Below are positions 1 through 43,433 of a DNA stretch of 43,433 bases, one piece after another. Under the pieces are notes generated by a model. That model saw only the letters and a list, made by a program, of their open reading frames with translations, ran no database searches and had not been told where the DNA came from. Source of the DNA: a virus. The position numbers and the translations under genes are program-made. The stretch lies in the IMG/VR virus record IMGVR_UViG_3300031997_000023, positions 1 through 43,433 of that record; one strand, written 5' to 3'. Each line of letters starts with the position of its first letter. Position 1 is the first letter of the stretch.

Positions 1-1060
1 TGATCACGGCGATCTGATACGGCCATTGATAACCCACGGTGTAACTGTAACCGGTCTTTGTCCCGTACTCGTTGATGAAGAACTTGGGAATACCAATCTT
101 CTTTGAACCCATCGGGGTCCACACAAACGACTCCGCACCGAAGCACAACGCTGAATGGATCGGGCCGTAATTGGCTCGCTTACCTTCATTGTCAGTACCC
201 ACAGTGGACTCGTTTTCAGTGAACACGCTGTCAGACAGAACAACGTTCCATCCGGCATACTTGAACACTTGATAATCTTCCAGACCCTTGATGGCGGTAG
301 TCAAACCACCAGCAATAGCCGCCGTCAAACGCCCGCCATCGTCATCCATCAGCAGGTCATTCCAAAACGCCGCCGAACAAACGCACATCAGACCACCATT
401 GATCAGTTTTGCGCCCGCCGAGTGCATCTTGATGTACAAGCTACGCATGTCCTTCCAAGTGGCCGACTTCTTTTGAGAAGATAATGCCATATGGTCTTGC
501 AATCCTGTAGCGTAGTACTTCGGGGCCGACTGAAACGTGAAGGTTTGCCCATACACGGTCAGAGAAGCCGCCGCCGACTGATCGAACGAGGTGGTCAGCG
601 TACCATCCGAAGCGTACAAGCCCGGAGTCATACGACCAACTTCAAAGGCGTTCCAAGCCAGTTCATCGAACCGGCGAAGAGCCGCCACACCCATTTCTTC
701 AGTCACATACTCTTCAACGGCCAGCCATGAAGTGTCAGCGGTGAAACGGACGATTTCTCCGTATTCATGCGTCAACTCCAGAGGGACGTTGAATTGGTCA
801 ACTGTCAGGTTGACACCGCTCGCGGGATCACTGCCACCGGCATCCGGACTAGCCATAGTCTCAGGACGACGAGCGCGACCTTTACGAGTGAACTTAGCAA
901 ACTGACCTGCGTGAATCTCAATCGGCTGGACAAAGCCGTAAGCCGGGTTCAGCATTGGTGTTTTCCACTCACGCCGTGCGAGAGTCTTCGTCACCAAACG
1001 CCGTTCACAGAACGCTTTTCCGCCATCCTGATTGAGAAGTGTGCTCAATGAGATAGCCAT
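1..1060 (-). CDS. Major capsid protein, N-terminal 353 residues (continues across the window join)
   Basis: HK97-fold-type major capsid protein that builds the icosahedral head. ATG at 1060 follows a good ribosome site (GAAGGAG, 8-base gap), and the frame is open to base 1. The N-terminus (MAISLSTLLNQ), a segment reading FVQPIEIHAGQFAKFTRKG and a later PLELTHEYGE are the kind of sequence seen in N4-gp56 family capsids. It lies directly downstream of the scaffold gene, the usual order. The last base here is the first base of an Asn codon completed at 43433-43432, giving a 387-residue protein. Identity as capsid is well supported by size and position; the exact family is inferred. Confidence 0.85.
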   Translation of the reverse strand, partial: MAISLSTLLNQDGGKAFCERRLVTKTLARREWKTPMLNPAYGFVQPIEIHAGQFAKFTRKGRARRPETMASPDAGGSDPASGVNLTVDQFNVPLELTHEYGEIVRFTADTSWLAVEEYVTEEMGVAALRRFDELAWNAFEVGRMTPGLYASDGTLTTSFDQSAAASLTVYGQTFTFQSAPKYYATGLQDHMALSSQKKSATWKDMRSLYIKMHSAGAKLINGGLMCVCSAAFWNDLLMDDDGGRLTAAIAGGLTTAIKGLEDYQVFKYAGWNVVLSDSVFTENESTVGTDNEGKRANYGPIHSALCFGAESFVWTPMGSKKIGIPKFFINEYGTKTGYSYTVGYQWPYQIAVI

Positions 1061-1082
1061 GTTTTATTCTCCTTCTATTGTT

Positions 1083-2180
1083 TTACCGGGAGGCAAGCGA
1101 CATTCGCCTGCTTAACTCACGGTCTAAATCTTCCATTCCCATATCATCCAATCTTTTGCTTGACCGAGAGACTGAAACTGACGGAGTCTCGAGAGAAGAA
1201 GTGAGATTGAATTTCTCCTTCAGCCCTTTGAGTTCCGTTTCCGCTTTTTCTGCTCTGCTGGCGTCAAAAGACAATTTTACAATCTGCGCGTGGAAATATG
1301 GATTGGCGGCCAAGAATGATACTTGCCTGTCATCCAGCGTCCCCTTTTCAACGATCTTGCCGTTCTCGATTTTGCCAATGAACTTGAGGTCAAACTCATT
1401 GCCATGTTTCGTCAACGCCGAGTCAGCCTTCATCAGGTCAGGAAAATCCTTGCCGGCGCGTTCAATCTGTCCTTTGACCTGTTGATCAAATTGCGCCTTG
1501 TTGGATTGTTCCGTCTGTTGTGCTTTCTGTTCAGACCGTTCGTTGATCTGAATGATGGGCATGGCGTCCTTGGAGATTTCAAGAACATCGGCGGAGATGT
1601 CACCAAACTGGTTATTCTGCGCCTTCTTGTAGACCCCCACGACTTCATCCATGCTCATCGCCTCGATCACATCCTTGGCCGTCTTGAACGCCTCTTGGTT
1701 GCGATAGTCGTTTCCGGGAAACAGTTTCCCGTCACGCGCCATCACATAGGCGTTGAAGATTTGGTCAGGATCAATCTCAGGCTTGGGCGTTGAATTCGGA
1801 TTGAGCTTCGACTCCAAGGACTCCAAGCGTTCCTTGAGGGCTTTATTCTCAATCCGCATCTCGGCAAACTTCTTGTCTGCTGGTGACTCAGAACTTCCAT
1901 CTTTCGCTGGCTCAGGGGTGCCGTCTGTCTTCGCCTGATTTGCGTCGGGCTTCGGCTCTGTTGGCTTGGAAACGTTCTTGCTGTCATTCACCTTTTGGGT
2001 GATAGAGGCAAGCATGGCATCGCTATCCGCCGACTCCTTGGCAAGATCAAACTCCGGCTCGGAACCATCCGAGATTTCAACATTAGCGATGAACTGCATG
2101 TCATCGTTGACCGGCGTCTGCTCAAGCGTCGTTGTCGCTGGTGTCGTTACCACTGTTTCCGCATTCTGTGTTTCACTCAT
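1083..2180 (-). CDS. Putative scaffolding protein
   Basis: A 365-residue, acidic, Thr/Pro/Glu/Lys-rich protein with a predicted coiled coil around residues 100-130 (repeated EMRIENKALKERLESLESK-type heptads). It has no catalytic motif. It sits between the portal block and the capsid gene, 22 bp from the capsid start, which is where head-assembly scaffolds of podoviruses are encoded. The first ~100 residues are low-complexity and probably disordered; the basic C-terminus (KRLDDMGMEDLDRELSRRM) would suit a capsid-binding helix-turn-helix as in P22 scaffold, but this is inference. The ribosome site is weak (GGAATGGAA). A strong terminator lies 84 bp upstream, so this gene may have its own promoter or rely on read-through. 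Confidence 0.7.
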   Translation of the reverse strand: MSETQNAETVVTTPATTTLEQTPVNDDMQFIANVEISDGSEPEFDLAKESADSDAMLASITQKVNDSKNVSKPTEPKPDANQAKTDGTPEPAKDGSSESPADKKFAEMRIENKALKERLESLESKLNPNSTPKPEIDPDQIFNAYVMARDGKLFPGNDYRNQEAFKTAKDVIEAMSMDEVVGVYKKAQNNQFGDISADVLEISKDAMPIIQINERSEQKAQQTEQSNKAQFDQQVKGQIERAGKDFPDLMKADSALTKHGNEFDLKFIGKIENGKIVEKGTLDDRQVSFLAANPYFHAQIVKLSFDASRAEKAETELKGLKEKFNLTSSLETPSVSVSRSSKRLDDMGMEDLDRELSRRMSLASR

Positions 2181-2263
2181 ATTTCCATTCCATTTCTCGA
2201 AGATAGGTTCTTCGGCGACCTTGTTGTCTCGAAGGCTGGCCCTTCGGTGACCCGTTCTGGCCC

Positions 2264-2301
2264 AATAAAAAAGGAGCGGCTCTTTTTACAGAACCGCTCC
2301 T
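2264..2301 (-). terminator. Rho-independent terminator between portal block and scaffold
   Basis: Read on the minus strand, AGGAGCGGTTCT and AGAGCCGCTCCT form a 12-bp stem with one G-U pair and a short loop, followed by six T. It lies 40 bp after the stop of the 102-residue gene and before the scaffold. It would reduce transcription from the terminase-portal side into scaffold and capsid. Confidence 0.85.
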
Positions 2302-2340
2302 GCTTTTCGCTCAGAACGATAATCAGCTAAGTGTTATTGG

Positions 2341-2649
2341 TCACTCCTTCAGGCCAGACCAGAACGAAGTCTCTTGTTGGGCTTCATCCTTCTCTGGCTT
2401 TTTGTCAGAATAATCTGTGAACAAAACTCCGGTCAACTTGTTGCGGGCCGTAATCCAGCCCTTTCGCGCTTCATCGGTCAGCCCTTGTGTCATCCACGTT
2501 GCCACCATAAAATTGTCCAAGACCTTTTCCAGCTTGGTAGACAGCCCGCTATTCTTCATCACGTCCATGAGTTGCTTGTCAGCCGCCGTGAACTCCAGCG
2601 AGTCACAAAACATGAACGGACGCTGTGCTTGTTTCTGCTTACCCCACAT
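2341..2649 (-). CDS. Hypothetical 102-residue protein following the portal
   Basis: No family recognised. The start MWGKQKQAQRPF is chosen because its ATG overlaps the last 11 bases of the portal gene; a longer frame would run far into the portal gene with a biased arginine-rich sequence. The protein is mixed charged and helical, ending in an acidic-basic tail (DKKPEKDEAQQET). It is the last gene before a strong terminator. Its position between portal and scaffold suggests a head-assembly or virion role, but nothing in the sequence shows which. Confidence 0.7.
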   Translation of the reverse strand: MWGKQKQAQRPFMFCDSLEFTAADKQLMDVMKNSGLSTKLEKVLDNFMVATWMTQGLTDEARKGWITARNKLTGVLFTDYSDKKPEKDEAQQETSFWSGLKE

Positions 2650-4462
2650 TGGTCGGCTCCTTCTGTGATGCCTTGAATTCCATTTCCTGATGCTTCTCGG
2701 CGGTCTCCACGGCGAGCTTCTGCAACTGTTCAATCTGCTTGTCCTGGGACTGATTGGTCTGGCCCAGTTGCGTCACCACTTGGAAGAGTTGTTTCATCAG
2801 CACATAAATCGGCGGCTCTGACCCGTTGTTACCAAGCAACACTTCGGCAAAGTTCGGATCATGCCGGGTCAACACATGCCGCAAACCTTCCTGAAGCTGA
2901 ATCGGCATCTTATCCATGAACTGAGCGGCAAGCATGAAGGCGTCTTTGTCCTTCATGTACTGCATGTCAGGGTTCAATGTTTTCTGTGATGCCGCTGGAA
3001 TGATCAGGAATGGAACATCATACATGTCCGGGTCAATGTATCCGCCGAATTTATTATTATTGATAATCGGCAATTGATATTTGAGTTCAGCCAAGTCAGA
3101 CCAAAGCATCCAAAACAGTTCCTTGTCTGGATCGTTGAACCGATCAGCACTGGCCGTAGAAATCATGCTTTGATTGGCGGCCTGAAGACTGGCTTCCGTC
3201 GCCGACTTCTCCAAGGTGCGCTTCTGTGACATCTCGGCTGAAAATAGATTCTGCCCGGCGCCGGAAATCACGCCAGCCATCCGCTTGAAATAGTCCAGCA
3301 TGAATGACAGCATTTGCGGGGGGTCGCCCATCTCGAAACGCTGAAGACCGAAAGGAATAACCTTTCCCGGCCCCGGCATGAACGTCAACTTGCTGGCGCC
3401 AGCTTCATTGGCCTGAAACATCGGATGGGCAAAATATGACATGTAGATCAAAATGGTATTCAGTAAAGACGTGGCGGCGATGTGATTGTCCATGCACTTG
3501 TGGCCTATCCCCTGTGAGTCATACCATGTCCGGCTTGCGTAGGAGTACCGGTTCTGAACAATCGGCCACAAGCCTTGATACCGCGTCCACGGCTTACTGT
3601 GAAGCAACGCATCCGGCATGTCTGGGCAGATGTATGAAACGCAACGCTCGCCCTTTTTGATCAACTTGTTTCTGGTCACATCCCAGTCATGCGCGTAGTG
3701 CGGGATTTCCCAGACAACAATCTCATCGTCAGACAGGCTTGACGTGTTGACGCCAATCAGGGTTTCGGTAATCTTAAAGACATTCGTTTCGTCAAGTCCG
3801 TTCGTCCTGACCATCACTTCATCTTCACGGTTATGTGAAAGGAACTCAAGTACACGTGTAATGGCGTTCTTGTCCCATCCATCAGTCGGATTGCCTTTGT
3901 CCTTGAGTTGCCTGGCGGAATACCGATTCACGAAAGCAAACTTCTCGCTGTTCATAGAGGCCGGAACTCTTGTTAGTGGCGACATAATGACATCTTTCGG
4001 GTCAACCGTTTCAAAGTCTGGAATGAGGTCGAACCGCGGGTCTTTACGCCGAATCAACTTGCTAACGGAGAAGCCGCGAAGGTTCTTCGTGTCCATCGCC
4101 TCTTCCTTCTTCTGTCTGAAGTTCAGGATGTGGCGCAAGAACGTGTCGAATGCCCGCTGTACCTTCATCACGCCGTCAACTGGAACGCCTTCTACCAAGG
4201 GGATGAAGTACGCCAATGACGGCGCGTTCATGTTCATCGTGATTTCATTGTCAGTCTTTTCGCAAGTGTTCTGGTCGAGGATGTTCTCAATGGCATTCGG
4301 TGCGCCGGGGTACGGATAGCTCTTGACCTTGGGCCTTGACCCCTTCCGCCGCTTGATGATGTCAGTATCATTCTCATCCCAGTCACGCCGGGCAGAAAGA
4401 TAACTGCTGATGTCCTCGAAGTAAGGACAAAGATCATCAGACCGTTGGATGGTTTTTGCCAT
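2639..4462 (-). CDS. Portal protein
   Basis: A 607-residue protein that would form the dodecameric ring at the head vertex through which DNA is packed. The start at MAKTIQRSDDLCPYF is preferred over an upstream in-frame start because it lies 14 bp after the previous stop; the ribosome site is weak (AAGAGA). The N-terminal ~100 residues carry a DIIKRRKGSRPKVKSYPYPGAPN-like region, the middle is rich in aromatic residues, and the C-terminus is a Gln-rich coiled coil (QTNQSQDKQIEQLQKLAVE). Length and position between terminase and scaffold fit a podovirus portal. No single motif proves the call. Confidence 0.8.
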   Translation of the reverse strand: MAKTIQRSDDLCPYFEDISSYLSARRDWDENDTDIIKRRKGSRPKVKSYPYPGAPNAIENILDQNTCEKTDNEITMNMNAPSLAYFIPLVEGVPVDGVMKVQRAFDTFLRHILNFRQKKEEAMDTKNLRGFSVSKLIRRKDPRFDLIPDFETVDPKDVIMSPLTRVPASMNSEKFAFVNRYSARQLKDKGNPTDGWDKNAITRVLEFLSHNREDEVMVRTNGLDETNVFKITETLIGVNTSSLSDDEIVVWEIPHYAHDWDVTRNKLIKKGERCVSYICPDMPDALLHSKPWTRYQGLWPIVQNRYSYASRTWYDSQGIGHKCMDNHIAATSLLNTILIYMSYFAHPMFQANEAGASKLTFMPGPGKVIPFGLQRFEMGDPPQMLSFMLDYFKRMAGVISGAGQNLFSAEMSQKRTLEKSATEASLQAANQSMISTASADRFNDPDKELFWMLWSDLAELKYQLPIINNNKFGGYIDPDMYDVPFLIIPAASQKTLNPDMQYMKDKDAFMLAAQFMDKMPIQLQEGLRHVLTRHDPNFAEVLLGNNGSEPPIYVLMKQLFQVVTQLGQTNQSQDKQIEQLQKLAVETAEKHQEMEFKASQKEPTNVG

Positions 4463-4476
4463 GAATATCTCTTGTC

Positions 4477-5439
4477 TTACAATCCTGACGTCACCAGAAG
4501 CCCACCAATGAAAGAACAAACATTTGTTCCAAGCGTTATGGTTGCCGTTTTTCCATTTGTCGTTCCGACCTTATAGGTTTCCGCATCAACAGACGTTGCT
4601 CCAGCAATCGTGCCGCCGATAGTAATTACATTGCCATCGGTAGAAATGACATTGGTTCCACCAGAAGTAATCGTAAACGCACCAGAATTTGTTTGAGTCT
4701 TGGCGACGGTCACATTCTCGGAAACAACAAGACTATTGGATAGAGTGAGAGCTGTTTCCGCGAAAGACATCTTTTGGTAACCCGTTCCATTACCAACCCT
4801 TTTTATATAAAAATCTATTTTCCCCGGAACAGCACCAGTTGTCGAATCTCCATTTTGAATAAACTCAATCACTGAAGACAGCGTAGGATTATTACTTGAG
4901 TTACAGCCATAAGCTTCAAGGCGGCCAAGATGTTGACCACTATCTGTTTCTTCCCAATCGTCCATGTATTGAGTCTTTGAATTTCTAAACGAAATTCTAG
5001 GCCCCCAAAGAGTACTAAGGTGAAAATGATCAATCTGTATTTGCGTGTAACCGTTCGTTCCACCGGACATAGGATGTGGTATACTATGTTTTAACCTTAT
5101 AAGGGCCGAATTTATCACAGGGCCACCATTCGTTCCACTATCAATCTTAAAGTCATATACATTGGTTCCACCAGAAGTAATCGTAAACGCACCTTCATTG
5201 ATGACCAATGACTTCGTGTCAATGGCCTTCAGGTAGATATCGCTCAAACCAGTGATCGTCGAATTGAGATACGAAAACCCAACCGCGTCATTCGTAAACA
5301 GATAGTCCAAGTACTCTTGAATGTTTCCCCGGTCACTCAGGTCATGCGTGTCATGGCTCCAACGATCCTTGCTCTTCACTTGCGCCAAGCAAACAATCGC
5401 CGTCAACATTGTCACGGCAAACACGAATAGTTTCTTCAT
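4477..5439 (-). CDS. Fibre-like protein with Sec signal peptide
   Basis: A 320-residue protein. It begins with a signal peptide (KK, then a hydrophobic run to about residue 19, with likely cleavage after CLA). The rest is rich in Thr, Ser, Gly and Asn in short beta-type repeats, as in trimeric phage fibres and tailspike stems. The motif GAFTITSGGTNV occurs twice and is encoded by a 35-bp exact DNA repeat (4649-4683 and 5159-5193). A good ribosome site (AAGGAG) precedes the ATG. It lies between terminase and portal, an unusual place for a fibre. Function as a host-contact or capsid-surface protein is inferred. Confidence 0.65.
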   Translation of the reverse strand: MKKLFVFAVTMLTAIVCLAQVKSKDRWSHDTHDLSDRGNIQEYLDYLFTNDAVGFSYLNSTITGLSDIYLKAIDTKSLVINEGAFTITSGGTNVYDFKIDSGTNGGPVINSALIRLKHSIPHPMSGGTNGYTQIQIDHFHLSTLWGPRISFRNSKTQYMDDWEETDSGQHLGRLEAYGCNSSNNPTLSSVIEFIQNGDSTTGAVPGKIDFYIKRVGNGTGYQKMSFAETALTLSNSLVVSENVTVAKTQTNSGAFTITSGGTNVISTDGNVITIGGTIAGATSVDAETYKVGTTNGKTATITLGTNVCSFIGGLLVTSGL

Positions 5440-5451
5440 CTCTGGTTCTCC

Positions 5452-5625
5452 TTACTTTATGTTTGATTGTGTTCGTTCGGTCAATTCGACGGAAACGGTT
5501 TTGTCTGATTTGCGAATAAGGAGGCTTCCAAACGGAAGAAGAAGGATTTTGTCCAGCTTGAATATGATATCAAGCCGCGTTCTCTCCAGCCCTTCAAGCC
5601 CTGATAAAGCATGTTCTTCTTGCAT
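5452..5625 (-). CDS. Small hypothetical protein, 57 residues
   Basis: Begins MQEEHALSGLEGLERTRLD and ends ELTERTQSNIK. Amphipathic, with a central hydrophobic stretch (IIFKLDKILLLPFGSLL). No family recognised. It fills the gap between the terminase and the fibre gene. A good promoter lies just upstream; the predicted transcription start is only about 5 bases before the ATG, so the message may be nearly leaderless. No clear ribosome site is visible. Confidence 0.5.
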   Translation of the reverse strand: MQEEHALSGLEGLERTRLDIIFKLDKILLLPFGSLLIRKSDKTVSVELTERTQSNIK

Positions 5626-5636
5626 CTTTAATTTCT

Positions 5637-5664
5637 AAAATACTACAAAATGAGAAAGTGTCAA
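5637..5664 (-). promoter_or_regulatory. Sigma70-type promoter, leftward
   Basis: On the minus strand TTGACA (5659-5664), a 16-bp spacer and TATTTT (5637-5642). It sits between the terminase stop and the 57-residue gene, in AT-rich sequence, and would drive the fibre-portal block. The parS-like palindrome lies 19 bp upstream of the -35 box. Confidence 0.55.
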
Positions 5665-5683
5665 TATCTTTTTTTTGGGGGAT

Positions 5684-5699
5684 TGTTCCACGTGGAACA
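5684..5699. promoter_or_regulatory. Perfect parS-like palindrome (ParB/Noc-type site)
   Basis: The 16-bp perfect palindrome TGTTCCACGTGGAACA starts two bases after the large terminase stop codon. Each half (GTTCCAC) matches the half-site of chromosomal parS in pseudomonads and other bacteria. No ParB gene is recognisable in this genome, so a host ParB is the obvious binder. Alternatives are an operator for the adjacent promoter or a plus-strand hairpin followed by TTTT; the minus-strand side has no T tract. I found no second copy. Confidence 0.6.
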
Positions 5700-5701
5700 T
5701 T

Positions 5702-7252
5702 TTACACGCCGCGCCAGCCGTGATTCATGACCCCAATCTGTTCGTCTTCCTGACCGCACATCATCAGGGCTTCCTTCGGATCGCCACACTTTGACATCTT
5801 CTTCTTGTCCTCAATCGTGAATGCCTGCAAATCTTCCACGCTTCGGCAAAGCTGGATCACGGTGTCAAGCCGGTCTGGCGAATTTTCCTTTCGAGTCTTT
5901 CTCGCAATCTCCTTCGATTCAATCCTGATCCTGTTGTCATCCTGATTCCGCATCAAAAACTGGCGTTTCCTCATCTGCTCAAGCAATATCTCATCTTTCG
6001 GCAGGATCACGGCGTTCTCGTTCATCAGCCTTTTCAGCTTCCAATGAAGCTCGGCATATTCATCAACAAACTGTAACTTGTCCATTGGCAACTGGTTACT
6101 ATTGACCTTGTTGATATACCAGCCGTTTTTCTCAATTTCGCGGATGATTTCTGCGCCCAACCCACCATTGTCGCCGTACACCTGATCGTCTCTCAATCCA
6201 AACTGCTCGTACAGCCTGATGTACTTCAACGCCTCGTCACTAGGCGCGCTCCCGGATGACCGCTTCCAGCAGACAAGCGGATAGATAAAGTTGCCATCAC
6301 GACACCCGAACGTGCTCTCATCTCCCCCTCCGGCAAAGTCACAAAAGGCCATCTTGGTGCTTCCGATCTTCTCCCGCATCCCGCTCATGGCATGGCCCAC
6401 CTTGGCCAGATCATTGTCGTTGAACACATGGTAGGCATCGCTTCTGAAGAACTTCGCCAAGAGGATAGAGCATACCTTGGGGTGATCCTGACCATGCGTC
6501 TCTATCATGGCCTTCTTCCGGCTCCTGGACGGCTCCTTAAGCAAGTGTGGGCATTGTGTCCAGTCTATCCCCTCCGGAGCAAATTGAATCTTCTTGCCCT
6601 GCCATGTCCATTCCGTGGTCCACGTCTTGCTCTTGTTCATGCAAGCGTCGTAAAACTCACCGTTATTCTCTCCTGACGTGCTGATGTAAAGCACCACATT
6701 GGCATTGCACCGCTCTATCGCCTCGAATATCTCTGTCCGGCCACTCTTGGCTTCGTCATTGATGATCACCAGCGGGAACGGTCTGTCATTGAAGTCCCTG
6801 TCGGGCTGTATGTCCTTGTGGAATCCCTCAAACCGCCCGCCCTCCTTGGTGCAGAAGTACAGAATCTCACTACTCCGCAAGCCGTCAATGCTCGGGAACA
6901 CCACTTTGTCATTCCGAAAGTTCCATTCCGGTTGCCGCAGACAAAATGACCTCAAGCTCGGAGCCAACTGTTCATCCAACTGCCGCTCAGATGCCGACGT
7001 GATAACTACCCGGCTCCCCGGAAAGGCCAGACACACTGAAATTGCAAATATCGGCACCACATAGCTCGTCTTCCCCGCCTCATTACAGCAAATACACGCC
7101 ACTTGCGCCCCATCCCGCCACAACGCATCGAAAATCGCGCACTGCCATGGGTACGGCTTCCTCGGCGTCAAGTACCTGGCCTGCAATACCGGGTGAAACT
7201 CCGGCAGGAACTTGAACCGGCCATCACTCAAGGTCAAACTCTCACCGCTCAC
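5702..7252 (-). CDS. Terminase large subunit
   Basis: A 516-residue ATPase-nuclease that drives DNA into the head. A Walker A-like motif (CCNEAGKTS, about residues 55-63) and Walker B (LVIINDEAKSG, about 161-171) mark the ATPase half. The C-terminal half has the RNase H-type nuclease acidic residues in CDFAGGGDE, YGDNGGLG and SPDRLDTV. The start is a GTG overlapping the upstream gene by four bases (GTGA). Length and motif order are typical of the family. It is followed by the parS-like palindrome. Confidence 0.93.
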   Translation of the reverse strand: MSGESLTLSDGRFKFLPEFHPVLQARYLTPRKPYPWQCAIFDALWRDGAQVACICCNEAGKTSYVVPIFAISVCLAFPGSRVVITSASERQLDEQLAPSLRSFCLRQPEWNFRNDKVVFPSIDGLRSSEILYFCTKEGGRFEGFHKDIQPDRDFNDRPFPLVIINDEAKSGRTEIFEAIERCNANVVLYISTSGENNGEFYDACMNKSKTWTTEWTWQGKKIQFAPEGIDWTQCPHLLKEPSRSRKKAMIETHGQDHPKVCSILLAKFFRSDAYHVFNDNDLAKVGHAMSGMREKIGSTKMAFCDFAGGGDESTFGCRDGNFIYPLVCWKRSSGSAPSDEALKYIRLYEQFGLRDDQVYGDNGGLGAEIIREIEKNGWYINKVNSNQLPMDKLQFVDEYAELHWKLKRLMNENAVILPKDEILLEQMRKRQFLMRNQDDNRIRIESKEIARKTRKENSPDRLDTVIQLCRSVEDLQAFTIEDKKKMSKCGDPKEALMMCGQEDEQIGVMNHGWRGV

Positions 7253-7950
7253 TTGATCAAGTCCCCCTTCCAGTCATAATTCTTTCCGTCATCCTCAATC
7301 ACTTCCACGCCAGACCGGATCAGCACTTCCTTGACCCTTGCCCAGATGATCGGAGTCAAATCGCTCTCACCCTTTATCCTACTTCTGATCAAATGCGCCA
7401 TGACATGTTGCGGTCTTGGTGCTACCGCCTGCTGGTTGACCTTCTCCTTGTCACCGAAAACCTCACTCAAGTACTTCAACGCCTGTAATCCGGCTTCTGT
7501 CCTGACACCATCGCCCTCTTCTGCCTGTCTGACGATACGCCTAAACGCCAAGATTCGCCCCTCCAACGTGCTGGTATCGCTGACTTTCTTCCGGTATGTT
7601 CGCTTTGGCTTCTCTTCCGTGGGTGGCTCTGCCTGCTCCGTTTGCTCTGTAACATCCGAATCTTCTGGCGGGTCATTCATGGGGTCAGGCGCCACTTCCT
7701 CAACCGGCAATGGTGCACGCGGCGTGTCGTAGTACGGGTCAGGCTTCGGCGGCTTGGGCGGCAAAGGCACCTTCATCGCCAGCTTGACCAGCGGATCAAT
7801 CCTCGGCTTCTTTGGTTCAGGCTCATACGTCTTCATCACCTTGGCGTCCTTCCCTGCCGTCTCATCACGTCGAGCCAAGGCATCCGCATCCAACATGACG
7901 ATCTTCCGATTCGCCTTCCCGAAAATAAAGTCTTTGTCAAACTGACTCAC
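7249..7950 (-). CDS. Putative terminase small subunit
   Basis: A 233-residue protein. The N-terminal half is Pro- and charge-rich (KVPLPPKPPKPDPYYD, then EEVAPDPMNDPPEDSD), followed by a basic KPKRTYRKK stretch and a compact helical C-terminus (residues ~125-233). It overlaps the large terminase by four bases and precedes it, the usual place of the small, DNA-recognising subunit. No helix-turn-helix can be assigned with confidence. The start used is the GTG that overlaps the previous stop (GTGA); a second GTG lies 15 bases upstream. Confidence 0.5.
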   Translation of the reverse strand: MSQFDKDFIFGKANRKIVMLDADALARRDETAGKDAKVMKTYEPEPKKPRIDPLVKLAMKVPLPPKPPKPDPYYDTPRAPLPVEEVAPDPMNDPPEDSDVTEQTEQAEPPTEEKPKRTYRKKVSDTSTLEGRILAFRRIVRQAEEGDGVRTEAGLQALKYLSEVFGDKEKVNQQAVAPRPQHVMAHLIRSRIKGESDLTPIIWARVKEVLIRSGVEVIEDDGKNYDWKGDLIK

Positions 7951-8087
7951 TTCTTGTCCTTGCACTTCCTGATCTTGACCTCATAAACATCATCGCCATC
8001 CCAGACGTAAAAACATCCTTCAACCTTTTCGTCATCCATCTTTTCTTTGATGTACTCAGCCGCGTTTTTCATTACCGGATTTGACAT
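7947..8087 (-). CDS. Small hypothetical protein, 46 residues
   Basis: Begins MSNPVMKNAAEYIKEKM and ends IRKCKDKK. The ATG follows GGAG with a 5-base gap and overlaps the upstream stop (TAATG); its own stop overlaps the next start (GTGA). This tight packing on both sides is the main evidence that it is real. A mixed helix followed by a Tyr/Trp/Asp beta-like segment (CFYVWDGDDVYEVKI). Function unknown. Confidence 0.55.
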   Translation of the reverse strand: MSNPVMKNAAEYIKEKMDDEKVEGCFYVWDGDDVYEVKIRKCKDKK

Positions 8088-8254
8088 TATGGCTCCATTC
8101 TCAACAAACAAATAAGCGACCTCATCTTCATCGAAAACCTGAACGCCCGGATCACCGCCTCCGCCGATTCTCCCAAGCTCCGATGCCCCGTTTGCTCCTT
8201 CACTTCCCGCAAGTACTCCATCACGTCACGATCCAGCTTCACTACCCGCTTCAT
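8087..8254 (-). CDS. Ribbon-helix-helix (CopG/Arc-like) small DNA-binding protein
   Basis: 55 residues. The pattern RVVKLDRDVMEYLREVKEQ followed by SLGESAEAVIRAFR is a beta strand, helix, turn and second helix as in ribbon-helix-helix repressors and antitoxins. It would bind DNA as a dimer. It overlaps the HNH gene start-side by 28 bp and the next gene by TAATG. Likely a phage transcription regulator; a link to terminase expression is only positional. Confidence 0.6.
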   Translation of the reverse strand: MKRVVKLDRDVMEYLREVKEQTGHRSLGESAEAVIRAFRFSMKMRSLICLLRMEP

Positions 8255-8639
8255 CCTTGACCCTCCGTTCCTTGATCTGTTCGTATTCCTTCCGCAACCG
8301 GTTCACATCTCCTACCTTCCCCTTCCGTCTCAAGCTATCATTCCACGCCTTCCAATCCTTCCCGTGCCCCACCAGCCAATGGTGCAACCGGCACATGGTG
8401 ATCAGGTTCTCTTCCAAGCACGCCTTCTCCGGACAGACATGCACCGGCTCCCGATGATGCACGTCATTCCCTCGCCCAAAGAAACTTGCCGCCACCCCGC
8501 ATACAGCACAATCAGGAAACTTCTTCCTGAACGCCCTCTTGGCCGACTGTACCCGCCACTCCGTCACCGGATGACGCAACGATCCAGCCAACCTATCCCA
8601 TCTTGTTTTCACGTTTCCCTTTCTTGAAAAACACTGCAT
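8226..8639 (-). CDS. HNH endonuclease upstream of terminase
   Basis: 137 residues with a zinc-type HNH core: CAVCG (CxxC), DVHHREPVHVC, and NLITMCRLHHWLVGH. HNH proteins encoded beside terminase in HK97-like phages cooperate with terminase in cos cleavage and packaging, and that is the likely role here. The start is uncertain: ATG at 8639 overlaps the upstream gene by 47 bp, while an in-frame GTG near 8611 would nearly remove the overlap but has a poor ribosome site. Confidence 0.85.
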   Translation of the reverse strand: MQCFSRKGNVKTRWDRLAGSLRHPVTEWRVQSAKRAFRKKFPDCAVCGVAASFFGRGNDVHHREPVHVCPEKACLEENLITMCRLHHWLVGHGKDWKAWNDSLRRKGKVGDVNRLRKEYEQIKERRVKDEAGSEAGS

Positions 8640-8796
8640 TCGGAATCATATACTTCCGCTGAAATCCATGACGCTCAATGACGCAAGTCATAATTGAGCA
8701 CTCAACCTTTCTTTTTTGCGCCCATAACAATAACTCGTCATGGCCAACACCATGCTTGATCAGCATCCTATTAACCTTCTTTTGCCACGTCATCAT
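8593..8796 (-). CDS. Hypothetical 67-residue basic protein
   Basis: Begins MMTWQKKVNRMLIKHG and ends with a basic tail (FFKKGKRENKMG). Coupled by ATGA to the gene upstream. Its 3' end overlaps the 5' end of the HNH frame by up to 47 bp, which suggests that the HNH starts later than the longest frame. Mostly helical and positively charged, so nucleic-acid contact is possible. No family recognised. Confidence 0.55.
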   Translation of the reverse strand: MMTWQKKVNRMLIKHGVGHDELLLWAQKRKVECSIMTCVIERHGFQRKYMIPNAVFFKKGKRENKMG

Positions 8797-8990
8797 TCGT
8801 CATCCTTTTTCACAAGCTGTACAAAATCCTTCACGTTGAGTGAACCAATGGAACCCAATTCTTTTTCATGCGTTCTGATGTTTACCAAGGTTATGGTAGG
8901 ATTCTCACAAAAGGTCTTTACCTCCCAAACATCCAAACCGGTTTTCGTATACAAGTCTCCAACCTTGACTCCTGTCAGTGTGTCAATCAT
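8793..8990 (-). CDS. Hypothetical 65-residue protein
   Basis: Begins MIDTLTGVKVGDLYTK. The alternating GVKVGDLYTKTGLDVWEVKTF and TITLVNIRTHEKELGSI segments look like a small beta barrel. It ends in an acidic VKKDDE tail. It is coupled by ATGA to both neighbours. No function can be assigned; it belongs to the early leftward cluster. Confidence 0.6.
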   Translation of the reverse strand: MIDTLTGVKVGDLYTKTGLDVWEVKTFCENPTITLVNIRTHEKELGSIGSLNVKDFVQLVKKDDE

Positions 8991-9193
8991 GTGTTCTCCT
9001 TATGTTGTTCTTCTACTTCATTCACGTCGCCCTCCATGCTCTGCTTGACCGCCTTGATCACGTTCTCTATCGTCTCGCTCGTGCTGTGATACCCCTTCGC
9101 CACCCGCAACCCCTCCACCCACTCCCACACCTCCGGCAACATCGTTATCGTGCTACGCTCCCGGATACGACCGTCTTTCGCCACCCGACTCAT
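8987..9193 (-). CDS. Second ribbon-helix-helix-like protein
   Basis: 68 residues. RIRERSTITMLPEVWEWVEG followed by GYHSTSETIENVIKAVK reads as strand-helix-turn-helix, the ribbon-helix-helix layout. The C-terminus is acidic (GDVNEVEEQHKENT). Coupled on both sides. With the 55-residue protein at 8087-8254 it makes two small regulators in one early operon; either could act on the divergent control region. Confidence 0.55.
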   Translation of the reverse strand: MSRVAKDGRIRERSTITMLPEVWEWVEGLRVAKGYHSTSETIENVIKAVKQSMEGDVNEVEEQHKENT

Positions 9194-9435
9194 TTCTTCT
9201 CCACCTCGTAATGACCACCCTCGTCAATCCACTTCAAACCAAGTTGCTTTATCATTCCAGCAAACTTCGTGTTGCACTTCTCTTCCCAGTGCATACGAAA
9301 ATCATTCCAGCGGAATTGTTCTTTACGGTTGTTATCTATCGCTCTTCGAGTCTTCCCCACCACCCACGCCAGCATCATCACGCATATCAACAACGCCACT
9401 TCGCCCATCGCCAAAAATACGATCACCTCTTTCAT
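9190..9435 (-). CDS. Single-pass membrane protein, 81 residues
   Basis: The start MKEVIVFLAMGEVAL is chosen because it overlaps the upstream stop by ATGA and follows AAAGGAG closely. One transmembrane helix at about residues 4-27 precedes a charged cytoplasmic-type tail (KTRRAIDNNRKEQF). Function unknown. It could be an early membrane-active protein such as a superinfection factor, but this is inference. Confidence 0.55.
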   Translation of the reverse strand: MKEVIVFLAMGEVALLICVMMLAWVVGKTRRAIDNNRKEQFRWNDFRMHWEEKCNTKFAGMIKQLGLKWIDEGGHYEVEKK

Positions 9436-9617
9436 GTCTCTCCTTTCGACTTGTATTCCCCGCACCGCTCACCACCCTCCACCACCGGCCTTACCCAGCT
9501 CGCCCGTATCCCATTGAACATCATCACCGGTGGATACCGCTCGCATCTACCCTCCGTCCACCAACGACACTCCGAGCACATCCTGTCCACCTTCCGCTCG
9601 ATCTCGATTCGTTTCAC
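9432..9617 (-). CDS. Small Cys-rich protein
   Basis: 61 residues with CSECRWWTEGRCERYPP and a later GGERCGEYKSK: four cysteines spaced as in a small zinc-binding or disulfide module. The GTG start overlaps the previous stop (GTGA) and the stop overlaps the next start. A similar layout (CANC...C...CGEWERK) occurs at 25663-25812 on the other arm, so this phage carries related Cys-rich proteins. Function unknown. Confidence 0.55.
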   Translation of the reverse strand: MKRIEIERKVDRMCSECRWWTEGRCERYPPVMMFNGIRASWVRPVVEGGERCGEYKSKGET

Positions 9618-9697
9618 TTCTTTTTCCCTCCCATCTTCTTGATCCGTCTTGCCGTGTCCCTCAATTCATCACTCACCGTCTCCTCGATTTCTTTCAT
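9614..9697 (-). CDS. Micro-protein, 27 residues, first gene of the leftward unit
   Basis: MKEIEETVSDELRDTARRIKK then GGKKK: an acidic-to-basic helix. Its stop overlaps the next start by GTGA. An in-frame ATG at 9715 would add six residues but lies inside the promoter-like sequence at 9705-9734. If that promoter is used, the message would start at or just before this ATG, so translation could be leaderless. Confidence 0.4.
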   Translation of the reverse strand: MKEIEETVSDELRDTARRIKKMGGKKK

Positions 9698-9704
9698 GCC
9701 GCTC

Positions 9705-9734
9705 ACTCTACCCATCCACACCCACCCCCGTCAA
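9705..9734 (-). promoter_or_regulatory. Putative promoter for the leftward unit
   Basis: On the minus strand TTGACG (9729-9734), an 18-bp spacer and TAGAGT (9705-9710). The same unusual -10 box TAGAGT follows TTGACA at 13771 and 15392, and a related GAGAGT follows TTGACG at 19627, which suggests a shared promoter type. The long G-rich spacer lowers confidence. Confidence 0.4.
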
Positions 9735-10121
9735 CTAAAATGTGATTAAGTGTGACAGTCGAAACGGGGTATGGGGGAAGATGGGGATACGCTACACACG
9801 ATATTTGCCACAACCCCCCCCGTACCCATGCCGGCAACCCGAAACATGAGTAGACAGAAGCACTATTATGCGACGTAGACACACTAACACACTGCACCCC
9901 AACACCTTACAAGGGAAAAGTGTTGCGATAACCAATTATTTGCCCCAAAATCACCCAAAACAGGGTCAAAATGGACGGGTAGGGTGACAACCTGGATGGT
10001 AGGACACCACCACCAAGAGGATAATCTCGAGAGCTAACTGGCTCCCCAGGTCTCTCTCTCTCATCCCTTAACAATCCCTACCCCCACATATCCCCTCTAT
10101 AGTCTCCCCTTTTCTCCCCCA

Positions 10122-10140
10122 TAGTACTAGAGTAGTACTA
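10122..10140. promoter_or_regulatory. Two copies of palindrome TAGTACTA spaced by GAG
   Basis: TAGTACTA is its own reverse complement and occurs at 10122-10129 and 10133-10140, so the centres are 11 bp apart, one helical turn. This is the layout expected for cooperative binding of two dimers, such as the ribbon-helix-helix proteins encoded in the leftward operon. The binder is inferred. Confidence 0.5.
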
Positions 10141-10152
10141 CTCCCGTTCGCG

Positions 10153-10192
10153 GGGATGCTTTCGCGGTTTTGGGATGCGGTTTCGCGGTTTT
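10153..10192 (+). repeat. Iteron-like direct repeats
   Basis: GGGATGC, a 0-2 base gap and TTTCGCGGTTTT occur twice in tandem (10153-10171 and 10172-10192), and a partial TTCGCGG lies just upstream at 10147. Such 19-21-bp tandem repeats in a non-coding control region are typical of initiator or repressor binding sites. Confidence 0.5.
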
Positions 10193-10370
10193 CAGAATGT
10201 CAAAACTGGAATGCGTCTCAATGTCTCAATAAGGGGCGAAAGTGTAGTATTTGGCGACAAAATACGATTTATGGGGTGGATTGAGGAACTTGGCATACAT
10301 CCTGCATTGTAATCCATTGACCCCGAGTTGACATGCTGGTAGTTACCGGCGGGCGCGGGAGGGATTGACC

Positions 10371-10712
10371 ATGATGAGAAAAACAATGACAAAAATCAGG
10401 ACGCTGGCGGAGATGGACGTGAGGGGAAACTGGGATGGCGAGCCCACGGAAAACAGTCCGGGGATGGCCGGATGGCCGGAGAACACCGTTTTTGTAACTC
10501 CGGCAACCGAACTGGAAAACGGTTACGGCGAACGGATAACCATCCCCGGCTGGGATGTATCGAGCGAGTGGGACGCGGAGGCGGAAATCAAACCGGAGCA
10601 TTTTGAGGATCTGGAGTCTGCGCAGGCGGAGGCGGACGACCGGGCCGTAGAACGGAAAAAAACGGTATTGATGGAATTGCTGGCTGATTTGCGGGAACAG
10701 ATCGCGGAATAA
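10371..10712 (+). CDS. Hypothetical 113-residue acidic protein, first gene of the rightward unit
   Basis: Begins MMRKTMTKIRTLAEMD. A conserved-looking middle (FVTPATELENGYGERITIPG) is followed by an acidic helical C-terminus (EDLESAQAEADDRAVERKK). The ribosome site GGGAGGG lies 7 bases before ATG 10371; a TTG two codons upstream is less likely. No family recognised. As the first gene after the control region it is expected to be expressed early. Confidence 0.65.
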   Translation: MMRKTMTKIRTLAEMDVRGNWDGEPTENSPGMAGWPENTVFVTPATELENGYGERITIPGWDVSSEWDAEAEIKPEHFEDLESAQAEADDRAVERKKTVLMELLADLREQIAE

Positions 10713-10735
10713 CACCACAATAGGGAGAAACGACA

Positions 10736-11164
10736 ATGAGAATAAAAGATCGTTGTTTTGTGAGTAGAAGCAGGCAGACCGTGATTGACGTTCTGAAGGA
10801 GAACGGACGGACGGTATGCTTTGACAAGACGCTTGAGGACACAAGAAAGGAGTATCCGGACGCTGAAGAAATGACGCTTGACACATTTTGCCAGTGGAAG
10901 GCGGAGAAGCAAAGAACGCCTATCACATGGCAGGAAACCACAAAGGAACAATACTACAACATGCTTGAGGCATTGCCGCCAGCGTGCTGGATAGGGACAG
11001 GGTTTCTTTTGGGTGAGCCGGCAGACCATGACGCCGGGAGCGGACAGCCAAGATACGACGCTTTTTTTGAGAATAGCGGGTTATATTTGACGGCTTCAAG
11101 GCCCATGACGATTCTTGAATTCAATTCAGAAATGGCCGACATGGTAAAGGAAGGGACAAAATGA
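10736..11164 (+). CDS. Conserved phage-type protein, 142 residues (resembles DUF1419)
   Basis: Mixed alpha/beta protein. The stretch YYNMLEALPPACWIGTGF, then LLGEPADHD, PRYDAFFENSG and ASRPMTILEF is a pattern seen in a family of phage and plasmid proteins of unknown function; I believe it is close to DUF1419 but cannot check. The ribosome site GGGAG precedes the ATG. It is coupled to the next gene by ATGA. Confidence 0.6.
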   Translation: MRIKDRCFVSRSRQTVIDVLKENGRTVCFDKTLEDTRKEYPDAEEMTLDTFCQWKAEKQRTPITWQETTKEQYYNMLEALPPACWIGTGFLLGEPADHDAGSGQPRYDAFFENSGLYLTASRPMTILEFNSEMADMVKEGTK

Positions 11165-11346
11165 AGATATTTGTTATTCGAGACCGGGCCTTAGACGCTC
11201 TGCTGATTGCGTTTGAGGACAGCGACAGTGCGCGCCGGTTTGTCCGGGGCTGGCAAGCGGAGAACCTCGGCAAAATAGCTGACATATGCCGGATCAAGCT
11301 CCTTGAAAAAGGGGCGGAAAACTGGAAGGAGAGGGGGAAATCATGA
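11161..11346 (+). CDS. 61-residue protein, paralogue A
   Basis: MKIFVIRDRALDALLIAFED, then an Arg/Trp/Lys-rich helix ending KERGKS. A near-identical protein is encoded at 13164-13349 (about 80 percent identity by eye), and the last 18 residues of that family survive in the chimera at 12208-12297. Overlaps both neighbours by ATGA. No family recognised; the compact beta-alpha start could be a small regulator of a partner protein. Confidence 0.65.
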   Translation: MKIFVIRDRALDALLIAFEDSDSARRFVRGWQAENLGKIADICRIKLLEKGAENWKERGKS

Positions 11347-11498
11347 CCACCGAAATCAAACACCCCTGCATTAGGGACGGTACAGAATGCAGATGGCCGG
11401 AGTGTGTGAAATGGCAAACGATGACACATCCCCAGATATCGGAGTGTGTCGTCAACAAGATCAAAATGGAGAAAGAGGAAAAGGAGGATGGGAAATGA
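11343..11498 (+). CDS. Small Cys-containing protein, copy 1
   Basis: 51 residues, MTTEIKHPCIRDGTECRWPE then CVKWQ and a charged helical tail. The first 25 residues are identical to the copy at 12294-12434, and the DNA is identical over about 70 bp; the tails then differ. CX6CX4C suggests a small metal or disulfide site. Coupled by ATGA on both sides. Confidence 0.55.
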   Translation: MTTEIKHPCIRDGTECRWPECVKWQTMTHPQISECVVNKIKMEKEEKEDGK

Positions 11499-12211
11499 TC
11501 AGGAAAACAGGCTGGAAGTTTCTGGTGATGGACGGCGAAGGGATCGTCTCGAAATATGACAAAAGCCCGTGGATAATCGGGGAGTGGCGCACAGTTGACG
11601 AGCCAAAAAAAGAGTGTGTCGGGCTGAACTGTTCTGAATATATATCGGACGCGCTGGGCTTTGTCCGGGGGACCGTGCTGGCAGAGGTGGAATATGGCGG
11701 GACCGTGATTGACGCCGGAAATAAGTTGACCTGCGAAAAAATGCGGATAGCTAAGGCATGGAAATGGACGAAAACGGAGTCTATAAAAATGGCGATCATC
11801 GCGGCAGGGTCAGTTTTGGAAAACTTTGAACGAGTTTTCCCGGATGATAAACGTCCCCGGCTGGTCACTGAAGCGGCTGAAAATTACAGTGCGGTTAGTG
11901 CGGCTAGGTCGGCTTACATTGCGGCTAGTGCGGCTGACAGTGCGGCTTGGGCGGCTAGTGAGGCTAGGTCGGCTTACAGTGCGGCTAGTGCGGCTAGTGC
12001 GGCTTACAGTGCGGCTAGGTCGGCTAGTGCGGCTAGTGAGGCTGACAGTGCGGCTAGTGCGGCTTACAGTGCGGCTAGTGCGGCTAGGTCGGCTAGTGCG
12101 GCTAGTGCGGCTGACAGTGCGGCTTACAGTGCGGCTAGTGCGGCTGAAAAGAAGCAACAAATACAAGACGAGTTTATCAAAACCGTACTCCCAAAAATGA
12201 AGGTGATATGA
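11495..12211 (+). CDS. Protein with alanine-rich repeat tail, copy 1
   Basis: 238 residues. The start MIRKTGWKFLVMDG is set by the ATGA overlap. Residues 1-125 form a folded domain (SKYDKSPWIIGEWRTV, GLNCSEYISDALGFV, LAEVEYGGTVIDAGNKLTCEKM). Residues ~130-222 are repeats of AAS/AAY/AAR/AAD units, coded by 9-bp steps of GCGGCTAGT. The tail EKKQQIQDEFIKTVLPKMKVI is shared with copy 2. Alanine-rich repeats of this style occur in many bacterial and phage proteins, some annotated as putative immunity proteins; the role here is unknown. Confidence 0.65.
   Translation: MIRKTGWKFLVMDGEGIVSKYDKSPWIIGEWRTVDEPKKECVGLNCSEYISDALGFVRGTVLAEVEYGGTVIDAGNKLTCEKMRIAKAWKWTKTESIKMAIIAAGSVLENFERVFPDDKRPRLVTEAAENYSAVSAARSAYIAASAADSAAWAASEARSAYSAASAASAAYSAARSASAASEADSAASAAYSAASAARSASAASAADSAAYSAASAAEKKQQIQDEFIKTVLPKMKVI
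11893..12148 (+). repeat. 9-bp minisatellite coding alanine-rich tail
   Basis: Tandem GCGGCTAGT-like units with GCGGCTTAC, GCGGCTGAC and GCTAGGTCG variants fill about 255 bp in the first repeat-tail gene. The units keep the reading frame. They are a likely site for slippage and length change. Confidence 0.8.
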
Positions 12212-12297
12212 TACCCATGATAACAGTGTTTTACCTATGCAAGATCAATCTCCTTGAAAAAGGGGCGGAATCGTGGAAGGAAAGGGGGAAATCATGA
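12208..12297 (+). CDS. 29-residue in-frame chimera of two cassette genes
   Basis: MIPMITVFYLC is identical to the start of the 38-residue membrane peptide at 13051-13167, and KINLLEKGAESWKERGKS matches the end of the 61-residue paralogues. The joint is at TATGC (12236-12240), which occurs at the two matching places of the second cassette (13079-13083 and 13288-13292). A deletion between these 5-bp homologies explains the fusion. Both ATGA overlaps are kept, so it may survive mainly to carry translational coupling. It may have no function as a protein. Confidence 0.5.
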   Translation: MIPMITVFYLCKINLLEKGAESWKERGKS

Positions 12298-12434
12298 CCA
12301 CCGAAATCAAACACCCCTGCATTAGGGACGGTACAGAATGCAGATGGCCGGAGTGTGTGAAATGGCAGATAAAACCGGCAGAGATAATAACGGACAAGAT
12401 CAAGCTGGAAAGGAAAGAGGAGGCGGGGAAATGA
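12294..12434 (+). CDS. Small Cys-containing protein, copy 2
   Basis: 46 residues. Starts with the same 25 residues as the copy at 11343, with the same three cysteines, then diverges to KPAEIITDKIKLERKEEAGK. ATGA overlaps on both sides. The near-identical 5' DNA and diverged 3' end point to a recent duplication or gene conversion limited to the 5' part. Confidence 0.55.
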   Translation: MTTEIKHPCIRDGTECRWPECVKWQIKPAEIITDKIKLERKEEAGK

Positions 12435-13054
12435 AGAAGAAAGAAAAAACAGGATGGAAGTTTCTGGTGATGGCCGGCGACAAAATTGTCTCGAAATATG
12501 ATAAAAGCCCGTGGACAATAGGCGAATGGCGAACGGTAGATGCCCCGAAAGAAGAATGCCTCGGGCTGAACTGCTCGGAATATATAGCGGACGCGCTGAG
12601 CTTTGTCCAAGGGACCGTGCTGGCAGAGGTGGAATATAAAGGGAAAGTGATTGAAACAGACAATAAATTGACATGCGAAAAGATGAGAATTATCAAATTG
12701 TGGCAATGGACGAAAAACGAATCCGTCAAACTGGCAACCATCGCGGCGCGGTCAGTTTTGGAAAAATACGAAAAAGTTTATCCTGATGATAAACGACCAC
12801 GACTGGCAATAGAGGCGGCAGAAAATTATAACAGTGCGGCTAGCGCGGCTGAGGTGGCTAGGGCGGCGGTTAGCGCGGCTAGCGCGGCTGAGGTGGCTAG
12901 GGCGGCGGTTAGCGCGGCTAGCGCGACTTGGGCGGCGGCTAGGGCGGCTAGGGCGGCTAGGGCGGCTAGGGCGGCGGCGTGGGCGGCTAAAAAGAAGCAA
13001 CAAATACAAGACGAGTTTATCAAAACCGTACTCCCAAAAATGAAGGTGATATGA
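12431..13054 (+). CDS. Protein with alanine-rich repeat tail, copy 2
   Basis: 207 residues. The folded part (~125 residues) is clearly paralogous to copy 1 (SKYDKSPWTIGEWRTVDAP, LNCSEYIADALSFVQGTVLA). The repeat tail is shorter and different in detail: a 39-bp unit occurs twice in tandem (12840-12917), followed by four AGGGCGGCT units. The end KKKQQIQDEFIKTVLPKMKVI matches copy 1. The two tails have evolved separately by expansion while the ends stayed the same. Confidence 0.65.
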   Translation: MKKKEKTGWKFLVMAGDKIVSKYDKSPWTIGEWRTVDAPKEECLGLNCSEYIADALSFVQGTVLAEVEYKGKVIETDNKLTCEKMRIIKLWQWTKNESVKLATIAARSVLEKYEKVYPDDKRPRLAIEAAENYNSAASAAEVARAAVSAASAAEVARAAVSAASATWAAARAARAARAARAAAWAAKKKQQIQDEFIKTVLPKMKVI

Positions 13055-13167
13055 TACCCATGATAACAGTGTTTTACCTATGCCCATTGGTGACGCTCCT
13101 GATTGCCCTGTGTCTTGGCCGGCGGGGGAGTGTGGAAAGAAGGCTGAAAGGGTTAAAATTGAAATGA
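13051..13167 (+). CDS. 38-residue single-pass membrane peptide
   Basis: MIPMITVFYLCPLVTLLIAL is one hydrophobic segment, followed by CLGRRGSVERRLKGLKLK, a basic tail that would stay in the cytoplasm. ATGA overlaps with both neighbours support it. This is the intact form of the peptide truncated in the chimera at 12208. Function unknown; its size would suit a small membrane regulator or accessory lysis peptide. Confidence 0.5.
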   Translation: MIPMITVFYLCPLVTLLIALCLGRRGSVERRLKGLKLK

Positions 13168-13349
13168 AAATATTTGTTGTGCGTGATAGGGCCTTGGATG
13201 CGTTGCTGGTGGCCTTTGAAGACGAGGGATCGGCCAAGCGGTTCGTCCGGAGCTGGCAGGCGGAGAACGTCGGCAAAATAGCGGATATATGCAAGATCAA
13301 GCTCCTTGAAAAAGGGGCGGAATCGTGGAAGGAAAGGACAAAAGCATGA
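13164..13349 (+). CDS. 61-residue protein, paralogue B
   Basis: MKIFVVRDRALDALLVAFED with the same Trp/Lys-rich end (KERTKA) as paralogue A at 11161. The ATG at 13164 is chosen over an upstream in-frame start because it overlaps the membrane peptide stop (ATGA) and matches paralogue A. Overlaps the next peptide by ATGA. Function unknown. Confidence 0.65.
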   Translation: MKIFVVRDRALDALLVAFEDEGSAKRFVRSWQAENVGKIADICKIKLLEKGAESWKERTKA

Positions 13350-13423
13350 ACCTCTTCGTATCAATCCTGTACGTCGTTTTTGTGACGTGGAACGTGGTCG
13401 AGATGGTCAGGTATCTGTGGTGA
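13346..13423 (+). CDS. 25-residue hydrophobic peptide
   Basis: MNLFVSILYVVFVTWNVVEM then VRYLW: almost entirely one transmembrane helix. The ATG overlaps the previous stop. Supported only by its coupling and its membrane-helix character. It could be a micro-protein or only a coupling link. Confidence 0.35.
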   Translation: MNLFVSILYVVFVTWNVVEMVRYLW

Positions 13424-13427
13424 AAAA

Positions 13428-13649
13428 ATGACACCAAAACAAAAAGGGGGAAAGATTCGACGTAAATGGCGAACGTTGGTTTATCATCGGGATGGTTTCC
13501 GATGCGCTTATTGCGGGAACGTCTTCCCAGAAGATCAGCTTTCTATTGATCATTTCTGGCCCGCAAAATTCGGCGGCTCGGATGAGTCTGGCAACCTGGT
13601 GACAGCCTGCCGGCCATGCAACAAGCTGAAGGATTGTTTGCCGCCATAA
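13428..13649 (+). CDS. Small HNH endonuclease
   Basis: 73 residues: KWRTLVYHRDGFRCAYCGN, then SIDHFWPAKFGG, then NLVTACRPCNKLK. CxxC plus CxxC zinc ligands and the D-H and N residues of the HNH site are all present. It is the minimal size for a free HNH nuclease. It ends the duplicated-cassette region; as a possible homing-type nuclease it could have provoked the local rearrangements, which is inference. Confidence 0.85.
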   Translation: MTPKQKGGKIRRKWRTLVYHRDGFRCAYCGNVFPEDQLSIDHFWPAKFGGSDESGNLVTACRPCNKLKDCLPP

Positions 13650-13770
13650 ATGCTTCCAGAAAAACCGGATTACCAAGTGGAATGATGAATGCAAGCCGGG
13701 ATCAAACCCATAGCGGGGGCGGATTCTTAACATGACGAAATCTGTTTCGTGATGATGGAAAAAAAACCCC
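13650..13770 (+). other. Non-coding gap with a short hairpin
   Basis: About 120 bp. CATGACGAAA and TTTCGTGATG (about 13731-13754) form a hairpin with one mismatch and a TCTG loop, followed by A-rich rather than T-rich sequence, so it is not a clear terminator for the rightward unit. No gene is visible. Confidence 0.4.
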
Positions 13771-13798
13771 TTGACACTCCCGGCGGCTGTGGTAGAGT
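13771..13798 (+). promoter_or_regulatory. Extended -10 promoter before RNA element 1
   Basis: TTGACA (13771-13776), 16-bp spacer, TGG then TAGAGT (13793-13798), giving an extended -10. The block 13771-13808 is identical over 38 bp to 15392-15429. CACTC and GAGTG form an inverted repeat inside it, a possible operator. Confidence 0.6.
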
Positions 13799-13799
13799 G

Positions 13800-13901
13800 G
13801 CGGGTATGGAAGCTGAAATGATTTCAAAGACTCTGGTGGGTGCCGGTTATCTGGCAAATCTTCTGCGCTAGCAGACAGTTTCCATGCCTGCCAGAGTTTT
13901 T
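13800..13901 (+). ncRNA. Pseudoknotted RNA element, copy 1 (leader of methyltransferase gene)
   Basis: Stem A pairs 13800-13815 (GCGGGTATGGAAGCTG) with 13876-13891 across 16 bp with wobbles. Stem B pairs 13826-13836 (AAAGACTCTGG) with 13891-13901. The order A, B, A', B' is a pseudoknot. Between B and A' are two hairpins: TGCCGG-TTAT-CTGGCA (13841-13856) and TCTGC-GCTA-GCAGA (13862-13875). Copy 2 keeps every helix with different bases. It ends in eight T, so a terminator-like state is possible. The ATG of the methyltransferase is 17 bases further on. The exact 5' end depends on the promoter start and may cut the first bases of stem A. No known riboswitch or ribozyme matched by eye. Confidence 0.7.
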
Positions 13902-13918
13902 TTTATGAGAAAAAAAGT

Positions 13919-14875
13919 ATGTCTGAAAATTCCATGATCATCTTTACTCGGGCCGCGCAAATGCTGGCCGAGGCCGACACCATCCAGAAAACGAAAGAGT
14001 TGAAAAGTCTTGCCCTGACAGCGGCGGAATGGGCAAAGAGGAAAGGCATGGGAGAAGAGGCCGTGCATCTGGCACAAAGCTACGCCCTTGAAGCGGAAAG
14101 AAAGATGGGCGAAATGCTCAGGGATACCGAAAGGAACAAAGGGGCAAAAGGTTCTATTGTCACCAGTACCCACAGGGAACCAGTGAAAGACAACACTCCC
14201 ACCCTTGCCGCCCTTGGCGTCAGCAAGAAAGAATCTTCACGGGCGCAGGCGTTGGCCGCATTGCCAAGGGCGACATTTGAGCAGATCAAAACGGGAGATA
14301 AAACAAGGGTGGAAGTAGCAAGGGAAATCAAGCGGGATGAAGTGAAGAAAAAAGTAGCAGAATTCCCAAGCGATAAATACCGGATTGTTTACGCTGACCC
14401 ACCGTGGAAATATGGCGATCAACTGACAGAAAATTACGGGTCAACCAAGTTCCATTATCCATCCATGACTATCTCGGAATTATGCGCATTACCAGTCAAA
14501 GATTTGGCTGAAGAAAATGCCGTTCTTTTTCTGTGGGTAACTTCGCCTATTTTGCCGGAGGCATTTGACGTGATCCGGGCTTGGGGGTTCGCTTACAAGT
14601 CGAGCTTTGTATGGGACAAAATAAAACACAATATGGGGCATTACAACAGCGTCCGTCATGAGTTTTTATTGATCTGTACACGCGGATCATGCTTGCCGGA
14701 TTCGCGAAAATTGACGGACTCCGTGCAGAGTATTGAACGGAGTGAAAAGCACAGTCAGAAGCCAGTAGAATTTAGGGCGATAATTGAAGAGATGTATACG
14801 GTAGGTAAAAAGATAGAATTGTTTGCAAGGGAGAAAACAGCGGGATGGGATACGTGGGGGAATGAATCCGGCTGA
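13919..14875 (+). CDS. MT-A70-family adenine methyltransferase with N-terminal helical domain
   Basis: 318 residues. The C-terminal half holds the MT-A70 core: YRIVYADPPWKYGD with the DPPW catalytic motif (about residues 158-171), FHYPSMTISELCALPV, LFLWVTSPILPEAF and KHSQKPVEF. These enzymes methylate N6 of adenine in DNA or RNA. The N-terminal ~150 residues are helical and charged, like the ParB/KorB-like or winged domains often fused to phage MT-A70 proteins; they may read DNA. It overlaps the putative nuclease gene by 14 bp. Likely roles are protection from host restriction or marking phage DNA. Confidence 0.9.
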   Translation: MSENSMIIFTRAAQMLAEADTIQKTKELKSLALTAAEWAKRKGMGEEAVHLAQSYALEAERKMGEMLRDTERNKGAKGSIVTSTHREPVKDNTPTLAALGVSKKESSRAQALAALPRATFEQIKTGDKTRVEVAREIKRDEVKKKVAEFPSDKYRIVYADPPWKYGDQLTENYGSTKFHYPSMTISELCALPVKDLAEENAVLFLWVTSPILPEAFDVIRAWGFAYKSSFVWDKIKHNMGHYNSVRHEFLLICTRGSCLPDSRKLTDSVQSIERSEKHSQKPVEFRAIIEEMYTVGKKIELFAREKTAGWDTWGNESG

Positions 14876-15395
14876 GTTGTTTGACTACGGAATACAAACA
14901 GAACAAAGCGACATCCGGGCACACGTTGCCGTTGCGGCAAGGCGTGTTCTCGTTTTTCAAACACGGGCAATTTTGGAAATGCTGAAAACAAAAAACCACA
15001 AGGAAGCCACGGCGACACAGCCTGGCGTGAACTTTATCACGGCTCGTGGTTTTCTAATTCCGGTTGGTGACGTTCCAGACATCCGAGCCTTGAATTTTGC
15101 AAGCTATACATGGGAAGCCTTCCCGGGCCATGCGGACACCACTTCCGCAAAGGGAAAGGCCGCCGTAGATGTGGTTTGCGAGTTGTTGCAGATTGGACGT
15201 TTTCCGCTGTGGATCGAAGCCAAAGAAAGCGACAAGACGAATTTGCAAATTTCCGGCACAGATATCATCGTCTATTCAAAGCAAAAGATACAAGTTAAGT
15301 GTGACTGGTTCGCCGGAAAAAAAGAATGGAATCCGCTTTGCACTGGGAATTTATTCATTCAAACGGCAGAAAGAAATCCGTTAAAAAACATTTGA
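14862..15395 (+). CDS. Putative PD-(D/E)XK-like nuclease coupled to the methyltransferase
   Basis: 177 residues, ATG after GGGGG and inside the end of the methyltransferase gene. The core GTDIIVYSKQKIQVKCDW has an Asp followed after a strand by QVK, the shape of a PD-(D/E)XK site with Gln in place of Glu; LWIEAKESDK upstream is an alternative acidic-Lys pair. The end GNLFIQTAERNP is a conserved-looking motif. A methyltransferase and a nuclease overlapping in one operon resemble a restriction-modification pair, but the nuclease assignment is by eye only. Its stop overlaps the next promoter block by four bases. Confidence 0.45.
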   Translation: MNPAELFDYGIQTEQSDIRAHVAVAARRVLVFQTRAILEMLKTKNHKEATATQPGVNFITARGFLIPVGDVPDIRALNFASYTWEAFPGHADTTSAKGKAAVDVVCELLQIGRFPLWIEAKESDKTNLQISGTDIIVYSKQKIQVKCDWFAGKKEWNPLCTGNLFIQTAERNPLKNI

Positions 15396-15419
15396 CACTC
15401 CCGGCGGCTGTGGTAGAGT
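15392..15419 (+). promoter_or_regulatory. Extended -10 promoter before RNA element 2
   Basis: TTGACA (15392-15397), 16-bp spacer, TGG then TAGAGT (15414-15419), identical to the promoter at 13771. It is preceded by AAAAAACAT, as is the promoter-like sequence at 19627. The -35 box overlaps the stop codon of the upstream gene. Confidence 0.6.
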
Positions 15420-15420
15420 G

Positions 15421-15525
15421 GCGGGTATGCAAAAAGTAAATCAGATGAAAATGTTTCCCCCGTGGGCGCCGGTTATCCGGTACAATTTCTGCGCAAAGCA
15501 GACTTTTTGCAGGCCTGCGGGGGGA
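15421..15525 (+). ncRNA. Pseudoknotted RNA element, copy 2 (leader of HNH gene)
   Basis: Same fold as copy 1. Stem A: 15421-15436 (GCGGGTATGCAAAAAG) with 15503-15518, one mismatch. Stem B: 15455-15462 (TTCCCCCG) with 15518-15525. Hairpins: GCCGG-TTAT-CCGGT (15468-15481) and TCTGC-GCAAA-GCAGA (15488-15502). The lower half of stem A and all of stem B differ from copy 1 on both strands while pairing is kept; the TTAT loop, TGGG linker and TCTGC hairpin are conserved. Copy 2 has no long T run; instead a ribosome site (GAGAGG) and the HNH start follow within 21 bases. A cis-regulatory leader is the simplest reading. Confidence 0.7.
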
Positions 15526-15545
15526 TTTTATCTGAGAGGTATCTA

Positions 15546-15983
15546 ATGACGAACAAGGCCAAACCGACCTACGCCGAGCAACTCCAATCCCCAAAGTGGC
15601 AGAAAAAACGGCTGGAAATTTTCAACAGGGATAAATGGACCTGCCGATTATGCGGAGACAAGGCAAAAACATTACACGTCCACCATTTGTTATATTGCCA
15701 TGGGCTGAGGCCGTGGGAATATGACAATGACTTTTTGATTACTCTCTGCCATGACTGCCACATTATCGTCATGCCTCAAGTTGACATTAGCCTTGCTGTT
15801 TTTGCTTTGGAAATTATGGCGGCGTTCGGTGTTGATTCAAACGCTTATCTGTTGAATCTTTCCAATTCCTTCAAGGCCCTTGACCGGTCGGAAATGATGG
15901 CTATGCTGAACACCATGGAAAGCATCCATGGCAGGGTGGTGGTGGAAGCATTGCAGGAATATCGAAAAGAAAAAAGGCATTGA
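15546..15983 (+). CDS. HNH endonuclease downstream of RNA element 2
   Basis: 145 residues. The start MTNKAKPTYAEQLQSPKW follows GAGAGG with a 5-base gap. HNH core: WTCRLCGDKAKTLHVHH and FLITLCHDCH, with CxxC zinc pairs. A helical C-terminal domain (residues ~75-145, AVFALEIMAAFGVDSNAYLL) of unknown role follows. Free HNH nucleases in phages act in homing, packaging or attack on host DNA; the RNA leader sets this one apart from the other two in the genome. Confidence 0.85.
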   Translation: MTNKAKPTYAEQLQSPKWQKKRLEIFNRDKWTCRLCGDKAKTLHVHHLLYCHGLRPWEYDNDFLITLCHDCHIIVMPQVDISLAVFALEIMAAFGVDSNAYLLNLSNSFKALDRSEMMAMLNTMESIHGRVVVEALQEYRKEKRH

Positions 15984-16017
15984 CTTATTTTTTGAAATAT
16001 AGTTTCATGGCGACAGT

Positions 16018-16926
16018 ATGAATGGGGTCGAAGCAAGCAATCAGAAATCTATTGGGGACACGGCTTCAGATGAGGGAAACCCTTCTGACGGTAAACTCCT
16101 GTCTGCACAAGACAACGACTTCGCCGATACTGGCCGTCGTCCCCATTTTAATAGGTCGCCAATGAATTCAATATTGAAACTACCGTTCTTGAAATTCTTT
16201 CCCCGTGATGTTTTGGCTGACACTCAGTTGCGCCTATGCTCCCCGGCGTCACATGGTGTTTGGCTTTATGTTTTTTGCCTGATGCTTACGTCTGACCGGT
16301 ATGGGTATCTCTGGCATAACGGTAAGCCATGCACAACCGAACAAGCGGCACGGATAATCGGTTATCCGGAACAGGTAGTATCATCCGGGCTTGAAGAGCT
16401 TTTGTCTGAAGGCGTATTCAGTCAAGACGAAAACGGAATATACTGCCGCCGGTTGCTCAAGGATAGGGAACGGTCAGAAGTTCTTTCAAAGTTTGGGCGA
16501 AAGGGGTACAGAGAGAAAGCTACAAAGAGAGATATTTCAGAAGCCAGAAGCCAGAAGCCAGAAGCCATATTCCAGAAGCCAGAGAGGCTTAAGCCTACCC
16601 TTAAGCCTACCCTTAAGCCAGACAATACATTACAACATGTTGAATTTGAAGAGGTTTGGAAGACATATCCAAAGCAAAAGGGTAAACAATCAGCACTGAA
16701 GTCATATTTGAAAGCACGAAATGAAGGGACTACGCAAGAAGAAATTATCGCTGGTATAAAAAGATATATTGCCTTTGTTACCGACGAAAAGAAAACAGGG
16801 TTCAATCGGCAATGGCAGGATGGATCAACATGGTTTAATGCAAAAGGATGGCTTGATGAAAACTTTGTTTCTGCCGTATCTCCAGCGGAAGACGAATACC
16901 AGAGAATGTTGAAAGGGGCACTATGA
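16018..16926 (+). CDS. Replication initiator / helicase-loader-like protein
   Basis: 302 residues. Around residues 49-160 (ILKLPFLKFFPRDVLADTQL, GVWLYVFCLMLTSDRYGYL, then TEQAARIIGYPEQVVSSGL) is a winged-helix domain of the kind found in phage replication proteins, followed by a repeat-coded linker (ARSQKPEA, LKPTLKPTLKP) and a DnaD/gpO-like C-terminal domain (FEEVWKTYPKQKGKQSALKS, QWQDGSTWFNAKGWLDE). It is coupled by ATGA to the primase-helicase, which it probably loads. The first ~48 residues look non-conserved, and an inner ATG at 16162 is possible; neither start has a good ribosome site. Confidence 0.75.
   Translation: MNGVEASNQKSIGDTASDEGNPSDGKLLSAQDNDFADTGRRPHFNRSPMNSILKLPFLKFFPRDVLADTQLRLCSPASHGVWLYVFCLMLTSDRYGYLWHNGKPCTTEQAARIIGYPEQVVSSGLEELLSEGVFSQDENGIYCRRLLKDRERSEVLSKFGRKGYREKATKRDISEARSQKPEAIFQKPERLKPTLKPTLKPDNTLQHVEFEEVWKTYPKQKGKQSALKSYLKARNEGTTQEEIIAGIKRYIAFVTDEKKTGFNRQWQDGSTWFNAKGWLDENFVSAVSPAEDEYQRMLKGAL
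16538..16620 (+). repeat. Tandem repeats inside the initiator gene (possible origin)
   Basis: CAGAAGC occurs four times with 7-bp period (16538-16565) and once more near 16573. Then CTTAAGCCTACC (12 bp) occurs twice and starts a third time (16588-16620). Iterons within the initiator gene, between its DNA-binding and loading domains, are how lambda-type origins are built. Confidence 0.5.
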
Positions 16927-18704
16927 CCGGGAAGGAATTATCCGAACGGCTGGCGAAGCAGGATGTGGAAAACATCTGCCGTCAACTTCTGCCCGGTGGC
17001 AAGACGCATGGCAAGGAATACACCTGCGGAAGCATTAGCGGCGGAGAAGGGCAGAGCATGAAAGTCTGCATTGACGGAGCCAAGGCCGGGGTGTGGTGTG
17101 ACTTCGCAACCGGTGACAAGGGTGACTTGCTCGGGCTGTACATGAAAACCAAGAGCGTCAAATTCAAGGACGCCATCGCTTGGGCCAAGGAATACTTGGG
17201 CCTTCGAGACAACAAAGAATTTCAAGCGTTGCCCAAAATGCAGAAGCCACGGCCAATCAAACCGCCAGCGGTGAACAACAACAATCCGGCTATGATCGAA
17301 TGGTTTCGGAATCGTGGCTTCACCTCGGCGAACCTCAAGCGGTACAAGGTCAGCACGAATGGGAGCGTCATCAATTTGCCGTATTACCAAGGCCCAGACG
17401 TGTACCACATAAAATACAAGGACATTGCCAAGGAGCGCAAGGAAAGCTGGCATTGCTCTCCTGGGTCAACGCCTATCCTGTTCGGCTGGCAAGCCATCCC
17501 TGATGACTGTAGAGAGATCGTGATAACAGAAGGGGAATGGGATGCCATGAGCTACGCAGAGCAAGGCATACCGGCATTGTCAATCCCCATGGGTGCCGGG
17601 TCCGGAGACAAACAGAAGTGGATTGAACTGGAGTGGGATAACCTTGAAATATACGACACTATCTTTTTGTCGTTCGACATGGATGACGCCGGGAAGGCCA
17701 TGCTTCCTTCGGTGGTTGAACGGCTTGGTCATCACCGTTGCCGGGTGATAGAGTTGCCCAAAAAAGACGCCAATGAATGCCACGTTGCCGGGGTGAAGCT
17801 GGCGGAATACAAGGACTGTGCGCGATATTGTGACCCGAAAGAATTGCGGTCAATGGAATCCTTTGCCGAAGATGTCCGGAAACTTTTCGACGGAAATGAA
17901 AACGATGTTGGCGACACATTGCCTTGGGAAAAGACGGAAGCCCAGTACAGGATGCGCCCCGGAGAGTTGACCCTGTGGCATGGTCATTCTGGACACGGTA
18001 AAACCATGATACTGTCCATGATTGCGGCGCAACTGATGAACCAAGGGAAGCGGGTTTGCATTGCCAGCATGGAGATGCCAGCGGCCAAACTACTCAAGCG
18101 GATGTACCAGCAAATAGGTTCTGTCGAGTGGCCTAATGACGAATATCTTAACCGCATAACGTACCACGTTACGGGCAAGGGGTGGCTTGTCAACATCAAG
18201 GGGACGGCCAAGGCTGATGTTGTTCTCCGGCTCTTGGATTATGCCTGTCGCCGCTACAGTGTCAGCCATTTTATTATTGATAGCCTGTGTAAATGTGGGT
18301 TCGGAGAAGATGATTACAATGGTCAAAAACAGTTTGTTGACATGCTGACAGATTTCACGACTGAGCGAAGCGTCCACATCCACTTGGTTGCCCATGATCG
18401 CAAGAGGGAAACGGGTCAACAAAAGAAAAATAATGATGGTGGAGATGATGAACCTATGCCAAGCCGAATGGATGTCAAGGGTTCTGGCGGCATTACGGAT
18501 ATGGCAGACAACGTCATAGCCGTGTGGCGAAATCGGCGGAAGGAATCAGAACAAGAGCAACGGAGGGATGATCCTGATTGCTTTTTATTCGTACAGAAAC
18601 AGCGTCATTATGACTGGGAAGGCAAGGTGGCCTTGTGGTACGACCGGCCAACACATCAATATCTGGCAACAAGCAACGACAAACCAAAACCGATAATGTT
18701 TTAA
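16923..18704 (+). CDS. Primase-helicase (Toprim plus DnaB/T7 gp4-type helicase)
   Basis: 593 residues. The N-terminal segment (ENICRQLLPGGKTHGKEY, GVWCDFATGDKGDLLGL) is like the DNA-binding part of phage primases but lacks the four-Cys zinc ribbon. Toprim: EIVITEGEWDAMSYAEQG and TIFLSFDMDDAGKAM (about residues 195-260). RecA-type helicase: Walker A GHSGHGKTM (about 353-361), HFIIDSL (Walker B), HIHLVAHDRKRE and the C-terminal WRNRRKE region. It would both prime and unwind DNA. No DNA polymerase was found, so the fork probably uses host polymerase. Confidence 0.92.
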   Translation: MTGKELSERLAKQDVENICRQLLPGGKTHGKEYTCGSISGGEGQSMKVCIDGAKAGVWCDFATGDKGDLLGLYMKTKSVKFKDAIAWAKEYLGLRDNKEFQALPKMQKPRPIKPPAVNNNNPAMIEWFRNRGFTSANLKRYKVSTNGSVINLPYYQGPDVYHIKYKDIAKERKESWHCSPGSTPILFGWQAIPDDCREIVITEGEWDAMSYAEQGIPALSIPMGAGSGDKQKWIELEWDNLEIYDTIFLSFDMDDAGKAMLPSVVERLGHHRCRVIELPKKDANECHVAGVKLAEYKDCARYCDPKELRSMESFAEDVRKLFDGNENDVGDTLPWEKTEAQYRMRPGELTLWHGHSGHGKTMILSMIAAQLMNQGKRVCIASMEMPAAKLLKRMYQQIGSVEWPNDEYLNRITYHVTGKGWLVNIKGTAKADVVLRLLDYACRRYSVSHFIIDSLCKCGFGEDDYNGQKQFVDMLTDFTTERSVHIHLVAHDRKRETGQQKKNNDGGDDEPMPSRMDVKGSGGITDMADNVIAVWRNRRKESEQEQRRDDPDCFLFVQKQRHYDWEGKVALWYDRPTHQYLATSNDKPKPIMF

Positions 18705-18724
18705 CAGCACGGAGCAAATGACGA

Positions 18725-18889
18725 ATGAGTGACAAAAGGATTGACTACTACGTCGGGCTGATGCAAACAGAAGCAGTGAAGAAGAGAATCATCAAGAGCT
18801 TATTGAAAGAGATTGACCTAGTAATGATTGAGGTTATCCGCGAAATGGCGAAGAACAAGCGTCTATCGAAACTCCTGGAGATAAGTTGA
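18725..18889 (+). CDS. Hypothetical 54-residue helical protein
   Basis: MSDKRIDYYVGLMQTEAVKK then two more amphipathic helices ending KLLEIS. The stop overlaps the next ATG by one base (TGATG). GGAG lies about 10 bases upstream of the ATG. A small helical protein beside the primase-helicase; no family recognised. Confidence 0.5.
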   Translation: MSDKRIDYYVGLMQTEAVKKRIIKSLLKEIDLVMIEVIREMAKNKRLSKLLEIS

Positions 18890-19047
18890 TGAAAGTGCGA
18901 TGCAACCGGTGGAAAAGATGCAATGACCAGATGTGTCCACACTGGCCGGAGCATGAACAGCAGACGTGCTACGTGAAGCAATTCTGCATCGAGACCGGCT
19001 GGCTGGTGAAGTGCAAGGAAGTCAAAACAAAAGGGGAAAAGCGATGA
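18889..19047 (+). CDS. Small Cys-rich protein, 52 residues
   Basis: MKVRCNRWKRCNDQMCPHWP, then CYVKQFC and a later C. Six cysteines with His suggest a zinc-binding module. Coupled by one-base and ATGA overlaps to its neighbours. No family recognised. Confidence 0.5.
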   Translation: MKVRCNRWKRCNDQMCPHWPEHEQQTCYVKQFCIETGWLVKCKEVKTKGEKR

Positions 19048-19181
19048 GCGAAGAGAAAATGAAAGAATTCTGTCGCCGGAACTGCACTAAAAAACTTGGC
19101 TGGAATGAGCAGAAACGGAAAACTTGCAGACAAACAACTCGATGCACGGAATTGTGTGACATGATAAAAAGAAAGAGATGA
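19044..19181 (+). CDS. Small Cys-rich protein, 45 residues
   Basis: MSEEKMKEFCRRNCTKKLGW, then CRQTTRCTELC and a basic end. CX3C, CX5C and CX3C spacing, highly basic. ATGA overlap with the preceding gene. Could bind zinc and nucleic acid. Function unknown. Confidence 0.5.
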   Translation: MSEEKMKEFCRRNCTKKLGWNEQKRKTCRQTTRCTELCDMIKRKR

Positions 19182-19185
19182 TGCT

Positions 19186-19311
19186 ATGAAAAAGATAGAT
19201 ATACCCAAGGGAACAAAAGCAAAGTTGAGTAAAGATTTCTACGAAACCGTTTCCGTCTGCGGGCACATTGACACGGCAGGCGGAACATATTCCTGCATGG
19301 AGGTGATATGA
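19186..19311 (+). CDS. Small hypothetical protein, 41 residues
   Basis: MKKIDIPKGTKAKLSKDFYE, then a short segment with two cysteines (SVCGHIDTAGGTYSCMEVI). Starts after AAAGAG and is coupled to the next gene by ATGA. Function unknown. Confidence 0.45.
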   Translation: MKKIDIPKGTKAKLSKDFYETVSVCGHIDTAGGTYSCMEVI

Positions 19312-19481
19312 TTGTCAAGTATGGCTGGATAGGACGGAATGATAAAGGGGTGGCGATTGGAAGAGACGCAAACTGCCTTTCTGTTTTCATCGAAAAAACA
19401 AAAGGGAAAAAGACTGACTGGCTTTCGTCATGCTGGCCGCCGCGCAAGGTGAAGATCACAGTCGAGGAGGTAAAAGGATGA
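19308..19481 (+). CDS. Small hypothetical protein, 57 residues
   Basis: MIVKYGWIGRNDKGVAIGRD, CLSVFIEKTKGKK, and VKITVEEVKG look like a small all-beta protein. Two cysteines. The stop overlaps the next ATG. Function unknown. Confidence 0.5.
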   Translation: MIVKYGWIGRNDKGVAIGRDANCLSVFIEKTKGKKTDWLSSCWPPRKVKITVEEVKG

Positions 19482-19528
19482 ACGATATAACCATGAGCTT
19501 TACAAAAAAAGAACTTCAGGAGACATGA
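19478..19528 (+). CDS. 16-residue peptide frame in a coupled chain
   Basis: MNDITMSFTKKELQET, preceded by GAGGAGG-type sequence and joined by ATGA overlaps to frames before and after. Coupling is the only evidence. It may be a real micro-peptide or a translational relay. Confidence 0.3.
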   Translation: MNDITMSFTKKELQET

Positions 19529-19599
19529 GCGAAGACATATGGCTGGCGCGATTCGGCTTATTGTGCGCTTTCATTGACGAACAATTTTCTGAAAAATGA
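19525..19599 (+). CDS. 24-residue peptide frame in a coupled chain
   Basis: MSEDIWLARFGLLCAFIDEQ then FSEK: amphipathic. ATG after AGGAGA, with ATGA overlaps on both sides. Could be a true micro-protein; evidence is limited to the ribosome site and coupling. Confidence 0.35.
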   Translation: MSEDIWLARFGLLCAFIDEQFSEK

Positions 19600-19649
19600 A
19601 CGGTCTGAAAATAATTCAAAAAACATTTGACGCCGAAGGGAAAGTTTGA
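19596..19649 (+). CDS. 17-residue peptide frame overlapping a promoter-like sequence
   Basis: MNGLKIIQKTFDAEGKV. It is the last link of the ATGA chain and overlaps the TTGACG box at 19627. A short coding end and a promoter for the following RNA can coexist. Weakly supported as a gene. Confidence 0.25.
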   Translation: MNGLKIIQKTFDAEGKV

Positions 19650-19655
19650 GAGAGT
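19627..19655 (+). promoter_or_regulatory. Promoter-like sequence before the large structured RNA
   Basis: TTGACG (19627-19632), a 17-bp spacer and GAGAGT (19650-19655). The run AAAAAACATTTGAC is shared with the promoter at 15392. The -10 box is poor by sigma70 standards but close to the TAGAGT used elsewhere in this genome. Confidence 0.45.
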
Positions 19656-19659
19656 ACGT

Positions 19660-20460
19660 TCTTCAAGGGAGAAACAGCGATGCAAAACAAGACCATAAAC
19701 CAAACCTGCTTAACCACCCGGCGGAGCCATGTCGAGCCTGTCATCTCTATGAGGTTGCCAGAAACTTGCATGACCGGGAGTCGCTTCCCGTCCCCCGCCG
19801 GGTCTTTTAATTCGGGGATTAGCTCAGATGAGCGCAGACGTGCAAAGAGCAACCGTGGCGACACGGAAGGACGAACTACAGCTCTGCAAGAAGACGCAAA
19901 CGGAACGAACGTGAAATCCTTGCACTCAAAGTTCATCCCCGGCCATTCTGAAAATAGTTCTTGCACATCCACCGGGAATGTGGCAACTTGCTGGCATGAC
20001 AAAAATACGAAATTATTTTTGGAATCAAAACCAGCGACAAGCAAAGATCAACTTTCTGCCCCACATGGGCATAAGCGCGAGCCTTGCCTGTTGCTCCGGC
20101 CAAACCGGATCAATAATTTCGCATGTGGGGTAATTTTCTCTGCGTGGTGTCATCGTGTAGTTACCGGAGATCGTCGAGACGGGCCGCTTAACAAAGGCAT
20201 GTGCGTTAGAAGGGGCAACCCACCTAACTTAATTTGGCATGATGAACATGTATATCATGCGGGACTGTTCAGTCAACGAAATCAGACTAGCGTAGGAAGT
20301 GGCGAACCATGGCGCGTGGAACAGAAAATGCGATGTCGGCAGGCTCCATACCGGGGACTGATGATAGAGCGATACATCCTCTCAGAAGGCTTGGGGGGAG
20401 TATCGCTCAGAACGGCTCACCACCCGAAGATTGCTGATAACCAACAACCCAACAAAGGAG
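19660..20460 (+). ncRNA. Large structured non-coding RNA candidate (GOLLD/ROOL-like in size and setting)
   Basis: About 800 nt with many exact, nested helices. Examples: ACCCGGCGG 19716-19724 with 19795-19803; CGGGA-TCCCG hairpin 19775-19790; GGGGAT 19814-19819 with 19935-19940, enclosing a D-arm-like GCTC-AGAT-GAGC; CCGTG-GCGA-CACGG (19853-19866, GNRA loop); TGCAAG 19885-19890 with 19919-19924; AAAAATA 20001-20007 with 20014-20020; CCCCACATG 20059-20067 with 20122-20130 around TCCGG-CCGGA; GCATGAT 20237-20243 with 20254-20260; GACTG-CAGTC 20263-20274; GAGCGATAC 20367-20375 with 20400-20408. One long open frame (19680-20468) crosses it but reads as a low-hydrophobicity, Cys/His/Arg-rich sequence. 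The family name is inference from size and phage context; I cannot recall a consensus to compare. Confidence 0.7.
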
Positions 20461-20464
20461 AAGC

Positions 20465-21553
20465 ATGAGTAACGAGATTGTGAAGCACGAACAAGGCGAT
20501 ATCGTCAGGGCGCAAGAGTCTCTGACGGTGGCGGATATACGGTCACAGATCAAACTTATCCAAGACCTGATGAAGGGGGCCATGCAACGGGATCAACACT
20601 ATGGCGTAGTGCCTGGATGTGGCGACAAGCCAACATTGCTCAAGCCCGGAGCGGAGAAGATCAGCATGATGTTCCGACTGGTTCCAACATATTCCGTGAA
20701 CCGGACTGACTTTGAAAATGGCCACCGTGAATATGAAGTGACTTGCACCCTGACCCATACTTCAAGCGGGATTCCATCCGGGCAGGGCATGGGATCGGCC
20801 AGCACCATGGAAGGCAAGTTCCGGTATCGGTGGGAGAACACCAACAGACAAGTTCCCAAAGAGTACTGGGAAAACAGAGACAGTGACCTGCTTGGTGGAA
20901 ACACGTTCTTCCCAAGGAAAAAGGATGGGGCATGGATGATTTTCCAGCGGGTTGAACATGACACTCCGGCGGATTATTTCAACACCTGCTTGAAGATGGG
21001 GCTGAAGCGGGCGCATGTATGCGCTTGCTTGAATGCCACGGCGGCCAGCGATATTTTCACGCAGGATATTGAGGACTTGCCCGGGAACGAAGAGGACAAG
21101 AAACCATTCAAGCCTGAAAACCCCATGATGCCGAAGCGCAAGAGCGAACCGGCGCCAGCAAACATCGAAGTCAACAGCGGGGATATCGTCGAGACAGTCA
21201 CCAAGAAAACCGGGCAAGGCAAGAAAGGGCCGTGGACAAAGTATGGAGTCAAGATCGGTGGCGAGTGGTACGGCACGTTTGACGTGAAGATCGGCGAGCA
21301 GGCAGAGGCGTTGAAGGGTGAGCAGGTAGAGTTTGAGTGGAAGCAGGATGGCGAATACAAGACTTTGACGGACATCCGTTTTGCACTGGACAAGGAATAT
21401 CAGCCAGCGGAAGAACAAACACCGCAACCGCCAGTGAATACCAAGGTGACAGCCGATGACGACTTTCTGACTGGCATTGACAAGCCTGACGATCAGACGC
21501 AAGCAAGCCAGAATAAGCTGGAAGATAAGAGGAAGTCAACGGGGGTGAAATGA
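20465..21553 (+). CDS. Putative recombination-associated ssDNA-binding protein with OB-fold tail
   Basis: 362 residues, AAAGGAG before the ATG. Residues ~25-215 include GAMQRDQHYGVVPGCGDKP and TLLKPGAEKISMMFRLVP, a pattern of a phage family often next to exonucleases. Residues ~230-305 (GDIVETVTKKTGQGKKGPW, YGVKIGGEWYGTFDVK, GEQVEFEWKQDGEYKTLTDI) look like an OB fold that could bind single-stranded DNA. The C-terminus is Gln/Asp-rich. With the RecB-like nuclease 226 bp further on, it probably makes a two-part recombination module (annealing protein and exonuclease). The annealing role is inferred. Confidence 0.55.
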   Translation: MSNEIVKHEQGDIVRAQESLTVADIRSQIKLIQDLMKGAMQRDQHYGVVPGCGDKPTLLKPGAEKISMMFRLVPTYSVNRTDFENGHREYEVTCTLTHTSSGIPSGQGMGSASTMEGKFRYRWENTNRQVPKEYWENRDSDLLGGNTFFPRKKDGAWMIFQRVEHDTPADYFNTCLKMGLKRAHVCACLNATAASDIFTQDIEDLPGNEEDKKPFKPENPMMPKRKSEPAPANIEVNSGDIVETVTKKTGQGKKGPWTKYGVKIGGEWYGTFDVKIGEQAEALKGEQVEFEWKQDGEYKTLTDIRFALDKEYQPAEEQTPQPPVNTKVTADDDFLTGIDKPDDQTQASQNKLEDKRKSTGVK

Positions 21554-21554
21554 C

Positions 21555-21785
21555 ATGATAACGGGAGAGTATTTTTTCGGGCAGACGGTAGCACAAAACA
21601 GAGGGCTGGCGACTTTGAGGAAAATTGTGCTCGATCAAATCTCGGCGTCGGGAATTCAATCCGATGGAGCCATGGCCGGATTTATTGACGTTCAGCGAAG
21701 ATTTTCCGGTGACATTGCCGCAGTTCAGGATTGGCTGAAAAAGATTGACGCGAGAATCGAGGAAAGGAAATCGCTGCAATGCTGA
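21555..21785 (+). CDS. Hypothetical 76-residue protein between annealing protein and nuclease
   Basis: MITGEYFFGQTVAQNRGLAT, then helical to KKIDARIEERKSLQC. Nearly abuts the upstream gene and overlaps the nuclease start by 7 bp. No family recognised; position suggests an accessory of the recombination module. Confidence 0.6.
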   Translation: MITGEYFFGQTVAQNRGLATLRKIVLDQISASGIQSDGAMAGFIDVQRRFSGDIAAVQDWLKKIDARIEERKSLQC

Positions 21786-22447
21786 CCTTCGACAAATCCA
21801 ACCATATCTACCACTGGAACGGGAAGCAGCTTCCGTCTGTTACGGAGATTCTGGAAAAGACCGGCTGGATTGACAAAACGTGGTTCACGGACGATGCGAG
21901 GAACCGTGGCACGGCGACGCATGAAGCCATCCGGCTGTATCTTCAGGATGATCTTGACCCCGACAGCGTACACCCGGAAGTCCAGCCAAGACTTGACGCG
22001 GCCAAGCAATTCCTGCATGACATGAAGGTCGAGCCGATCCATATCGAGGTGCCGATGGTCTGCATCTTGACGCCAGGCCAGCCTTACGCCGGGACGCCTG
22101 ACCTGGTGTGTAAAATAGATGGAGCCATTACGGTCATTGATTGGAAAAACGCGGCAGTTGAGTCCTGCTGGTGGCCGATGCAAATGAAGATGTATTCGAG
22201 ACTGGACGAAATAAAGAAACTGATGCAAATGAAGATGTATTCGAGACTGGACGAAATAAAGAAACTGAAAGACGCTCGACTACATAGTGTCAGACTTCTG
22301 GAAGACGGGACATATCGCATGAGCAAGAATTATAGAGATGATCTTTGGGCTGGATTGCGTGTTGATAACGCGATATGGGAATACGTCGAGCGGCTGTCGG
22401 AGGGGCTGGTAAAACTGAAGGAATCGAACGCTGGAGGTGAAGCGTGA
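21779..22447 (+). CDS. RecB/Cas4-like PD-(D/E)XK exonuclease with duplicated QxxxY motif
   Basis: 222 residues. Opens YHWNGKQLPSVTEILEKTGW, as in phage RecB-like exonucleases, with RGTATHEAI (His motif) near residue 45. Active site: GTPD (Asp ~108), VIDWKN (Asp121, Lys123), and QMKMY (Gln135, Tyr139). The 15 residues 134-148, which contain the QxxxY motif, are repeated exactly at 149-163 by a 45-bp tandem duplication. The nuclease would chew double-stranded ends for the annealing protein. Whether the extra helix is tolerated is unknown. The frame is intact. Confidence 0.85.
   Translation: MLTFDKSNHIYHWNGKQLPSVTEILEKTGWIDKTWFTDDARNRGTATHEAIRLYLQDDLDPDSVHPEVQPRLDAAKQFLHDMKVEPIHIEVPMVCILTPGQPYAGTPDLVCKIDGAITVIDWKNAAVESCWWPMQMKMYSRLDEIKKLMQMKMYSRLDEIKKLKDARLHSVRLLEDGTYRMSKNYRDDLWAGLRVDNAIWEYVERLSEGLVKLKESNAGGEA
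22178..22267 (+). repeat. 45-bp perfect tandem duplication in the exonuclease gene
   Basis: Units 22178-22222 and 22223-22267 are identical and in frame; each codes a 15-residue helix holding the QxxxY motif. Identity at every base, including third positions, means the event is recent or is an assembly artefact. Confidence 0.9.
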
Positions 22448-22644
22448 GTGGTAGCGAAAAGGAAAGAATCATGTTGGCGTGCCCGTTCTGTGGTCCGGTT
22501 GAGATCGTCCACCGATGGGCGGGCAACATCGAAATCAAGCACAAGCCGACGTGCTTTCTGCACGCAATCACGACGCTTCACGGGGCGGAGCACATAGCCG
22601 CGTGGAACCGTCGCGCCAACGAAAGCATGAAGCGCGGCGAATAG
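22444..22644 (+). CDS. Lar-like restriction-alleviation family zinc protein
   Basis: 66 residues, GTG start overlapping the nuclease stop. LACPFCG near residue 12, a second Cys (PTCFLH), then HGAEHIAAWNRRANE. CPFCG at the start and WNRR at the end are the hallmarks of the Lar-like family, named for relief of type I restriction in the Rac prophage. Many members are unproven, so the function is tentative. Confidence 0.65.
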   Translation: MSGSEKERIMLACPFCGPVEIVHRWAGNIEIKHKPTCFLHAITTLHGAEHIAAWNRRANESMKRGE

Positions 22645-22700
22645 CCGTCGCTTCGATGCACTGGTTGGCCTTTTTGGTCAGCCGGTGCGGAAAGGATCGA

Positions 22701-22967
22701 ATGAAGACAATCTGGAAATGGACGCTGCAACCGGAACTGTCGTTTGCACAACTCAGGGCGCTCCGGGGCGCGGCAGAGGGCAACCCCGCAGCCGGCATCC
22801 ACGGCCGGTCCGCATACGGCGGGCTGGCCGCGACGCTGTGGTGTCTCCGCAAGCGCGGGCTGCTGGACGCCGCGCACAAACTGACGGGCGCCGGCCGTGA
22901 GGCTCTACGTACCGCCAACGCAAGGGGTGAGTCTTTGCCACCCCAGGAGAAAACAAATGGACACTGA
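22701..22967 (+). CDS. Hypothetical 88-residue winged-helix-like protein
   Basis: MKTIWKWTLQPELSFAQLRA, then SAYGGLAATLWCLRKRGLLD and LTGAGREAL. The order helix, helix, LRKRGLL then TGAGREAL is like winged-helix proteins that end in an aligned 'T..G' strand. AAAGGA precedes the ATG. It overlaps the next gene by 11 bp. GC-rich, part of the island. Confidence 0.55.
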   Translation: MKTIWKWTLQPELSFAQLRALRGAAEGNPAAGIHGRSAYGGLAATLWCLRKRGLLDAAHKLTGAGREALRTANARGESLPPQEKTNGH

Positions 22968-23208
22968 GAAGACCGCTGGCGGGGTGGCAATAGACTCCAC
23001 CCCATTGTTGGACTGTCCCGATTGCGGTGGTTCGGGGTGGGTCGAGGGCACCGGGATGGCGCATCATCCATCGTGCAACGGATCATGCCGGAACTGCCCG
23101 ATCCCGGTACAAACGCAGGAACCGTGTGGCATGTGTGGCGGGACAGGACAAGTCAAGTCCAACGCCAGCAATGAGAGGCGGCAAGAGCCGCCGGAAAGGA
23201 AGCCATGA
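22957..23208 (+). CDS. DnaJ-type zinc-finger protein, 83 residues
   Basis: Two CxxCxGxG motifs, CPDCGGSGWV and CGMCGGTGQV, bracket a Cys-rich middle (CNGSCRNC). This is the zinc domain of DnaJ without a J domain. Such small proteins are common in phages; a chaperone or protein-binding role is possible but unproven. CAGGAGA precedes the ATG. Confidence 0.65.
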   Translation: MDTEKTAGGVAIDSTPLLDCPDCGGSGWVEGTGMAHHPSCNGSCRNCPIPVQTQEPCGMCGGTGQVKSNASNERRQEPPERKP

Positions 23209-23480
23209 AGATCAGAACCACGCTCGCGGCGGCTCTTGCCGTACTCTCGATTGCGTTGTTGTGCGGGTGTTCATCGGAGCCTCACAAGGCAAAGATCATC
23301 TGCCACGACTACGACGAGGACGCCAACGATGGTGCCGTCTCGCGCAACTGCAAGACGACCATCGAGGTTGTGGACTCCGGACACCGCATGATCTGGAGCG
23401 GCAACTATGGGCCGACCGGAGACGTGTTCACGGTCTACAACCACCACGTCCTGGAATCTGTGTGGGGGCCGAATCCATGA
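23205..23480 (+). CDS. Putative lipoprotein, 91 residues
   Basis: Signal peptide ending in the lipobox LLCGC (acylated Cys at about residue 22), so it should be anchored in a membrane of the host envelope. The mature part has two cysteines and a beta-type C-terminus (HRMIWSGNYGPTGDVFTVYN). Phage lipoproteins of this size often block superinfection or change the host surface. Overlaps its neighbours by ATGA. Confidence 0.65.
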   Translation: MKIRTTLAAALAVLSIALLCGCSSEPHKAKIICHDYDEDANDGAVSRNCKTTIEVVDSGHRMIWSGNYGPTGDVFTVYNHHVLESVWGPNP

Positions 23481-23524
23481 GTACGCACAACAATGCCGTC
23501 ACGGGCGCCGGAGGCGTACCGTGA
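23477..23524 (+). CDS. 15-residue coupling peptide
   Basis: MSTHNNAVTGAGGVP links the lipoprotein stop (ATGA) to the methyltransferase start (GTGA). It has no other evidence and may serve only to pass ribosomes on. Confidence 0.25.
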   Translation: MSTHNNAVTGAGGVP

Positions 23525-24015
23525 ACGCACTGGTTCTGCCTCCTGTTCTCGACGCCTGTTGCGGACCTCGCATGATGTGGTTCGACAAGGCCGACGGCCG
23601 GGCTCTGTTCGTGGACAAGCGCCGAGAACAATGCGTGTCCGACACGCGCCAGGGCCGTCGCGAGATCGTCGTGGACCCTGACCAGATCGCCGACTTCCGG
23701 GCGCTGCCGTTCCCCGACGCGACGTTCGCGCTGGTCGTCTTCGACCCGCCGCACACGTTCGCGGGGCCGAATGGATGGACGCGGAAGAAGTACGGGACGC
23801 TGGAACGCGACTGGCGCGAGGACATCCGGCACGGATTTGGGGAGTGCTTCCGCGTGCTGTGCCCACTGGGAACGCTGGTCTTCAAGTGGAGTGAGCACCG
23901 GGTGCCGGTCAGCACGGTACTGGCGCTGACTCCCGATCGGCCGCTGTTCGGGCAACGGTGCGGCACGACGGCCAAGACGCATTGGATCGTCTTCATGAAG
24001 CAGAACAGGGACTAG
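23521..24015 (+). CDS. SAM-dependent methyltransferase with DPPH motif
   Basis: 164 residues, GTG start after GGAGG. LDACCGPRMMWF near the N-terminus is a shortened SAM-binding loop and ALVVFDPPHTF is the catalytic DPPx motif of N6-adenine methyltransferases. FRVLCPLGTLVFKWSEH and KTHWIVFMK follow in the usual order. It is small and lacks a clear target-recognition domain. With the MT-A70 enzyme, this gives two adenine-type methyltransferases in one phage, perhaps both for evading restriction. Confidence 0.8.
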   Translation: MNALVLPPVLDACCGPRMMWFDKADGRALFVDKRREQCVSDTRQGRREIVVDPDQIADFRALPFPDATFALVVFDPPHTFAGPNGWTRKKYGTLERDWREDIRHGFGECFRVLCPLGTLVFKWSEHRVPVSTVLALTPDRPLFGQRCGTTAKTHWIVFMKQNRD

Positions 24016-24068
24016 CTTGACGGGAGACATAAAAATACTAGGTGGAATCAAACCAAAGGAGAAAGCGA

Positions 24069-24755
24069 ATGAGTGATGAACTGAATCTGAACGAGTCGGG
24101 CATGGCGCAGGTTGACGTGGACAACTTTGAGAACACGGCCATCATCTTGCGGGGAAACTCGAACCAGTTGACCATCACGGGAAATGATTCATTTGTCGCG
24201 TCGCAGTCGTATGAGAAGACGGCAAGAGAAGGTGACAAGCAATGGGAATCTTACATGCGGGCCATCCTTGACCCCATTGACGCCAAGCGGGACAGGATTT
24301 TCGCGTACTACAAGCGGATAAAGGCTGAGTTTGTCGGGGTTTTTACGGCAGAACATCGGAAGCAAATTGATTACAGCGAGGCGTGCCAGCTCAAAGCAGA
24401 CCTTGAGGCAGAAGCCCAGCGCAAGGCCGCCGAGGATGAGCGGATCAACGCCGCCGCGGTACTGGAGAAGCAGGGGCTTACGGAGACCGCCAACATGGTG
24501 CTGAACGCGCCACCAACGCCACAACGCACCGTAGATGTCCCGAAGGTTAAGGGGATGCGGGCGGTTTGGTCTGCCCGGATACTTGACGTGCAAGTTTTGT
24601 TCGGTGCCTACGCTCAAGGCCGTGAGCCCATCCCGGAACTATCCCCGGATGATCTGGACAGGCTCTGCACCATCCTAAAGCTTCACAAGCTGGCCATGGC
24701 GATGAAGTCATCGATGAAAATTCCCGGCGTCAAGGTGGAGAGCAGGTGGGTATGA
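24069..24755 (+). CDS. Hypothetical 228-residue coiled-coil protein
   Basis: AAGGAG before the ATG. Residues ~60-150 form a long helical, Lys/Glu/Ala-rich stretch (KAEFVGVFTAEHRKQ, LKADLEAEAQRKAAEDERI), and the C-terminus contains VPKVKGMRAVWSARILDVQ. This layout (coiled coil then a small alpha/beta end with a Trp) is common in phage recombination-region proteins of unknown role. It could accompany the nuclease encoded next. No family named. Confidence 0.6.
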   Translation: MSDELNLNESGMAQVDVDNFENTAIILRGNSNQLTITGNDSFVASQSYEKTAREGDKQWESYMRAILDPIDAKRDRIFAYYKRIKAEFVGVFTAEHRKQIDYSEACQLKADLEAEAQRKAAEDERINAAAVLEKQGLTETANMVLNAPPTPQRTVDVPKVKGMRAVWSARILDVQVLFGAYAQGREPIPELSPDDLDRLCTILKLHKLAMAMKSSMKIPGVKVESRWV

Positions 24756-25270
24756 ACATGACCAAGGCAGAGTTTCTTGAGAAGGTCAGGTCTGGACAGT
24801 ATAAGGTGAAGGGATTGACCATCCCAAACGATTCAGGCAAGACAAGTTCTTTACCGGGGCAGGTGCGGCGTGTTCTTTCTACTACAGCACAAACACAGAA
24901 TGAGAACCACATAACAAACAATACCGCCAATCCTGACCCTGTTAAAAAGCCAATGCCGAGAAATCTAAAGAAATTAGTGATGATTATGGAGATGGACAAT
25001 TCTTGTTACATTGATCGTGTCAGGGAACACAGGTTTCACCCTGTCAGGAAATGGTGTTTCGATGTGGCTTATCCAAAACATCTTATTGCCCTAGAGTACG
25101 AGGGGATATTCTCTGGCAATGGGAAGTCGAGGCATACGACATTGACCGGCTACACCAAGGATTGCGAGAAGTACAACATGGCGGTAAACATGGGCTGGCG
25201 CGTCTATCGCATCACGGCCATGACGGACGTGGAAGAACTCGCCAAAATCATAACAGGAGAGAAGATATGA
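24752..25270 (+). CDS. PD-(D/E)XK endonuclease, phage resolvase/VSR-like
   Basis: 172 residues, ATGA overlap upstream. A disordered Asn/Thr/Pro linker (residues ~30-75) leads to the nuclease core: RFHPVRKWCFDVAYPKHLIALEYEGIF. Asp in FDVAYP and Glu in ALEYEG are active-site residues (E-x-E variant), followed by RHTTLTGYTKDCEKYN and GWRVYRIT. This pattern is typical of phage nucleases thought to replace RusA or endonuclease VII in branch resolution. Role inferred from family. Confidence 0.75.
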   Translation: MNMTKAEFLEKVRSGQYKVKGLTIPNDSGKTSSLPGQVRRVLSTTAQTQNENHITNNTANPDPVKKPMPRNLKKLVMIMEMDNSCYIDRVREHRFHPVRKWCFDVAYPKHLIALEYEGIFSGNGKSRHTTLTGYTKDCEKYNMAVNMGWRVYRITAMTDVEELAKIITGEKI

Positions 25271-25500
25271 GACTCCGCGAACTACCTCCAGACGTGCAGA
25301 GGATGCTGGACACTCCGGACCCAGCTCCGGTCGAGTGCCAAGGTTGCCATACCACGCCGGCCAAGGAAATACGTATGTGCCAGTGTTGCGGATCGGAGAT
25401 ATGTGAGTGGTGTTCGGTTGACGTGAATCCCATAGAGAAAAACCCGAACAAGCGTTTTGAATGTGAAACATGCTTCAATGGAAGAGAAGGGAGAAGGTAA
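25267..25500 (+). CDS. Zinc-finger protein, 77 residues
   Basis: CQGCHTTPAKEIRMCQCCG, then CEWCSVDV and CETCF: four CxxC pairs arranged as in FYVE/RING-like cross-brace fingers. Start by ATGA overlap, stop overlapping the next ATG (TAATG). Probably a protein- or nucleic-acid-binding accessory; no closer family. Confidence 0.6.
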   Translation: MRLRELPPDVQRMLDTPDPAPVECQGCHTTPAKEIRMCQCCGSEICEWCSVDVNPIEKNPNKRFECETCFNGREGRR

Positions 25501-25670
25501 TGCTTGAAACACTCGGAGTGGTCGGGCTGATGATGGCGATACCGCTGGCGTGGTTCATCGGCAGGGCAAGCGCGCTGAAGGAAATGGAACAATTTCTGGC
25601 CGACATGAACCGTGAAGAACTAAAAAGGCTGGTGGAAGCAGAACTCATGGGGAAGTTGCAGGATGTGTAA
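25500..25670 (+). CDS. Single-pass membrane protein, 56 residues
   Basis: MLETLGVVGLMMAIPLAWFI is a transmembrane helix, followed by a charged helix (LKEMEQFLADMNREELKRL). AGAAGG precedes the ATG. Position late in the early unit. Function unknown. Confidence 0.6.
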   Translation: MLETLGVVGLMMAIPLAWFIGRASALKEMEQFLADMNREELKRLVEAELMGKLQDV

Positions 25671-25812
25671 GCCAAAGCAACGCAAGCGAACCGACAAGAC
25701 GTGCGCGAACTGCATAGCCTATGGCCTATTCAGTTATCCGCTTCGGGCATTCTGCAAACGGCGACACTTAAAAATGAATGCCCGTTGGTGCGGAGAATGG
25801 GAGAGAAAATGA
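25663..25812 (+). CDS. Small Cys-rich protein, 49 residues
   Basis: CANCIAYGLFSYPLRAFCKR and WCGEWERK: four main cysteines, very basic. The plan (CxxC ... C ... CGE-Y/W-x-x-K) is like the protein at 9432-9617 on the other arm. Overlaps both neighbours. Probably zinc-binding. Confidence 0.55.
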   Translation: MCKPKQRKRTDKTCANCIAYGLFSYPLRAFCKRRHLKMNARWCGEWERK

Positions 25813-25994
25813 ACTGGATCAAATGCTCCGAACGATTGCCGAAGTTTAAACAAATGTCACTGCTTACGAATGGTAAGGATATTGGAGTCGGCGTCTATAT
25901 GATGGTAGAAAAGGTTTTCGCGCATAATTCGTTTGAAATAAAAATTTCCGATATCACTCACTGGATGCCACTGCCGGAGTTGCCAACGAAATGA
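25809..25994 (+). CDS. DUF551-like phage protein
   Basis: 61 residues: MNWIKCSERLPKFKQMSLLT at the start and ITHWMPLPELPTK at the end. W-I-x-C-S-E-R-L-P and HWMPLPE-P are the signature ends of DUF551, a common phage protein of unknown function. The middle is shorter than many members. ATGA overlap upstream and downstream. Confidence 0.8.
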   Translation: MNWIKCSERLPKFKQMSLLTNGKDIGVGVYMMVEKVFAHNSFEIKISDITHWMPLPELPTK

Positions 25995-26101
25995 AACTAT
26001 TAGAAGCCGAGAATATCGCGCAGCTGGCAAAGATAATGCAGAACTACGAGGACTCAAAGGCGGCGAGTAGTAGTTTTTTCATTGGTTGGCGGCCTCCTTG
26101 A
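25991..26101 (+). CDS. 36-residue peptide at the end of the rightward unit
   Basis: MKLLEAENIAQLAKIMQNYE then a Ser-rich stretch and FIGWRPP. Starts by ATGA overlap and ends 23 bp inside the 3' end of the opposing gene. No terminator is visible between the converging units. Confidence 0.4.
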   Translation: MKLLEAENIAQLAKIMQNYEDSKAASSSFFIGWRPP

Positions 26102-28382
26102 GTAGGCGATCAAGGTCTTTCAACTTGTCGCTCTGAGTTTTGTTCACGTTCGCTTTATTTCCTTTTGCCACGTTACGGGCCTTCGCACGTTTGAGAAGCC
26201 AATCCATTCTTTCTTTTAGAGGTTCATTCGCTTCCCGGTTTACGGTTCCAATATCATAAGGTAAAATGGCATTGCGTAATTCTCTTTTTGATGGTGTCTT
26301 GCTAATGGGATTCATATATGCCTCAAGTTCCCTGCTTAACAAGGGCATATCTTTGACCATCGTTTCTTTGAATGTTCTTGCCTTGCGATAATATGGGTCA
26401 ACAAAGAAATTGTTTATCCATCGAACCATTCCCTGATAAGGGATGGCTTGCTGAACAATGGAGGCGGAGAATCTACCTACGGTCATGTTGTCACCGGGAT
26501 CTTGATCAATAAACTTAAAGAACGAACCGATTTGCTGAAGCGGGCTCATGTTGGAAAGAAACTTTGACATGCCCAGTGATACGTTCCCGACGTTTTGAAG
26601 AAAAGAATTATCAAACGTCTTTGGGTCTTGGTCGTAAAAATGTTTTGCCGCCATGGGTAAAGCCATAGCAATAGCTACTGGCCCGAACCACCATATTGGA
26701 ATCCACTTCCCTCCAACCAAAATGGAGTATGGTTTTCTCCCAGCTTCATATGCCAACGCTCTTGCTTTTTCATCTTTGGGCATTTCCCAGTTCGTTCTTC
26801 CTGCCAAAGCAAGCAAAGTTCCAACGCCAGTAACGACGGTTCCAAGAACGGCTTGAGCGCGTTGTTCTTTAGTCATTCCCCTGTTAAGAAAACCAAGCGG
26901 AGACGTTTCAACGCCAAACTTAACGGCATTAAATGGCGTCAGCGTAAATGGTTGTATCCATCGAACCGGAGCACCTATAACAGGGAGTCGGCCAAAATAC
27001 TGAACGCCAAGCCCAGCAGAATCAAAGACCCTTGAGAAAACGTCCATCTTTCTCTTTGACCCCATTTGTTCTCGGAGATGATATATCCTTGATAAGTCTA
27101 ATGCCTTACTGGTTGCTTCTTCCGCAGGCACTCCATGTCGCATAAGCCTTGCCTTTTCAGCCGCCGCCATAAGCGTTGTCCCATATGAGTCTTGCATGGC
27201 CATAAGCCGGGTAAAAAACGAACGCCATAATGGGGTATTGGCTCGACGGGCTGAAGCCAAAGAACTTTCAGCCTGCATCGTATCCATAACGCCGGGAACA
27301 TCTAGGTACTTAAACGCTTCCTTTGCCGCCAACCAGGCTTCTCCCATTCCAGCATTTAGGTCTTTATACCAGTTCGGAACATCTGAAAACGAAATGGCAT
27401 CGGCCAAAGTGTTAGCTTTGTTTTTTCTTGTTTCGGTTAAAGCCCTTACGGTCAAAATGGCAGGACGGGTAATATATTCTTGGCCAATGTTCCAAAGTAA
27501 ATTTCTAATGCTTGGCTTTGGACCTGAAAGCATGTTGTTGTATCGGTAAGCATCCAACCATTCCATGAATTTTTCCCGGTTTCCTCTTGGAACAAGTTCA
27601 TTCATGTACGTCAACAGTGCAAGATTTGCCGCTTTCTTTTTGTTTGCTGGTGCGGATTCAACGGCATCACTCAGTTCTCTTATCTTGGCCGCTTGTTCTG
27701 TTGTCAACTTCGGAAGTTCTGCTTGGTTTCTCAGCTTGGACATATAAAACAAGGTTGTGTCAGGAGAAAGTCGGATAGCAAATGAATGAAGTCCACGCCC
27801 TGCTTCCGTCCCCAACTTCATTCTATGGTCAGCCAAAAGAATGGCATTGGCTCGGTAGTAATTCTCTTTGTTTGTGTCTCCATCAGCTTTGGCTTGTTCA
27901 GCCAAGTCATCCCATTTTTTTAGTAATTGTTCAGACATGACAACGCGGGTATTCATCGGTAATCCGTTGTTCATGTCTTGCGTTATGGTCATGGATACTT
28001 CCGGCCCCTTAGCCGCGATAATCTCCTTAACTTCCGCAACGCTGGTAATGTCCTTAACGGGAACATAATGGGTGTTTGTGATAGCTTTTTTTGTTTCTTC
28101 TGAAACGTCGGGTCTTTCCATGAAAGTCTGAGCGGTTTGCCGTTGTTTTATTTCTGGCATAGAAAGTATTTCTTTGGGAGATATCCCGGCCCGCATTTCC
28201 TCTTCGCGTCTTGCTTCAACCGCCTTGACTACATGGAAGTCCTTCTTCAGTGAATTCTTCGCTTGGTCAAGAGTGGGGATTTCTCCACCATTTCGGAAGA
28301 ACGCCAACTTGGCCTTATCGTCGCCAAGTTCAGCAACCAATTCTTTCCACGCTGGATCATTCTTGTTTGGGCATACGTTCAT
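26079..28382 (-). CDS. Large internal virion / polyvalent-type protein, 767 residues
   Basis: The start MNVCPNKNDPAWKELV is set by the ATGA overlap with the upstream gene. Long helical protein with several moderately hydrophobic segments (VLGTVVTGVGTLLALAG, WFGPVAIAMALPMA) and a conserved-looking stretch FSASIVQQAIPYQGMVRWIN. It resembles the C-terminal domains of large polyvalent phage proteins (LPD38-like in style) that are packed in the head and injected. The gene order, last in the late unit after small internal proteins, fits T7 gp15/gp16-type ejection proteins. Family assignment is tentative. Confidence 0.6.
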   Translation of the reverse strand: MNVCPNKNDPAWKELVAELGDDKAKLAFFRNGGEIPTLDQAKNSLKKDFHVVKAVEARREEEMRAGISPKEILSMPEIKQRQTAQTFMERPDVSEETKKAITNTHYVPVKDITSVAEVKEIIAAKGPEVSMTITQDMNNGLPMNTRVVMSEQLLKKWDDLAEQAKADGDTNKENYYRANAILLADHRMKLGTEAGRGLHSFAIRLSPDTTLFYMSKLRNQAELPKLTTEQAAKIRELSDAVESAPANKKKAANLALLTYMNELVPRGNREKFMEWLDAYRYNNMLSGPKPSIRNLLWNIGQEYITRPAILTVRALTETRKNKANTLADAISFSDVPNWYKDLNAGMGEAWLAAKEAFKYLDVPGVMDTMQAESSLASARRANTPLWRSFFTRLMAMQDSYGTTLMAAAEKARLMRHGVPAEEATSKALDLSRIYHLREQMGSKRKMDVFSRVFDSAGLGVQYFGRLPVIGAPVRWIQPFTLTPFNAVKFGVETSPLGFLNRGMTKEQRAQAVLGTVVTGVGTLLALAGRTNWEMPKDEKARALAYEAGRKPYSILVGGKWIPIWWFGPVAIAMALPMAAKHFYDQDPKTFDNSFLQNVGNVSLGMSKFLSNMSPLQQIGSFFKFIDQDPGDNMTVGRFSASIVQQAIPYQGMVRWINNFFVDPYYRKARTFKETMVKDMPLLSRELEAYMNPISKTPSKRELRNAILPYDIGTVNREANEPLKERMDWLLKRAKARNVAKGNKANVNKTQSDKLKDLDRLLKEAANQ

Positions 28383-31300
28383 ATGCAAAATTTCCTATAT
28401 AAGAATTCAGCAAAAGTCTCCCCGCTCTCTGCAAGTCCTTCTTTTTTATACGCCATCTGCGCTTCTTCTTGAGATTTATATCCCGCTTGTTCCGGCGTCG
28501 TCTCCCCCACCTTGACCTCGGTCGGCTTGGCGACAAACAAGTCCGGTTGTTGTTTCTCTTCCGGCTTGGCGGTGGTGGCTTCTGGTTTGGCTGGGGTTTC
28601 TTTAATGGCCGCATCTACCCATTCCCGGATTTTTTCTTTTCCGTGGGTCTCCATAGACTTTTCTGCACTCTCAATGGCATCTTTTCTTATTCTTCCTTTG
28701 CCAATAGCTAATCCGGTCTTTGGCTCAACGATATAATAACTACCCTTGATTCCGTTGGGGTTTTTCGCCTGTCTTATAAAAAGACCGGGGAATTCTTCCC
28801 ATCCTTTAACTGAAATAGGCTTGGCCCCTTCAGCCTTTACCCACTTGGGATTACTTATTGTTCCATCCAAATTATAAAAATCTTTTGTCACCTTGGCGGT
28901 TTCCGGTGAAGGGATAGAAGATGACATTGCCTTCTTTGCATCTTCAAATGTCATGGATGCTCCGCCATTTAGTGAGACTCTTTTCTTCTTTGGATAAACA
29001 AACGCAATGCGTCCCGTCTTCCTGTATTCATTTGCCAACGACTCAACTTCTTCAAGTGATACTGTTGGAGACTTAGCTAATTTTGTTCCTTCTATTGCTT
29101 GTGATAACTTTGGTAACGCCAATTCTCCAATCACCTCACCTGGAATCTTGGCGGTCTCCGGTGCAGTCTTGACAGGAGGCGTCTCACCCCGCACCGGCTC
29201 GCCCGCCTTGGCAACCATGGCCTTCTTTGACTCAAACTCATGCCGGAACCGCTTGATTGCCGCCTTGAGTTCACCTTTTGTCTTCAACCTTGACGGCGCC
29301 GGGTGGTTAAGCGTACCCAATTCAGCCTGAAGTTCCTTGATTGTCTCTCCGGCTGACTTCTTGGCTGGTGCTGACTTCTCCTTGATGACGGTGAAATCTT
29401 CGTCAAGCCTAGCGTTCTTGATCAATTCTCCGCTTTTCTCATCTTTGATATGAAAGTATCCTTCACCCTCATCGGAGATTACCTTGGCTGTCCTTGGAGT
29501 CTTGCCAATTCTGACCCTCTTGCCAACTACCGTTTCTGACGCCTTTCCGCCCTCCAGCGTGGCCTGTTTGGCGGGTGTAGTGGGGGGGGGTGCTAGGGTG
29601 GTAGCCTCTTCTGCTTCAGCCCTTCCTTGGGCGTCCTGCGCCTCTTGTTTCCTGCGGGCAATCTGGCTGGCCCAGAAGAGTTCCCCGTCACCGTCGCCTT
29701 TCTTGCTCTGTTTGTTCTTCCCGGTATAGAGTTGAACCGCCTTAACTGGATCAAGCCCAAGACTTTCCGCATGCTTTACAAGATTCTGTCCTATCTTTTT
29801 ATGCCTGGAATCTTCACGGACAACAATGTCAACCCCTTCAGCTTCACCCTTTTTGTTGGTTTGAATTGCCAGAGAGCCGTTTATCTTGCCATCCTGATCA
29901 CGGCTTACGATGGCAATGGTGTCAGGGACTCTGGAAGCCTCTTCTGCCATTCCCGGCTCACCCTTTTCAACCAGTCCGTGCCGGTCTCTTTCTGTCTCCG
30001 TGCTGAAGGATGGCTTCTTTACATCTCCAGCATTTTCTTGAGATGATCCCGCCGAGACTTCTTCTTTGATCTGTCCGGTTTCTCCGGACACTTGCCGTGG
30101 TTTTTCTTCTTGATTTTCTCCATCTCCGGCAGGTGTTCGTACTCCTTCGTCAACTGGTCGTGTAGCCACTGCGGCATTGTCGCTCTCCTTTGCTTGAATT
30201 ATTGGTACTTCTTTCCCTAACGCTTGACCATCCTTCTTCATTGTTACCCCTGAACCACCACCCAACAAGCCAACGGCAAAAGAAGAAGGCATTACCTCTA
30301 TCCCTTGAATCGAAGCACGGACAACATCCTTCATGTATTCCGTTGGTTTCGTTCCAAGCTTCTCAAGATGTTGAATTGCGGCTTGAGCTGGGTTTTCTGC
30401 CCATTCAGTAGCGGCCTCTGTAAACGCTGAAGACAATGCCCTCTTCAATAATTGTTTTCCAGCCTTCAACCCAAACATTTTATCAAGACTGGTTTTTTCA
30501 AGCTTAGAAACAACAATCCCAAACGCCATAGATTTTAAGGCCGCCTCTTTTTCTCCCATCTTGTTCTTGACCATTTCTTCATACATTGGGGCGGCTTCCA
30601 TGGTTGCCCCAGCAATAGACATGGGAAGCGTTCCCTTTCCGGGAAGAATTTTCCCACCGGCATAAGCAAGGAAAATAGACGTTAATGCGTTCGGTATCCC
30701 TTCTGCCCAGTATTGAGGTGTAACCAAAAGCCTTGGCTCTTCCAAAACTTTTCCAGTTGGGAATGCCTCTTCATACATCTTGGAGATTTCTTCACCCTTT
30801 TCAAAAATCTTCTTGCCGGGCTTTGACATGGCGGCTCTCAATTTTTCATTATATGGGCTGACAACAGTAGCCTGTTTTGCGGCTTCCTCGTTTGGAATTC
30901 CTTCCTTTCTCAACTTTTCATATTTTGTCGCATCAATTCCCGGCTCGGTTGTAAAAAGATCAGCGATGCGATTACCAAGAAAATCGAGGACTCCTCCAGC
31001 CGTTTGAACTCCACTTGACGCCAGCCCCTTCCCCACGCCAACAGAAACACTCATCGGGAGTGATCGTTGTTTCATCAATGTTCGTGGGGTCTGAATCTGT
31101 GGCTGTGCCTGCGGCTGTACCACCTGAGCCGGTCTCGGTCCGGTCGGAACCTGACCCGGCATCGGCGCCTGTGGCTGGGCTGGCTGTACCGGATCGGGCT
31201 TGGAGGGTTGAAGAGTAGCCGACATTCTCGCATTGGTCACGATGTCCGTCCATTCGTTCAGCTTGTCGGGTACAACGTTGGCCGCATTGTTAAGCATCTC

Positions 31301-31786
31301 TTTGGCTCTAAACCCAAATCCCGTTGGAAGATCGGCTGGATTCTGTAGCGGGGTTACTTTGTTTCCAATCGCTTCCCCGACAATACGTCCAGTTGTTCCA
31401 AGCTTCATGCTTTCTGGTAGCAATTCTCTTCCCCCGTATTTCTCTTGATATGCCTTGTACCCTTGAATCTGTTTGGGATTTCTTCCCAACCGCTCCACTT
31501 CCGAGAGAGCATTCCACTCCCCTTCGGTGAAGAAGTTCTGTTTTGGATCGTCTTGTTTCTTGGGGGGCTTGGAGTAGACGGGCTTTCCAAACTCACTCAT
31601 CCCAGCCGTCCACTCATTTAATTTTCCAAGTGGAAGCTGAACCTTTTTCCCATTATGATAGAATGACCCATAGGCAGACACAATCCCAATGTCGCCATTC
31701 TCTTCAACTTGCTTTTTGAACTCTTCTATCTTGTCGTCAGGGACAAAGAGTTTCTGCTTCCGTTTATCATCCCAATAAAGCGGCAT
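28379..31786 (-). CDS. Polyvalent internal virion protein with GNAT-like domain, 1135 residues
   Basis: Starts MPLYWDDKRKQKLFVPDDK after AAGGGG. A Gln/Pro-rich linker (residues ~195-240) precedes helical, mildly hydrophobic regions (ALTSIFLAYAGGKILPG; FAVGLLGGGSGV). At about 640-700 there is an acetyltransferase-like segment: TIAIVSRDQDGKINGSLAIQ, then VDIVVREDSRHKKIGQNLV, with the R/K-x-x-G-x-G/N loop seen as HKKIGQNL. Repeated Ala/Pro/Lys linkers separate further small domains to the C-terminus. Multi-domain proteins of this kind are carried in heads and delivered with the DNA. Individual domains beyond the GNAT-like one are not named. Confidence 0.6.
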   Translation of the reverse strand: MPLYWDDKRKQKLFVPDDKIEEFKKQVEENGDIGIVSAYGSFYHNGKKVQLPLGKLNEWTAGMSEFGKPVYSKPPKKQDDPKQNFFTEGEWNALSEVERLGRNPKQIQGYKAYQEKYGGRELLPESMKLGTTGRIVGEAIGNKVTPLQNPADLPTGFGFRAKEMLNNAANVVPDKLNEWTDIVTNARMSATLQPSKPDPVQPAQPQAPMPGQVPTGPRPAQVVQPQAQPQIQTPRTLMKQRSLPMSVSVGVGKGLASSGVQTAGGVLDFLGNRIADLFTTEPGIDATKYEKLRKEGIPNEEAAKQATVVSPYNEKLRAAMSKPGKKIFEKGEEISKMYEEAFPTGKVLEEPRLLVTPQYWAEGIPNALTSIFLAYAGGKILPGKGTLPMSIAGATMEAAPMYEEMVKNKMGEKEAALKSMAFGIVVSKLEKTSLDKMFGLKAGKQLLKRALSSAFTEAATEWAENPAQAAIQHLEKLGTKPTEYMKDVVRASIQGIEVMPSSFAVGLLGGGSGVTMKKDGQALGKEVPIIQAKESDNAAVATRPVDEGVRTPAGDGENQEEKPRQVSGETGQIKEEVSAGSSQENAGDVKKPSFSTETERDRHGLVEKGEPGMAEEASRVPDTIAIVSRDQDGKINGSLAIQTNKKGEAEGVDIVVREDSRHKKIGQNLVKHAESLGLDPVKAVQLYTGKNKQSKKGDGDGELFWASQIARRKQEAQDAQGRAEAEEATTLAPPPTTPAKQATLEGGKASETVVGKRVRIGKTPRTAKVISDEGEGYFHIKDEKSGELIKNARLDEDFTVIKEKSAPAKKSAGETIKELQAELGTLNHPAPSRLKTKGELKAAIKRFRHEFESKKAMVAKAGEPVRGETPPVKTAPETAKIPGEVIGELALPKLSQAIEGTKLAKSPTVSLEEVESLANEYRKTGRIAFVYPKKKRVSLNGGASMTFEDAKKAMSSSIPSPETAKVTKDFYNLDGTISNPKWVKAEGAKPISVKGWEEFPGLFIRQAKNPNGIKGSYYIVEPKTGLAIGKGRIRKDAIESAEKSMETHGKEKIREWVDAAIKETPAKPEATTAKPEEKQQPDLFVAKPTEVKVGETTPEQAGYKSQEEAQMAYKKEGLAESGETFAEFLYRKFCI

Positions 31787-31804
31787 TATGCTTTACCCCT
31801 TAAT

Positions 31805-32191
31805 TCATTCACCTTGACCATAAATTGCGTAGTTTCCGTATGGGTTCTTTTTCCTCTGTTCTGCTTCAGCCGTCTGATTCGCCGTCTGCGCCTGAGTCAG
31901 CAAGTCATTAAGCTGTTGCGACTTCTGCTGATTGTAGCCCGTCACGGCTGACCCGGCACCAGCACCTACTCCCGCAATCGCATTTCCTACTTGACTTACG
32001 GGAACCTGAACGGGGCTTGGCGCTCTTGCGGCCACGCCTTGTCCCATATTCATCAGAGCTTGTGCAAGCTCCATTTGCCTCTGTTTCTTGTTCTCTTTCT
32101 TTTGTTCCTTTCGTGCTTTCTCTCCACTAAAGCCCTGATAAACTGCACCCGCCGCCGCGATAATTCCCGGTAAAGCCGCTATCCATGCCAT
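31805..32191 (-). CDS. Small internal virion protein, 128 residues
   Basis: Begins MAWIAALPGIIAAAGAVYQG, a hydrophobic N-terminus, then a basic coiled coil (KARKEQKKENKKQRQ), a Gly/Ala-rich middle (VGNAIAGVGAGAGSAVTGYN) and Gln-rich tail. The profile is like T7 gp14-type ejection proteins that form the outer-membrane channel. AAGGAG precedes the ATG with an 8-base gap. Confidence 0.6.
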   Translation of the reverse strand: MAWIAALPGIIAAAGAVYQGFSGEKARKEQKKENKKQRQMELAQALMNMGQGVAARAPSPVQVPVSQVGNAIAGVGAGAGSAVTGYNQQKSQQLNDLLTQAQTANQTAEAEQRKKNPYGNYAIYGQGE

Positions 32192-32221
32192 GTTTATTCT
32201 CCTTCGTTTATGTGTTTATTG

Positions 32222-33238
32222 TTAAGAATTTGCCGCCGCCGTCATCTGATTCAATCCCTGTTGTGTTAAGGCCAACATCTGCTGGTTCATCCTGTTCTGG
32301 AAGTCGGTCTGCGCCAAGTTCTGCATCGTGGTCATGTAATCCAGACCAGACCTTGAAGTGTCAATCGGCTGACCAGCCTGTTGAGTCTGTACGCCCGGCA
32401 TTGACATTCCAGTCTGTCCGGCCTTCATGGTCGTCAACGGCGCACCCATGATCGTGGAGAATGGGTTCACTGACCGTGCCTGTTCTTGGCCCAAGAAGCT
32501 CCCCGCCTTCTGCTGTCGTTCTGTCCCCAAGGCCCGGCCAGAGAGTGACTTCTTGACTGCCTCAAGATTGGCAGAACTCTGCCCGCCAGACATGCCTCTG
32601 GCCGCCTGTGCAGACCTGACGTTCTGTTCCGCCGCCCTTGCCTGACTTGACGTCAACTGCTCGCCCATGCCAAGCTCTTCTGCAATCTGCTGGCGCAAGG
32701 TGTTTCGCATGGCCGTAGTTCCCGGACTCTCAGCAGACTCAAGGATTCCCGGTATCTGTCCTGACAACCTCGACACATCCCCAAACTGTGCCGTCAAGTC
32801 CTGGCCTCGCATCTGCTCGGCAAGTGACTGGAATTTGCCCTGATACTGATTCGCCAAGTCCAAATCCAACTGGTACTGCTGGGGAAGGAATTTCTTCTGG
32901 AGATCGTAGTTAAGCTGGGTCTGAAGCGGGAGGTACTTCAACTGGGCTTCATACTGGGCATTGGCAAGGGCCGTCATGATGTCCATGTAATTGCTTCCAT
33001 AATCGGCCATGCCACCGGAAAGGTCGGAGCCTCCTTCTTCGCCACCACCACCGGACCCGACATCAGAAGAAGGCTTGGGTTTTTTATCATATACGGCTTG
33101 CGCCGCAGTGGTTGCCGCGCCCAACGGATTAGAAAGCCATTGTAGGGTAGAAGGAGGACGTTTTACACCAGCCGCATCAAACAATCCCTGTTCCGGATGC
33201 GTTAAAATCGTACCTATGTCTCTAATACTTAATCCCAT
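32222..33238 (-). CDS. Gln-rich internal virion protein, 338 residues
   Basis: MGLSIRDIGTILTHPEQG start; a GTG one codon upstream is possible. A Gly/Ser-rich linker (VGSGGGGEEGGSDLSGG) leads to a long Gln/Leu/Tyr-rich helical region (QYEAQLKYLPLQTQLNYDLQ) and ends FQNRMNQQMLALTQQGLNQM. High Gln and helical content match podovirus ejection proteins. It is encoded just before the 128-residue internal protein. Confidence 0.6.
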   Translation of the reverse strand: MGLSIRDIGTILTHPEQGLFDAAGVKRPPSTLQWLSNPLGAATTAAQAVYDKKPKPSSDVGSGGGGEEGGSDLSGGMADYGSNYMDIMTALANAQYEAQLKYLPLQTQLNYDLQKKFLPQQYQLDLDLANQYQGKFQSLAEQMRGQDLTAQFGDVSRLSGQIPGILESAESPGTTAMRNTLRQQIAEELGMGEQLTSSQARAAEQNVRSAQAARGMSGGQSSANLEAVKKSLSGRALGTERQQKAGSFLGQEQARSVNPFSTIMGAPLTTMKAGQTGMSMPGVQTQQAGQPIDTSRSGLDYMTTMQNLAQTDFQNRMNQQMLALTQQGLNQMTAAANS

Positions 33239-33245
33239 CACACAC

Positions 33246-33725
33246 CTACTTTCTTATTCTTCTTGTGGCGTACTTCCAAAACGCGCCAAGATCAACGCCA
33301 GCATGAATACATTTTCGCTCAAACCATTTACCGCCACCAAAGAGTTTCCCTTCAGCCTCAACCATTTCCTCAAGCAAATCGTTCGCCTCAAACCGGTTCA
33401 GGTACGTCTTTTGGAATGGCGCATGGACAACTTGTTTCATCCATAAGTAACCGTACTCACATGCCGAATCGTGGAAACAGTACGACGCCAGAAACTTGTC
33501 TTTGGGAAAGAACAACTGTAAGGTCATCGGCGTACTACCTTCATCCGTCTTTAAGTGCAAGTCCGGCTCCCACGTCTGGCCTTTGTTATCAACATACATC
33601 AGCGGTGTTGACGGTTTTAGTCGGAACTCATACATGGGCTTGGCAAAGAAAAAAAGGTATGTCTTGTTCCGATCACGGATAAGCTCAAATCCTTCGCCCT
33701 CTTTCGGATGTATGAAGAAACCCAT
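33246..33725 (-). CDS. DUF1353-like protein, 159 residues
   Basis: DLHLKTDEGSTPMTLQLFF, ASYCFHDSACEYGYLWMK, FEANDLLEEMVEAEG and IHAGVDLGAFWKYA line up with the DUF1353 pattern (D-G-x-S-x-P, H-D near the centre, D-x-x-F/L, and the final g-x-x-W/F). DUF1353 proteins occur in phage tail and lysis regions; a peptidase-type activity has been suggested for relatives but I cannot confirm it. It ends five bases before the next frame. Confidence 0.65.
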   Translation of the reverse strand: MGFFIHPKEGEGFELIRDRNKTYLFFFAKPMYEFRLKPSTPLMYVDNKGQTWEPDLHLKTDEGSTPMTLQLFFPKDKFLASYCFHDSACEYGYLWMKQVVHAPFQKTYLNRFEANDLLEEMVEAEGKLFGGGKWFERKCIHAGVDLGAFWKYATRRIRK

Positions 33726-33728
33726 GGC

Positions 33729-34208
33729 CTACTTCCTTGTTACGTCAATGCAGTTACTTCTCATCTTGCCGTCCACGCTGACAATCATCGTCTTGACAGG
33801 AATGCCAGACTCAGGCATCGAGTGACCGCCATAGCCGTTGATCACGTTCTCCAGCCCCTTGGTGCTCTGGCCGCCTTTACGCCACCAGTCAAACTTTCCG
33901 CCCGTCCATTCTCCATCCCTGACATAAAACAAACAGCAAATCGCGTCAACCGGCTTTACGCCATCCTTCACCGGCCATGAATAGAGCTTGTACTGTGTGA
34001 AAATCTTGTCTCCGCTCATAATCGCCGACACCAGTATCTCTTGCCGTGTCGCCTTGCTGTAATTGGAACCAAGCCATTTCACCGTCGCCAGAAATTCTAC
34101 GTCGTCAGGAATCACGGGTTCCGGTTTTGGGTCGGGCTTCGGAATAACTTCATCCTTCTTGTCTTTCCAGAACGCCAGCCAGCCGAGAATCTTTTTAATC
34201 CAGTTCAT
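33729..34208 (-). CDS. Hypothetical 159-residue protein with amphipathic N-terminus
   Basis: MNWIKKILGWLAFWKDKKDE is an amphipathic, Trp-rich N-terminus followed by a Pro/Lys/Asp linker (VIPKPDPKPEPVIPDD) and a folded C-terminal domain with VDAICCLFYVRDGEW and a Gly/His segment (VINGYGGHSMPESG). It could be membrane-attached by its first helix. It lies in the block where lysis genes would be expected, and might be the missing lytic enzyme, but no known lysozyme or amidase motif is visible. Confidence 0.5.
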   Translation of the reverse strand: MNWIKKILGWLAFWKDKKDEVIPKPDPKPEPVIPDDVEFLATVKWLGSNYSKATRQEILVSAIMSGDKIFTQYKLYSWPVKDGVKPVDAICCLFYVRDGEWTGGKFDWWRKGGQSTKGLENVINGYGGHSMPESGIPVKTMIVSVDGKMRSNCIDVTRK

Positions 34209-34211
34209 TGA

Positions 34212-34388
34212 TTACCTTTCTCCTGAAACCCACCATTTCGCGCCGGTAAGAATCCAGTCCGGCGTGTAGGACATCCGCGTTTTATAGCCTCTGCACTTCA
34301 AGCCGTATGCGTAGGCCCACGCAATAGTCTTGATCATAAATCCCTTGCTAACTTTATCATGCCTTACGTCACCACTGTGATCTGTCAT
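34212..34388 (-). CDS. Small basic protein, 58 residues
   Basis: MTDHSGDVRHDKVSKGFMIK, then IAWAYAYGLKCRGYKTRM and DWILTGAKWWVSGER. Overlaps the lipoprotein stop by ATGA. Trp/Tyr/Lys-rich. No family recognised. Confidence 0.55.
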   Translation of the reverse strand: MTDHSGDVRHDKVSKGFMIKTIAWAYAYGLKCRGYKTRMSYTPDWILTGAKWWVSGER

Positions 34389-34738
34389 TTTGCTCCTTGG
34401 TAGACGTTCCAGCCAGCCGCCCCGTAGCCGCCAGCCGCAATCACCTTGTAAAGCGTTGACCGATGCTTGGGAAAGTACAGCCCGTAGATGTAGGCCGCCC
34501 CCAAAATCGCCGTCTTACCAGCAATCAGGCTCCCGGTATCTTCAGGGTTATGCCACAAAGGATTCTGCTCTGCCCCGCCCTGATCCAATGCCCAACTGGT
34601 AGACAGCACATCCAAGCTCTGCCCGATAATAGCCTGACTGAACCACATCTTTTCACTGCGAGTATATGGCCGGTACGGGTCAAAACTCGCACAACCGCAC
34701 AAGGCCAACACAGCCAGCATAATGCCAAGGTTTTTCAT
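34385..34738 (-). CDS. Putative lipoprotein with membrane segments, 117 residues
   Basis: Signal peptide with lipobox ALCGC (Cys about residue 16). The mature part has SLDVLSTSWALDQGGAEQNP, a motif like the D-x-x-S/T...G-x-E-x-NP of small multi-pass membrane proteins, and later hydrophobic segments (AGKTAILGAAYIYGLYF; VIAAGGYGAAGWNVYQG). It may act in lysis or envelope attachment in a spanin-like setting, though it does not look like a standard spanin. Confidence 0.6.
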   Translation of the reverse strand: MKNLGIMLAVLALCGCASFDPYRPYTRSEKMWFSQAIIGQSLDVLSTSWALDQGGAEQNPLWHNPEDTGSLIAGKTAILGAAYIYGLYFPKHRSTLYKVIAAGGYGAAGWNVYQGAK

Positions 34739-34923
34739 GCGTCCTGATACTCCCCATCTACGATTCCCAGCAAATCACGCGCCTCTCGAATCATAACGCT
34801 TTCAAAACCCTTGCACTTCATCCGAGTGGCAATCTTGACCAGGCACCGGCGAATCTTGCACGCATTGCAGACTTCTTCATTTTCGCCGGATTTCAATTGT
34901 GCGCTGTCTGTCTTGGTCGTCAT
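34735..34923 (-). CDS. Small Cys-containing protein, 62 residues
   Basis: MTTKTDSAQLKSGENEEVCN start, then CNACKIRRCLVKIATRMKC: four cysteines in a short span, basic, followed by a helix (SVMIREARDLLGIVD). Coupled by ATGA on both sides. Possibly zinc-binding. Function unknown. Confidence 0.5.
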   Translation of the reverse strand: MTTKTDSAQLKSGENEEVCNACKIRRCLVKIATRMKCKGFESVMIREARDLLGIVDGEYQDA

Positions 34924-35261
34924 TTGTTCACCACCTGACCCACTGTGGGCGAAGACACTCCGGTCAAAAGACTGATTAGCCGCTCCACGGTCGAAGCGTC
35001 AATCGTAACTTTGCCGGCCAACGCCAAAAGAAACTGTAGTGCCACCAGCCCGACCACGACCATATGCGATATTTCCTTGAAGGTCAGCTTCTTCTTGGCT
35101 TCTGCCGCCGCCCATTTCTCTCTGGAAAATAGAGACCCGTTCTTCTGAATGTCCTCGGTCACTACGGTCAAATGATCAATCTTCTTGTCCGTGGCAGCAC
35201 AAGCGTTTTTCAATTCTCCCACCGTTCCCGCAATCGTTACCAAAGTATCATTGTCGCCCAT
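34920..35261 (-). CDS. Holin-like membrane protein candidate, 113 residues
   Basis: A charged N-terminus (MGDNDTLVTIAGTVGELKNA), a central amphipathic helix, then one clear transmembrane helix (HMVVVGLVALQFLLALAG, about residues 66-83) and a short tail. Size, single span and position downstream of fibres fit a class III-type holin or a tail-associated membrane protein. No endolysin partner is recognised, so this stays tentative. Confidence 0.4.
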   Translation of the reverse strand: MGDNDTLVTIAGTVGELKNACAATDKKIDHLTVVTEDIQKNGSLFSREKWAAAEAKKKLTFKEISHMVVVGLVALQFLLALAGKVTIDASTVERLISLLTGVSSPTVGQVVNK

Positions 35262-35263
35262 GG

Positions 35264-36031
35264 TTATTCCCCATTCTGGCCAAAAACATTTCGCCGCCGA
35301 AATGGGTAAGTCATTGCAATGCCGTTATTCCGCAGGACTTCAATTTCAGCTGCTGTTAAGGCACGATTCCAAACTCCAAGTTCATCAATGGAGCCATCAA
35401 ACCGCCTGGTTGAGCTGTTATATTGTTGACCAACCGTCAATACCCCAGTATCCACACAATAAGAATCGAAAGCGAAATTCGCAGATTGCGTAGTCTTCCC
35501 GTCACAATAAAGATAGAGTTTATCCCCTTCGGCATCACATACAGCCGCAAAGGAATGCCACTCGTTTGACGTAATGACATACTTCCCATCCACAAGGATT
35601 CCATTTCCAGCTTCAGGATCAACCGAATTTGTCATAACAAAAAACTGCAAATTGGTGGCCGCCGACCGGACTTGCACCTGCCACTCACGATTATATCCTG
35701 AACGTGAAATGACCTGTTGCCAATCCGTAGTACGCTGAATATTGAACCAGCCTGCTACTGAGAAACTTTGTTGACCCGTGAAGGTAAAATTTCCGTTGGT
35801 CAAAACCAAACCCTCAGACTCATTCGTCATAAAATATGACGCCATCCGAATTTTTCCATTACTGGCATCAATTGTTCCGGAATAATCATAAAGGTGATTC
35901 GTGGAAAAAGAATCAACCTTAACTTCCCCGTCGGCTTGATCCAGATTCCAATATGCCACTAAACCATCCTTCAGACTACCCTGCGCTGATAGCGCCAGCA
36001 TGAAAAGAAATAATATGAGGTTTCTAATCAT
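35264..36031 (-). CDS. LamG/concanavalin-like domain protein with signal peptide
   Basis: 255 residues. The start MIRNLILFLFMLALSAQG is set by ATGA overlap. After the signal peptide, GLVAYWNLDQADGEVKVDSF, FSVAGWFNIQ, EWHSFAAVCDAEGDKLYLY and FDGSIDELGVWNRALTAAEI are the classic LamG/laminin_G_3 signature. Such domains bind sugars. It is likely a host-glycan binding fibre component or secreted lectin. A signal peptide on a phage LamG protein is unusual. Confidence 0.8.
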   Translation of the reverse strand: MIRNLILFLFMLALSAQGSLKDGLVAYWNLDQADGEVKVDSFSTNHLYDYSGTIDASNGKIRMASYFMTNESEGLVLTNGNFTFTGQQSFSVAGWFNIQRTTDWQQVISRSGYNREWQVQVRSAATNLQFFVMTNSVDPEAGNGILVDGKYVITSNEWHSFAAVCDAEGDKLYLYCDGKTTQSANFAFDSYCVDTGVLTVGQQYNSSTRRFDGSIDELGVWNRALTAAEIEVLRNNGIAMTYPFRRRNVFGQNGE

Positions 36032-37284
36032 TGATATAACCGCCCCTTGACATTGGCCCAGCCGCAAGTCGCTGTTGACGCATTGGTATACAGCACACCA
36101 AACACATCACCCGTAGTGAAATACGGAAGGGTGAAAACCGTATTGGTGGACGTAGTTACCGTCATCGGAATGCCAGCCAAGGCCGATACTCTGGTGGTAT
36201 AACTCTGACCCTGACTACGCTTAATCAAATCGAAATACGGTGAACCATTACAAGAATTACAAACAAGTTCCTCAATGATTCCAGTTCCGGTCATGGCCTT
36301 GCCCCATCGCGGAACGCCAACAAAGCCCCAGACATCAAAGCAATTATCTGCCAGCATAATCCCGGACATAACCACATTAGAAACGATCTTGTTATCAACA
36401 TAGTACTGGGTGGCTGGTTCATTCGTTGCGGAAGGTTCAGAAATCTTTACCTTACCAGCACGAAAGTCATTTGTGGTGCCAATGGTAAAGGTAACATTTC
36501 CGGTTGAACTCTGGCCGTTGATCAGAACCGAAAGATTAGTTGACCCGGCAGAACTTAACATGTTGCTGACTGTTGTAGTATTATTGGAAGCCACAATTAA
36601 ATCTGCCTGCGCTTTATCCAGATCATTAGAGATAGCACTAACATTGGCAATGGTATTGGCTCCAAGATTTGAAACCGTTCCAAGTCCATTAGAAACCACG
36701 ATCATATCGGCCTGTAGTTTATCTGTGTCGTTTGAAACAGCAATCACGTCGGCTTGAACTTTATCCAGATCGTTGGAAATCGCTCCGGCGTCTATGATCA
36801 CCTTTCCATATGCCCCAGTGTTGATTCCTGAATTGGTAATCACATCCGAGGCCAGCAGGAAATTCGACCATGAGTTTCCATCACCCTGCACAGTCCCCTT
36901 TACCACCATATTGGTTACCGTCACGTTGATGTTGGTCGTATAGATATTCGTCACGATCAGGGATTGGTCAATTGTCACGTTCCCACCGACACTCACATTT
37001 CCAGTGATCTGCACATTTCCAGAAATTGCGCCCCCAAACCGGGAATAGTAATTCGTTTCAACATACCCCACACGATTCGAGATGTTGATCTGGCCGTTGG
37101 TCAGGGTCGTTGTCGCAATCCATCGGTTTGACCAAGTAGCCACCACCGTTGACGTGGCAATAAAGCCGTTCGTTTGCCCGGTAAGCTCATTAACTTCTTG
37201 ACTCATATCGGGTGGCATATTTTCAACATTAGCTGATGCCACTACTGCCCAAGACAACAAAGCACTGATCAGTATTTTTTTCAT
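36028..37284 (-). CDS. Fibre-like protein with signal peptide, 418 residues
   Basis: The start MKKILISALLSWAVVASA follows GAGGA and gives a clean signal peptide. Residues ~75-150 are beta-type repeats (ISGNVQITGNVSVGGNVTID). Residues ~165-250 contain repeated ISNDLDKVQADVIAVSN units with 16-20-residue period, a trimeric coiled-coil or beta-prism shaft. The C-terminus has a globular Cys-containing end (IIEELVCNSCNGSPYFDLI). A fibre role is inferred from composition and place. Confidence 0.7.
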   Translation of the reverse strand: MKKILISALLSWAVVASANVENMPPDMSQEVNELTGQTNGFIATSTVVATWSNRWIATTTLTNGQINISNRVGYVETNYYSRFGGAISGNVQITGNVSVGGNVTIDQSLIVTNIYTTNINVTVTNMVVKGTVQGDGNSWSNFLLASDVITNSGINTGAYGKVIIDAGAISNDLDKVQADVIAVSNDTDKLQADMIVVSNGLGTVSNLGANTIANVSAISNDLDKAQADLIVASNNTTTVSNMLSSAGSTNLSVLINGQSSTGNVTFTIGTTNDFRAGKVKISEPSATNEPATQYYVDNKIVSNVVMSGIMLADNCFDVWGFVGVPRWGKAMTGTGIIEELVCNSCNGSPYFDLIKRSQGQSYTTRVSALAGIPMTVTTSTNTVFTLPYFTTGDVFGVLYTNASTATCGWANVKGRLYQ

Positions 37285-37288
37285 TCTG

Positions 37289-37831
37289 TTATTCCTCGTG
37301 TACGGCAAGCGTATTCGTTGCGCTATTTTCTGTTATGGCATAAACCGCCCCATTCCAAGGAGCCAAACCATCATAGCCACTACTTACTTTTCCCAACCGA
37401 CTTCCAACCAAAGCCTGTCCACTGCCGGCCACCGCCGGAGAGACATAGGAAAATGACATAAGATTCGTTCCTGTCGGAATACACAAAAAGGCCCGACGCC
37501 GCGGATTGACGTATCTCCATGTAATACCATTGTCAGCCACATCCGCCGTGGTTGAGAAGGCAATCAAATTGTTTGAACTTGTCCCGGCATTCAAAGACCA
37601 GAACTGCCATTGCTGATTGTTCGTGTAGACCACGATGATGTCATTGGCCGCATAGGCTCGATTCGTTGTCCATGTGTTTGTCGTGGATAGGGCAATCGGA
37701 GGCAACACCATGGTGGATGATGGCCCCACAGAATAGACTCTCGGAATATACCCATTCGGCCCTTCAGCCATGGCCAGCATCCCAGTCAACATCATCGTTC
37801 CGATTCCCACCGTCATCATTCGCTTCGTCAT
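37289..37831 (-). CDS. Secreted-type virion-region protein, 180 residues
   Basis: Signal peptide (MTKRMMTVGIGTMMLTGMLA, cleavage after MA). The mature part is beta-rich with Asn/Thr/Gly (TTNTWTTNRAYAANDIIVVY, NNQQWQFWSL, WRYVNPRRRAFLCIPTGTN). It lies in the fibre block, four bases from the next frame. Similar in flavour to the head-region protein at 42657-43304. No family recognised. Confidence 0.6.
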   Translation of the reverse strand: MTKRMMTVGIGTMMLTGMLAMAEGPNGYIPRVYSVGPSSTMVLPPIALSTTNTWTTNRAYAANDIIVVYTNNQQWQFWSLNAGTSSNNLIAFSTTADVADNGITWRYVNPRRRAFLCIPTGTNLMSFSYVSPAVAGSGQALVGSRLGKVSSGYDGLAPWNGAVYAITENSATNTLAVHEE

Positions 37832-37842
37832 TGTCTATTCTC

Positions 37843-38403
37843 CTATATTGTTATTGTAAACGCCGCTCCAGTATAAACCTTCCCCAATCCTCCATAAACA
37901 CATCCCGTTGGATACCATGTATCCGTTGCGGTTTGACCGACAATTCTTGCAATAAAAATCCCAGCAGTAGATGTCATTACAGTCGCCTGAAGCTTTCCCT
38001 TTCCAACAGCCAATCCGGCATCCGTAAACTGATAGACAATCGTGCCCACTGATGCTTCAAGTGATGATATGTTGGTTGCGGATGCTCCAACCGCGCCATA
38101 TTCTGTGTCGGCAAGCCAGATATTCAATAAAGTCCTTTGCGAAAGAGCGTTTCCAGAAAGGTCAACAACCTGAAAGGTCGTTAAGACTGTATCTAATACC
38201 TCACTACTGGATGTAATAACTAATCCGGGAAATAAGTCCTGTACCGCACTGTTCAAGTCAGCCACCGCCACCACCCCGGCCAGAGACATGGTTACGCCCG
38301 GCTTGCCCAGCGCGTTGAGCCTGTCCTTGCTCAACTCGATCTGGTTGTTGGCATCGGCAACAAAGGTATATCCATTCACTACGGTTGCGGTTACGTCACT
38401 CAT
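37843..38403 (-). CDS. Virion-region protein without signal peptide, 186 residues
   Basis: MSDVTATVVNGYTFVADANN start; all-beta, with VVAVADLNSAVQDLFPGLVI and a C-terminal GGLGKVYTGAAFTITI strand. It is the only fibre-block protein here lacking a signal peptide. Probably a structural fibre or baseplate piece by position. No family recognised. Confidence 0.6.
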   Translation of the reverse strand: MSDVTATVVNGYTFVADANNQIELSKDRLNALGKPGVTMSLAGVVAVADLNSAVQDLFPGLVITSSSEVLDTVLTTFQVVDLSGNALSQRTLLNIWLADTEYGAVGASATNISSLEASVGTIVYQFTDAGLAVGKGKLQATVMTSTAGIFIARIVGQTATDTWYPTGCVYGGLGKVYTGAAFTITI

Positions 38404-38406
38404 GGC

Positions 38407-38826
38407 TTAATCCTCACACATGTTTTCGATGTCTTGCAGAAATGTTTCTTCGGTAATCAACGGCAATCCCATGGCCGACCGCAGATTGTTGACGTATACC
38501 AACATGACCTTGGCAGAGGCATAGTCAACCTTCTTCATGTTTTTGTTGGCGCGTTTCATAGCCTTCTTGGCCTTGGTCAATTCCTGCTGTTTTTCTTGCG
38601 CCGACAAGGCCGCGTAGCCAGCTTCAAACTTGTTCTTGTTGACCAAAATTCTGTACCGTGTAGCCGCGCCGTTCTCATACAGTAAATCGTCAGGCTTTTC
38701 GTCTGTTACTCTTGATCGGCAACATGACCCATTCGACATCCTCACCTCAAACCAGTAGAATTGATCCTTGGCTATGGCTGACATTCCAGCCCACAAACAC
38801 AAGAATATAATCAGCACATTCTTCAT
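38407..38826 (-). CDS. Secreted-type protein with helical hairpin, 139 residues
   Basis: Start set by ATGA overlap; signal peptide MKNVLIIFLCLWAGMSAIA. The mature part holds SNGSCCRSRVTDEKPDD, then a long helical region (ALSAQEKQQELTKAKKAMKR, NKNMKKVDYASAKVM) and an acidic end. Unlike the other fibre-block proteins it is alpha-helical. Function unknown. Confidence 0.6.
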   Translation of the reverse strand: MKNVLIIFLCLWAGMSAIAKDQFYWFEVRMSNGSCCRSRVTDEKPDDLLYENGAATRYRILVNKNKFEAGYAALSAQEKQQELTKAKKAMKRANKNMKKVDYASAKVMLVYVNNLRSAMGLPLITEETFLQDIENMCED

Positions 38827-39959
38827 CGTTTTATCCTCCATCCTCTAAACCAAACACCGTTGGCGTCATCATCACAATTATAGGAATATCCAACATAAAA
38901 CCGCTTGCTTGTCCCGGCAGGAATCAAGGCATTACAGAAAACATTCCCATATCCATTGGCCATCGAATAAGCGCCACCAGAATCTTTTCTTGATGGAGTC
39001 GGACCGTTCCACCAATTTGTATTGCTTAAATATGTTTCATAAGACGCCATAGCCGTCCAACTTGGATATTCGAAACTTCCAGCACAATCAGCCATCCAAT
39101 AATAATAAACGTCTGTTACGGACGACGGAATAACAGAAGATAAGTCTAGGACATTTGTTGCTTCTAGCATTGTTAATCCCTCAGTATAGGTTGTGTTCTG
39201 ACTGTCATTGACGAAGATGTTGGTAGATAAAAAGTAATCGTTTTGACTGTAAATAAACTGCGCCACCTTACCATTCGTCACCAAGCACGAGCCAAGGTAA
39301 AGATCGTTGCTGTTGTCATGATTGTAGTAAGCCTGATAGTTGGTGTTCCACAACAGAGCATAGGAGTTGTTTGTAAGCGACAGTGTGCTTGGAAACGTAG
39401 ATGCACTGTAATCAATGTAGATGTTCCGGCATGACCAGTTTCCTGCCGCCATAGCCGTCAAGTCAAGCGTCACCGTGTTCGTGTCAATCGCCCAGTATTT
39501 GCCAAGAATCAGACCTTCGCCTACCCCCACACTGATCGTGTTCGTGTCCACCCAAATCAGGTTTGCCCCCTTGGTATAACCCTTAATAGTCGTGAACAGA
39601 TTGGATGCGTCAGCCCCAAAATGCACCGGGTGAATCAATCCACTCGCCAAGTCATTGCTAGCAATCGTTCCGTCAAGAATCTTGGCACTGGTCAAGCTGT
39701 TGTCCGTAATGGATAGGAGATTCGTTGCCGTTCCTGAACCAGCCGTATTCGTAAAGAACCCATCGTAAATACGATTCGTGTTCGCCGGGTCTGCCGCGCC
39801 AGAAGTGAATCTAGCCTTTTCCGCCAAGTCATTCAAACTGGCACCACTGACCAATCCAGTCTTCCCGTTAAAGTCATATCCGGCAACAAAGTTGTCGGCG
39901 GCCATAACGCCAAGCGTCACGCCCAACAGGCACAACGTCATTATCCATAGTCTCTTCAT
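38823..39959 (-). CDS. Fibre/tailspike-like protein with signal peptide, 378 residues
   Basis: Start MKRLWIMTLCLLGVTLGVMA gives a signal peptide. The N-terminal mature part has fibre-type repeats (DNSLTSAKILDGTIASNDLA), followed by beta strands and a Trp/Tyr/Ser-rich C-terminus (YYYWMADCAGSFEYPSW, FYVGYSYNCDDDANGVWFRG). The C-terminal domain may bind the host surface. It directly follows the nozzle gene, the usual place for a tail fibre. Confidence 0.7.
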   Translation of the reverse strand: MKRLWIMTLCLLGVTLGVMAADNFVAGYDFNGKTGLVSGASLNDLAEKARFTSGAADPANTNRIYDGFFTNTAGSGTATNLLSITDNSLTSAKILDGTIASNDLASGLIHPVHFGADASNLFTTIKGYTKGANLIWVDTNTISVGVGEGLILGKYWAIDTNTVTLDLTAMAAGNWSCRNIYIDYSASTFPSTLSLTNNSYALLWNTNYQAYYNHDNSNDLYLGSCLVTNGKVAQFIYSQNDYFLSTNIFVNDSQNTTYTEGLTMLEATNVLDLSSVIPSSVTDVYYYWMADCAGSFEYPSWTAMASYETYLSNTNWWNGPTPSRKDSGGAYSMANGYGNVFCNALIPAGTSKRFYVGYSYNCDDDANGVWFRGWRIKR

Positions 39960-39960
39960 A

Positions 39961-41874
39961 TCATCGTTCCCTTCCGGCAAAGCTCGTCACTTCGCCCGCA
40001 ACTTGAATACTCTTCAATTTCAACATGCCCGTCGTATTGGTAAATCGCAGTGAAAACTCGTTGGGATTGACCAGAATCGGAATGAACCGCAAAGAATGAG
40101 TCTCGAAGATGTTCAACTTGAAGCCGCCATCCGCATTGATGTAGAAGCTATTCGCCGGAATCAGTGGCACATAGTCCTGACGATGCGGGTTCTCCCAGTC
40201 ATCATTGATGTTGCTTGGCGTCCAGTCTGCCGTGTTGTGAATGTCATACTTGGTCTTGTCATAGGTCGTATTGGCAAACAGCGTCTCCAGTGTATTGAAG
40301 TCTTTATCCTCAATCTCGACCGTCAAATTCGGGTTCTGATGTTCGTAGACAACAATGCCACGGCCATATTTCTTCGCCGTATCCTCCGACTGATGTTTGA
40401 AGAACCGTGTCCAAAGCAAGGTCTGCACCTGAAACAGCCGTTGCGGATCAGACTGCAACGTCCAGTAAGACGTGTTGGTGGTTGCCACATTGACATTGGC
40501 AATCAGGCTCTTGTATATTCGCTTGGTGCCTTCCGACTCCACATAGACGTATTCCCCGACATCGTAGAACTTCGTTGAATCATAAACCACCATGTCATCC
40601 ATCACGCTGTTTGTGTCAAAATGGTCATCCACAAACATCTGCTTGAATGCCCCGTCATGGTTCAGAAAGTAAAAATTCTCATTCTCATTGAAGAACTTGA
40701 CCGGCTTGCACATGTCACTCCGCCAAATCGGTATCCATGCACCCTGCCCGCCCCCGGCCAGAAGATCATAAACCAACAGCACGTTATTGGTTGTCGAGTT
40801 ATCCAGTGGTACGGCAAACATCAGGTAATTATCGAACGCGCCGGCGCAAGCCCCATCGGCGTACTTCCAGTTGATCCGGTCAATTAGCGGTTGAATCGGT
40901 GCTGAAAGGGTAACGTCGGCCCCCATCAAGTTGCCCTCCGTGGTCCGGGAAATGCTGGTAATGCCCTTGTAGCTCAAGAAGGCTACCTGCTCGCCATACT
41001 GCACCAAGGCGTCCCGACCAACCAAGCCCACTGTCCTGCTGACCGTGTTCAGCTTGACATATTCGTCAAGGTTATGCCCGGACTCCACAAAGCTGTTGGC
41101 GCCGCTGATGAAGTAGATTGACTTCTTCTTGAACGCCAAGATGTAGTCACCCTGAAACTGAATCACCCTTACCAATTCGTCTCCGTCCCCGTAGGCGATA
41201 GAAAACTGCTGATGCACATAGTCATAAGTGTCAAAGTCGAGAAGGTCAGACGCGAAAAGGTAATCGCGCTGATTGATCAGCCATATCCGGTCAAAGATGT
41301 ACTCGCCGTTGCCAGACAACGGGATTCTATTTGACGTTCCGGCTGAAGTGAACTGCACAAACCCCGCCGCCTGATTGATGCCACCCCAATACATCGGCTC
41401 GCCATAAGTTCCATCTGCAAGCGTCCGAAGCATGACCAGCTTGTTATTCCCTTGCACCAAGACAACTTCTTCATCTTCGGCCAACTCAAGCACGGTGGCC
41501 ACTTGCGTCACAATGCCGTTCTTGTACTGATAGACTCTTCCTCTTGACACCACAATCTGCCTGGTTTCGGTGTCAGACTGGAACTTGAAGAAAACCGTCC
41601 CCTGAACCTTTGCGCTCAATTCGCCAAAGAAAGAAAAACCGTCAAACCAAAATCCGGTATGGGCCGCATCTCCGAACTTGGCATCTTCTTGGTTGAAGTA
41701 GAACGCCCCGGAGAATGTCCCCGGAAATGCCCGTCTCATGCCCTGCCTGCCCTCAGGCCGCGTCCTGCGTATGACGATGTTCTCGGCATAGCGGTATTGC
41801 GTCTGGCCAGGTTCTCCGACCATGTTGCATCCCCCGCTAAAGTCCATCTGTCCGTCAATACGTTTTGTGGTCAT
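39961..41874 (-). CDS. Tail nozzle protein (T7 gp12 / tubular protein B-like)
   Basis: 637 residues, MTTKRIDGQMDFSGGCNMVG start. The opening 'FSGG...R.AENI..R..R.EGRQGMRR' is characteristic of podovirus nozzle proteins that must read as a beta-propeller tube below the adaptor. Beta-rich throughout, no signal peptide. It follows the adaptor gene with a 20-bp overlap, as gp12 follows gp11 in T7-like phages. Confidence 0.8.
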   Translation of the reverse strand: MTTKRIDGQMDFSGGCNMVGEPGQTQYRYAENIVIRRTRPEGRQGMRRAFPGTFSGAFYFNQEDAKFGDAAHTGFWFDGFSFFGELSAKVQGTVFFKFQSDTETRQIVVSRGRVYQYKNGIVTQVATVLELAEDEEVVLVQGNNKLVMLRTLADGTYGEPMYWGGINQAAGFVQFTSAGTSNRIPLSGNGEYIFDRIWLINQRDYLFASDLLDFDTYDYVHQQFSIAYGDGDELVRVIQFQGDYILAFKKKSIYFISGANSFVESGHNLDEYVKLNTVSRTVGLVGRDALVQYGEQVAFLSYKGITSISRTTEGNLMGADVTLSAPIQPLIDRINWKYADGACAGAFDNYLMFAVPLDNSTTNNVLLVYDLLAGGGQGAWIPIWRSDMCKPVKFFNENENFYFLNHDGAFKQMFVDDHFDTNSVMDDMVVYDSTKFYDVGEYVYVESEGTKRIYKSLIANVNVATTNTSYWTLQSDPQRLFQVQTLLWTRFFKHQSEDTAKKYGRGIVVYEHQNPNLTVEIEDKDFNTLETLFANTTYDKTKYDIHNTADWTPSNINDDWENPHRQDYVPLIPANSFYINADGGFKLNIFETHSLRFIPILVNPNEFSLRFTNTTGMLKLKSIQVAGEVTSFAGRER

Positions 41875-42595
41875 AGTTTGATTCCGAACCGTAAAATCCG
41901 CTTAGATCTGAAAACATGGGTGACATTGGGAAAATGGTATGATCCGTAGCCGCCTGATTGGAAACCTTGTTGACGGCAATCGCCAGCAACTTCTCCCAGT
42001 CGTTTTCAGGTTTCGTGCTGTCCCATTTCCTAAGTTCATCGGCGATATAGGCCACCAAGGCAGCATCCGCATGATCCACTGGCCAAGTCAACACCCGGTA
42101 ATCCGTGGGCGTGGCCGTAGGATTCAAGGAACTATACGTCAAAGATCGGACGGCAGGGACAAACCGCTTGGTAACCAAAGCCCGGAACGTCGAAAAAGCA
42201 TCGTCAGCTTGAGTCTGTATCCGCCGCAATCCGGCAGTTGTATCGCTCAATTTAGTGAAACGGAGACTACTGACATCATCTCCTCTGATGGCCGCATTAA
42301 CTTCATCTTCAGGCCAAATGATAGTATCTGACGTTGTTTCTCCTGCCTCTGTTCCACGCAAGGCAAGAACGAGATCAACCGTACTGGCAAAAGTAATGAT
42401 ACCGTCGGAGTCGGGAGTAACTTCATACTGATCAACTTTCCGCGCATCCCACATATATGACTCGAAGATGACCTGACCGCACTTCCGGTATCGGGCAATG
42501 GCTTCGTCAACAATCGAAAGCTGGATAGGATCACGCTTCAACTTCAAGCCATCCGCTATCGCATCCACCAGAATATCAACCACAACCCTTGCCAT
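41855..42595 (-). CDS. Head-tail adaptor (T7 gp11 / tubular protein A-like)
   Basis: 246 residues. Helical N-terminus (LVDAIADGLKLKRDPIQLSI, AIARYRKCGQVIFESYMWD), central beta insertion, helical C-terminus (DAALVAYIADELRKWDSTKP). This is the shape of the gatekeeper ring that sits between portal and nozzle. GAGGTG precedes the ATG. Placed right before the nozzle gene. Confidence 0.75.
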   Translation of the reverse strand: MARVVVDILVDAIADGLKLKRDPIQLSIVDEAIARYRKCGQVIFESYMWDARKVDQYEVTPDSDGIITFASTVDLVLALRGTEAGETTSDTIIWPEDEVNAAIRGDDVSSLRFTKLSDTTAGLRRIQTQADDAFSTFRALVTKRFVPAVRSLTYSSLNPTATPTDYRVLTWPVDHADAALVAYIADELRKWDSTKPENDWEKLLAIAVNKVSNQAATDHTIFPMSPMFSDLSGFYGSESNYDHKTY

Positions 42596-42612
42596 GCGTC
42601 ACCTCGTCAAGA

Positions 42613-42641
42613 GTGGAGGGGCAGGATCACCACCCCTCCAC
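42613..42641 (-). terminator. Strong hairpin between head-region gene and adaptor
   Basis: GTGGAGGGG (42613-42621) pairs with CCCCTCCAC (42633-42641), nine G-C-rich pairs with an 11-base loop. No T run follows on the minus strand, so it may slow transcription or mark an RNA processing site rather than end transcription. It also sits just before the adaptor ribosome site. Confidence 0.4.
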
Positions 42642-42656
42642 CTTGTTGTTTTCAGG

Positions 42657-43304
42657 TTAATCCTGAACGCTATACGTTCCACTAATGGTCGAAGCCGCAC
42701 CATCTTGAGGAACAACGCCGTAAACCGGCATGTTTTGGTATCCGACAAATTGATTGTTCAGATAACCGTAAGTAGCCCCGCCCACAATCGGAATGCTGAG
42801 AATATCTGCACTCCGAATGACATACACTGGATCACCCTTTTCAGCGATGATACCAGTACCAACATAGTAAGTGGTTGCATTCGTGGAACCATCAGTCGTT
42901 CCATCCGTATGCCCAATTACCCGATACACCGATGATAGCGTCCACGCATTGCTGACTGTTTGATGAACCAGCATGTATGCCGCATCATTCGTTTGAATCG
43001 TGTATCCATCTATGATGTTACTTCCCGTAGTGTGAACTACAATGCTAGTACTCGCTGTGGCGTAATTCGTAAACATCGAGGTCTTATATGCCGGAAGATA
43101 AACCAGCATCGTCATGTTCGATTTCGAATACACCATCATGGCTTCATTCACGATCTGTCCGTTCCCGGAATTGATCGCAAACTTACCAGCAGTACCAGTA
43201 GCGGCAGTCGTGGAAAACGACCCACGATCTACAATCTGCAAGCCAGCCGTAGCAATCGCCACAGCCAAGCTCGCCACGCTCAATGACAGAATCAACTTTT
43301 TCAT
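42657..43304 (-). CDS. Head-region protein with signal peptide, 215 residues
   Basis: Signal peptide with KK, a hydrophobic core and cleavage near IATA-G. Mature part all-beta and Ser/Thr/Asn-rich (GSFSTTAATGTAGKFAINSG, YVGTGIIAEKGDPVYVIRSA). AAGGAG precedes the ATG. It follows the capsid gene by 25 bp, where decoration or head-completion proteins are encoded. A Sec signal on a head protein would be odd, so it may instead be an exported phage protein. Confidence 0.65.
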   Translation of the reverse strand: MKKLILSLSVASLAVAIATAGLQIVDRGSFSTTAATGTAGKFAINSGNGQIVNEAMMVYSKSNMTMLVYLPAYKTSMFTNYATASTSIVVHTTGSNIIDGYTIQTNDAAYMLVHQTVSNAWTLSSVYRVIGHTDGTTDGSTNATTYYVGTGIIAEKGDPVYVIRSADILSIPIVGGATYGYLNNQFVGYQNMPVYGVVPQDGAASTISGTYSVQD

Positions 43305-43329
43305 TCTATTTATTCTCCTTTTCTGTCAA

Positions 43330-43433
43330 TTAGACGCCAAAGTTCTGCAACTGTTTCGTCGGGTTTGTCACGAGGTAGTTGTTAGGCTTGCTCTCGCTCA
43401 CAAACGACTTGATCACAGCGCACCAATCCGGGT
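43330..43433 (-). CDS. Major capsid protein, C-terminal 34 residues
   Basis: The frame reads PDWCAVIKSFVSESKPNNYL, then VTNPTKQLQNFGV and TAA (stop 43330-43332). The two bases at 43433-43432 finish the Asn codon begun by base 1. The joined sequence runs WPYQIAVI-N-PDWCAVIKS without a break, giving a 387-residue protein. This is the evidence for a circular or circularly permuted genome. Confidence 0.85.
   Translation of the reverse strand, partial: PDWCAVIKSFVSESKPNNYLVTNPTKQLQNFGV

Follow-up and report, generated by a model that had tools for sequence, protein, structure and literature searches.

A strongly folded segment within a long open reading frame upstream of the recombination genes of a 43-kb phage genome

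The DNA analysed in this study (43,433 nt; hereafter, the window) constitutes a viral record of 43 kb, whose - strand carries the structural genes and whose + strand carries an early module. The presence of primase, phrog_10048 and terminase-like genes indicates a phage setting. In the early module, the genes for an MT-A70-type methyltransferase (13919-14875), an HNH endonuclease, a replication initiation protein and a primase/helicase (16923-18704) are followed by a run of small overlapping ORFs (18725-19599, + strand; 54, 53, 45, 41, 57 and 24 codons, and others). Next to this run lies the folded stretch described here, followed by a gene of the phrog_10048 family (20465-21553, + strand), which is the first gene of the recombination module, and by an exonuclease-like gene (21779-22447).

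Several other features of the window deserve mention. The terminase-like protein (5702-7252, - strand) is closest to those of Akkermansia phages (26-29% identity), and this kinship hints that the host belongs to Verrucomicrobiota or to a nearby lineage. A sharp switch in GC skew occurs at ~10 kb, and the region that separates the leftward block of genes from the rightward one (9740-10360), which contains short inverted repeats such as AGTACTAGAGTAGTACT, is likely a regulatory or replication origin region. A 10-bp stem, TGCAAAAAGT, is present at 15428-15511, just before and extending into the HNH endonuclease gene (15462-15983), in a strongly folded section of the genome (z -5.5); a second HNH gene is located at 8226-8639.

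A single ORF of 262 codons (19680-20468, + strand) spans the whole folded stretch of 790 bases. It starts right after AAGGGAGAA, with a Shine-Dalgarno (SD)-like AAGGGAG and spacer (19666-19679) preceding the ATG, and its TGA stop codon overlaps the start codon of the phrog_10048 gene (ATGA). None of 20,000 dinucleotide shuffles yielded an equally long stop-free run, and the other two forward frames contain 12 and 16 stops. With a chance probability near 1e-5 (by composition, a few per million for each frame), a frame of this length is unlikely to be accidental. A longer-than-chance frame with a ribosome site is therefore present at 19680-20468, and together with the ATGA overlap it has the expected look of a translated gene in this operon. 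The downstream gene has its own SD sequence (AAAGGAG), and thus strict translational coupling to the preceding frame is not required. A consensus scan detected no sigma-70-like promoter on the + strand, nor did it find the promoter-like box that had been proposed at 19627-19655, and neither a terminator nor an independent promoter was found for the folded stretch. There are no tRNA genes in the 43-kb window.

In contrast to these gene-like boundaries, the protein-like signal of the ORF is very weak. Its codon-position chi2 value (3.6, p 0.73, with no period-3 signal) is the lowest among the 309 ORFs of at least 200 aa, and its codon score is -0.035, as compared with 0.04 to 0.29 for most genes. 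The amino-acid composition is fitted 20 bits better by random translation than by natural protein. Codon-position signal and protein-like composition are thus both lacking, although a few proven genes come close to these values. The ORF has no family match in Pfam or PHROG, its one match in PDB is insignificant (E 0.07), and no relatives of the encoded protein were detected by tblastn or by a peptide-pattern scan of IMG/VR. An AlphaFold model from the single sequence reached a pLDDT of 32 with almost no secondary structure, whereas the exonuclease-like protein, which was also modelled without an alignment as a control, reached 41 with many helices. Low values are not confined to this ORF: several others with a low signal turned out to be real genes (chi2 5.5-8.8), among them L066 and L025, which have chi2 values of 5.5-5.7 and yet give clear PHROG hits. 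A weak coding signal therefore does not exclude a protein. The statement in the preliminary description that the stretch holds no convincing protein is only partly correct: it agrees with the weakest coding signal and the lack of relatives, but it left out that the frame is open with a chance probability near 1e-5, and the ORF also has the SD-like site and the ATGA overlap.

The stretch is rich in stems. We counted perfect Watson-Crick stems with arms within 130 nt and found six of at least 8 bp in 19660-20460, as compared with 0.98 +- 0.93 expected from dinucleotide shuffles, none of 200 of which reached six; for stems of at least 9 bp, the numbers are four and 0.31. Synonymous-codon shuffles, which retain the encoded protein and codon usage, contained 0.95 stems, and the minimum free energy (MFE) of the stretch has a z value of -4.4 against them (0 of 120), whereas the same comparison for four neighbouring genes gave z values of -0.5 to -1.9. 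In a set of 60 ORFs of equal length, the other 59 phage ORFs have zero to three such stems, and the fold z of 19680-20468 is the second lowest or tied for second. The MFE z of the whole region is only -1.8 to -2.2 with a free base-pair span and -4.0 when the span is limited to 130 nt. Strong local folding is also found elsewhere: a coarse scan of the + strand identified three other 750-nt sections of the same genome with local-fold z < -5, one of which surrounds a 15-bp inverted repeat at 23179-23241, and fold z values of -5.8 and -4.4 were obtained for L054 and L072, both of which are proven protein genes of related phages. The structure is thus above chance and not unique in strength, whereas the stem count is unique.

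The structure clusters in four blocks within 19712-20411, and neither flank (19600-19711 and 20412-20465) folds significantly on the + strand. In domain I (19712-19806, + strand), two inner hairpins are enclosed by a perfect 9-bp stem (19716-19724/19795-19803); this domain has a low ensemble diversity and a z value of -3.3, which, like the other per-domain values, is somewhat optimistic because the domain borders were picked from a fold. Domain II (19814-19940, + strand; z -3.0) is enclosed by a GGGGAT/ATCCCC helix (19814-19819/19935-19940), begins with the tRNA-like 5' start GGGGATTAGCTCAG and contains a GCGA-capped (GNRA) hairpin at 19853-19866 (19853-19857/19862-19866). Domain III (z -3.6 on the + strand) is divided into IIIa (19965-20048; z -2.5), a CUGG/CCAG stem with an inner 8-bp hairpin (20000-20007/20014-20021) and a CGAAAU loop, and IIIb (20057-20132; z -3.9), a three-way junction closed by a perfect 9-bp stem (20059-20067/20122-20130). 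The folding of domains IV (20134-20285) and V (20284-20363) is weakly supported, with z values of -1.0 and +1.1 that are not significant. Domain VI (20364-20411) is an 18-bp hairpin composed of nine perfect pairs (20367-20375/20400-20408) and nine inner pairs, three of which are G-U, with z values of -7.5 on the + strand and -4.8 on the - strand. In domains I, III and VI, folding is weaker on the - strand, where the ensembles of I and III are also less well defined. The G-U pairs of hairpin VI correspond to A-C mismatches on the opposite strand, which favours selection on the sense RNA.

A direct base check confirmed that the three 9-bp stems of domains I, IIIb and VI are exact and that the GCGA-capped hairpin and the GGGGAT/ATCCCC helix of domain II are present, as had been described. 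The figure of sixteen nested stems given at the same time is overstated, although the stems cited for it are exact, because any MFE fold of 800 nt yields many nested stems, and the folding of domains IV and V is not significant. A possible loop-junction pseudoknot may be formed between CGAAAU (20008-20013, the loop of IIIa) and AUUUCG (20116-20121), and this candidate pairing reaches 10 bp if hairpin IIIa opens. As a kissing-loop interaction it is within chance, because 12% of shuffles contain a match as long.

None of 4,227 Rfam models, including those of GOLLD, ROOL, group I/II introns and tRNA, matched at the gathering score in the whole window (cmscan) or at E<=10 in 18600-21600, and an identification as a group I or group II intron was rejected on this basis. 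Membership of GOLLD or ROOL is defined by the family models, and both RNAs usually lie near tRNA islands; GOLLD (RF02032) members often exceed 800 nt, and loop-junction pairing has been reported for ROOL (J6/8-L8) and GOLLD (L20-J13/15) (PMC12286853). The stretch resembles GOLLD in its length, its phage origin and its multi-domain fold, and loop-junction pairing is conceivable here. It differs in that no model match was obtained at E<=10, no tRNA is present in the window, no second member was found and the structure is carried, as part of an operon, by an open frame that an SD-like site precedes. Similarly, ROOL (RF03087) is an ornate RNA encoded by phages, with pseudoknots and a loop-junction contact of which the candidate pairing is reminiscent, but again there is no model match at E<=10 and the context is different. 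The proposal that the stretch is a folded RNA is thus supported statistically, whereas its placement in or close to the GOLLD or ROOL family is not supported, given the lack of an Rfam match at E<=10, of a tRNA gene and of a promoter or terminator, and the SD-led frame in a tight operon.

The tRNA-like appearance of domain II is partial. Over 14 bases, the start genuinely matches common 5' ends of tRNAs, and the domain shares with tRNA (RF00005) the start GGGGAUUAGCUCAG, an acceptor-like GGGGAU/AUCCCC and a D-stem-like GCUC/GAGC; the acceptor, U8-A9 and the D stem resemble the 5' half of a tRNA. The T-arm is missing, the D-loop has 4 nt, the domain extends over 127 nt, no cloverleaf with T-arm and anticodon arm is formed, and both ARAGORN and Rfam were silent. 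A pattern scan of IMG/VR for the tRNA-like start combined with ATCCCC returned five loci in which the pattern lies at tRNA genes, and none of them aligned to the RNA in the window.

No homologue of the stretch was found by scans of IMG/VR, including four with DNA patterns, by blastn against phage and plasmid collections, or in genome_contigs. Searches with blastn and nhmmer in 85 loci detected no second copy, and DNA searches and two single-sequence covariance models yielded nothing in ~50 complete records from phages whose downstream gene is related. In L009 and L011, the ORF-poor gaps that precede this gene show no stem excess; that of L009 contains small ORFs. The stretch is a lone candidate represented by a single sequence, an orphan relative to the IMG/VR, phage, plasmid and genome_contigs collections searched, and because no second member was found, it cannot be shown to be a new family.

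We tentatively regard the stretch, with a probability of about 0.4, as a segment of an early polycistronic mRNA upstream of the recombination genes that is strongly folded and in which the frame has been kept open. Blocks I, II, III and VI (19712-20411) would be folded within a ribosome-accessible, uninterrupted frame (19680-20468), which ribosomes would enter at 19680, traverse and leave at 20468. Maintenance of the frame would allow translation to run on to the recombination genes without Rho-type polarity, and the selected product would be the RNA fold. The fold may act in cis by pacing ribosomes, by shielding the mRNA or by gating the gene at 20465; alternatively, the segment may persist as a folded RNA once translation drops late in infection. 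In the mRNAs of RNA phages of the MS2 type, the folding of one cistron controls the next. The present arrangement is similar in that a folded ORF lies upstream of, and overlaps, the start of the next gene; it differs in that the phage is a DNA phage and the coding signal is missing, and control of this kind is putative. An untranslated RNA would have to account for the open frame, and an ordinary gene for the lowest codon signal and the highest stem count in the comparison sets; a folded RNA with a maintained frame explains both, but it needs two selective pressures.

The strongest competitor, itself short of an even chance, is an orphan protein-coding gene of the ordinary phage kind, with 262 codons and an unusual composition, in which the stems are incidental or serve a minor tuning of translation. 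The length of the frame (near 1e-5), the SD-like site, the ATGA overlap and the tight operon position are all what such a gene would have, and real phage genes with a weak codon signal or a strong fold exist. Against it stand the lowest codon-position signal of 309 ORFs, a composition 20 bits nearer to random translation, the lack of a Pfam, PHROG or significant PDB match and more stems than any of 59 other ORFs contains; the AlphaFold model also lacks confidence, although the control protein, when folded alone, is low as well (pLDDT 41). We place the folded segment with a maintained frame slightly ahead of the orphan gene, a small difference that is based on one sequence. It is improbable that the stretch is simply decaying or recently acquired DNA with no selected fold and no functional product. 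Such an origin would fit the lack of relatives in the collections searched and the three other sections of the genome with z < -5, but the stem excess and the frame length, each unlikely by chance, would have to be accidental and yet co-occur with gene-like boundaries. The least probable reading, for which we see very little room, is a large, independent non-coding RNA that functions in the manner of GOLLD or ROOL, with multiple domains, loop-junction pairings and possibly multimers. Size, multi-domain fold, phage setting and a candidate loop-junction pairing of the ROOL/GOLLD type speak for it, but it would require the 262-codon frame to be a coincidence of about 1e-5, there is no promoter, terminator, nearby tRNA or Rfam match, and the loop-junction pairing is not significant.

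A further reading, in which the stretch would be an undescribed large phage RNA combining a multi-domain fold, a tRNA-mimicking domain and a loop-junction pseudoknot in a stop-free frame, with a functional fold that ribosomes traverse, appears unlikely. If fold and frame are both selected, the segment would represent a phage RNA to which the customary division into coding and structured RNAs does not apply and would provide a clear test of whether stop-free frames through structured RNAs guard operons from polarity; otherwise, it is one more orphan early gene. In either case, an assignment to GOLLD or ROOL is not warranted.

Additional observations concern the downstream part of the window and another phage contig. 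The exonuclease-like gene contains an exact 45-bp tandem duplication (15 codons; 22177-22266). The GC-rich stretch at 22.5-24 kb looks acquired, with 63% GC at 23001-24000 and a methyltransferase gene with foreign codon use, and it contains a perfect 10-bp stem, TTGCCACCCC/GGGGTGGCAA, at 22935-22990. The perfect 15-bp inverted repeat mentioned above (23179-23193/23227-23241, within 23164-23248) encloses in its loop the SD sequence and the start codon (ATG, 23205) of a small lipoprotein-like ORF, an arrangement that suggests control at the level of translation. On an IMG/VR phage contig (L006:4360-4707, - strand), a tRNA gene has ~46 extra nt in the anticodon arm and is followed after 5 nt by a match to permuted tmRNA (RF04321; 47.3 bits, cut-off 47), which may represent a phage-encoded permuted tmRNA adjoining an intron-bearing tRNA.
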